Shown piece by piece: positions 1 through 64,000 of a DNA stretch of 64,000 bases. Every line of letters starts with the position of its first letter. Within the stretch, counting starts at the first letter, position 1. The notes beneath the pieces were generated by a model. The model saw nothing but the letters and a program-made list of their open reading frames with translations, did no database searches and was not told where the DNA came from. Both the position numbers and the translations under genes were made by a program. The stretch comes from Bryopsis sp. KO-2023. Lineage: Eukaryota > Chlorophyta > Ulvophyceae > Bryopsidales > Bryopsidaceae. Location: positions 4,464,001 through 4,528,000 of the forward strand of contig BSYQ01000009.1 in the NCBI GenBank assembly GCA_030272585.1. Direction: 5' to 3'.

Positions 1-232
1 ACACTTTAACGATGTCGCGTCCTTGAAGGAATGGACGTCCGAACAAAAGGTTTCACGCGTACTGTTGGGGTGTGAGGGCAAAGCATATACTTGGGCTCAT
101 ACCTTTCACAGCATACTTTCATACCTTTTTTTTTTATACCTTTTGGGCTCACAGCGTGATAGGATACAACCAGACGCAGACAACGAGTTTGACTCGGACA
201 TTTTACACTCAGCCTCGGAGGGAACTGCGCCC
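1..232 (+). other. Possible Gag-like retroelement scrap
   Basis: Reading frame 2 from the window edge is open for about 37 codons (to about position 120). It holds a W...GxxxxW pattern (LKEWTSEQKVSRVLLGC, then GKAYTWAH) that loosely resembles the conserved stretch of Ty3/gypsy Gag proteins. It then runs into T-rich, non-coding-looking DNA. No protease, reverse transcriptase or LTR is visible. The resemblance is weak and the piece is cut by the window edge, so it may be chance. Confidence 0.2.
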
Positions 233-834
233 CTTGGTTAAACTAACAAATTTCATTACAAACGACTGATTAAAGAAGGGAGTTGATTAATGGACGAGAA
301 AACATCGCCGGAAACTGAACTCGTAAATAAAATATAAGAGATGCTTGAAAGGGAAATTATCAATAAAATCTGCAATTTCGAGAGGAAAAGAATAACGACC
401 TATCTTTACTTGAAACCGAAACGAAAAAAGAACAAAGGAAAAAAACTCAGCCTTGCTTGCAAGCAAAAACCAGAACTATTCAAGCAAGATAAAGAAGACG
501 GAAATCAAACCTTACTTGAATAAACCAACGAACATATGCTTGGACGGAATTCACACATACAACACAACAAAGCCACCTTCAGCCATCCGTTCAAACAAAA
601 CTGACGAACCTTGGAACCAACCTGCAACCACGCGACGAACATTCAACTTGTCCGAGCACAATCAACCACTAGATCCGACCACCCAGGTTGAACAGACCAT
701 ACAACCACAAACTTATCCAGCCCACACCAAAAAATCAGTCACAGAACACGAACAAAACACCCACGACAAGCACAAAATCATCCGAACAGACACCATCCAA
801 AAAAACTCAAAACAGCCCACCTCCATCACCAACC

Positions 835-1410
835 ACCTCTCCCACAGCCAACCAAACACCCAAATCGACCACCAAAATAATCACCACAACAACCCACCTC
901 CATCAGAAAACACCTCTCCCACAGCCAATCAAACACCCAAATCGACCACCAAAATAATCACCACAACAGCCCACCTCCATCAGAAAACACCTCTCCCACA
1001 GCCAATCAAACACCCAAATCGACCACCAAAATAATCACCACAACAACCCACCTCCATCAGAAAACACCTCTCCCACAGCCAACCAAACACCCAAATCGAC
1101 CACCAAAATAATCACCACAACAACCCACCTCCATCAGAAAACACCTCTCCCACAGCCAATCAAACACCCAAATCGACCACCAAAATAATCACCACAACAG
1201 CCCACCTCCATCAGAAAACACCTCTCCCACAGCCAATCAAACACCCAAATCGACCACCAAAATAATCACCACAACAGCCCACCTCCATCAGAAAACACCT
1301 CTCCCACAGCCAATCAAACACCCAAATCGACCACGAAAATAATCACCACAACAGCCCACCTCCATCAGAAAACACCTCTCCCACAGCCAATCAAACACCC
1401 AAATCAAACG
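835..1410 (-). repeat. 77-bp minisatellite inside copy A
   Basis: About seven and a half near-identical tandem units. The motif CCCACCTCCATCAGAAAACA starts at 1047 and again at 1124, giving a 77-bp period. The units correspond to the arrays in copies B (78 bp), C and D (76-77 bp). The plus strand has few stops and translates to Pro/Thr/His-rich sequence. Confidence 0.9.
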
Positions 1411-1427
1411 CAGAAAAAACTTCACGA

Positions 1428-1640
1428 GTGCCCACGTTTATCACCCTCACCACCAAACACTTGACAAGCAGCGAAAACGAACTTATACTAATAAACAGTG
1501 CAAAACCAACAGCCAACCAACGACGCAAGACTCATAACTTCGTTGGTGAAGAACCAACTGGATACTTGGAAAGACAACGTGGTGATGCAACCAAAAACTT
1601 GACTTTTTTTTTCGGCCGCCGGAGACGTTTCGAGCAATGA
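1428..1640 (+). other. Conserved 70-codon ORF of the repeat family
   Basis: Encodes 70 residues beginning MPTFITLTTKHLTSSENEL and ending GRRRRFEQ, with a central THNFVGEEPTGYLERQRG. The same ORF is open in copies B (41817-42029), C (57596-57880, C-terminus shifted) and D (62494-62727), always antisense to the element orientation used here. The protein matches no family I recognise. The copies are similar enough that simple DNA identity, rather than selection on the protein, may explain the conservation. Confidence 0.35.
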
Positions 1641-1945
1641 ATCGTTCCTGGGATTGCGCAAAAAGCCGCAGTAACAAGCGTTTGGATTTGTTCAACGGAT
1701 TTCAAGTATGATCCTTTCTTGAGCCGAGAGAACTGATTCCCCTCTTTTGCGTGAAATATACCTGAACAGCAAATTGCACGATGCTACGGCCGGAGTCTCG
1801 ACTAGAAGTTTGTTGCGTGGATACTGAGATCATAAAGGAGGTTTTTTTCTTATCCGAGCGACGGCTGCCGTCGCTGACGTGGGGTAATCTCTGTGCTGTG
1901 GAATTCATGCCACATATTTGTAGCATTTAAGTGATTAAAATTAGA

Positions 1946-2882
1946 ATGCTGCGCTTCCACAAGTTCTATTCTTTAGGGGTGAGGTTAAAAACCCAGTCGT
2001 TATATGCTTTTGTGAAGGTTTTTTTTTGCTGGAGGTTGCTTACCGAAATTTGAGAGAGAGGGAAAATGTACAGGAAGAAAAGGAAAGAGACACCATTGTT
2101 CCCATTTTGGAGGGGGTTGGTTTCGAAATCAATTCTGAATTCAGAAATAAGGGGACAGGGGGTCTTTGCTCTTTGCAAGGATTGTTGAAACCAGTCATCG
2201 ATTTTTCATTGCATGATGGGGTTTTGACCGATTGTGTTGGATCTGCATCATGCAGATGGTCTGTCAAATAGTTATGTAGCTTTGGAATAATTTTTTTATT
2301 TATTTTTTACAGCCTATTGTGAAGTTAACAGTGTTGGGAAAGAATAAGACACGGAGGAGGCCAGACGATCAATCTGCTTGGGCCAGCACCACTCGTCTTT
2401 TTCTTTTTCTTTTTTCTTTTTTTTTGTATGGAACACGATTGACAATCAGTACACCCATGACGAAAGCATTCTTTTCCATTGCTTTTTTGGTTTGTTCTTA
2501 AATGGCGCTCACCACCAAAAAGCATCCATTCTGTACATTATCCCCAGACTAAAAGCTACCTAATCAATTTTCATCCCCCCCCTGACCTCGGCTTTCTCCA
2601 ATCGCCAGAAAAAAAGTCAGCCACATCTAGAGCCACCGCACAATTCCCCTGCTGCAAAACACCTTCTAGATAAACTATCCGCTACCTAAAATAAACCTCC
2701 GAACAACCTACGAATCCTCTAAAACGATGTGGCCTTTGTCCAAATGAATTTACCCAGGGGGAAATAACCCCTCCTCCTCTTTTCCATCGAATCAATCGTC
2801 AGCCCTTCACTACAGTCGAACTCAACATCGGGTCAACCAGCCCTTAATGAAAAGCAACTCATGCAAAACGCCAACCAATCGA
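1946..2882. other. Intergenic, downstream of RPB2
   Basis: T-rich spacer between repeat copy A and the RPB2 stop codon, presumably including the RPB2 3' UTR. I see no exon, RNA gene or repeat in it. Confidence 0.5.
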
Positions 2883-5800
2883 TCAAAATCGCAGTCTGGG
2901 GACGATGCACATCGCCATCAACTCATGGAACAACAGCTTGCACGCGTACGGCATGAAAACTTGCACCACGTCCGAATCGTTTCCATGGATTTGACTGTAG
3001 AAGTGGTTTTTCCTCAAATTAGCCACCGCCATCAGCCCCGATTTCTCGCACACATGCACCCTGTAAGCATCGGACTGATCGAACAACCTTTCCTTCAAGA
3101 AAGCCGCCGAACCATGGGAAATGATACAATCGCGCTCCATTTCGCCAAACCGGAGGCCACCCTCTCTGGCACGACCCTCGACCGGCTGTCTGGTTAGGAT
3201 TTGAACTGGACCTCTTGCTCTCGAATGGATTTTGTCGTCGACCATGTGCTTCAACCTTTGGTAATAAGTCGGTCCGAGAAACACCATCGTGTTGATGGGT
3301 CGACCAGTGAATCCACTGTAGACCACCTGAAAGGTAGCCACACAGAAAAAGTTGGTCCATTTGATTATTTGGTTAACTTTCTCACACATCTGCTTCTCCT
3401 CCACCTCAGGTTTCGGGGAAAAAAAAAAGGTTTGGAAAATCAAACGTTGGGGTTGTCAGACTGTCTTTCGACAATTAGACGAGGTACTGGATCGTTCCGA
3501 TCATTGTCAACACTGGACCAAAATCAAAAATCAAAAAAACAAAATCAAGAAACTACTCCTACCTCCCAGCCTCGACATTGATAACCACATTGATGCAGTT
3601 TGTTCGATATGTTTTCCACCGTGACTTCTGTGAAAGGAGTGGCATCCCCCTCTTGCCCGACGCAAGACGCCACCTTACTCATCAAACACTCGACCAAATG
3701 CCCGATCGTCATTCGAGAAGGAATGGCATGCGGATTAATGATCAGATCCGGAGAAATCCCCTCGTGCGAAAACGGCATGTCTTCCTGAGTGTAGGTTATC
3801 CCGATGGTCCCTTTCTGCCCATGTCGACTCGCAAACTTATCCCCGACTTGTGGAATCCTCACCGACCGGACACGAAGCTTGAGAAATCGCCTTCCCTCCT
3901 GATTGGTGGAGATCATGACGGCATCCACCACCCCTCGTTCGCTGTGCCGTAAGCAAGTGCTGCAGTCTCGCTTGGTGAATCGAGTGTTGTTGGTTTCGTC
4001 CATTGGCAATCGGGTGGTTTTCCCCACGATCACGTCTTCCCCCACCACGGGGGTGCCTGGCGCAACGAGGCCGTCGTCGTCCAGCTTGTCGTAGGTTCCG
4101 TGGCGCATGCCGGCGGTGATTTGGCCGTCGGGTTTTTCGATCTCTTCGTTGGTCAACGACCCGATTTTCTTTTCCTCGTCTTTGTAGGATCGGAAAAACA
4201 AAGACCTGGAAAACCGTCGACACCCAGCTGCATCGGTTTTTCTGTTATGATTTTTGCTCGCTCGGAAAAGTGAATCTTTTGCAGTGGATTTTTCACTTAA
4301 TTTTTTTCAATTTTTTTTGGGGGGGAGGGGAGGGAAAACTACAACAAGGAGGTTCTTTTGGTTTTTTCATCAATCGCTCCAAAAACGGCAATGGCATGCA
4401 CCACAAATTCTGTCGCTTTTTTTCGCGTCCACAAATTTCAACAAAAGAATCATTGGGAAGGAAAAAGTTGAAAAAAGAGGAAAAAATCGTTTTTTTTTTT
4501 CTCGTAATTTTTCTTATTGCCTATTTTCTCAAGAAATCACCCTCACCGGAAAAACCCCCGATCGATCGAAGACTGGTTCATCATGATGGAATCTTCCTGG
4601 TTGTAGCCCGAATAGCACAGAATTGCCACGATGGCATTGTGCCCCGCCGGCATTTCTCGGAAATGTAAATACTGCATGGCTTTCGTCGCAACCAGCGGCT
4701 TTTGGGGGTAATACAGCACATAACCTTGCGTATCCATTCGAGTTTGAAAATTGGTGGCGTATAGTCCCATCGCTTGCTTGCCCATGGCCGACTGATAGGT
4801 GTTTCTTGGGGACTGGTTGTGGTCGGGAAATGGAATGATGGAGGCGCACACCCCCAAAATCATGGAAGGGTGGATTTCGCAGTGAGTGTATGTGTCTGAA
4901 TAGGCACCCATCCGGTTCAACCTGGATGTACAAAAAAAAAATTAGCGCCGAAATTAAATTATTCACCAGTTCAGGTCCCACTCCTAAATCCAAAGTCATT
5001 GCACATATTTCAATTTTTTTTCGTTTTTATTTTTTGTACAGTATTAAAGATAACCATCCCAACAACTGAGGCGTTTGTTTCTATGTGACAATCATATCCA
5101 TCCAGCAATAATTAGTAATTAATTAATGATTTAATTAATTATGATTTATTTGATTTTATATATAATTCATGGGTTCATCTCCTTCGACCAAGATTCACTC
5201 AAAAGATTGGATCAGAAAAAGACGAGGCAAAAAAAAAGAGGGAATCCTAATACGACCCTAGTCACACGTCACACTTTTCCAGGTGTGACCAAACAGCGCC
5301 ACCACACCTGGCAGCCTTCAAATCTTTGATCGTCATGGAAATCATGGTGGTTTCCTCCTCCTCCGTGTCGATATACTCTATGAACCCCAAGTTCACGATG
5401 TTATTCCACCCGTATCTCTCCTCCGGCTCCAAATCCAACTGATCTTTTGCCCTCAACAGCTCAAAAATATGATCCTTCTTGATCAGCAACCTCTGATCCA
5501 TCACCACGAACAGAGGCCTGCACGTTCGCCCGGCATCGGTATACACCCTGATTTCTTGCAGGGGCAAATCGTGCACCACGCTGACTTCGGCCTCGATGTT
5601 CAACCCCCTTCGCATTTGTCTCAACGTGTCGACCAAATCTTTCGGCTCCCGGTTAATACCTATCCACACCCCATTCACAAACACTTTCGTCGCCCCCTTC
5701 AGGTGAGCTGAATTCACCTCCTCCAGATTCTCGGTACCCCACCCCTCCAAAACCTCCAACACCGAAGTCAGCGGCGATCCGACCGAAATGTATGTCATGA

Positions 5801-7605
5801 GAGCCAGATTCTTGACTAAACCGCAAGCTTGCCCCTCGGGGGTTTCTGCTGGGCAAACCATCCCCCATTGACTGTTGTGCAATTGTCTGGGTTTCGCCAG
5901 TTTTCCTTCACGACCGATGGGGGAGTTCACTCTTCTCAAGTGTGAGAGTGTGGAGGCGTATGTCAGACGTTGCAGCACTTGGGACACCCCCGATCGAACG
6001 TTTTGGGAGCCCTGTTGACCCCAATTCCCTGTGGCCAGCGAGTATTTTAAACCTGTGCTGATGATGTGGTGGTTGATGATATTGCCCAGGTTGATTTCCT
6101 GGCACCCATCCACACACCTGAACGACCCGAAATCGAAAGTCAGACCCGAAATCGAAAGTCAGACCAGAAACTCAGTTGGCTACGATCCATCCCCCGGTTG
6201 CTTTTTCCTCGAAAAAAGCTGCAAACTATTTGGTTGAAAAATGTGGGTGGATGAGTGCATTCAAGTTATGTCGATCCTTTTTTTTTTGCATGACTAGGTA
6301 CATTGGGAGGCTCCATCTGAAAGCACACCTTTGGACTTTTCGCCTGACGTCTTTCACGAGCCGCCGAAACTGCAGCCGGAAGAGATTTGCCAGCAGAGGC
6401 CCCGCCAAATCCAGCCTCTTGTTCGAGTAATGATCCCGATCGTCCTCGTTCCTTCGCCCCAATGCCACCAGCAGCAGCTTGTACACCATGTATCCAAAGA
6501 AATACCCCTTTTTGGTGGCGTCTTTTTCCAGCGAATCCACCCCTATGTGAGGCAACAGATGCTTCTCCATCAGCTCCCTGGCGTAAGCTATTCGCTTGTC
6601 CCTGGTCACCCCGACGGCTGCTCCACGTTTCCCGATAAAATCCAGAGCAACCTGCTGGTCCTTGATGGGCTCAGCCTCCTCGATGGATGGCCTCAAGGCT
6701 TCCATCAACTCGGTGTCCTCAAAATCAAACACGATGTGCTCCAGAATGTCTTTATCCGCGACGAACCCCAAGGCGCGGAACACCACCAGCACCGGGATGT
6801 CCGTGTTGACGTAAGGGAGGGTGGTTTTGATGGGTGCCCCCGAAAGAGCTGCCTTTTTCCCCGACCTGGCCAATAACTGGACCGAGAGGGTGCTGGTGCT
6901 CCTGGTGGACTTCTCCATCACCGACCGGCATTCCGACACCACGGAGTATTTCGAGGGCTGCGATTTCTTGAACACGTAGACGTGGTTGTTGGCCATCCTC
7001 TCCTGAGCGATGAGCACTTTCTCTGAGCCGTTGATTACGAAATAACCCCCTTGGTCGTAAGGGCACTCCCCCAAATCCGCCAGCTCGTGCGATTTCAGCC
7101 CGTCCAAACTGCAGAAGGAGCTCTTCAACATGATGGGCACCTCCCCGATGTAGACCTTCTCCCCAATCTCCTCCTCTTGGACGTCCCCCCCGGGCAAAGT
7201 CGTTAGCTCGACTTTCCTGACGTCCACGAAAATCGGCGAGCAATAGGTCAAATTCCTCAGCCTCGCCTCCCTGGGGAAAAGCACCGTGGTCTCCCCGTCC
7301 GCCTCATTGAAGCTCGGCTTGCTCAAGTAAATCTGCCCGAACAAAATCCTGTACTCCTTCTCTTCGTACACATCCATGTCCCCCGGATTATGTTGCGCTT
7401 CGGGCTTGATCACCACGTCGCCATTCTCGGTCACCACCTCTTGCAGGGAGTTCTCCAGGAACTCTCTGAACGAATCCAGCTGCTGTCGAACCAATCCTTT
7501 TGAGTCGAAAAACGCCGAGATAACCGTCCAGGCGTCCTCCTGCGTGATTTCGTTCTCCTCCCCCTCGAGCAGATCATCGGCTTCGCCCTCCTCAGTGAAC
7601 CCCAT
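2883..7605 (-). CDS. RPB2: RNA polymerase II second-largest subunit (RPB2)
   Basis: Second catalytic subunit of nuclear RNA polymerase II; with RPB1 it forms the active centre. Five exons join in phase: 7605-6329, 6117-5308, 4921-4547, 4205-3563 and 3326-2883, giving 1182 residues, the normal family length. Hallmarks: EEITQEDAW-type N-terminus, [19 protein letters not shown], the hybrid-binding [13 protein letters not shown] loop, [32 protein letters not shown] and [12 protein letters not shown]. Wording is closest to plant RPB2 (for example [22 protein letters not shown]). Oddity: the C-terminal zinc finger, normally two CxxC pairs, reads CEKS and later FYSQIH, so three of the four cysteines are gone. 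The gene diverges from MFAP1. Intron 1 carries a 20-bp direct duplication near 6127-6166. Identification is certain; exon ends are supported by phase and homology. Confidence 0.97.
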
Positions 7606-7987
7606 CCTCGCCGACCCCCTCCCTCAAGCCAATCCAGCCAACTCCACCAATTCAACCCTTCCTCGCACTCCGAATTCTTTTTCCTTCGCCCTCCTGGCAA
7701 GCCACCACCCTCACTCAGCCCTTTTTCAGAAACTCGCGTCGATTCAATCTCAGCCTCCTTTCGCTGCACCGGAGTTTTCACTTCCAACAAAAAACCAAAG
7801 AGAATGGGGTGGTTGGAACGAAGCCAAGGAAACCCAACAGAACCAGAAACACTCTTACTGTTCCTGAAAAAAACCTGTACGATCGATCGTCCTTGCTGGC
7901 GGTCACGTGGTCTCTTGGGTTTCTTCACACTTGTTGAAAATTTTGGGAGGTTTCCTTTTTAGACATATTTCCCTTGCCTGTTCCACG
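7606..7987. promoter_or_regulatory. Divergent RPB2/MFAP1 promoter region with G-box
   Basis: The 382 bp between the two start codons must hold both promoters and 5' UTRs. At 7902-7910 lies GTCACGTGG, containing the CACGTG palindrome bound by bHLH and bZIP factors in plants and animals. It sits 78 bp before the MFAP1 start. A GATCGATC palindrome lies near 7881. No obvious TATA box was seen on either side. Function is inferred from position and motif only. Confidence 0.6.
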
Positions 7988-10900
7988 ATGGCGAACGCGC
8001 TGGCGGGCAAATTTCTCGACAAAGAGGTGGAAAAAGGTCGCGTGAACCCGACGAAAGTAAAACGATATTGGCCGGGACGAGCGCCCGACTGGGCTCAAGA
8101 AGAGGATGAAGAAGCGGTGCTCGCCAATCAAAGGAGGGACCAGGTCGCGGCCCCCGTGGTGGTTTCCAAAGCGGACCCCAGGCTGAAAAGATTGGCGGTG
8201 AGCGATGATGTGGCTGGGAACGAAGAGGTCGAGCACAGGAGAGTCCGAAGGAAACTGGAGGACGACTCTGGGGACCTCGTGGTGGAGGCACCCGTGAAAG
8301 ATGAGTTGGAGGAGCATGAAGAGGACGAAATTGTCGAAAACGAAGATGAAATGCTGGACAGAAGGATGGCCCTCAGACAAAGGTGTTTCTTTTTTTCCTC
8401 CCATATAATATAGACTGGCACACACATACTTTTTAGATTGATGGTTATAGAGTTAGTCGCTGCCATTTTATTTGATATTTTCTCATCCCTGATTGGATCG
8501 ATAAAGACAAAGCGCATTTTCCCGAAATTTTTGCTCCAGTTTTCATGGATGGGTGACTGTGTTTTCGTTTGATTTTTTTTTTTTGCAAAGAATTCCTGAA
8601 ATTTTCGACCCTCATGAAAAGCAAAATAGTTGGAAAGAAAGAGAAAAATATACATATATACATTCCCCCAGGCATCGTTATTTGTTGGTTGGGTGCTTAC
8701 TTTTTTGTTTTTGTTTTTTGATTTTCCCTGAAAAGATTATTGGAAACTCGTCAAAATGAAGAAGGGCTTTTGCCTGAGGAGGAGGAGGAGGAAGAAGACG
8801 ATGATGAGGTGGGCTCCACGATAAAAAAAATAAAAATAAAATAAAATAAATAAATATATATTCAAAAACAAATGCTCAGAAATAAAAATTTACCCTTGTT
8901 TTGCCAAAAACAGCATCAAATGCTCTGTTTTGCAACACTTTTGAAAGTTTTTTCTTCTTTGTTTTACAATGTTTATGAACTGATTGTTTTTTTCTGAAAT
9001 AATTTTCATAGGACATGGAGAGCGAATGGGAAACCGACTCAGATGACGAACAATTGGGGCGGCGTTTAATAAAACCCGTTTTTGTTCCAAAAGATGAAAG
9101 AGAGGTGAAAAAAACTTATTAATGTTCAATAAACAATAGAAAGAAAAAAAAAGCAAAATGAAATGAAATGAAAGAAAGCTGGTCTGAAGCTGGACCAAAT
9201 CGATATTTATTTTATGAAACAAGTTAAAACATTTATTTTTATATATTTTATTGCACAGTAAACTGCCAGGGTTACTCCACTTAGTTTCTAAATCATGATT
9301 TTTTTGGCGTGCATGTGTGTCCGTTTTTTTGTTGAAATTGATACGGTTTTTAATAGCATCGATTTCATTTTTGGACGTCTAAGTTTTTATATATATCTAT
9401 GTATATGTTTTTCTTCTTATTATTATTTTTTATTCTTTACCACCTGTAGATTATATAGAGGTTATACATTGTTTTTTTTCGTATATTTTTTTAGCATTAT
9501 GTCATTTTTTCAGTTTTTTTTATTTTTCAGACCATTGCTGAGAAGGAGAGAATGGAAGAAGAGGAGGAGCATGAATGGGAAACACGTAAAGTCCAGCTGG
9601 ATGAAAGAAAAGTGAGAATTTTTTCTATTTGGCATTCACAAAAAAAAAGAGGGCTAAATCAAAAATAAAAACTGTGACATGTGCACGAGCAAGAAATATC
9701 TTGTGGGGTGAATGAACAAAAAGTAAAAGTTTTCTTGACTTCATGCAGAACCGACTTCAAGAAAACTGGAAAAGGGGGGAAAAATCAGTAGGGTTTTTTT
9801 TTTTTTTGCTACGTTATGTGTGCACTGGAAATGCAACTTTGTTCAGGAAAAAGGGGGAAAATATATATATAAGTAGATATTTATACATTGATTTCAATGG
9901 GGGCGCCCGGGTTTGATTTTTCTGTAAATATTGCCTTACGGGATTTTTTTTCCTGCAGAAAGAAACCAAAGAAATTGTCATGGAGAAAATTCGACAAGAA
10001 GATGCTGCTCTGAGAAATAGGGTGGAATTGCCGAAGGTATATATCGTACCGTCAAATTTTTTGGTTTTTGCGGGTGTTGATTGTTTGGCTCAGTGTATCT
10101 GGGTCTGTGAAGGGTTTTCTCTTTCAACGCTTCAGTAAAATTTACAGTAAAAGATATACATATTTCCATTCCCCACAAATCCTTCTTCAATCTTTTTTCC
10201 CAGACTTCTAAAGCGTTTTCATTTATCTTATTTTATTTTTCGTATTCTGACTTTCATGTGGACGTTATCCAGGATTTTTTTCTTTATGTTGATCCATTTT
10301 TTCATGGAAGAAAAACAGTGTATACATATTTTGATTATTTTTTTTTTAAATGCACAGAGGCAAAGTGGCATTTCCCCCCACCCCTTTTCTTTTTTGTTTT
10401 CTTTTTTTTTAAATCAAAACGTTACTTTTGATTGAGCAGGCTGCAGCTGAAATCGACACTGACGATGAAAAAGACGTCGAAAAAGAGTTTGAAATCTGGA
10501 AGAAACGCGAGCTGACCAGAATCAAGCGGGAAAAGGATCAACTGGAATTTGCACTGAAATCTGCAGAGGAAAGAGAAATGATCAAAAATATGACAGAAGA
10601 GGAGCTGTGGGAAAGAAGCGCATCGAAGGTAATGGGTGCACGGGGGCCCCACATTTTAATTAAAATAAAATAAAATAGTTATTTAATTTTCATAATCTCA
10701 CTGACATACAATTTCATAATTTCTTCCTATGGAATTGATGATACGGATTGAAAGATTCTGAAATTATTTTCCCCCGTAGTGCCGAAACGATGCTGGAAAA
10801 AAAAGTAAATTCACAGTAGCATCGCCCCTTAAATCAAGTAAGGTGGGGTTATCAGAGGGTCCAAATTTTGGCTGCCGAAGGAGCGTCTGTGCTGGTTAAT

Positions 10901-11717
10901 TTTCTCAGGCGTAAGCTACCATCCCAGAAGCCGTTCATTCTTTTCAGCAAGTCCAGCAGATCCATTTTAGTCTCAGAAACCGTTTTTAGAAACCTCTGTT
11001 TCGACCCTCATCGGGGGTCTAAGCTGTCGACATAGATTCATTCCCAATCATTTGGACCTCGGTTTTCACTCTTTTGGTGTTTTTTTTGTGTGTGTGTTTG
11101 TGTGCATTTGAGCAGCCTGCTATCAACAAGGGTCCAAAGAAGAAGTGGAAATTTCTCCAGAAATACTGGCACAAGGGGGCGTTCTTTCAAGGGAACCCCG
11201 ACGACCCTCGAGGGAGCACCTCCACACCCGGAATTATGCTTCGAGATTTTTCGGCACCCACCGGAGAAGACAGAGTCGACAAAGCCATTTTGCCAAAAGT
11301 CATGCAGGTAATGTTTTTTTCTTCTTTTTTTTTTTTGTTCCTTGTTTATTTTCCATTTGCTTGCTCCCATAAAACAAAAAAAGGAAGAGTATTTCGGAAA
11401 AAAATTATACGCCTTCATTGGACGTTTCATTCCATTCCACCCTTTCCACCTTTAAAACAAGCAAATATGCACACAAAAAAACCACGAGAAGTAGGAGATT
11501 TGTTTGCTTTTTTTTTTTTTTCTGATCGATTGTTTCTGCATTGAAGGTCAAAAATTTTGGGCGTTCTGGGAGGACCAAGTGGACTCATTTGGTCAACGAG
11601 GACACCACAAATTTCGACCATCCTTGGGCGATAAACGATGCCCAAAGAATGAAGTACAACAAAAAGATGGCTGCATCGGAGCAAAAATTCACCAAGCCAG
11701 ACAAATTCAAAACCTAG
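7988..11717 (+). CDS. MFAP1: Microfibrillar-associated protein 1 (spliceosomal B-complex protein)
   Basis: Nuclear splicing factor; despite the historic name, MFAP1 joins the spliceosomal B complex with PRP38-type proteins. Eight exons join in phase: 7988-8382, 8736-8808, 9012-9104, 9531-9611, 9959-10036, 10440-10628, 11116-11307 and 11547-11717, giving 423 residues (human 439). Visible features: a charged N-terminal region, a Glu-run in exon 2, the [14 protein letters not shown] segment, a long charged helical middle ([20 protein letters not shown]), and the most conserved C-terminal part [45 protein letters not shown]. The stop is TAG. Introns are strongly T-rich; intron 6 (10629-11115) has a more balanced interior. 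It shares its promoter region with RPB2. Confidence 0.96.
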
Positions 11718-12256
11718 GGCTAGTGTCTGGCAACCATCTGCGTTCAAGACAGACCCACAGAAGCTTTCCCCTGTGCTCCGCTACCTCCAATTGTAATTCA
11801 CATCGTTTCAACCACCACCATGGAATCGCTGTCGTTTCGCTGACCTGGTTGGACTGCACCCTTAGTGGAGCCTAGGGTGTTGAAAACTGTTTTAAAGAGA
11901 TCTTAATCAGGGAATTTGTAGTTTTGATGTTTTTTTAAATGGGTGGGGAAGGTATGGTGTTTGGCTTGTATTTAGAGTTGGGTTTTTCTTGTGTGTGTAA
12001 AGAGGCACATGTTGGACAAATTCACTTTTTATAGTTCATCAACCGTGGAAAACCCCTCCGCGATTTGCCTGTGTGACGCCCAAGTGATATTGGACCGAAA
12101 ACACTTGGAACTATATACATGAAGTGCCGCGCGTATCGATAATCCAAAATCTTGGAATTCGGAACGTCGCTCTGGTGGTTGAACTGCGTTTCTTATCGTC
12201 GAGAAGCATAGATCTCTGTCCAGAGTTTTACACCACGCAAAAAGTGGCGGCCGTCA
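11718..12256. other. Intergenic, MFAP1 to ABC transporter
   Basis: Contains the MFAP1 3' UTR and the presumed promoter of the ABC transporter. No further exon could be supported, although an upstream first exon of the transporter may lie here. Confidence 0.4.
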
Positions 12257-15200
12257 TTGGACAATGTCCAAGACGGATGGAGGCGGAACGGCAGAACTTC
12301 ACCGAAGGTGTGTAATGGGGAAAAAGTCGAATCTCAGCCAGACGATGCACGAATAAGGGCTCGCATTTCTGTTGAGATTTGTTGTCAACTCGAACACGCT
12401 CTTGCAGCAGTCCCACGTGCTTTCAGCCTTCACACAGAATTCCACAGAATTCAGTGTCTTCAGCCCTGTTTCAAGTTGCAAATCTGTCAGTCCCTATTCT
12501 CATTTTCCACGGGCTTGTCTTTGGGTGCAACACACAGGCCTGCTTGTCTGACGACACAAGCGCGAGCATTGCTGGCGAAGAATGCACAGTTGCAGGTCTG
12601 TTTGGGCAAGCTGTGCTTGTTTCCCATTAAACTAGACATACCTCCTATCAACAGAACAGGAGAAAAAACTTTCGATCCAGTTTTTGGTTAGCCCACCGGG
12701 GTTCAAGGCAAGACCTCTTTTTTGTTGCTTCAGAGGCGTCGGTGGACGACCAACTTGGCGATAATTTGCACTCCAATCATTTTCTGCACTTTGTTGTGGG
12801 GTCTCCAAGAACTCATCAACCATCAGCTTGGGAATCGAAACTTCAGCTGCGGCTGCAAATGCACAGCATGCTACGACTGGGTCCGTGTGGAAGGTAATGA
12901 ACAGGGGGTGAAGGGAGAATTGCTGTCGACCTCACTTTCTGTGGTCGATAGAATCTCAATACGAGTAGCACTATTGCCATCCAAACATGTTTAAGCAAGC
13001 TTAAGCTATTTAAATTGCGGCAGCCAGTTTTTACCAGAAAAAATCGCCGCCACAGAGCCTTTGGTGATGGTCGTGTACTTTTTGTGCAGGAAGCCAACCC
13101 TTGGAGTACAAATGGGAGTTTTTCGAGGCGACGGACAGCAAACCATGTTCACCATACGCAAACTGTGTGGTGAGTTTGCCTATCCAAGGAAAAAAAAATA
13201 CTAGAAACTCTAGAAACATCTTTTGTGGTTCAATTTCCTTTCGCAGTCTCGGCTTATACTGTTTTTTTTTTCTGTCTTAATACACTGACAAAGAAATGAA
13301 CTTCTGGATTGGGTGGCGTTATGTTATCGTATCCATATGTGGACAGAACAATGGTTTGTGGAATTAAAAAACTTTTCCCTCATTGAATTTCAATCCATTG
13401 TTTTGATATGAAAGAGCTGAAGAGACTCATCTCACTGCAAAATTTCATGTTTGCAGACCCACGATGATTCTTTGTGTGGCGTTCAATACTCCAAAACAAA
13501 GCAGGCGGCGTTTTGTGCCGTGAAAATCCCGCCAATCTATCCAGCATTCATACAGGTCGCCAATCTCTATGATCTTCCAAATCTGAACCTTTAAGCAACT
13601 CTCACTGTAGCCAGTCATGTTGTATACAGCAGCTTTCCATGTTGTTTGTTCTACTCAAGCGTGTTGTTTTGGGATCGCATATGGTACTTTCCTTTCTTCC
13701 GTTTCGTTTTTTGACACCTTCCTCTGGTTTTCAACTTGCAGATCCCATTGATGCTGTACCGCTATCCTAAGCCTGAGTATGAGAAGGTGGACAGTTGGAT
13801 GCCTCCCCAAGCAGCCCCACTTTTGTATACTGGTGGGTCGCATATCTCGAAAATCAATTGTCAAACCTTTGCTTTTCTGGAACCGAAGCGCCGCCACCAG
13901 AGCTTGTGAAGCCCTCCACTGCAAAAATTCACAAAAGTGCAGAGTAGAATCGCGGCACAAACAACAAATTCTGCTGAGTTGAGCCTGTCCAAATCCCGCT
14001 CACTGTGGCCATGTTTTTTCAGGGGAGAACGTTCAACTTGCAGAAGACTTGATGTCGAGACTGCTACCTCCACGACTTTCTGATGCAGAGCTACTGGCAA
14101 AGCTATTTTCTGGTTCCGGCTCCCAAGGAGGGGGGTCGCTGTTTGGAGGTGGATCGAGCGGTTTAATGGAGGTAAACCAACCCTTCGATATTTCCTTGCA
14201 TAGGAGTTTGTCCAGGTGTGCCACATAAACTTTTTTCTCCATGAACAGATTTTCAACACCTTCCTCAGTAGCGGTGTTTGCTCTGGCGAAGAAGATCCAG
14301 CAGCTAAGGATGCCAGCCACGAATTGCCGTCGGGAGTCAGAGGGCTGGTGTCTGGAACGGATGATCTCTTGCTTCTAATGGCAAACTTTACACAGGCTCT
14401 CGGGGACCTCAATATCGTCCTAGGTACAACCATCGGCTCATCTGCTCACAATTTGACTGCACCAATCTCTCACACGTGCAACTCTGAAATTTGCAAAACA
14501 TAAGGTGCATGAATGACGAGATTCCTCCACACTTGATCTTCATGAAATGAAGGTACACCTGCTGGAACTAGCAGCAGCCTCTTTCTTGAGCCAGCGCTGT
14601 TGCCAGCCTCCGAGGACGAGAACGAGTATGCAGATGGGCTTTCAGATGACGACAATAGCAATGATGCACCCGGAGCTCTTGTGGAACCTTTGTACGTTAC
14701 GATGGAAGATTGCCAGACCTTGTCTGCATCTCAACAAAGAGGTTTGAGGAGAGCCAGTTGTGTCACAGAATTGCTGTTGGGAAGAACCCTGGAGTGTGTC
14801 AGTCTCATCCCATCTTGGTGAGGTCACAGTCTACACAGGTTTCCCACAAAAAATGGTGCAATGATTCTCATTCACGTTTTTCTCAATCGATCAGATCTCT
14901 AGAGAGTCCACATTTCATTCTGTGAGCCAAGAGGTGCATGTTTGACCACTTGTCCAGCGATAACTTTCGTCTCTGCAAGGAGGTAGCACTGGCATGTCTT
15001 GACAATTGTGATTGTTGCAGGAGGGAAACTGCGGAGGGTATGGATGACGAGATCTATTGCGGCTGGAGAGATTCGACTTGCATAGTTGAAAAAGGGAGAA
15101 TCGTGAAGCTGAGGCAGAGAGGCAATGTATGTTTTTGGCTATAAGAGCTGCTTGCTTGAGTGTATTGCACGTACCGTCTTTTTGACGCAAGGTTTCCTTT

Positions 15201-18200
15201 TCAGAAAGACCGTTCAACCCACGAATTCCCAAGTGCCCTCTACGATTGGCAAGAATCGACCCCAAGAAAGCTGGACGTTAATATCCGCGTCAACGATTCA
15301 ATCATTATATCGAGCCAGGCTCAAAATCCCCCAAGGCTGCAAAGGTGGAATCAGCCCATGAACATGGCTGCCAACGCTTTCCTGAGGTACAAGATGAAAG
15401 TACGTATGAGCGCCGCCACAGGCTGCAAGAAAGTGGGAGGATGTTGTCAGGCTTCCTGGGCTCCAGAACTGGAACTGGTTCAGTGAACGAGTTTTTTCAA
15501 TAGGGTGCTGATGGTGTGTTTGGGATGGGGTACGCAGGATAATTCCTACTCTGTTCGTTTGCGGGGCTTGAAAGGAATGCCCAAAACCGAAACACAGCTG
15601 GAAATCGATTTCTCATCCCTGCTGGGGCCGTTATTCTTCATGTGGCTCCTGCAACTCCTGCTGCCGGTTAGTTGGATGCAGCTCGCTTTCTCCAAAATCA
15701 ATTGTGCATACATTCGCTAACCAAAAGGATAAGCTTGTGTTGACGGCCTGTTTTCTCTGGATCGGATTCAATACCCTTATTTCAAGTCCATCTGAGGAAT
15801 CGTGACTCTGTTGGGACTCCAATTGTATGAAGGCTACTTATCGGCTGTGTCGTAGGTAAATGTGAATTCTTTGATGTACGAGAAAGAGAACCACCTGCGA
15901 ATAATGATGAAGATGCAAGGGTTGGATGATCGAGCATTTTACATCGTGAACTACATGTGGCAGCTTTTCCTTTACGTTGTCTTCATAATCGTGTTCGTTG
16001 CCTATGGCTCGTTCATCGGTCTGACAATGTTCACAAGATCCTCCCTCAGCGTTTTGGTGAGAGAAATTGATGGGCTATCTTAAAAAAAGCCTGTGAGGAG
16101 AAACGTTTTGCCCAGTATCTTGTAATCGCTGTGGAAAGAGTTTAACGACTGTAAGTCTAGAATCTGGTGGAAGTGAAAACGCCATGATAAGGGCGTCCAT
16201 AGCAACTATTTTTCAAGTGCAGAAAAATTGAAGGATGGGCGCGGTGTTGTGTGTATTTTCAGGCTGTGTTTTTCTTTCTCTGGGGCAACATGATGATTGC
16301 CTGGGGCTTCTGGATCAGCTCTATTTTCCGAACGGCTAAAGTCGCCGTGCACTCCACAGTGATGTGGGTCATTGGCTCGGGCCTTGTTTCAAATCTGATG
16401 CTGAGCCAGATCGTCATCCGGGGTCCTTATTGGCTGGCCAACGTGATGCAAATTGTGCCTTCTTTCGGGCTGTATCGTGGACTGTGGGAGCTGGCACAGT
16501 ATGCCTTCTTGGCGTCAGGAAACGGAGCTGATGGTTTGACATGGGAGAAGCTGAATGACGAAGGAAACGGGATGAAATGGGTGTTTGTGTCCCTCTCTGC
16601 GGAGTGGGCGTGGACGATGTTTTTTGCTTGGTACAACGACCAGGTGAGTAGGGGAGGTGCAGAAATGGTGGATGTGAGCTCTCCCAGTGTTTTGTCTTGG
16701 ATGCCATTGCTTAGATTGGGTGCGGGTTTTTAGGTATTGGGATATGGAACTGGTGTTCGCCGTCACCCCCTTTTCTTGTTTGGGAGCTTCAAAAGGAAGT
16801 CGGGATCATCTCAGAAAACGAAAAGCCCCGCAGATGCATCCAAGGAGGCTGAAATCCAAGAGGTCGCTGCTTCCCTCTCTTCCATGTTGTCTGGGGCACC
16901 TCAGAATCGGGGGGTTCACGCAACAGTCAACATTGCCTCTCCACGCAAAACTGGAAAGAATGGCAAGAACGCTGACTCTGGATCGCGAGGCACAAAGAAG
17001 TCAGTATCGTTGGCATCGACAAATATGTCCACCTGTTCCAGGTACAGTACCTTCAAATAACTTCAAATGAACCCCTGGTCATGAGTTGTAGACGCTCTCC
17101 AACCGGAGCCTGCTGCTGTTGGATTGTCAAAACCAAATTCATCATGAATATTGGTTTTTTCAGATCATCGAAGGGCACCTCAAGAGTCGTAGGGGGGACA
17201 CCATACGATGACGACGACGTATTTATGGACGCTGGGAGCTACTGGGGGTCTGCTGGATCTCCGCCAGCCTCCCCGTCAGGGGCATCACCACCTCTCCTGA
17301 TATCTCGGGAGGCATGTGCCGACATGGGAACTCCGCAAGATGTTGAAGGACAGGTAACAGAGCGCACGGTGGAAAGTACGAGAGTGCATTGGTCGTCTTC
17401 CTCCACAGAATTGAACACCCAAAATGTCGGTGCAATTCAGGTGACAAACAAGAGAACGGTCAGTCGACCGAATGGCGTTCCATTTGCTGATGGTGAAGGA
17501 CCCGACGTAGCTTCTGAACGCTTGAGGGTGGAGCAAGTGTGGGAAGGGATGGCTCTTGGGAAGGACACGATGGGAGAATGTACCATATTGCTACGAAATC
17601 TCAGGAAAATTTACCCAACACAGCGGAAGGGGTGCCCTCCCAAAGTGGCTGTCGAAAACTTGAGCGTTGGAATCGATAGAAACCACTGCTTCGGTCTGCT
17701 CGGACCGAACGGCGCCGGGAAGACCACCACGATAAGAATGATGGAAGGTGGGAAAAAAAAATTGGGCAAAAGCTGCATGGACTCCACACACTGCAGTTTA
17801 CCCACACTTACTTATTTTTCAGAAGTTAGATTTTGCGGCTGTATGTGAAAGCGAAGACTCGCGGCCAGATTTGGGTCTGTATGAACATTTCTGTAAAACA
17901 AAACACCAATTGGACCCACACTTACAGTACATCTTCGAAAGATGGCGCAGTTTTTGTTGCTGAGTGAAGTTAGGTTTTCTCATACAGGATTTCTCGAGCC
18001 TTCGGAAGGGTCGGTGCTCATAAATGGGATGGACACCAAATTGGACATGCCTTCTATATACAGCATAATGGGGGTTTGCCCGCAGCACGACCTCTTGTGG
18101 GACGATCTGACGGCGCGCGAACATTTGATGTTCTATGGAAAGCTAAAAAATTTGCACGGGCAAGAGCTCGACATCTCCGTGAATGCCTCTCTGAAAAGTG

Positions 18201-19152
18201 TCAACTTGCTGGCGGAGGGTGTGGGTGACAGGCGCGTTCAGTCGTACAGGTAATATGATCGATACCAGCTCAACAGACGGACACCCCGCGTTTGGTTGTG
18301 AGTGTATTTACCCCCATCCTTTGTCTTGGCTTTCAGTGGTGGAATGAAACGGCGGCTGAGTGTTGCTATTTCCCTGATTGGCGACCCTCTGGTGGTTTAT
18401 CTGGATGAGCCGAGCACGGGGCTGGATCCTTCTTCTCGACGGCTGCTGTGGGATGTCATTCGCAAAGCGAAAAAGAGCAAAGCCGTGGTTTTAACGACGC
18501 ATTCGATGGAGGAGGCGGAAGCTCTGTGCGATTGTTCAGGCATATTCGTGAACGGGAGGCTTGTGTGCGTTGGGAATCCAAAAGTAGGTCGATAGAAAAG
18601 TACAACAGGTGTCAAGAATTTCGAAAAAGACGATGCGCGAAGTCCAGCTACCCTCCACTCCAACTTTCAAGAATTGTGTGGAGGTTTGATTTGATTTGCT
18701 GGGGGGGAATGCACACCACACATTCGTAACAGCCCCGCTGGGGGGAAATGCACACCACACATTCGTAACAGCCCAAGGAAAGATTGTGGACTCCCAAAAT
18801 TGGCGGCTGTGCTCTCTAAACATGCTTTTTTGAACAGGATCTGACGTCTCGTTATGGCGGCTACCTCCAATTCTCGCTGACGACTCCCAGCGGACAAGAG
18901 GTCATCGCGGCAGAAGCTATCTACAAAATGTGCCCCACCGCGAGGCCTGTATATTCCCTGGGAGGGACCCAAAAGTTCGAGCTCCCCATGGCTGACGTCC
19001 AGCTCGAAGAGGTTTTCGACGCCATGGCAAGGGTCCAATCGTCGAAAGAGTTCTCGATTCTGGATTGGGGGGTGTCGAACGCCACGCTCGAGGAAGTTTT
19101 CATTAAAATTACGAGGGAAGCGGGAGTCAAAATGACCGCGTTCACTTCATAG
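12257..19152 (+). CDS. ABCA-family half transporter (plant ATH-type)
   Basis: Membrane ATPase with one transmembrane domain followed by one nucleotide-binding domain, of the ABCA group that moves lipids or related substrates. Phase-consistent exons: 12257-12595, 12734-12893, 13090-13169, 13457-13555, 13742-13832, 14023-14171, 14249-14423, 14553-14817, 15021-15126, 15205-15399, 15538-15666, 15856-16056, 16263-16643, 16734-17041, 17164-17747, 17988-18249, 18337-18583, 18838-19152 (about 1361 residues). Exon 1 ends [15 protein letters not shown] and exon 2 starts RRRWTTNLA with the first membrane helix, as in plant ATH proteins. Five more helices lie in exons 11-13. NBD: Walker [12 protein letters not shown]-loop VCPQHDLLW, signature [10 protein letters not shown], Walker [15 protein letters not shown]-loop TTHSMEE. 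The start is uncertain: residues before TTQARALL match nothing, and exon 1 may really begin at an acceptor near 12538. An unusually long Ser/Pro/Asp-rich linker joins TMD to NBD. The substrate is unknown. Confidence 0.92.
18698..18774. repeat. 38-bp tandem duplication in ABC transporter intron 17
   Basis: The segment from GCTGGGGGGGAATGCACACC to ACAGCCCC occurs twice in direct succession (18698-18736 and 18737-18774) with two small differences. It lies in the intron before the last exon. Confidence 0.85.
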
Positions 19153-19896
19153 GAAAGCCCAGCTATGCTGGAGGGTTGGGAACTCTTGCAGTTCTGTTGT
19201 GTGTTTTTGTAACAAACTATTGGTGCGTCGATTGAAAACACACGAGTTGCAAAATCCACGCTTCCCCATCATGGAAGTGTGGATCGATCGAAAATTTCGA
19301 AAGACTTTTCACACTGATTTCCCCCCCAAAAGAAACAGTGCTCAACAGAGGAATGAAAAAACTTGGTATGCTTTTCAAGTTTTGTTTAAAAATCTTTGCT
19401 CAAAAGGAATCCCATGCCCCCCCCCCCCCCCCCCCCCTCCCCCCCTCCCCCCCTCCTCCTCTAGCATATTTGTGTGGAGAAACAATGAACATTGTCAGGA
19501 AATATCGTCAATTTAAAAAAACCTAGTCCACCATTTTGTTGTTTTTTATACTGTTTTTTTCTTTTTAATCCCCCTCCTCTACATTTTGTTGAGCAAAACA
19601 TCCCCTCCTGCAAATAACCCTGCCCTTCAAATCATTCCTCAGTGATCGTAAGAACGCACCCCAAAAAAAACAAGTGACTGCCGTTTTAAAGAAAAGAGTT
19701 TAGGAAAAAAAAATAAAGAAAATGTACAGTTATCCCTCTATAAACATTTTTAAACCTATCTATGATAATTTTAGGTGGATTTTTTTTTTGTTAACATGCA
19801 TTCGTGCCCTGCTTTTGTCGACTCGACCCTTACCCGATTTCCACTTTTTTCATATATTTTCAAGAATTGAATACCATTTCTTTTTTTTTTTCCAAC
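19153..19896. other. Convergent 3' region with poly-C tract
   Basis: Spacer between the 3' ends of the ABC transporter (plus) and the RBBP4-type gene (minus). A C-run broken by a few T bases lies at about 19417-19460. No exon or RNA gene was recognised. Confidence 0.5.
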
Positions 19897-25860
<5,964 letters not shown>

Positions 25861-27056
25861 GATAATCTCCGCGCCGCTTGGACGAGCGTTCAAAGAAAAT
25901 TCAAACCAGGAGATAACAGCCACGCAAAAAAGACGTCGATCGACTTTTCCGCACTGAAAAGAATGGAAAACGACAGTTTCGGGGACACCCAAAAACGTCG
26001 CGCTTTGAAAGTTTTGTATCGTACAATAGTGACGTGTTGTGTGCCAGTCGGACTCTCAACCACTCCTGAAACCTCCTGTCAAATTTGGGTTTCCTTCATC
26101 GAAACAGCACGATGCCGAAACAAAATCGAAAGGAGAAAAAAAGACGCTGGGACGGCTTCAGCCGTATCGATCATGTCCATGAGTGAACAGACGAGGAGGA
26201 AAACGAACAGGACGCAAAACGCTGTCTCCTTCGTTTTCTATGGGTGCGCCGTATGACAGTCCAGTTTTTCACCCCATCATCCAATGGTTCCCAGCCTTGG
26301 TTCTAGAGAACTATTCCCGTAACTTGCAAGCAATCCTGGCAACAAGATAACGAGGACACTCTTGCAAGCCATTTTGTGGTGATTTGTGTGTACTCCAATC
26401 ATTCATTCGCGTCACATTAGCCCGGGGGGGGGGTGTCCAAAAGTGCCAATCGATCATTTACTGCCCCTTGTACACATCAAAGCCCATAACTCGCTCGTTT
26501 GTGCTCCGATCGACCTCAAACAAAGACCACGATGCTTTGTGCATCGAGCTCCGTCCACTCAAGCCTTAACTCAACGCCGTTCATCAATCAATCAACAATC
26601 ACACGCGAAGAAGCCCTCAGCCGCCTGTATACCGTTCTTGATATGTGGTGGTTCCATGCGTCGACACAGCCTCCCAACTTTTCTCAAAACACATCCTGTG
26701 CGTGTCGCGCAAAAACTGCAGTCGCGGGGCACACAGCACAACAGATCTGTCCAAGTGAACTTTATTTGGATGGGGTTCGTTCGAATGTGGACGGCGTCCA
26801 GCCTTGAATAGACCTTTTTCCGATCACGTCCCATCCAGAAGGTTTTTTTCCCACGTTTCCAATGAAAAACTTTGATAAACCTGCTGACCTTCCAGGCCCT
26901 CGTGCCTTTCCCCTTGTGTTTGTGTTTTTTTGTGTGGATCGGCTGGCGGCTGGCGGCGGAGGGTGATCGGAAAGTGGATTGGATAGAGAGAGAGGGTCCT
27001 TCACGCCAAGTTTTGACTCAATTTTTTGACGGCGGGAGGGACCTCACCCCGTCATC
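25861..27056. other. Divergent intergenic region, WD40 gene / FAS1 gene
   Basis: Holds the promoters and 5' UTRs of both neighbours. A G-run lies at about 26424-26433. Several open frames exist (for example 26386-26811) but none shows splice-phase support, a recognisable domain or convincing composition. Confidence 0.5.
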
Positions 27057-30000
27057 ATGCTGAAGGGGTTATTCGTGGGTTTTACCCTGATTGGATGGTT
27101 CGTTCGTTTCGCCAACTCGCAGCAGCCTCTCGTTCGAGGTATGAGTTTCACGAAAACTTTTTTTTCTGCAACTGGGCGCTATGACCTCTGAGAATAATTT
27201 TTCGATATTCGCATTATCTCCTGATTATTTGTTGGTATGCAAGCAATACTATTTTTTGTTTTGTTTTGGAACTTTTATTTTAATAAATTTTTTTTTTGGT
27301 GGTTTGAATAGAGCCTGCACGGTGCAGTGGTTCTGGCGATGAGGATTGTGATGATAAGGTACAACAAATGTTTGTTTACAAATAAAACAAATCAATCAGA
27401 ATATTTCGGTGGCTGCTGGTGCATGGCAAAGTTGAAATTGCTGCTGTGCTATGCTATGTGCATGCACAAATTATATCTGTGCCCTATTTGATGGAATTAC
27501 CTTTTTTTTTGCTTTTTTTGTGCAACTCACAAGTGTTTCACTCAAAAGTCAATGTGATGATTTGGAGCGAAATCGTAAATGCACTTGCAGGTGCATGATT
27601 TTCAGTGATTATTTATTTTATTTTATTTTTTCGATTTCCTAGAATAGTATTATTGAGAAGCAGACATGCACGTCCGTGTTTCAAATATTGAAGTTGGACC
27701 CTGAGTTGCAAACCATGGCATCTGCTGTTGAGGTACTTTTTGCTGTGTTTTGTTTTTTTCAAACTGTAAAGACACACTATCATAACGCATGAAGAATCAA
27801 TCATCCGATTTCTCAATTTTTTTTATCAATTTATCGTGTTTTTTAACGGTACCACACAATCACATGAATCTGTCTCACACTTTCCAAAGAGTGAGATATG
27901 TGGGTTTTTTTGCCCATCATTTGAGTCTTTGTCAAACATTCAGCCATTTGAACCAGAACGGTAACCAGTTTCACACAACATCCCTTTCTTGTTATTTGGG
28001 TGATTGTACTGTGATGTTTGGAAAAACCTCTGCTGGCTTCTTTTCTTTCATGGAATGCCTGGAAGAAAAATTATTTTCATTGTGGCCAACGATTTTTCTG
28101 GTATTATGCATCAAATAAATGTTCATTACAAACACAATATTCATATTTTCGAGAATATGTTCTTTTGAAGGTTTCATCCTTCAAAAACACAATTTGAGTT
28201 GTCCATTTGTGGTTTCATTTTTCCCCTCAGGTTGCTGGTCTTGTCAAATATTTCTCTGGGTCTGACATGGGGACAGAGCTCGTTGCACCAACAGACTTTG
28301 CTTTCAAGGAATTTTTCCGGAGATCAGGGATTGAGGTGGAGGAATTCTTGAGCAATAGGCCTCTTGTTGTAAAGGTAATTCTAATTCATTGCTTTTGTTC
28401 ATTTTTAGCTCGAAATTATTAGCTCTGTGAGTTTTTCACCATGGCCAGTTATCCAGTTCAAAGTATAGTTGGCAAAACAGTACTGAGACTGAAGAAACGA
28501 ACTCCCTAGAACCTGCAGTTTTTCTACAAGAAAAACATGTGGAAAAGCTGTATGGGTGCCCCCCCTCCTTTCCAAAAAGAGGAATTTACTGTGAACACTC
28601 CTCCAGGTTGTTGGGATGCACATCCTTGGAGGTGCTTTCAGCACGAAGACCGACGGCTTCCATGTCAGTGAAACCGCCTCTGGATCAACAGTGAACGTGC
28701 TAAAGGAGGGCGACGAAATCACCTTCATGATTCCCAACAGGGGATCCACCACCTCCCATGTCACGATTCCAGCGTGTGGCTCGGTGATCCACAAAGCAAA
28801 CGACGTCCTCAACACTTTGCCAAGGAATCCACCCTCAGAATCACCCGCTGGGACTAAGCGGCATGAGAAGCTTCATCAGGGGGCCATCGTCAGTCGTGGG
28901 ATCACCATCACAACCGGGAGGGGGGCATCTCCTGGCGCTCCGACTGGGAGCGTGAAAAAGCGTGAGGTCCCTGCACAGCCTCCCTCGTCATCGAAACAAG
29001 CAGTTGGCGATGATGGCACCGAAATTAGTACCGAGGAGGAGGAAGAGGAGGATCCTGTTGGTTTGCCGCCGCCATCTACCCGACGTCGATCAAGAACCAG
29101 ACGGGTAGAGATCGACCGTGACAGCGATGGGTCAGCATCTGAGGAGGGGAACGAGGAAGAGGGGGAGACGGCTGCATTCACAGCTCCACCAACTCGAACT
29201 CGACCAAGGTCTAGACCTGTGCCGGTGGCGACCGACATTGACAGTGATGAGGCAGAAATTGGTGGGGACAAGGAGGAAGAAGAGGGGGACGAAGAGGAGG
29301 AAGCACGGCCAATCATCCAGATCGTGTCGACGGGGATCAAAACGTCAAAGCCAGCAACGCCACCTGTCATCACCTCAACAGTCTCCAGCTCACTTGGAGG
29401 CCTGACCTCTAGGGCTAAGGGAGACCCCATCATTGATTCTGATGACGATGATATGTCAGGAGAGCCAGAGGAGGAGCCAGAAGTTGAGCCAGCAGAGGAG
29501 GACAGCGATGTTGAAGCCATTTTGGAGGCAGATATCGATGAAGATGCAACCACTGGTCCTCTGACTCCCACATTGGCTTTCAATCCATTTTTAGATCCAA
29601 TTCCACAAGAGACTGAAGAGGTGGCGTTGGAACCAAGCACCGAACCTGATCAAAGTGATGAGACTGGCCAGTCCCCTGGGGTTCCGGCTGAAGAGCAATT
29701 CCTAGACCCATTTCGGGCTTATGATGAGTCGGAGTTATCAAAAATGCCAGGATTGTTGCCACCACAAGCAGAAGAACCTGCCACTCCTGCTCCAACAGAA
29801 GAGCTGGATTCATCTGCGAATGAGACACCTCCACAAGCGGAAGAACCTGCCACTCCTGCTCCAACAGAAGAGCTGGATTCATCTGTGGATGGGACACCTC
29901 TGTCGTCAAGTCCACCGAAGTCATCATCAAACACTGACATGCAGCCATCGACCCCATCCCAAGTTTCAGCACCACCCAGTCCACCTGTTGCCGAGCCTTC

Positions 30001-31822
30001 TCCACCACCTTCACCAGCATCTCCACCTCCACCTCCATCTACGGAGTTGACAACATCAGTGCCTTCCAGCTCTTCAAACCTGGAGGCGCCAGAACCTGAT
30101 GCCGCCCCTGTTCCTATGGCAGAGAAAGAGCCCCCACAATCTAGCCTGGAAGGAAACCCAGCAGATGGATCACGTGTGGACTTGAAGGAAGAATCAATCG
30201 CACAAGGAGAGCAGCCATCTCCAAAAGAAGATCCCCCACAGGAAGCATCAGTGGAGCAAGAAGAAGGACAAACATCTGGTGAGAAGCAAGAACAGTCTCC
30301 ACCTGTAGCACTCCCTTCTTCACCCCCTCCTGCGCCCCCTCCCGCTCCCCCTTCTCCTGACCCGCCCCCGCCCCGTTCGTCATCTTCCCCATCACCAACT
30401 GAGGCTTCATCACCCTCAGCTCCATCCCCTTCTCCTCCTGCGCCACCTTCCCCATCCCCATCCCCATCCCCTTCTCCTGCCCCGTCCCCTCCTGTGCCCC
30501 CTTCCCCGACCCCGGCTCCATCATCACCGACCTCTTCGCCTGCACCTCCACCACCCCCAGCTCCACCATCATCTCCCCCTTCATCTCCTTCAGAAGAATT
30601 ATTGCAAGAAGCAATTGGTGATTTGCGTGAACGATTGACAGGTGGAAATGCTCAACTGTCTTCCTCTCCATCGCCATCGCCACCACCGCCATCTCCACCG
30701 CCATCTCCACCGCCATCTTCAGCGCCGTCTCCACCACCGTCCCCACCATCGTCTCCACCACCGTCTCCACCACCGTCCCCTCCTCCTTCTCCTCCGCCAT
30801 CTCCTCCGCCATCTCCTCCGCCATCTCCTCCACCGTCCCCACCGCCATTTCCCCCACCGCCCCCATCTGAAGATTCTGCACAGAAAGCTCTCAAAGACCT
30901 GAAGGAAAGGTTGACTCAAGGTGGGAATGGATCGGCTGGTGACCAAGCATCGCCTGGATCATCCCCGAATGACAGTCCAGATTGGAGTGATGAGTCTGAA
31001 GGTCACCAGAATGAGTCGAATAGTGATGAGCAACAAAGGTCAGAGTCTAAGCAAAGGGATGGAGGTAATGGTGAAGAGCAGGGAGATTCCAGTTCTAGTG
31101 GTGATGGGTCTGACAACAAGGAGAATCGATCATTTGGTGGTGATCAAGGAGCTTCCAATAATGACGATGGCTCTGGCAGGAGTGATGGATCTAGTGGGGA
31201 AGATAAGGCATCAAATCAGGAAGGGTCCGAAACTGATAAAGGCTCTGATGGTGGCCAAGACAACAAGTGGAATGAAGAAAGGCAGTCTGAGGGTGATGGG
31301 TCCACCAGTGGTCAGCAGTCGGGGTCTGGTGAAAACGCTGGATCGGATGGTAAAATGGATGAGAATGCTGTTGAGCAAGAAGCTGGTTCTGGAGATGAAG
31401 GTGGCTCTGGGGATGGGGACGACTCTGGTGAGGGTAAGAATGAATCGGACGGTGGTGACTCTGGGTCTGAGGATGGCAATAGCTCTGATGATGGTGGGAA
31501 TGAGGCAGACAGTGGTGAGCAAGGGGGCTCCGAGTCCGGAGGTGGTGATGGCTCTGATGGGAGCAGGAATGAGCCAAACAGCAATGAGCAAGAGGGTTCT
31601 CAGTCTGACGATGGTGGTGGCTCTGGTGGTGGTGATAAAGACAGTCATGATGGGGAGCAAGGGGGGTCCAAGGAGGGTGATGGCACAGACGTCAAGTTGA
31701 AAAAGGAGAGTATTGAGGCGTTGAGGAATGGCTTGCTCAGCAGGGTTGATGGTGACGCCGAGGAAGGGGACAGCGTCGAGGCTTTGAGGGATGGTTTTCT
31801 CAAAAGAGTCGGCGGTGGCTAA
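27057..31822 (+). CDS. Secreted FAS1-domain protein with Ser-Pro-Pro and Gly/Ser/Asp/Glu-rich tail
   Basis: Likely extracellular-matrix or cell-wall protein. Exons 27057-27138, 27312-27358, 27643-27732, 28231-28374 and 28607-31822 join in phase, 1192 residues. The N-terminus (MLKGLFVGFTLIGWF...ANS) is a clear signal peptide. Residues about 45-195 form one fasciclin domain: TELVAPTDFAFKEFF matches the H1 motif and CGSVIHKANDVLNTLP the H2 motif. The tail then runs: acidic Glu/Asp segments, a repeated EEPATPAPTEELDSS, long SPPP/SPSPSP runs like pherophorins and other hydroxyproline-rich algal proteins, and a Gly/Ser/Asp/Glu/Asn-rich tract. Four short related helices punctuate it (AIGDLRERLTGG, ALKDLKERLTQGG, SIEALRNGLLSRV, SVEALRDGFLKRV). 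No membrane anchor or GPI-type C-terminus is seen. Fasciclin assignment is firm; the role is inferred. Confidence 0.88.
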
Positions 31823-32478
31823 GCTTGTTGGGGAATTTTGCAGACAGTCATATACAAATACATGCCATGTATGGTTGATGAGTTTTTTATGGTTTGAATC
31901 GAGGAAATAAGTTTTGGCATGGGATATTTGAGAAACATGTATTGATTGGACGTCACGTGGTTTTCAGCATTCAAAAAGGCAATAATATTTCTGAAACGAT
32001 ACGCTTGGATGTGCGTTCAGCGAGATATAAAGTCAGGTTACTTCTGAACGATGGACCGCTAATTTTGTAACGAAGATCGAGTGTCATCGAGAGGTTTGCA
32101 TTGAATTTGTGTGCAGCATAAGCCAACCAGTTCAACCTGGTCAGACACCCTGACTGGAATATGATCTTCCAGTTCCAACCTTGCACCACAGTAATGACAA
32201 CATGCTGTAACAAAAATGCTGGCCACGATGACAATACAATAAAACCCACAGCTTTGCACCAAAAACTTGTGGAAACAAAAAAAATCAAATTTAGAGTCGA
32301 TATGCTCAGGATATTACAAAGTGGCTTCCACTGTAAGGGAAAAAATGTGGAAGAATGTTGAAGGCACAGTATGTATGCAGTGAAATCGCAAATCTGAACT
32401 GCCCCTTCCATCGTCAGTTAACTACACCGTCAAGTCACCCGCCACTCCATCACCTCAAATCATTCATGGAGCGCAGCA
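31823..32478. promoter_or_regulatory. FAS1 3' UTR and NAGLU upstream region
   Basis: Spacer between two plus-strand genes. It contains GTCACGTGG at 31952-31960, the same G-box form as in the RPB2/MFAP1 promoter. No other element was recognised. Confidence 0.45.
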
Positions 32479-35400
32479 TTGCCTTGGTCACTTGACAACT
32501 CGACAGCGAGCATGCTTATCGCTTGCGACGCACCGAAGGATATTCGATCGACGCCACGCTCCCTCACTCGACGAACTTCATGCAAGAATGAACCACCAAA
32601 GGTCAGGTGCCCGAGCGCTGAGGTGCTTCAACCGACGAGACGTCTCCGATCGAGGCGTCAAAAGGCCATTTCGAAACAGAGAGTCGCTCCGAGGGAGATC
32701 TATCCGCCGCTGAGGCTCTCCACACCACGAGCATTCTCCATTGCGGGTCGAACGAGGGCGTTTCTGGTCGCGTGCTCGCTCCTGGCGTTGGCGTTTCGAA
32801 GTCCAGGGAGGGATATCTGGAAAAAGTCGGTGGGCATCTTCGGAAACTCGAAGCGTCGGGGCGCCGACGAGAAGGACTCCGAAACGAGCGATGCTTATCG
32901 AGGGATGTTCCCCGCGTTTCGCGGTCTAGAGAGAAGGAGCAGTCATATTGAGGTGTTTGGGGGTTACCAATCTCTGAATGGCGACTTTCGACCGACGACC
33001 CCGTCGTGGCTGAGGAGGTTCACGCGCTCGACGTGCGAAGACGATGGGATCGACAAGCAGGTCACGGCGGTGAAAGAGCTGATGCTGAGAAGGGTGCCTG
33101 AACTGGTCGGGAAAGTGGGGTTCAGCCGTAAGGTCCGCTGTAACGGAGACAGCGGCTGTTTCGAGGTGTGTAGTGGAGCGGTTGCTGGGGGAAAGCGCGT
33201 CACATACATACGCACGTGATTCGTCACGTGACAGGTTTCGCCAGCTTGTGCAATGTGAATTCCCTTTCCGAGAGCGTTTTGTGAATTGAAACTTTTTAGA
33301 AATTTAATTTGATTTTTTTTCCTCATTTTCTCTTTTTGAGGAGATTCCATGTGGACTCAATCTGATATCCATTTTGTTTTTTTAAACAACGAATAAATAT
33401 AAGCAAATACAAGTTCGCATTTTTCAAGTCCATTGTCAGTTAATTTTTTCTTTTTCAAATTGGTGGAATTTTTTTTGCTTTCCTGCAGATGACCATCGAA
33501 AAGGACATTTTATGCATTCGAGGTGTGTAACTTTTGGAGAGAGAGCGAAAAATACATCCCAACCAAGAAAAATAGTTTTCAAATTTTTTTCGGCCAGGAA
33601 ACCTGCGATCAACTGGTGGTTCGAAGAAATCCTCCATTCATGCATGCAATCAAAAGACTAGTATACTTTCTTCCTTTCCTTTTTCTGTTTTTTTTTTCCT
33701 TCTCTTTTTTGGAAAGTTCAAACAGAAATTGTTCAATTTTTTTGCACTATATGTCTCTATATATAGATTGTGTCTTGGCATGAATTTGACATGGCATGAC
33801 AGGCAGCAGTGGAGTGGAGCTGGCGAGCGGATTGCATTGGTTTTTGAAAAATGAGTGCAATGGATTGATTACGTGGGACAAAACTGGAGGAAAGCAATTG
33901 AATGGTGTGTCTTTCATTTCTTTCGATCAATACTTCCCCGCTCGGAAAAAAATGCACCTTATTTTTCTATTCAAAATCTGTTGCTTTGAGGTAGAAGGCC
34001 TTGTGCAGTGAGCGGGCTGCACCCCATTTTTTTTTCTTCTAAACTTGAGTTGAAAAAAAAAAAAAAGCTGTATTGGTCCGTTATGCAGGTCGATGTCTGG
34101 ATGCGCACCACATGGAAGTGGTACGTTCGAAACCCCCCATGCACCATGACAGACAAACTCCGTTGAGTTACTATCAAAACGTCGTTACTTCCAGCTATTC
34201 GATGGCATTTTGGGACTGGAAAAGGTGGGGGTTGATTTCTGCTCTTTTTTCCTTCCTCTCTTTTATTTCATGTAAAATTTTTGGATCAGGCCTGATTCAT
34301 GCTCTTTCAAACTTCCCTCTTAATGCAACCTGGTTTTCAATACTTCTTTTGGATATTGACAGAACCCCCCTTGTAGATTTTCAGTCTTTCTGTTATGAAT
34401 GCATGGTGAGTTTTATTTGCCTCCCCCCCCCCCAAAAAAAAAAAAAGTAAATAAAAAAGGGAAAAGATGATTTATTTAAACCGTTACAAGTCAAGTGTGG
34501 ATTAGGATTAGTAATTATAATTAGTTTTGATGTTGTTTTCTATTCGTAATTTCAAAAAAGTGGAAAAAAAAAGAAAAGAATTGCTGACAGGTGGGAAGCA
34601 GAACTTGATTGGATGGCGCTCCATGGGGTCAATTTGGCATTGGCGTTGTCTGGGCAGGAATTCATTTGGGTCAAAGTTTTTGAAGAAATGGTAGGTAGTC
34701 AGCACTTTTTGAGGTGAAAAAAAAAAAATCTGTTCATATGGCAATTCCACCCTTGCTCTCCTTGTTTAAAACAAAAAAAAACCCTGTCCTAAAAAACTTT
34801 GGCATAAAATTATTTCTTTGACTTGACGGCAAGAGAAGGATTGTTTTTTTGGAAGTGATGTGGGGGCATTTGCATTAGGTTTGAATCAGAATCGAAACGA
34901 ATTTTACATATCTTCCATAGGACTTTTTATTTTCGAAAGGATTTTTCTTTCTCTCGGTGTTTTTTGTGGAACATTTATGTATAAAAAGAGATTTTTGTTT
35001 TTTCTAGGGTTTGGACAGAGATGATCTTTCTGATTTTTTTGCTGGACCTGCGTTTCTTTCTTGGGGAAGGATGGGGAATATTCAAGGTTACATGGGGCCG
35101 CTTCCAAGAAGCTATATCGACGGCCAAGCAGGTAATCATTCCAAAAAATTCCAAAAAATAGAAAATAAGATCGTGATTCGGAGCTGCATTCAGCAATGCT
35201 TTTCAGTGGAAGAAATATCAGCTGTGGATGCCCCCCCTAAACAAAAAAATTAAAGATTGATTGAAAAAAAACGGATCCAGTGTTTTTGAAAATCATTTTT
35301 GAGTTTTTTTTTGGGGGGGGGGGGAATCTCCACAATGGAGATGGGCATTGCTTGGGTTTCTGGCCTCTATGAAATAAAAATTAGAAAAATAAAAATAAAA

Positions 35401-38400
35401 ATAGAATTATCCATGAAATCATGCACATTGATTATCGATTCGATTGCTTTTGTCTGCATTTTAAATTTTCTCTAAATTTTTTTGAATTTTTTGTTTTCTT
35501 TGGTAAAACCATCCAGCTCTGCAAAGGAAAATCGTGAACAGAATGCGTGTGTTTGGAATCACCCCCGTTTTTCCTGGCTTTGCTGGTTTTTTGCCGAGAA
35601 AATTCTTGGAGCTGTATCCGGCGGCACAAGTGGTGAAATCGAAAAATTGGTGCAATTTTCCGGAGCACTTTTCGTGCGTCTTCTTGCTGGATCCCCATGA
35701 TTCTCTATTCGAGAAAATAGGTGTGGCTTTCTAGGGGAACAGATGCAAAAAAAAGAAAAAAAGAAATATGTTTCTTTTGGATGGTTTGGTTTCTATTCCA
35801 AGGAGAAAAATCTCACAGCAAGAATCAATGGAAAATGCAGCTTTTCCATCAACACAACTATCAAATAGTGATTTTTACAAATATGTAAAAAAAAACTGTC
35901 GATTTTGTCGCTTTGCATGAAAAAAACTCAGCATTTGACCATTCTCGTTTCGTTATTCATTTTCTTTTTCCCATTGACGATGAGGATCTCAATGTACCCC
36001 CCCCCCCCCTGCAAATGACTGACATGAGAGTGACTGTTTCCATTCTTTTCTTTATCTGTTGTTGCTGTTGTTTTTTGCAAAACGGTTTTTTCATGAATAT
36101 TTTTTTTCTTTTTTTTTTCCTATGTTCATGCCAGGTACCATGTTTGTAGAAAAAATGCGGTTTGAATTTGGGCATGATAAAGTGGGTTACTATGCTGTCG
36201 ACACCTTCAACGAAATGGAGCCCACGAGATCCGATCCAGCCTACCTCCAAGTAACAAAATGCATCATAAATTTGATAATTGATAATTAATTTATAGTGAT
36301 TACTACATATTGTAACTTGGAAAGAGACGTGCTGGAAGTCAATGCCATACACCAATGGCAGTGAAAAAAAAATGATTTGCCAGAAGGGGGTATCTGTTTT
36401 CTTCCATTTCATTGAAGCTCAAATTGGTTTTTTGGGGGAAAAAAAGCTTTTTTTTTTTTTTTTTGGTAACCCCCAAAAAGAATCTCAGTTTCTTTCTTCT
36501 CCAAGCAAAGTTCTAAATAATATATTTTTTTCTCAATTTCGGAAGAACTCAATAAACGCTTACAAGAATAACCATCCGTTTCTTTATTTTTATCAAACGT
36601 GTTGCCTGTCGACAATGCAAAACGTGAGTGCTGCAATGACTAATCATGGCCGACTGTATTGTCTCGGACTTGATTATTTATTTGTTTTCTCAGAGCACTT
36701 CCACGGCTGTGTTTAATGCCCTTCAAAAAGGGGATTCGAGTGCTGTGTGGTTGATGCAAGCCTGGCTTTTTTACAGCGATCGGCAATTTTGGAATCCCCC
36801 GCAAATTCAGGTTTGAACCAAACAAATTCAGAAAAGTCAGACACAGGTTCACAGTTTTTGTGTCAGTCATGTCATTCTGCACATATGCATCTGCATTTTT
36901 TTTTTTTCATTCCTGAATACCCTGAATATTTCTTTCTTTTAAGAACGCAGCAAAGGGGTTTGAAAGGGGCATCCATGTTTTAGTTTAAACTTTTTTTTTT
37001 CACCGTTAGGTCTAATAAATTCATTTGTTTTTAATTTGTTTATTTTTGTCCAGGGAGTATTGAAGGGAGTTCCACAAGGGCACTTACTGTTGCTGGATTT
37101 ATTTGCGGAGCAATATCCGCAATGGAAATCCACGAATTCTTTTTACGGGAGGCCGTTCATATGGTGCATGCTGCACAATTTTGGCGGAAATCACGACATG
37201 CATGGCCCAGCACCTCAAGTTGCTCAGGTGCTTTTTTTTCTGTTTATCAAAAGAAATAATAAAAATAAAATAAAATAAAAAATAAAATAGTAACACTTTT
37301 CTGTTTCTTAATATAAACACAGCAATCCCTATATGTAATGTGTTTTTCAGTTAAGACAAGTTTGGCTGAATCACTAGTCTACCTGAGCAACTTTTTGTGG
37401 AAATTTTCTAAACAACTTGTTCCAAAGTGGCACCATGATGTCAAATAATTATATATAGTAATATATATTTTTTTATTCTTTTTTAATTTGCGTTTTGTGT
37501 GTGAGTGTGTGAGCTTCGATGAAACTTCACCTAATAATTCAAACTTAAAAAAAAAACAAAAAACACCTTGTTCCCCCCCACACCCTCAAATCAAATCGTA
37601 GTATCCTGCAAAAGTGTCGATTATATATTGCAGCTAATGAAAATTAATTCGAAAATCAGAAATTTGAATTCCCAAAAGCACGTTTTGAAGAATAAAAACT
37701 CGAAAAAAAGATCTTGTTCTCAAATTATTAGTAATCAATGAAGAAGAGCACGAAAGATGAATCGACCAATTGGTGATTAAATATATAAATAAAAATATAT
37801 AGTCATTTTTTTATTTTATTTTTTTTGTGCATGCAGGGCCCACCAGATGCCATTGCTTCGGATTCAAGTATTGTTGGGGTTGGAATGACACCCGAGGGTT
37901 TAGAGCATAATCCTGTAATGTTTGAGCTCATGAGCGAAATGGCATTCAGGTAGAGCAAACCACCGAAAAATTAAAAAAGAAAAAAGGACAGAATGAATAG
38001 TTTAATTTGATTTAATCAAGTTCAAGAACTGTTCGAGTAACTTGACAACAAATGATAAACCAAAAAAAAAGTAATATTGATTTAAGAGTGAATTGGGTGA
38101 ATTGGGAAAAAGTGAAACGCATTTCTGAAAGAATCTCGGGAAGTGTTGTTAATGGCGTCATATTGTCATTCCTAGAAAACAAAAAAAAACTGCAACGTTG
38201 CATAGAGTTGCATAGTTTTACCTTATTAAAAAACGAACCTACTCTCCGAATTTTTTTTTCTTTTCTTTTTCTGGGGGTAGGGAGGCGGGGTTTATCAAAA
38301 ATTCTGATAATTGTTGTTACATTTTTTGTGCACAGGGAAAAGGCACCGGATTTGGAGAGTTGGTTTCGACAATACTCTGTGCAGCGCTACGGAGGTTTGA

Positions 38401-40978
38401 AATGCCCAAATTCTAGTGCAGCATGGGAGGTATACTATTTTTTTTTCCTAGTGGATTTCAGAATGAGATACTGCTTGCACCTTTAATTATCCACAGACAG
38501 CAGAATTATTTAAAAAAAAACAAAAACAAAAAAAAACATTCAAGACACGAGATAGAATTGTGCAACGCATTTGAATTTTTTTTGGGGGGAAGGAATCTGC
38601 TACTTCAAATTGCTATGCTTGTTTCGATTTATAATGGGTTGTTGAACCCAAAAAAAGGATATTGCAGATCAACACACGACTATCTCCACCAACTCCAGTA
38701 TGCCCATGAATTAATTTCAGTGTTTATTCACATATATTTTTTCATTCTTTTCATTTCTCATTGTATTCATTGCACTTTCTTAATTAATTAAACAAAATTT
38801 GTGTGCGTGTGTGTGAAAACAGGCATTGAGAAACAGTGTTTATGGAGAGTCTCCGAATCGTCATGAGACTGTCATGGATATTCCAGTTTCGAGGCCAGGC
38901 CTGGAACCCAGGGAGGTGTTTTGGGGGCTAAAAGCACAAATGTGGTATGATCATGAACAGGTAGAGAAAATTCAATATTTTCTCCATGGGAAAAAAAACT
39001 AAAACTAAAAATATATATTTGATTCGATTCTATGGCACCCCTTTAATCCCCTTCAAAACTCTGAGAAACGAACTTTAAATTTGATGGATATGGAACAAAT
39101 GTTCATTCTTCTTATTTTTTTTTCCCATGTTGGTTGTGGATGTTTCCACAGGGGCGGGCGGGGGAAGGCAAAAAAGAAAAAAATTATGAAGAAATACATT
39201 TGCAGAAATAGCGCTGTTGAAAAAATGTTCCATCGTGGAATCTTAAATTCTTAAATTTTCTTGATGTGGCATGATCTTCCTTTTTCTGGGTCTGTTTTTG
39301 TTTTTTTTTGAAACCAGTGAAAGCATTATGTTTCCCAACCCAGTGTTCAGAAGAGAGAGATGGGTTTTCTGAAGAATTAGTCATTTGTGTTTTTTTAATA
39401 ATTTATTTAGGTGGTTGATGCGTGGGGCTACCTTTTAGACTGCGGGGATGCACTCGGACAGTCCAGTGCTTTCCAGTATGATCTAGTGGATGTCGGCCGA
39501 CAGGTGATGACTAATATATACAGTCAGAAAAGCAACCCCGAATTCTTCCATTCCAAATCAAACAGCTGAAAAAAAAAGGCTCGAAATTAGCACTCATTGC
39601 AGCATAAAAAAGTGATTCACTATTGTTATTCTGGCTTGATTTCTTTTCTTTTCTTTTTTTCTTTTTTTTTTGGAACCTGATGCAGTGTTACTAAAATAAT
39701 CTCCGAGGCATTTTGAAATTAGTCATACTTTTTTCCCCCCATTGAACTGACCAATTTTGCCAGCACCACAGATATCGCGGTGATATAGCCTTTACGGCTG
39801 AAACCCGATACTGTGAAATTCTGATTACAAACAAACAAAAACCACAGATGCAAAAAAGACATGACCATTTTCTGAAACCGTGCGGATTGGGTTTAGTAGG
39901 TGTTGAGCAAACTGGGGACGAAATATTGGCATTCAGTCACCGCCGCTTATCGCCAGAAAGACAAGAACCAACTGGAGGTATTTGTTTTCAGAAAATTTAT
40001 TCGCATGCCAGTAAATTTCGTCAAGCTGCCAGTATCCTTATCATATTTGGTTCAGGAGATGACTCATGTCTGTCCAAATTTTTGCATCTGGAATTACCGC
40101 TGTCCATTTTTGACTGAAGGATTCCCTCAACCTTTCAGTTTCCTGTTTCGACCATGAAGAAATCTTTGACTGATTTTTTTGTTGTCAAATTGTTTATTGT
40201 GAAAATAGATCGCTGGAACTGCTCTCCTTGGACTGTTGAGCGATATGGACAGGTTGCTGTCGACTCATGTTGGGTTTTTGCTGGGGCCCTGGCTGGAGTC
40301 TTCCAAAAGCTGGGCGAAAAATGACCAAGAAAAAATCTCGATGGAGAGAAACGCAAGAATGCAGATCACTCTGTGGGGAATCAGCCCTAGTGGCGACACT
40401 GACCTCAGCGATTATGCGAACAAACAATGGGGCGGTTTGATGAGCTCGTTTTATCGGGAACGGTGTGTTATTGTAATTAAATATATGTATATATATGTGA
40501 TTGCTTGCCATCCCTACTGGGTTGGGGATGCAAAATAAGAAAAAGAAAATGACAGGAAAAGAGAATGTTATGTTAAGTTTTTCAAGTGTGGGATTTGACT
40601 ACAGGAAAAAAAACCGAAAAAATATATATAAAAAAATTCGATGTCAGAACAAAAATAGACTGGTAGTTGCTACCTTGATTTTATTTTCATTTATTTGGGT
40701 GAGTGTTATACCTTGATTTTATTTTTATACCTTTGGGTGAGAGAGTGTGTGTGTGTGTTTGCTCTAGATGGAGAATGTGGTTGGTCAGACTGATGAAAGA
40801 CTTGACTGAAAATCGTGATTACGATAAACAGCAATGGACTTCGGAGGCTGTGAGTTTCACCATACATTGGACACAGCAAACGGAGGCATTTCCAACAGAG
40901 CCCTCCGGGGATTTGCTGCAAATTTCCAAAGAGCTTTTTGGAAAATACAGCGCTTATGCCAGAATTGCTGATGCATGA
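32479..40978 (+). CDS. NAGLU: Alpha-N-acetylglucosaminidase (NAGLU, GH89)
   Basis: Glycosidase removing terminal alpha-N-acetylglucosamine, lysosomal in animals and vacuolar/apoplastic in plants. Seventeen exons in phase: 32479-33165, 33489-33522, 33803-33904, 34089-34224, 34591-34690, 35008-35131, 35517-35720, 36135-36250, 36694-36810, 37054-37227, 37837-37949, 38336-38429, 38823-38960, 39411-39503, 39900-39977, 40209-40462, 40768-40978; 924 residues (human 743, plants about 800). Motifs: [74 protein letters not shown] and [12 protein letters not shown] (the last two hold the presumed catalytic glutamates), [24 protein letters not shown]. The N-terminus is soft: about 90 basic residues precede a short hydrophobic stretch ([13 protein letters not shown]), so the true start may lie elsewhere. 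Downstream of residue 230 the match is unmistakable. Confidence 0.94.
33223..33232. promoter_or_regulatory. GTCACGTGAC palindrome in NAGLU intron 1
   Basis: Perfect 10-bp palindrome 58 bp after exon 1. The sequence equals the core of the animal CLEAR element that TFEB-type bHLH proteins use on lysosomal genes, and it contains the plant G-box CACGTG. Whether anything binds here is unknown. Confidence 0.4.
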
Positions 40979-41539
40979 AGACAGACATGAGGATGTGAAT
41001 TAATTGGTGCCCCCCTTTTCTTTTCATGCAAAACTGGAAAAAAATAAAAGTAGCTGGAATTGCTTTGGTTGATTTTTGTCTGTATTAGAATCCGGTTCAA
41101 GAATTTCTTATTATTAGATAGAAAACAAAAACATGTTGAGGATAATACTGTTTTCTTCTTTTTTTTTTTTTTTGAATCTTTTTCTGTTTTTATTTTTGTA
41201 ATTTAGCCTGTTACAAAAGAAAACCAGAAAGAAGGGGAAAAAAATTCCCTTGCGAAAAAAAGTGCGTCAAAGATTGTGTAAAAAAGATTAAAAAAAAACA
41301 ATGCACATCTTGTCCAATCATCCAAAACGAAAAACGCTCCTCGTCCCATTTCAAGAGAAATCTGAGACCTTGCAGAAAAAAAAAATTATTGCTTCTTCAG
41401 TTATCGCTTTTTGGCTCCAAAAAGAGTCTCTGAAATCAACACCCTCTAAGTTTCATTTTAATTTCAGCTGGTAATGAAATAATCATACTATCCATTAATT
41501 AAAACCTATTAATTAAAGGTCACCCCCACAAAACATAAC
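40979..41539. other. Intergenic, NAGLU 3' end to repeat copy B
   Basis: AT-rich spacer with the NAGLU 3' UTR. Nothing else recognised. Confidence 0.5.
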
Positions 41540-42095
41540 ATTGCGTAGCATGAATTGCACAGCACGGAGATACCCCACGTCAGCGACGGCAGCCGTCGAC
41601 CGGATAAGAAAAAAAAAACCTTTATAATCGCAGTATCCACGCAAAAAACTTCTCGTCGAGACTCCGGCCGTAGCATCGTGCGATTTGCTGTTGTGGTATA
41701 TTTCACGGAAAAGGGGGGAATCAATTCTCTCGGCTCACGAACGGATCATACCTAAAATCCTTTGAACAAATCCAAACGCTTGTTATTGCGGCTTTTTGCG
41801 CAATCCCAGGAACAATTCATTGCTCGGAAAGTCTCCGGCGGCCGAAAAATAAATTCAAGTTTTTGGTTGCACCACCACGTTGTCTTTCCAAGTATCCAAT
41901 TGGTTCTTCACCAACAAAGTTATGAGTCTTGAGTCGTTGGTTGGTTGTTGGTTTTGCACTGTTTATTGGTATAAGTTCGTTTTTGCTGCTTGTCAAGTGT
42001 TTGGTGGTGAGGGTGATAAACGTGGGCACTCGTGAAGTTTTTTCTGCGTTTGATTAGGGTGTTTGGTTGGCTGTGCGTGAGGTGTTTTTATGATG

Positions 42096-42830
42096 GAGGT
42101 GGGCTGTTGTGGTGATTATTTTGGTGGTCGATTGGGGTGTTTGGTTGGCTGTGGGTGAGATGTTTTTATGATGGAGGTGGGCTGTTGTGGTGATTTCTTG
42201 GTGGTCGATTGGGGTGTTTGGTTGGCTGTGGGTGAGGTGTTTTTATGATGGAGGTGGGCTGTTGTGGTGATTATTTTGGTGGTCGATTGGGGTGTTTGGT
42301 TGGCTGTGGGTGAGGTGTTTTTATGATGGAGGTGGGCTGTTGTGGTGATTATTTTGGTGGTCGATTGGGGTGTTTGGTTGGCTGTGGGTGAGGTGTTTTT
42401 ATGATGGAGGTGGGCTGTTGTGGTGATTATTTTGGTGGTCGATTGGGGTGTTTGGTTGGCTGTGGGAGAGGTGTTTTTATGATGGAGGTGGGCTGTTGTG
42501 ATTATTTTGGTGGTCGATTGGGGTGTTTGGTTGGCTGTGGGAGAGGTGTTTTTTATGATGGAGGTGGGCTGTTGTGGTGATTATTTTGGTGGTCGATTGG
42601 GGTGTTTGGTTGGCTGTGGGAGAGGTGTTTTTTTGATGGAGGTGGGGTGTTGTGGTGATTATTTTGGTGGTCGATTGGGGTGTTTGGTTGGCTGTGGCAG
42701 AGGTGTTTTTATGATGGAGGTGGGCTGTTGTGGTGATTATTTTGGTGGTCGATTGGGGTGTTTGGTTGGCTGTGGGAGAGGTGTTTTTTATGATGGAGGT
42801 GGGCTGTTGTGGTGATTATTTTGGTGTGGG
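42096..42830 (+). repeat. 78-bp minisatellite inside copy B
   Basis: About nine tandem units of a GGAGGTGGGCTGTTGTGGTG-containing 78-bp motif, with small length changes in some units (for example one lacks GTG before ATTATTTTGG). Confidence 0.9.
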
Positions 42831-42962
42831 TTGGATGAGTTTCTGATTGGATGGTCTGTTCAATCTGGGTTGTGGGATCTAGTGGTTGATTGTGATCGGA
42901 TAAGTTGAATGTCTGTTGCAGGTGGTTGGTTTCAAGGTTCGTTTGTTTTGAGCTGCGAGTTG

Positions 42963-43096
42963 AACCGGTGGTGGCTTTGTTGTGTTCTGTGTGTGAATAT
43001 CGTCCAAGCATATGTTCGTTGGTTTATTCAACCGGTGGTGGCTTTGTTGTGTTCTGTGTGTGAATATCGTCCAAGCATATGTTCGTTGATTTATTC
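42963..43096. repeat. 67-bp direct duplication in copy B
   Basis: Two adjacent units starting AACCGGTGGTGGCTTTGTTG at 42963 and 43030. Copy A has a single unit, so the duplication arose after the copies separated. Confidence 0.85.
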
Positions 43097-43384
43097 AAGT
43101 AAGGTTTGGTTTCCGTCTTCTTCATCTTGCCCGGATAGTTCTGGTTTTTGCTTGCAAGCAAGGCTGAGTTTTTTCCTTCGTTCTTTTATCGCTTTTGTTT
43201 CAAGTAAAGATGGGTTGTTATCCTTTCCCCAAAAAAATTGCAGATCTTTTTGATAATGTCCCTTTCAAGCATCTCTCATATTTTATCTACGAGTTCAGTT
43301 TCCGGCGATGTTTTCTCCTTCATTAATCAACGTTTTTTTTGTATAACCAGTTGTTTGTAATGAAATTTGTTAGTGTAACCAAGG

Positions 43385-44060
43385 AGGACTTTAATTCTAT
43401 CTTCATTTTTTTTTTTTGCGTTCAACTATCTCTTCTCACTTTTGATTAATCGAACATCTGAAAACAAAAACAGAACCCACATTATACACTCGTTCCCATC
43501 CAAGAAATTGTGATATTGTCAAAGTTCAAAAGAGAAATAACGCAAATCTAGTCCATTGAATTATTCACTTATTCAATTTGAATATCATCATGGTGTTCAT
43601 GTTGTGGTCCCAACTTGTGGAAGCTATTCCGCATCCGGTCTTGTTTCCTCTTTTTTTTTTTTTGCATCAGGTCCGGGACGTTTCTGAAGGGTAGAGTACG
43701 TCTTGCGAGAAAACCAACGGCCATCTCAAGTGAAAAAAAAAAACTTTGGGGGCTTGCACGTTTTTTGAAGAAAAAGTTTTTGGACAATGTTCTGTCTTGT
43801 GGGGTTCAGAAGAGGGGAATAAAGAAGTTTGGTGTATTATATACTGAACTTAAGGGCTCGGTCTGTTGCAATAGTTTATTGTAGGTTTTTTTCTGAAAGG
43901 TTGTTTCGTGAGCTTTTCTTTTTTGTAAAAATTTTGTTGGACACGCGTCTTTTCTTTTTTGCCTTCTTTCTAACTATTTTCAGATGTAGTTTCATTAAAA
44001 ATAATAAAAAAAAACCCGAAAAAACATTCCCCCCTCCAAACATAGAAAAAACAACATAAC
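43385..44060. other. Intergenic AT-rich DNA
   Basis: No exon, RNA gene or repeat recognised between copy B and the foldback element. Confidence 0.5.
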
Positions 44061-44062
44061 TA

Positions 44063-44928
44063 CTTGCTCCGTCCGTGAATAACTGTCAACTTATGTTTGG
44101 GTTACAGTTCATGAGTGAGACGTCTAATTGATGTGAAATTTTGTGGGCAGCATCTCTGATACACGTAGATAAAGCCCACAAAATTCTAGATTCATTGGTG
44201 TACAGGCTGCGATGCAGTGACTCCGAAACCAGAAACGAAGCAAAACCCCCATTTTCACTTCGACGACTTTTATTTTTTGCATACCAAATTAGCCCAAAAC
44301 TGTAAGATACTGTTATCAAGCAACAATATGCACTTCTTATAGTGTATCCCCAAAATTTGCTCTGAAAATTCCACCTGGCCTCTCATGTAATGGGCTTGGC
44401 ATTTCGTATCAAAGTCCCATTTTCTAGGCAGCTTGGTGACTTCCGCTCCTATTTTCGAGCGAACTGGCGCGAAAAGGTATCTTGAGTTCCGTTTCCGACG
44501 TTTGCGAGGTCGAGGTGGAGTTCGCGCATTGCGCTGCTATTTTCGGTTTCAGAGGTCGACTTTCCCTCGGTTTTATAGTCGTCACGATTAATGAGCGACG
44601 ACATCATGCTTTACTCACTGGTTCAATTGCGACGAAATTTTTTGAGCTCGCCACAGAACATCTAAAGAATGTGTTCACAAAAGTTTGTGGCAAACAATGA
44701 ACGTTTGACGTGTCAAAACGTTCACAGGAAGGTGAAAATGGGGGTTTTGCTTCGTTTCTGGTTTCGGAGCCACTGCATCGCAGCCTCTAAACCAATGGAT
44801 CTGAAATTTTGTGGGCTTCATCTACGTGTATCAGAGATGCTGCCCACAAAATTTCACATCAATTGGACGTTTCACGCGTGAACTGTTACCCCAAACTAAA
44901 GTGGACAGTTATTCCCGGACGGAGTAAG
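44063..44928. mobile_element. Stowaway/mariner-like foldback element
   Basis: An 866-bp element whose ends are inverted repeats: left CTTGCTCCGTCCGTGAATAA, right the complement of the CTTACTCCGTCCGGGAATAA form. It is flanked by TA on both sides (44061-44062, 44929-44930), the target site of the Tc1/mariner superfamily. The arms extend well over 150 bp (44063-about 44270 against about 44725-44928) with scattered mismatches. The ends resemble plant Stowaway MITEs (CTCCCTCCGT...). The unique centre, about 44340-44730, has no transposase, so the element is non-autonomous. Confidence 0.85.
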
Positions 44929-44930
44929 TA

Positions 44931-47639
44931 TTTTCGAACTGCATCACTTGCATCGAAGTGTACTTACTATGTACGCCGTTCTGCTCATCCAAAATCATTT
45001 GCCTCTGTTAATGTGCCCATTTTTATATTTATAAGTTGACTGGATGTTAGTTAGGTGCAAGGATAAAACATCTCACCTTTTTGTAAGGTCAAGATCCGCT
45101 TGTCAAGAAGCAACTGTGTCGAATAACTCACTTTAAAACCTCCAAAGAAAAAGTCGCTTTAGATACTCGTTGGATGGTTGTGTTGGCATCTCGAATTGTG
45201 CTTGCTTAGCTCCATCATTTTTTTGCCTGCCCAGAAGCTTCCAATTCATTCTTAGAAAAGGAAAGAACGTTTCTGCTTACCTTAGAGACTCGAGACCGTC
45301 TTTATTTTTAAAACCTTCCTTTTCAAACCACGAATTTCACAGAAATTAAATATTATATGCAACATATCACATGATTTTTGAATTTTATATTTCCTCACGA
45401 ATATTGCAAAAGTAAAAATAGAAAAATGCCGAGGTGTCGTGCTCAGCCCTTTCATGAATTCCATAAACGATATTCCCAACAGACCTGGGCAACAGGTACT
45501 TAATACATATAATAATATTACTTTGCTCTATAATTAATTAAGTCAATTCCCAACTGATTCACGATCCAGCTGAAGGATCGAGGCCACCCGATCTTTTTGT
45601 CTCCTTGTGTGCCATATTTTGCTTGGAGTTTTGTGGATGGAGTGTTGCTGAATGAACTGTTGTCTTGGAAATGTTGTTTTGTTATTCTGGTAGACTGGAT
45701 CCAGTCTATCCGGATAGAAAGTGGAAGGAAATCAGTCTGAATGACGAAATCATATTCTGGAACATTGGTTGTAAATGTTGAGTGTTGAATAAACATGTTC
45801 TGAGACTAAATCTGACAACAGTAGTAACCAACTGTAATGATATCAGACTCACTTAGGCGGGTCGGACATCGGGTTGGGGTGGATTGTTTTTTGGTTTTAA
45901 TGTTTGTTTGTTTTTTGGTTTACTCCCGTAACTCCGACCCCGTTACTCTGACTCGCATCAAGTCCGACATCCGCAACTGTTCTACGTCTGATAAAAAAAA
46001 CGAAAAAAAGGGGGGGGTAAACCAAAAAAATAATGAGGCGCCACATTTCAACGATCGGTGAATGCTTACATGTCAGACACTCTGGATATAGAAGGTACTT
46101 CAGGTTTTGGACAACAGAAAGGATCCTAGAACAGTGACATTTTTCTAAACTACACATGGAATTCCCTGTGTAGTCCTTTTTTTGTCCTTTCGAAAGGACA
46201 AAAAAAGGTGGTTCAAAAAAATCCAACAATCGAAAGATGCCCCATCCAGCACAATTACAAATGAAAGCTCCGAAGGGGACATTGCCAGAAAACGTTAAGG
46301 AGAACAGGAGCACAATGGCAATTATTCCTATTACAACAGGGAAAAGAAAGCAGAAGTAAAAAAAGGCTTGTTTGACAGAATCTCAACAGAATCGAATCTG
46401 ATGATGGGGCAGCAGAAGTGGCGGGATTCGAATGGAAACCAGCGTGTTGATATGCAGTGTTGATATGCTTGGATTGGTAGAATGAGTGAAGTGCTCTTTC
46501 TGGAGTTCACAAGGCTTCAGCTGCCAAGACTGTACTCCAAATAATTTTTTCAATGTAATATTGAACAAAGGCCGAGTCTGGAGTTCATCTCGCTGAACTC
46601 AAAAAGGACTGAGGAAGATTTTTTTTTACATGGATATAACATTAAAATATACACAAATTGAAGCTTGATCATTCAATTCTATCAGTCTCCCCACTTTCGA
46701 TAAATACACAGAATTCACAACCCATTCCAGAGGAAGTCCCCCAAATCTCCATTCCAAGAGGTGTAATTTTCCCCCCTCTCCCAAATTTCAAGATAAACAC
46801 TTTTCTGGGAAGAAAAAATGCAAACAAAATTCCTTCTGCTGATCGAAAACAAAGATTGCCTTTTTCAGCGTGTCGAGAAATTTGAACCCCGGAGATGCTC
46901 AATACAAAAATATGAACCCATGGAAATTAATTGGATCATAACAGACCCCACCCCCCGTATTTTTTTTTGTACGCTGGGTGTTCTCCATGGGCCCCTCTCA
47001 AATCAGGGCAATGATACCTTCGATTCGAAAACACCACCAGCAGCTTTCATTGCCTCACCTATAGTTGACCCATCCCATCCATATGAAATATCAACAGCTT
47101 TCATTCCCTTTTTTTTTTACCTCTATCATACACATCCTATTCACTCATGAATTTTTCCTTTTTTTTTTTCCTCTCTCTCTCGCACCCCCATCCCAAATTT
47201 CACACTAGGACCCTCCAAGAGGAATCCTCCCCCCCCCCCCCCCCCATTTCCATCCTGATAAAAACTCAGATAATATATAAATGTATATATGAACGGATTG
47301 TATTGGGTTCATTTTCAATCAATCATATATATCAATCCATACATCGAAAAGAAAAAAAAAGGCCCATGAATTCATCCATATCCACCTTTGTATAAAACAC
47401 CAATTTATTTTTTTTCACACCCACACATTGGCAGCAACCCTCCTGGACCCCAATTCCTTCCCAAATTAAAAAAAAACAGAGTCGAAAACCTTCTATTCCA
47501 TAAAAAACGAAAGGCGGTTTTTGCAGTTTCAATTGAACACATAAACAAATCAACAACAGATACAATAAGGCAAGAATCCTTAATGGTATCTGTAAATAGG
47601 CAAAACGAAAAGTCAGTCGATTCACCTTGGTGGACGGTT
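44931..47639. other. No gene recognised
   Basis: Mixed AT-rich sequence with short open frames on both strands (for example minus 45518-45796 and minus 45897-46313) that show no family motif or splice-phase support. A C-run lies near 47230-47245. Confidence 0.4.
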
Positions 47640-48660
47640 CATATTCTTCTCTCCCTGAGTGTCCCTTGCAAATCTGCGAATTCTTTTCTTTCTTCCAGTT
47701 TTTCCCCCAAGACCCTTTTCTTGCTTTTGCTTTTTTTTTAGTTTCCTTCCCCAAACCCTTTTTTTTTTTTTTTTTCTTTTTTTTCAGTTATTCCCCCAAA
47801 ACCCCTTTTTTTGCTGAACATTTTTTCCAATTTTCCCCGAAAACCCTTCTTTGGCTTTTTGTTTTTTCCAGTTTTTGCCCCCAAACCCTTTTTTTTTTCT
47901 TTTGCTTTTTTTCCAGTTTTCCCCCCAACCCCCTTTTTTTCTATTTTTCTTTTTCCAGTTTCCCCCCGAAAACCCTGTTTTCTCCTTTTTTTTGTTTCAA
48001 AATAACATTAGATTTTCTCAGTCAAACTATTTTTCTCGTTTTTCCCCCAAATCCTTTGCTCATGGCCATTTCACTGTGGTGAATCATCAAATCACTCAAG
48101 CCATCCTTTTTCCATCGAATTCTGGAAGATTGTCCATCCGCCCAAAAAAGATGTTTGACCGCTCAAGGATAACAAAACAGATTGCAATTTTTTTTGTGTT
48201 TTCCAAATATAATAATTTTTTTTTGCCTTCTCCAATCTTCCGCCACTCTTTTTTCAATTTTCTGATTTTTCTTTTTTTCTTTTTTTTTTGAAGTTTTAGC
48301 AGCGAAATTGACTAAAAATTGTCTCCTTCAATCCACTCTATTTTAAGAACCCCACTTCCCTTTTTTTTGATATTCTGTAGAAAAAAATATGTGATCCACT
48401 TCTCAGATTTCTATTTTTGTTTCTTTCAATACCCGCCACTCTTTTTGATTTTTCCCCTTCAAATTCCCCCTCCTGAAATTTGATTTTTTTTCTTCTTTGG
48501 TTTCCCGCCACTCTTTTTTTCTCTTTTTTTTTTTTTTCAATTTTTTTGCCCTGTTTCCTTCCACTTTGGAAGCACATTGGTTCCCCCCCCCCCCAAATTC
48601 CCTGCCAAATCAAACCATATCAAACTTCTGGGTTTTTTTTTTCTCCCTCCAGTGAAAAAA
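47640..48660 (+). repeat. Pyrimidine-rich, degenerate tandem repeat tract
   Basis: About 1 kb in which the plus strand is overwhelmingly C and T. At about 47690-48050 a degenerate unit of roughly 50-60 bp recurs five or six times: TTTTCCAGTTTT, then CCCCC, AAACCC and a long T-run. It lies just past the 3' end of the minus-strand gene that stops at 48666. Such mirror-like purine/pyrimidine tracts can form triplex DNA, but no function is shown. Confidence 0.7.
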
Positions 48661-48665
48661 TGGCT

Positions 48666-50630
48666 TCACTGAAACTCCTCCTCAACATGGTCATTGTGAA
48701 AAGGGAAATCATCTTCATTCCAACCGCCCCAGTCATCCTGCCACAATTCAGATAACAAAAAAAACAACATTGGTTTACAATACCCCACTCTCTCCATCTT
48801 TATTTGACCATTCATTCACTTGTTGATCAGAAAATAAGCAAAAAAACAACAAATAAAAAATGATCTCCACTCGTCAGACATACACAAGACACAGAACTCA
48901 ATACCAATTTCACTTAAATCCATGCGGCAGGTGTGTCAGACAGGGAGGAACCCCCCTTCACTTGAACAGTCAGTCGTTTGGGATCGCCCAAAAGAATGCC
49001 TTCCATCAATCCCTTAAGCAAAACAGTGTGCGTAATTGCGTGATTCTGGACTGTCACATGTGACTTGAATGCTGTACCACCTCACAGCATCCAAAGTGGC
49101 TTGTTACCTGAAATCTGGCTTGATCCAAACGTTGGTAAAAGCTCGGATCATCCATTTGTGGCAGGCCTAAGGTGGGGTATGATGGCGGTATGTGGGGGGT
49201 TACTCGGTTGAAGACATGTGACAGGTCCCTGCTATATTCAGAGTCTTCCGGCTGAGGGATTGATCGCCTGCAAACCACACAGTGCATTTGGTTTCTGAGC
49301 TGAGGTAGCCTACAACACTTTTCCGTGTGAAGGGCCGCACTTGGCATGTTTTGCCATGTGAGATCAAAATCGATCGATCGAGTTTGGATTTCATTGACAG
49401 GAGAAAGCCAGGTGAGGCTGATCAAGATCTTCTCACACCAAATTTCAAAAAATCAAATTTTAGGGACCAATAACACAGACACTAACCTGCAACATCCCTC
49501 CAGGATGGTCCTTTGTACTTCTGGACTCAGTTGCCAGCCACCGGATCCTGCGGCCCCCGATGTTCCCTCCAAACTCAACTTGCTAATGAGTAGGTTTATG
49601 TCCACCTCATTGGCAAGCCTTGCCGTTTCGGAATCCATCCTCCCCTGGGTCCCTTGACTTGCATCAGATGCTTCAGGGCCGAGGGAAGTACTGCTACTCT
49701 CCAATGCCACAGGATCAGTGGTGGCAGTTCGGGAGCAGCTTCCTGGCGGCGTGGCTGTCGGAGTGGCGGTCGGAGTGACGGTCGGAGTGACGGTCGGAGT
49801 GGCGGTGGGAGTGGCGGTGGGAGTAGCAACTGGAGTGGTGGTGGTGGCTCTGTCGGTCCTGGAAGAGGTAGTCACCTCAGGTAGCGGTACCAGGGGTCCT
49901 GCATTGGAACAACACAACATCAAAAAACATTCCAGAGAATGCCCCAGTTATGTTTCAGCCCTCAGACCACCATCCTTCTCACACTCTGCATGTTTTCGAT
50001 TTGTTAGACTTCAAAAGTGATAAAAAATTCAGTTTCACCCTGTTTGCTAAAATCAATCATTGAAACAACAAACTGTCTTGAAAGGTGGAGGGGTTTTTTT
50101 CTACCTGGATCCTGTCCTGTCGACACTGTCATCGTGAAAGGGGCCAGGGCGATCTCCTTTTTCCCTTTGGCTCCTCTGTTGCATGAACCAAAAAAACACA
50201 TCAACTTCCCTCCATAATTCCAAAATTGGCATTGGCATTGGACAAGGAGCATTCCCTTTTTTAATTTTTTAATTTTGTTCTCACATCAAAACCCAAATCC
50301 CTCTGTACCTCTAACTTGATATCAGTCAGATGGGTCCACATGCATGGAAATTCCCAGTATTACACTCAAAAATTAATAATTTTGATATAATTATATTATA
50401 TACCTGCGAACTGGCTCGAACAGCCAGGGCTCGTCTTCAGGATCGTGCGGAAGACAGCAAAAAAGCCACTTCCGCACGAACCTGGAGAAGCCAGTTCGCC
50501 GCCGCTGAGGTGGGGGAGGAGCACGCTGGACCATCTGATGGACCCTGTATGCCGCCCACCCCTCACGGTTTCTCACCTCATCAAGTTCCTGGCGGAGACG
50601 GGCAATCTCCTCGGTCTGTGAACGGGTCAT
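48666..50630 (-). CDS. Unrecognised five-exon protein with coiled coil and Thr-Pro linker
   Basis: Exons 50630-50404, 50175-50105, 49898-49487, 49267-49108 and 48737-48666 join with matching phases (2, 1, 2, 0) and canonical GT-AG borders, giving 313 residues. The N-terminus is a short coiled coil (SQTEEIARLRQELDEVRNRE). Then come a PPPP run, a basic patch and a WLFCCLPHDPEDEPW segment. Exon 3 holds TPTATPTVTP repeats, followed by a helical part (TARLANEVDINLLISKLSLE). The C-terminus is acidic and aromatic (DDWGGWNEDDFPF). I recognise no family. The start at 50630 follows a TTTTGCAG acceptor-like site, so an upstream 5' exon is likely. The hairpin repeat copy 4 lies in its third intron. Gene structure looks real; function unknown. 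Confidence 0.6.
49318..49372 (+). repeat. Dispersed hairpin repeat, copy 4 (intronic)
   Basis: ACACTTTTCCGTGTGAAGGG then a hairpin at 49338-49360 with arms TGGCA and TGCCA inside CAC...GTG. Diverged from copies 1-3 in stem sequence but keeping the fold. Intron 3 of the unknown minus-strand gene. Confidence 0.6.
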
Positions 50631-50633
50631 TGT

Positions 50634-51520
50634 GCTGCAAAAGCATATTGGACAGCTCTCAAATACGATATTATTGCGTCCAGCAGAACACAAAGTGCCA
50701 CGACCGAACTCGCGACCTGACCAGGGGCAAACCTTGCGAGACAACCGACAAACCTAATGTCCACGTTGCATCTCAATTCTCGTTTGCAAACGTTAACGCA
50801 AACGCTAGCGCTGATTTGCGCTCCCACCTGCTTTGACCTCAGAAGCCGCCACCCTCGACGCGACAATTCCTGTGGGAGCTAGTCGTTGCCGCAGAATACC
50901 AAGTTCCGAAGCTAAAAAATTCTTCTGCGCCTTTCCCCTCTGTCAAAGAACACATCCTCCTCATGTCCGACCTCCACCCCCGGAAACAGATGTCGAAAGA
51001 AGAACGTCAAACATCCGGTTGCACATTCTTACCTTCAGGTGCGCTAGTGCCTTCGATAATTCGCCGTCTTTTTGCTCAACCGTGCGAGAGATAATTCCTG
51101 ATGCGCCGATAACTCAAAAAAGTGCTCGAGTGAAGAACGTAGTCGTGCGCGTTCTGGAGAAAGGAAAACGGTTCTTTTCAAGCCCTATGGAAAGGAGTAC
51201 CGGACCTGACAGTTGCAGTACGTTTTGCTGCAACTACTCTTTCCAAACGTATGCTGCATGGATGTCGCACAGTGGGGATTACGAGCTTTGTGGCGGCTCA
51301 CGGTGTTAGTTTTGTGTGAGGTGTGAGACTACCCATGTGACGAGGAAGCAACAAAAAAAAATCTTTGTGCTTCTTCACAACACTTGTCCTGTATAGAGCC
51401 ACGCCGACGTCGGGACTCGTCGACAGAAATCGTACCCATCCCGTCCAGAGCGAGGACGCCACACCAAAAAACGGTCGCGCCAACTGAAGTGCACTTCTCG
51501 AGGTCAGGACAAACAAACTT
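50634..51520 (-). other. Candidate upstream exons of the unknown gene
   Basis: On the minus strand, CACCTGAAG is followed by a strong donor GTAAGAATG (exon end at 51037). A later segment, about 50933-50833, runs from a TTTTTTAG acceptor to GCAG|GTGGGA and reads SELGILRQRLAPTGIVASRV in one phase. A further open stretch at 51516-51298 begins MFVLTSRSALQLARPFFGV, like a mitochondrial presequence. These could be exons of the gene at 50630 or of a separate gene, but I could not join them in phase. The opposite strand is also open at 50833-51309. Confidence 0.25.
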
Positions 51521-52250
51521 TGAGCTGCAGTAGCATACCATCAAAACAAGCGGTATATATACATTGTTGAGATAAGCTCATCCTATTTCACAACAACATG
51601 CACCCTTCAAAAGAGTCTGTTGTTTCAATGATTTTCAAGTAAACAGGAGAGAATGAAATTTTTGTCACTCTCTAACATCTCGACAAATCAAAAACATGTA
51701 GGGCGTGGAGAAGGATACTTTTCCGGACCTCTGGCCCGGGTCCCCTGTGGGTATTTGTATAATTACGTGAAAGCAATCCTGCAGACAATAAAATCAGGGT
51801 GTAGAGGTCTTTAAAGCCTCAAGCCAAATTTGACAAATTTGCCCTTTTATTTTCGTTGCTGGTCAGCCTTGAGGCTAATCTGGTGGGTTTTGTTTATACA
51901 GCCCGCTCTGTAGCTTCTTTTGAAACAACAATTCTTTGCAAGAAAAGAAAATGGAACAGGTGTCCTAGCAATGAATGCGGAAACTCTGAATAGTGGTTAA
52001 GTATGACTGATTTTCGGGATCTTTTGGGGGAGAATTCCCCTTCGAAGTGGTCCCCAAATGCACAGTACAATACCAAAAAACCCTGACATTTTCCTTACGA
52101 AATTCGAGAAAGGCATCCAGTGGCTTGCCAGGGTCATAAAAATGAGCAGCCGAAATCAAGCCTGTTTCCCCAACACCCTGTATTTTGTTCGTCCCCCCCC
52201 CTCCTCTTTTAACAAAGCCTCTGGTCCGCCAATCACCCGCAAACCAGGCT
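51521..52250. other. No gene recognised
   Basis: I see no exon with splice support, RNA gene or repeat. Confidence 0.4.
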
Positions 52251-52254
52251 GGCT

Positions 52255-52570
52255 TTGCACCACTATGGGAAAACCCGCTCTGTGCGGGGTAGTAAAATCA
52301 CCGTCGACTTCCGCCGAAAATCGAAGTCGCGAAAACCGACGCGGCAGTGAAAGGAAATGGTCGGAAATACCTGGGTTCGACTCCCAGGCATTCCTGTGAC
52401 GATCTGGGGCCGGAAAACGCCGTCGCTGACGAAGTCGTCAGCGACGGATGAAACCGCTGAAATCAACCCCGCACAGTCAGCCCCGCACAGAACGGTAACC
52501 CCGCACAGAGTTGTGTGCGAGGTTACTGTCCTGTGCGGGGTAGGGTTGACGTCACCGAATCGCGAAATGC
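52255..52570. repeat. CCCCGCACAG motif cluster with 28-bp palindrome
   Basis: Several copies of CCCCGCACAG or its complement CTGTGCGGGG occur here, as at 56400-57065. At 52420-52447 a perfect palindrome has 13-bp arms (CCGTCGCTGACGA / TCGTCAGCGACGG) and a 2-bp centre. The cluster looks like a transposon remnant or an array of protein-binding sites; neither is proven. Confidence 0.6.
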
Positions 52571-53475
52571 GGTGGATGGTGTGATCTGTCACACTCGTTT
52601 CGAATGTCAGTTCGCAGATCTCTATCGTATGCTGGGGTGGAACGAAAATGGCCAAGGGGAGGCAGCACTCGATCGAGTCCCTCGCGAGGGACTCGCGGAC
52701 CTCCCATAGGCTGAGAGCCATGCGGTCGACGGAGGATCGCTGCCATGCGTGGTCCAAGCGTGGAAACGAGATCTTTGGAGGTCGGTTGGTGAAAAGGGGG
52801 CTTCGAGCAGCGTCGCGAGATTCTCACACGAGCGGCGCGTCGCGCAACGCAGCTCCCCTGGATTTCCCCACCAGTTCAAGGGGAGCCGAAGGTTTGTTTT
52901 TTTTGAAGTGCTGTGTCCTGCGTGTATTTCATATCGGCACTTTACTTTTCTGGAGGACTACGCCCCAGTTTTTTTTGTTGTGTTTTTAACTTTAGCAAAA
53001 ATTGGACAAAAAGGAGGCTTCAAGATATTGCCACCTTATGAATTTTACTTGAATTTCTGAGCCAGCCTAGAACGCATTTCCGTGCCACCTGCTTGCAATC
53101 TTGTTGATCCTGCCCCTGCTTGTTGAAGGTTGGAAATCCTAGCTCTTACCTTGTCACCCCCCCCCCCCAAAAAAAAAAAAAGAAAAAGAAAAAGGGAAAG
53201 GAAAATAAAATAAGTCTGTGTTCGACGTTCGCACCTGTGCATTGTACACTTTCTTGAAAAAGTGGAAAAAAAAAACACAACAGGATGCTGATCCATCGAA
53301 TTCTTGCTTTCTCCAATCATGTTGATTTGCTGTCCAAATAGATTCTTGCAAAGGTAAAATCAATTCGCTGGATTGATGGATGGACAACGAATCAAAGGAT
53401 CGACTTCAGAAATGGATGGCTTCCCATGACTCCAAAGAGAACCCCCCCAGCTTTTCTTGGTTATGTTTCCAGGGG
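52571..53475. other. No gene recognised
   Basis: GC-richer to about 52890, then T-rich, with a C-run next to an A-run at 53158-53180. No supported exon. Confidence 0.4.
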
Positions 53476-54311
53476 CTGGAGAATTCCAGAGGGCTCTTTG
53501 CGCTTCAAATTCTGACCTGTGCAGCTTATCTGAACGCGCTTTGCTGCAAGTTACTCCCGGAACCAGGAAGCCAAGGAAGGGAAAAAATAAACCCTCAACA
53601 ACGAAGGCAACATCCAGGCAATCGCCACCATTGACAGAATCCCCTTCAGAAGAAGAAGACAATCCCAAACTTTAAGAGGAAGAGGGCTCGGAGCCGGACT
53701 GGGTGGTGCTCGTTGCAATCACAGATGAAATCGGACCTCCTGAAGACGTTGTTGCCATTATTGCAACACCACCAGGAACGCTGCCCTCACCAACACAAGG
53801 CCGGCCGGCCGGAGTGGGTAGGACTGCACTGGATTTTTTTTGCATTGTGTGAACGTTTTGAAATGTATTAACAGATATCTCTCAGAAATGAAAAAAATCA
53901 GCCACAGAACGAAAAATAAAAGGTGGTTTCTGACACACCAATTTCAAACGTGAATTCCTGGGGCATGCAGTCATAACCTTTTTCACGTAACTTTTTTTTT
54001 TTTTTTTTAACCCTTGGGAATCTGTGCAGCCATTTACCAGCAAGGGTCGCAGGTAAATGAGGTGGTAAATCAAGAACCAGCACTTCAGGAAAACTTTTCT
54101 TGTTTCAATTTTACATGCAGGACGTGGCTGGTCAGAATCATGCATCAAGCAACAGATAGTGACTATTCTTGAAGTGAGGAAATCTGTGCTGGTGTTTTTT
54201 GGCAAACACAGGTTGAAGCCCACATACTTTGTAGAAGACAGGCGGAGTGCGTCCCACAGCTACTTCGATTTCATGTTGCACTTGCACAGAAACATCGGGG
54301 CCAAGCAGTGA
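53476..54311 (+). pseudogene. Two 3' exons of an unrecognised gene, with in-frame TAA
   Basis: An exon-like stretch follows a TTTCCAG acceptor and reads EFQRALCASNSDLCSLSERA to EEEDNPKL, then meets TAA at 53673-53675. The same frame continues with coding-like sequence (EEEGSEPDWVVLVAITDEIG) to a donor at 53817. A second exon, 54121-54311, joins in phase 1 and ends VEDRRSASHSYFDFMLHLHR...AKQ-TGA. Composition and phase suggest a real gene with one disabling stop, but an unnoticed intron around the TAA is possible. No family recognised. Confidence 0.35.
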
Positions 54312-54453
54312 CTGGAGCGTTGGTCGGGGGAAACGGGGAAAGCAGAGTAACTTGGGTTGTTTGATCCTGCTGATTTAGTGTGCTGTACTTTGTTCGCTGT
54401 TTATGAAGTCACTCATAAGTTCTCAGCAACTCTGGTTTGATTAGTCTTCACAG

Positions 54454-55096
54454 GTTGCACCTTCTCAAAACATGGCTGCACACCCCCTGGAATCTCGGAG
54501 CGTTTTGACGCCTGGGGTTGTGGCCGATGCCCAGGTACTTGCTGGAGCTGTCTCAACGGAGGCTGGAAAACGTATTTGTCTTATGAAGTTCCTTCATAAA
54601 ACAAGAAGAACGAGGAAAAGAGGTGGGAGTGATGCCAGGGGCTCAGATTTTTTTCTTAGTCTTTTTAGTGAAGTGAAGGTTCTAGAAGGTATTCCATCCC
54701 AAATCTTTCGACCAAACAAATCTAGGCATCGGTGTTTGAAAGAAAACAAAACGAAACCCCAGTGTATCCATGCACACACTCGTGATACCCGGCAATTTCC
54801 CCCTTCCCCCAAAAGAGTAACCTTCGAAACAATGGTGGTTTGAGGACCCAATGGTACATAATGGTCGGATCTGAAATCCTGTATCGTGAACTGTTTTGTT
54901 TACTTTTTTGGAAAGATTTATCGAAGGCCTCGATTCAGTCACCATTTAGTCGCCCGTTCGGGGTGAACGCAGCCAGACACAAGCAGCATGTCCCTAGATA
55001 CACCCACCCATCCAGCTCCAGCGACGATGGAAGTGACTGTGGCACCGAAATTTATGAAGAAATCGATGCAGATGGTGGCGATGGATTGAACTAGGA
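54454..55096 (+). other. Candidate exons, unresolved
   Basis: A segment 54454-54534 is bounded by an acceptor (CTTCACAG) and a donor (CCCAG|GTACTT) and reads VAPSQNMAAHPLESRSVLTP onward. Another, ending with TAG at 55094-55096 or so, reads RPFGVNAARHKQHVPRYTHP and then a Ser/Asp/Glu-rich acidic tail. I could not connect them reliably. Confidence 0.25.
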
Positions 55097-55739
55097 CATG
55101 CGAAGATTGAATATCTGTTTGGAGCGAAACGGGTTCTGTTCAGTTTATCATGCCGTTCGTGGCGGTGAGTTGTGCACTGAGGTTTAATCAATCGGTTCGA
55201 ATGGAGTTTCGACCTTGGGGAGATGGCTAGGAATATCTATTCTTTGTGCATCATGAATTTTTGGTAATTTTTCTCGTAGGCTTAGGAAGGAGGACGACAG
55301 AGATTTTTCCAGTGCAAAACACCAAATTGTGGACCAGGTATAATCTGTGGAGAAACGATATTCAGGAGGAAGTCGGAGGTGGGAAATTGAATGAGCAACA
55401 TCTCTGCCATGGGGCCGACATGGACAGTCCCGGAAACAATATCAAGTGTGTTGAAAAACAAAAAAAAATGCCCTGATGTGTTACAGGGATTTATGCTGTG
55501 GGTGCATCAGCAAGATGCATTTCATGTAGCAGGAACCTTTTTTGCAGTAATGGAAATAGGCAGAAAAGAAAAAATGTTGAGGTGGCTTTTAGTTATCTTG
55601 AAATAATTGATTTATTCCAACCGTTGGACGCAAAAAATGTACATAACTTGCATGATACAGTACACACCAAATCCTAGTTCTTGTTGATTGGGCAGGCCTT
55701 TGGGTTGGTAGGGGGTTTGACAGCTGGTTTTGTTTCCAG

Positions 55740-56194
55740 GCAGTGAGGGATTCGATGGCCGGGCTAATCAGCTCATGGGTCTATGTGAGGATGGGGGGAT
55801 GTATTCTTTCGTCCGAAAAGATGAGGTACAGTGAAGATTATTCGAGAATGCCAGCCCGCTCGGTCAGAGGATCAAAAAGACTAACCCCAGCAGAAAAAGG
55901 AAGGTGCAGGTGTGTTAGAATGGGCAGCCTGCCCACCCCATGAAAAAAAGGTAACAACAATTGCGAAGGGCAGCTGGATAGGGTGATTTCCGCCCCCCCC
56001 TTTTTTTGACTGTGGTGCAACATGCTTCTTTTGTTTCTGGTATCATACGAGCGCATTGTTTTCTTCAAAACGCTTTTTATTTGGTTTTGATTCAGGAAAC
56101 TGACTTTATTAAGACTTTTCCAGCCTCAGTGAACCCGGATTCATATGCATATGATAGAACAGTTGGAAGTGGGTCAGTGGGTCTGTTTTATTGA
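55740..56194 (+). CDS. Last two exons of an unrecognised plus-strand gene
   Basis: Exon 55740-55825 follows TGTTTCCAG and reads SEGFDGRANQLMGLCEDGGM onward to RKDE before a GAG|GTACAG donor. Exon 56096-56194 follows GATTCAG, joins in phase 0 and reads ETDFIKTFPASVNPDSYAYD to the TGA. The joint frame is open and looks coding. Upstream exons probably lie in 54.4-55.6 kb (for example an acceptor at 55279), but I could not fix them. No family recognised. Confidence 0.35.
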
Positions 56195-56399
56195 AAGACA
56201 AGCGCAGGGTCGGAATGGTAGGATTGGAGTTCATGGTTTTGGGCCTTTTTTTTTGTTTCTATTTCTTTTTTGGAATAAGTGGGAATGGGCAAGTCTTTGA
56301 TAAAAAAAAATGGGGTCTACATTCTTCAATAAGAGGGGGGTCTTGTCATCGTAGTTTTATTGTAACAACCACAACACAGATGTTTCTACAATCACACAG

Positions 56400-57065
56400 C
56401 ATGCACACAGCATAACCCCGCACAGCGACCCCGCACAGGGACGAAATACACCGGCACACGCCTTCACCAACCACCCCGCACACACAGATAAGGACCCCGC
56501 ACGGGGGCGGAATACGCTGGCACACGCCTTCAACAATCACCCCGCACACAGACAAGAGGAGCCCGCACAAGGTTTTCACAGCCACCCCGCACAGAGACCC
56601 CGCACAGCTGTACGAGGGTATGACTCTTTCGTGCGGGGTGGTTCCAGAATCGCATAGCACCCTGAACACCCACGCACAGGGACAGAATAGCCCCGCACGG
56701 CTCTGTGCCCCGGTTTGGGCTGGTTGGGTACGGGGTCCCAATTTGACCCCGCACAGACTGGAACCCCGCACACGGAATCCGACGTCTTTCATATCCACCC
56801 CGCACAGAGTCCCCGTACAAACAAACGGATACCCCGCACACTGTACGGGGCTATGTTTCATCTGTGCGGGGTCCCACAACGGGAAAGACGTCAGGTTCCG
56901 TGTGCGGGGTTCCAGTCTGTGCGGGGTCAAATTGGGACCCCGTACCCAACCAGCCCAAACCGGGGCACAGAGCCGTGCGGGGCTATTCTGTCCCTGTGCG
57001 AGGCAAAACACGGGTTTCAGGCTTCTGTGCGGGGTTTCAACAACACCCCGCACAGAACGCGACTT
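56400..57065. repeat. Foldback array of CCCCGCACAG motifs with 118-bp arms
   Basis: More than fifteen copies of CCCCGCACAG/CTGTGCGGGG, switching strand midway. Within it, 56673-56790 and 56883-57000 are nearly perfect inverted copies separated by about 92 bp that are themselves motif-rich. The array could extrude a long cruciform or form a hairpin RNA. It probably derives from a foldback transposon; no coding capacity is credible. Confidence 0.8.
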
Positions 57066-57361
57066 CCCATAGTGCACGTTGTGTTTCTGAGATTACGGTT
57101 TCCACTCAAAAGGATCCTGGTTATCCTGGTTTTTTTTACCTTGGCTTCATGAAATACAAACAGGATATACCTGTTGTTGTGAAGTAAAAAAAGAACATAT
57201 AATTAAGGCTCAAATCTGCATAATTGATAATATTATCAACCTCTTCTCCATTGTTGGACACAATGTCAAATGCAGGGAGCATCGATTCATTGGCTAACCC
57301 AGATGCTCTGGCAGGTGAATTTCCCTTCACCCCTAAAGGAAAGCAAAAAGAATCGTAGAAA
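57066..57361. other. No gene recognised
   Basis: AT-rich spacer between the foldback array and repeat copy C. Confidence 0.4.
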
Positions 57362-58220
57362 TCTAATTTTAATCACTTGAACGCTGCAAGTATGTAGCAT
57401 AAGTTCCACAGCACAGAGATTACCCCACGTCAGCGACGGCAGCCGTCGACTGGATAAGAAAAACCACCATTTGTGATGGCGGTATCACAAACAACAAACT
57501 TCTCGTCCAGACTCCAGCCGTAGCATCGTGCGATTTGCTGTTCAGGTATATTCCACGGACAAGGGGGGAATCAAATCTCTCGGCTCACGAACGGATCATA
57601 CCTGAAATCCTTTGAAGAAATCCAAACGCTTGTTATTGCGGCTTTTTGCGCAATCCCAGGAACAATTCATTTCTCGAACCGTCTCCGGCGGCCGAAAAAA
57701 ACAATTCAAGTTTTTGGTTGCACCACAACGTTGTCTTTCCAAGTATCCAATTGGTTCTTCACCAACAAAGTTATGAGTCTTGCGTCGTTGGTTGGCTGTT
57801 GCTTTTGCGCTGTTTATTGGTATAAGTTCCTTTTCACTGCTTGTCAAGTGTTTGGTGGTGAGGGTGATAAACGTGGGCACTCGTGAAGTTTTTTTTGGCG
57901 AGAGGTATCTGGTGTGAGGTATCTGGTGATGGGGGTCGGTTGTTGCGGTGTCTCGTTAGGAACGAATTGGTTATTGGCTCGCTGGCTCTGCGATGTATTT
58001 TGAAGGTGGGCTGTTGACGTGATTTTGTATATGGTCGATTTGGGTTTTGGATGACTGGGGGAGAGATGTTTGGTGATGGAGGTGGAATGTTGAGGTGATT
58101 TTGTATGTGGTCGATTAGGTGTTTGGATGGCTGGGGGAGAGGTGTTTGGTGATGGAGGTGGGATGTTGAGGTGATTTTGTGTGTGGTCGATTTGGGTTTT
58201 GGGATGCGGTTATTCGGCAT
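57362..58220 (+). mobile_element. Dispersed repeat family, copy C (truncated)
   Basis: Shares TCTAATTTTAATCACTT upstream with copy A, then the GTAGCATAAGTTCCACAGCA start, the CGACGGC-A-GCCGTCG palindrome near 57431-57446, the conserved segment antisense to ORF 57596-57880, and only about two to three diverged minisatellite units. It lacks the tail of A and B. Copies C and D share a segment before the minisatellite (antisense reading RRASEPITNSFLTRHRNNRP) that A and B lack, so there are two subfamilies. Confidence 0.7.
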
Positions 58221-59286
58221 TATTTTTTTTGGAGGAGTAATTTGGGTGCTTTCTATCGGTTGGATATTTCTGTTGCTGTAAAAACAAGTGATCTGAAGTT
58301 CTGGTCGATTGTTTTATAGTCGGGGTTATGAGTGCGTTTTTTTCGAGGAAGTTGTTGGGATTAGTTTTGGCGGTTCTGGTTGGAGTGAATGTACAGGCAA
58401 TACATGTGGAGAGTATTTATTGTATTTATACAGAAAGATGGTTTTGATATTTTGAATTTTTGTGGTCCCACCCGCTCGCCACTGTTCTTTTGGGTTTAGT
58501 CTGGTTCTTTGATACTTTGGGTATTTTTCAGCTTTTTGTACGTGGTTTTAGATTTGTGGGATCGTTTGTTTATTCTGTTCAGTTTCGGGCAGTTCTCAAC
58601 TAGGCTGGGTTCAGATCTGAGTAGGTCAATTGAACATGAGGATTGTTGGTTTGGAGACAATCAATCAATTACAGCAAAAAGAGGCCATCACCCCCCATAA
58701 TGCCAGAGTAATAGTAAGGTAAGAACAACAAAAAACCCACCCACAAGAAAACTCCCTGGACAAAGTAAATCCCATCGGTTAGGAGACAGTTCTATTTTAA
58801 GCTAGGATCAGTTCTGATTTGGACAGCACACTATTCTGACGTTGGTTACGTCAGACTTGCGAAATATAAGCCTTTCAGGCACAAGGGTTTTTGGTTTGAG
58901 TGTTTTGTGATGGCTGCATTTGATTTTTACTGATCATTGTAATAGGAGAATGTCTCTCCTACACAATGTAATTGATGTTTGTTTGTTTGTGTGTTTTGTG
59001 ATGGACGAGAATATTAGCCTATAATTGTAATTGACTGATATCAGTCTTATTGCATCAACTTTATTTTTTCTTGAAAAATTGGAAATAGTTGTTTCTTGAT
59101 TGTTAGGATTTAAAACGGTTCCACGTTTTTCAAGACCCCAAAAAAACCCAATTCAATTATTGTTGACAAAATAGCTGGCTTTAATACCTAAACCAAACCA
59201 AACCAAAAATTACATATAAGGATTCTAATAGCTATGCCCGATTCAAATATATGTAGGACATCGGGGTCACGGATAGGTGTACATAC
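58221..59286. other. No gene recognised; short repeat at 58668-58705
   Basis: Mostly AT-rich. The motif GCAAAAAGAGGCCATC followed by CCCCCCATAAT near 58674-58700 recurs near 61839-61867 with one substitution. It may continue a minus-strand gene beginning at 59553, but no exon could be supported. Confidence 0.35.
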
Positions 59287-59553
59287 TTCCGAGTCGGCAA
59301 TCGGAAGTTCCGACTGTTTTTTCTTGGTCAATTCGATCGCCAACAGTTCTGGGCATTGGTCCAGCCATCCAAGATATCCCTTTGTCTTCCCAACAACGTC
59401 GATCCGTCCCACCAACAAAACGATGCCGAGATCCAAAGGCCGCAGCTTTGTCCCCGCTTTCTCATCTATTCCCTGTCGCCAACTTGAGGCCTTCACGCAG
59501 CTGTCCGCCGTTCCCTCATCTCCATCAACATGCTGGGGCGCTCGCTGTTCCAT
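59287..59553 (-). CDS. Possible antisense first exon
   Basis: Open from Met at 59553 (MEQRAPQHVDGDEG) for 89 codons to a strong donor GAA|GTATGT at 59287. The middle, DLGIVLLVGRIDVVGKTKGY, followed by GWLDQCPELLAIELTKKK, has the look of real protein. It overlaps the start of the plus-strand PH-domain gene by 24 bp. No downstream exon was found and no family is recognised, so it may be chance. Confidence 0.25.
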
Positions 59554-61345
59554 GAAGCAGACAAAGTATCGACCCCCCAAGAAGATCATGCGAGTTCTGC
59601 ATTAATGGGAGGGGAGTGCTCGCCAGAGGGCCGCCCTCCAGTTATGAAGACGGACGCTGCCAATGAGATCTGCGCGTCACCTGAGCCCCCTTCGCCTACG
59701 CTTGGGCATATGCGGATGGTGTGTATCTGAATCTAAGCTTTTTAAAAAGTTAGACTCTGCGTCGTGATTTCTTTTTGATCAAAGAGAAGGAAAAAGAAAA
59801 AAAAATTCTGAGTTTGGTGGCTCTGCTTTATGTCCAGATCCTGGATATTGGCCGAACCATCCCAGCGCTGCTTCATAAACAGCTTCTGGCACTCCCTGAA
59901 GCTCCGCTGCAACAAATCCACGAAATGCTCGGTGATGCTCGAGAAGTTTTACTGTCACAAGCTATCCTTTCGGGCACGGAAGCATCCAAGTACTTGAATT
60001 TCTCGAGCTCTACGAATGCGGTCTATCTTGACGAAGAAGCACTTCAAAATACGCTTTCCAGCGCAGGTCAACTCCTTGAAAAGCGTATCGGCCAGAAAGT
60101 CGCCGCCATTGCCGATATTGTGAATGGAGCAATGGAACTGGCTCTATTGGCGTCCCCAAACGAGTATCACGGCAAGGTGAGGTCTAGAAGAAGCAGAGGC
60201 AGGTGTGTGTTTCAACTCAAGGTTTATTCTTTGTCCCCTGCCTAAAAACGATTGCTTTGTGGCGTGTGTTCTCCAGGTGTGCGGTGGGCACGTGAATCTT
60301 ATCCAGTTGAACAAACATTTCAAGCAGACGGTTGCGCAGTGGTCGAGCGAATGTCGGGGAGCGATCGCTTTTCACGTGGCAACATCCCACCAGGCACCCA
60401 AAGCTGAGGCAATTGCAGAGCTTCTGAGGGAAAGGCAACTAGATACAGCTAGTGGAAGCTCTTCGTCGGAGGGAATGGTCGATTCTGAGAATCGGAAGTG
60501 GTCCCCACGGTGGATTAGTATTGACAAAGCCACAAAAACGCTGCTCATCCGTCAGGTAGCACCACAGTTTTCTGAGACCTAGCAACTCAAGCTTTTATTT
60601 ATTTACTTAATAAATTATTCATTTGTTTGTTTGCTTGTTTGTTTGTTTACTTATTATTCTATTTGTAATAATCGTTCACAATACTGTGTCTCCACAGACT
60701 CCAGAATCGGCGCCAATACACGAAATAAACTTGCGCCATATGCGTTCACCCGAAACAACAATTACTGCAAGCTCGGGGAAGTGCAGCAAGAGGGCGTTCA
60801 CCTTGAGGCCACTCGATTCGAGTCAAAACAGCGACAGCTACGCTTTCAAAGCTCCCAGCGGAACCTTACGGAATATGTGGCTGCAGGACGTCGCAGATTG
60901 TTGTGGAAATGGCACGGAACAGAGAATCTTGTCGAAACGAGAAAGGGACAACGAGGCCTGCTACGTTGCACATGGGATCATGTTTGTTTCGTGCGAGAAC
61001 ACCCCCGATATTCCGAAACGAAGTCAAGAAAACCAGTGGAGGGCTTGCGAGGATGGATCCCTCCTCGCTGAAGATGGTGTGGATCGCGACGCCATTCAGC
61101 AAAGCGTATCCCTCGCTCTTGGGATATTCGCAGAAAAAGTTAAAAATGGGCTAGTGGAGCCGGTCTTCAACTCAATGAGGAGATTGCTGGTCGATAGAGC
61201 CACGAACCCAGAGGTCGTGGGGGATTGTTTGATTGAATACATGTGTGAGGCAGTGGATGGAGCCACAAAAGAAAACATGGAACGAACTCAAAAAAAACGA
61301 TGGATGCACATCCAGGGGGGACCACTCGAGCTGGGTACATGTTGA
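59530..61345 (+). CDS. PH-domain protein
   Basis: Four exons join in phase 0: 59530-59718, 59838-60176, 60277-60555 and 60698-61345, giving 484 residues. Exon 2 is helical (IPALLHKQLLALPEAPLQQI). Residues about 250-345 fit a pleckstrin-homology domain: KWSPRWISIDKATKTLLI, then ITASSGKCSKRAFTLRP, YAFKAPSGTLRNMWLQDVAD, including the conserved Trp of the last helix. PH domains bind phosphoinositides or proteins, so membrane signalling or trafficking is likely. The C-terminal part is predicted helical (LALGIFAEKVKNGLVEPVFN). The start Met has an in-frame TGA 45 bp upstream. The overall family is not recognised; the PH call is by pattern only. Confidence 0.7.
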
Positions 61346-62199
61346 ATTAGACCTGCTGATAAGCTAATGGTGCTAGAAAAATGATGTTCGGGATGCGTGG
61401 AATTTGATGTATTCGGTAGTTACTTTTTGTACGCCTTATCCAGTCGAATAAGGTGGTTAATTATTTCAAGGATCAGAGAACTTTTGTGGACATGTGTGGA
61501 TACGTTTTTTTGGAGTCTATTTACACTTGAGTAGACAGCTGTGGCTGTACGCCTAAGAACACAAAAACACAAAAAAACAGTTTTTCCAGTGAGCTCCTTA
61601 AGAATCCATTTGTATATGTTTTCACGCATGACTTGTGGTTGACGGGCGGGGAGACGGATGTTTTGATGTCTCTCAGACTTTCACAGGCTCATTTTAAGAA
61701 ACTCTTCAAAAGCAAACAGTGTGTGTGTGCGTGTGTGTGTTGGCAAATCCCTGGCGGCAATTTGCAAAATAAGTTCGTAGTGGGTTGATATTGTGTATTA
61801 GAGTTTTTGATTGTAACCAAGTCAATTACAGTACATATTATGCAAAAAGAGGCCATCGCCCCCATAATATATTGTAACCAATCCTTTCACATAACACATA
61901 TATCAAGTCACAAGCCTCGAACTTTTCATTTTCCATCTCTCAAATAAGAACTCACAAAGCATATGAGTTTTAACCTTGATTAGTATTTAAAAAAAACTAA
62001 AAAAAATTTGCCCATCCAGGTTTTCCCCCAATACTTCTCAAAACAGATTGATTTTTTCCTTTTCTTTGTGATGGTAGGAAGGAAAATGATCCTTGTTGTT
62101 CGCATTAAAAAAACATAAACATCCAATATGCTTTTTACAAAACCATCTTGGCCTCCTAATATCCAAATAGAAAATACCACACAGACGAGATCTCAAAAC
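61346..62199. other. Intergenic, PH gene to repeat copy D
   Basis: Contains a GT microsatellite at about 61720-61741 and the second copy of the short repeat (near 61839-61867), here bounded by CATATTATG and CATAATATA. Nothing else recognised. Confidence 0.5.
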
Positions 62200-64000
62200 A
62201 ACCCAGTTAAATGCTACAAATATGTAGCATCAGTTCCACAGCACAGAGATAACCCCACGTCAGCGACGGCAGCCGTCGACCGGATAAGAAAAATCACCAT
62301 TTGTGATCGCAGTATCCACGCAACATACTTCTCATCAAGACTCCGGCCGTAGCATCGTGCGATTTGCTGTTCAGGTATATTTCACGCAAAGGGGGAATCG
62401 ATTCTCTCGGCTCACGAACGGATCATACCTGAAATCCGTTGAACAAATCCAAACGCTTGTTTTTGCGGCTTGTTGCGCAATCCCAGGAACAATTCATTGC
62501 TCGAACCGTCTCCGGCGGCCGAAAAATAAATTCAAGTTTTTGGTTGCACCACAACGTTGTCTTTCCAAGTATCCAATTGGTTCTTCACCAACAAAGTTAT
62601 GAGTCTTGCGTCGTTGGTTAGCTGTTGCTTTTGCCCTGTTTATTGGTATAAGTTCGTTTTCACTGCTTGTCAAGTGTTTGGTGGTGACGGTGATAAACGT
62701 GGGCACGCATAAAGTTTGTTTTGGCAAGAGGTTTTTGGTGTGACGTATATGGTGCTGATGGTCGGTTGTTGCGGTGTCTCGTTAGGAACGAATTGGTTAT
62801 TGGCTCGCTGGCTCTGCGGTGTATTTTTATGAAGGTGGGCTGTTGAGTTGATTTTTTGTGTGGTCGATTTGGTGTTTGGATGACTGGGGGAGAGGTGTTT
62901 TGTGTTGGAGGTGGGCTGTTTTGGTGATTTTTTGTGTGGTCGATTTGGTGTTTGGATGACTGGGGGAGAGGTGTTTGGTGTTGGAGGTGGGCTGTTGAGG
63001 TGATTTTCTGTGTGGTCGATTTGGGTGTTTGGATGGCTTGGGGAGAGGTGTTTGGTGTTGGAGGTGGGCTGTTTTGGTGATTTTCTGTGTGGTCGATTTG
63101 GGTGTTTGGATGGCTTGGGGAGAGGTGTTTTGTGTTGGAGGTGGGCTGTTGAGGTGATTTTCTGTGTGGTCGATTTGGTGTTTGGATGACTGGGGGAGAG
63201 GTGTTTTGTGTTGGAGGTGGGCTGTTTTGGTGATTTTCTGTGTGGTCGATTTGGGTGTTTGGATGGCTTGGGGAGAGGTGTTTGGTGTTGGAGGTGGGCT
63301 GTTGAGGTGATTTTCTGTGTGGTCGATTTGGTGTTTGGATGACTGGGGGAGAGGTGTTTTGTGTTGGAGGTGGGCTGTTTTGGTGATTTTTTGTGTGGTC
63401 GATTTGGTGTTTGGATGACTGGGGGAGAGGTGTTTGGTGATGGAGGTGGGCTGTTTTGGTGATTTTCTGTGTGGTCGATTTGGGTGTTTGGATGGCTTGG
63501 GGAGAGGTGTTTGGTGATGGAGGTGGGCTGTTTTGGTGATTTTTTGTGTGGTCGATTTGGTGTTTGGATGACTGGGGGAGAGGTGTTTGGTGATGGAGGT
63601 GGGCTGTTTTGGTGATTTTTTGTGTGGTCAATTTGGTGTTTGGATGACTGGGGGAGAGGTGTTTGGTGTTGGAGGTGGGCTGTTTTGGTGATTTTTTGTG
63701 TGGTCGATTTGGTGTTTGGATGACTGGGGGAGAGGTGTTTGGTGTTGGAGGTGGGCTGTTGAGGTGATTTTCTGTGTGGTCGATTTGGTGTTTGGATGAC
63801 TGGGGGAGAGGTGTTTGGTGATGGAGGTGGGCTGTTTTGGTGATTTTTTGTGTGGTCGATTTGGTGTTTGGATGACTGGGGGAGAGGTGTTTGGTGATGG
63901 AGGTGGGCTGTTTTGGTGATTTTCTGTGTGGTCGATTTGGGTGTTTGGATGGCTTGGGGAGAGGTGTTTGGTGATGGAGGTGGGCTGTTTTGGTGATTTT
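62200..64000 (+). mobile_element. Dispersed repeat family, copy D (runs off the window)
   Basis: Starts with the full ATGCTACAAATATGTAGCAT palindrome (about 62210-62229) and the CGACGGC-A-GCCGTCG palindrome near 62270-62285, then the conserved segment antisense to ORF 62494-62727. The minisatellite continues to the window edge, so the tail is not visible. Confidence 0.75.
62830..64000 (+). repeat. 76-77-bp minisatellite inside copy D
   Basis: At least fifteen units of a GGAGGTGGGCTGTTTTGGTG-containing motif. Two unit types alternate irregularly: one with GATGACTGGGG (76 bp) and one with GATGGCTTGGGG (77 bp). The complementary strand is open for over 320 codons. Confidence 0.9.

Follow-up and report, generated by a model that had tools for sequence, protein, structure and literature searches.

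RNA polymerase II (Pol II) normally carries eight zincs, two of them at the RPB1 sites named Zn7 and Zn8, and the residues that serve as ligands at these sites are assigned. Bacterial and plastid RpoB proteins are known to be without the clamp zinc domain, and in yeast the largest subunit reportedly needs the Rpa135 zinc domain for its recruitment. According to PMC5335688, three zincs stabilise the clamp, and mutating the first of the RPB1 clamp zinc sites is lethal, for which it cites Donaldson and Friesen 2000. PMC13374769 describes the zinc loop of RPB3 as missing from its Pol I/III paralogue, AC40/RPAC1. A literature search covering titles and abstract openings, with subscription journals mostly outside it, found no report of zinc-site loss in eukaryotic Pol II. 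Here we describe an RPB2 gene from the green alga Bryopsis sp. KO-2023, a member of the Bryopsidales (Ulvophyceae), that keeps the seven Pfam domains of eukaryotic RPB2 (e.g. PDB 9mu7) and differs from it in the clamp zinc site, which reads C-C-C-C there and C-S-S-H in the alga.

The gene lies in a 64,000-nucleotide stretch of the assembly GCA_030272585.1 (contig BSYQ01000009.1, positions 4,464,001 to 4,528,000), referred to as the window, to which positions refer unless another contig or locus is named; this assembly and the read sets of the strain are named in PMC12509668. RPB2 occupies 7605-2883 on the minus strand as five exons; spliced together, these form a single open frame, closed by one stop, that encodes about 1182-1191 residues. 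Exon 1 (6302..7605; domains 1-2) was placed by PF04563 and PF04561 matches and the joined model, its 3’ end falling at 6302 or 6329, either of which is in frame with a single terminal stop. Exon 2 (5308..6117; domains 3-5, matching PF04565, PF04566 and PF04567), exon 3 (4547..4921; PF00562 match, 4.9e-41) and exon 4 (3563..4205; domain 6, PF00562 match, 1e-61) were delimited by splice sites and the in-frame joined model. The last exon (2883..3326) follows the acceptor ag/GTGGTC at 3326, matches PF00562 and PF04560, and encodes the end of domain 6, domain 7 with the clamp, and the stop codon at 2885-2883. All of domains 1-7 are thus present and in order (PF04563, PF04561, PF04565, PF04566, PF04567, PF00562, PF04560), the exon 4 translation contains the GDK..SRHGQKG motif characteristic of the RPB2 active site, and no signs of a pseudogene (stops, frame shifts or missing domains) were found in the joined five-exon model. 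In phmmer comparisons of the last exon, the nearest class was RPB2 (best score 219.7 bits), ahead of RPC2 (153.7), plant Pol IV/V subunit 2 (125.5) and RPA2 (100).

The divergent neighbour of RPB2 (7988-8380, plus strand) is without a Pfam match for that piece and presumably encodes a protein resembling the spliceosome protein MFAP1. Elsewhere in the window, a plus-strand open frame of 1068 residues (28616-31822), acidic and Pro/Ser-rich, likewise has no Pfam match. A minisatellite with a 76-78-base unit forms four arrays on both strands (811-1405, 42052-42826, 58004-58202 and 62833-64000), with visually similar flanks near 520-600 and 42963-43098, and appears to belong to a dispersed repeat.

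The ligand positions of the RPB2 clamp zinc site (2985..3050, minus strand) were read from the codons and from alignment to PDB chains and 90 related loci. Position 1 is kept as Cys (TGC, 3050-3048), positions 2 and 3 are Ser (TCG, 3041-3039, and AGT, 2996-2994) and position 4 is His (CAT, 2987-2985), a sequence that departs from the four-ligand pattern CxxC ... CxxC/H; in the RPB2 chains 9mu7_B, 9eh1_B and 9fyx_B, Cys faces all four positions. Against 9mu7_B, the best-scoring solved RPB2, 103/146 residues of the last exon are identical, a count that includes one mismatch from an intron codon at the front of the query, which started at 3329. Identity stands at 75/93 before the site, where that intron codon is the first of the 93, 18/31 after it and 9/18 among the non-ligand residues inside it.

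Prokaryote genome contigs were scanned with the last exon, which confirmed at least 579 relatives, of which the best 80 were used (79 archaeal by title), and a scan of viral contigs gave a further 10 loci. These loci are the ones most similar to the query and are partly near-duplicates, and the survey is therefore an uneven sample. Among the 90 loci (the best 80 of at least 579 from prokaryote records, and the 10 viral), 82 read C-C-C-C and 6 read C-C-C-H, while one falls short of the site and one, viral, reads D-T-S-S. A profile search of viral contigs returned 20 loci, including the same ten contigs, with 18 C-C-C-C, one short and one D-T-S-S. With these 20 in place of the 10, four ligands are kept in 98 of 100 loci (again with the best 80 of at least 579 from prokaryote records), the exceptions being one that ends before the site and one giant virus in which all four are lost. 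The RPB2 of this virus (IMGVR_UViG_3300010885_043880; open frame at L065 2-4270, also L167) resembles that of the alga in retaining the ribbon with ligands lost, here D,T,S,S, and differs in that none of the four remains and that its open frame carries, by reading, three intein-like inserts. In archaeal Rpo2, as in the alga, His may be the fourth ligand (e.g. CPVHGDKS in 36rp_B), but the archaeal loci keep three Cys, at two of which the alga has Ser. The end of plastid rpoB in the alga has no such Cys pairs; there, however, the ribbon itself is absent, whereas algal RPB2 keeps the ribbon and changes its ligands.

Two further observations were made in these scans. The one locus among the best 80 that is not archaeal by title (L066 3271-3711) encodes a eukaryote-like RPB2 with 66% identity and four Cys; its contig is catalogued with an Acholeplasmatales MAG of sheep rumen origin, a probable contamination, and an RPB1 query of the viral contigs gave two loci that were read as chance matches.

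The original prediction, made from the window alone, had read the two ligand pairs as C-E-K-S and S-Q-I-H in an intact frame, and the minus-strand codons and the frame open to the stop at 2885-2883 bear this out. Its count of three ligands gone out of four holds for the two Ser; the fourth position is not clearly lost, because the His found there is zinc-capable and occupies the same position in 6/90 loci and in archaeal 36rp_B. On these readings, the loss of two ligands is certain, and a third position now holds a different zinc-capable residue. The several base substitutions per codon that it described apply to TCG and CAT, each two steps from a Cys codon, but AGT is a single step from TGT. 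The flanks, which it called fully conserved, are strongly but incompletely so, as the identities to 9mu7_B before and after the site indicate.

As read from translations of the assembly, the loss is wider than had been described and runs through RPB1, RPB3 and RPB9 and into RPC2, with 5/6 Pol II-specific zinc sites damaged (RPB1 Zn7, RPB1 Zn8, RPB2, RPB3 and the RPB9 N-ribbon). RPB1 (contig C1, about 7533200-7542000) has a heptad tail. Its Zn7 site reads KCLTDGAGVQDCPGYFGH, giving C,D,C,Y where four aligned PDB chains have CxTC ... CPGHFGH, and so retains two Cys, with a His three residues past the lost ligand. At Zn8, RCVSYHSSRLL replaces C..C and GSKKVDEFIGAPQPSYK replaces the long loop that carries the last two Cys, leaving a shortened loop and no usual ligand; the fourth Cys is presumably placed correctly, at a point where the printed alignments break. 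A missed exon in this loop was considered and rejected, since the exon, flanked at either end by gt/ag, is placed between LLIDK and ELSAERAYEIL. The RPB3 loop reads SPYDAGDEQVDEVEF, against SRDCDACDGDGQCEFCSVEF in plant subunit 3, with no Cys left; the loop is likewise missing from AC40/RPAC1, but in the alga it is RPB3 itself that has lost the Cys. In RPB9, the N-ribbon has FCPESN ... FCKNCG, with Ser at the second ligand (C,S,C,C) where FCRECN is found elsewhere, and the C-ribbon is intact (CPLC ... CTAC). RPB3 was located by a weak profile match below the cut-off (E 0.155) in a search that also missed AC40, so a second RPB3 is less firmly excluded than a second RPB2; the same lesser firmness applies to RPB9. 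Judging by the residues left, metal may still be held at RPB1 Zn7 (two usual ligands), at the RPB9 N-ribbon (three Cys) and at RPB2 (Cys and His).

Among sites that are not specific to Pol II (those of shared subunits and of Pol I and Pol III), 1/11 examined is damaged, that of RPC2 alone. Its clamp region (L003/L038; contig C14, 1659988-1660260) reads VHVDTRSG...GCAVSP against VDVCGQCG...CHYC in human RPC2, with most ligands lost, one Cys remaining near the fourth position and six residues inserted. The erosion is thus not purely a matter of Pol II, as RPC2 of Pol III is also hit. Translations show intact zinc sites in RPB10 and RPB12, at Zn7 and Zn8 of both RPC1 and RPA1, and in both ribbons of the gene we take to be C11; the RPA2 site (CANC...CLTC) and the C-ribbon of the gene we take to be A12 are also intact, and no A12 N-ribbon turned up in the sequence flanking the C-ribbon locus. 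By these readings the Pol I zinc sites examined are all kept, while Pol II has lost most of its own wholly or partly. A hypergeometric estimate of this split is 0.008 for 16 sites (the second C11 ribbon being left out), with the proviso that sites in the same protein are not independent. A general loss of zinc ribbons from the transcription machinery was rejected, as the ribbons of TFIIS, Spt4 and a Brf1-like protein are intact. In a TFIIB-like ribbon the first Cys pair is intact (its second half lies on another exon), and the only match to a TFIIE-alpha profile was weak, falling short of the cut-off (E 0.026).

These sites bear on whether RPB2 has exchanged ligands, forming a rearranged metal site in which Cys 3050 and His 2987 are joined by one or two nearby His or acidic residues. 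A residual C/H site could exist in RPB2, since the fourth ligand is naturally His in some relatives (6/90 loci and archaeal Rpo2) and two more His lie close by, in VHVC (3056-3054) and KNHF (3005-3003). Against this, Ser stands at both middle ligand positions, and such an exchange would leave the RPB1 Zn8 and RPB3 loops unexplained, being inapplicable where no usual ligand remains, and would hardly account for RPC2. We regard a rearranged site as unlikely, though worth keeping in view.

The whole assembly (91,088,769 bases, 28 contigs) was searched with the PF04560 (domain 7) profile and with the last exon itself, and neither query found a second RPB2, the exon search extending to E values of 10. 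RPB2-type matches elsewhere were RPC2 (C14, identified by its best match, human RPC2), a C4 gene which we take to be RPA2 from its ending and by elimination, and plastid rpoB (C28), to which the profile search adds a weak plastid-like fragment on C16. The profile for domain 1 of the largest subunit matched RPB1 (C1), RPC1 (C8), plastid rpoC1 (C28) and, below the cut-off, a weak C7 locus that is presumably RPA1; no second RPB1 was found in this search of the assembly. Numerous YSPTSPS repeats at the end of the C1 gene identify it as the Pol II subunit. A second set of the plant Pol IV/V type was rejected, as there are no extra RPB1 or RPB2 paralogues and the sole RPB1 found has the heptad tail.

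Two side observations concern plastid sequences. The plastid contig C28 (91,672 bases, 90,000 examined) carries, by translation reading, green-type rbcL, chlL/N/B, tufA and tilS. The C16 fragment (585248-585334) resembles the end of plastid rpoB on a large contig and is probably plastid DNA inserted into the nucleus.

The original prediction had left two explanations standing, a lineage that dropped a site held across eukaryotes or a diverged paralogue, and had proposed a genome search for a second RPB2 with intact cysteines. That search found none, and of the two explanations the first gains support. That the window gene is a diverged paralogue or a relic, the normal RPB2 being located elsewhere or absent from the assembly, would fit an assembly that is possibly incomplete, searched exon by exon with only the best candidates scored. 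We nevertheless consider it highly improbable: the 91 Mb yielded no other RPB2 although RPA2, RPC2 and rpoB were detected, which makes a relic unlikely; the RPB2 frame is intact; and the only heptad-bearing RPB1 found has itself lost the matching partner zinc sites. The earlier statement that a single sequencing error cannot explain the change also stands. A sequencing or assembly error would have to have altered five or more bases, spread over three codons of a single exon, without shifting the frame, and also to have produced the independent losses on contigs C1, C5, C7 and C14, some of which include loop deletions; its probability is close to nil.

Whether the ribbon could adopt its usual fold was addressed with AlphaFold2, using 38 rows that are nearly all four-ligand homologues. 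The algal RPB2 ribbon was predicted with block mean pLDDT of 86-91 over residues 81-130 and a pTM of 0.52, with strands at 88-94, 102-104, 109-112 and 121-127. With the four-Cys relative L066 as the lead and the same rows, pLDDT was 71-88 in the same blocks and pTM 0.49, and the N-terminal half was poor in both models, below 50 in parts. With such rows and a pTM of only 0.52, the prediction depends on the four-ligand homologues, and the result speaks for compatibility of the algal ribbon with the fold rather than proof of it.

We think it probable that the sole RPB2 found, intact as it is, is expressed and functional, and that decay of its clamp site is one element of a mainly Pol II erosion of zinc sites. 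The damaged ribbons would then adopt their fold either zinc-free or with some weak binding left, with the clamp and the assembly platform held by protein packing, and Pol II might be left with as few as three structural zincs rather than eight, in the RPB9 C-ribbon, RPB10 and RPB12. The reported lethality of RPB1 clamp zinc mutations counts against a functional zinc-poor Pol II. On the present state of the enzyme this account agrees with one of relaxed constraint alone, in which the zincs became dispensable through a compensating change and the ligands drifted, zinc loss itself bringing no benefit; the two differ solely on cause. The sites have indeed decayed to different degrees, ranging from a single missing ligand (RPB9 N-ribbon) to none left with a shortened loop (RPB1 Zn8 and RPB3), as drift would have it, but the split of 5/6 Pol II-specific against 1/11 other sites eroded calls for a Pol II-wide cause, and we put relaxed constraint alone at somewhat short of an even chance. 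A bolder proposal is that the siphonous green algal lineage has a nearly zinc-free Pol II core, the clamp, RPB3 and RPB9 N-ribbon zincs having been relinquished through coordinated adaptation; this is speculative and rather doubtful, as is, to the same degree, the suggestion that such a loss was driven by zinc sparing or by resistance to oxidation or chelation.

Few eukaryotic machines are as conserved as Pol II, and damage to five of its six Pol II-specific zinc sites amounts to a natural experiment. The alga makes testable the roles of the clamp zincs, the substitutions that compensate for them, and zinc as structure as opposed to regulation or nutrient reserve. If the core did become zinc-free by adaptation, clamp and assembly zincs that are supposed to be indispensable would prove replaceable by protein packing.
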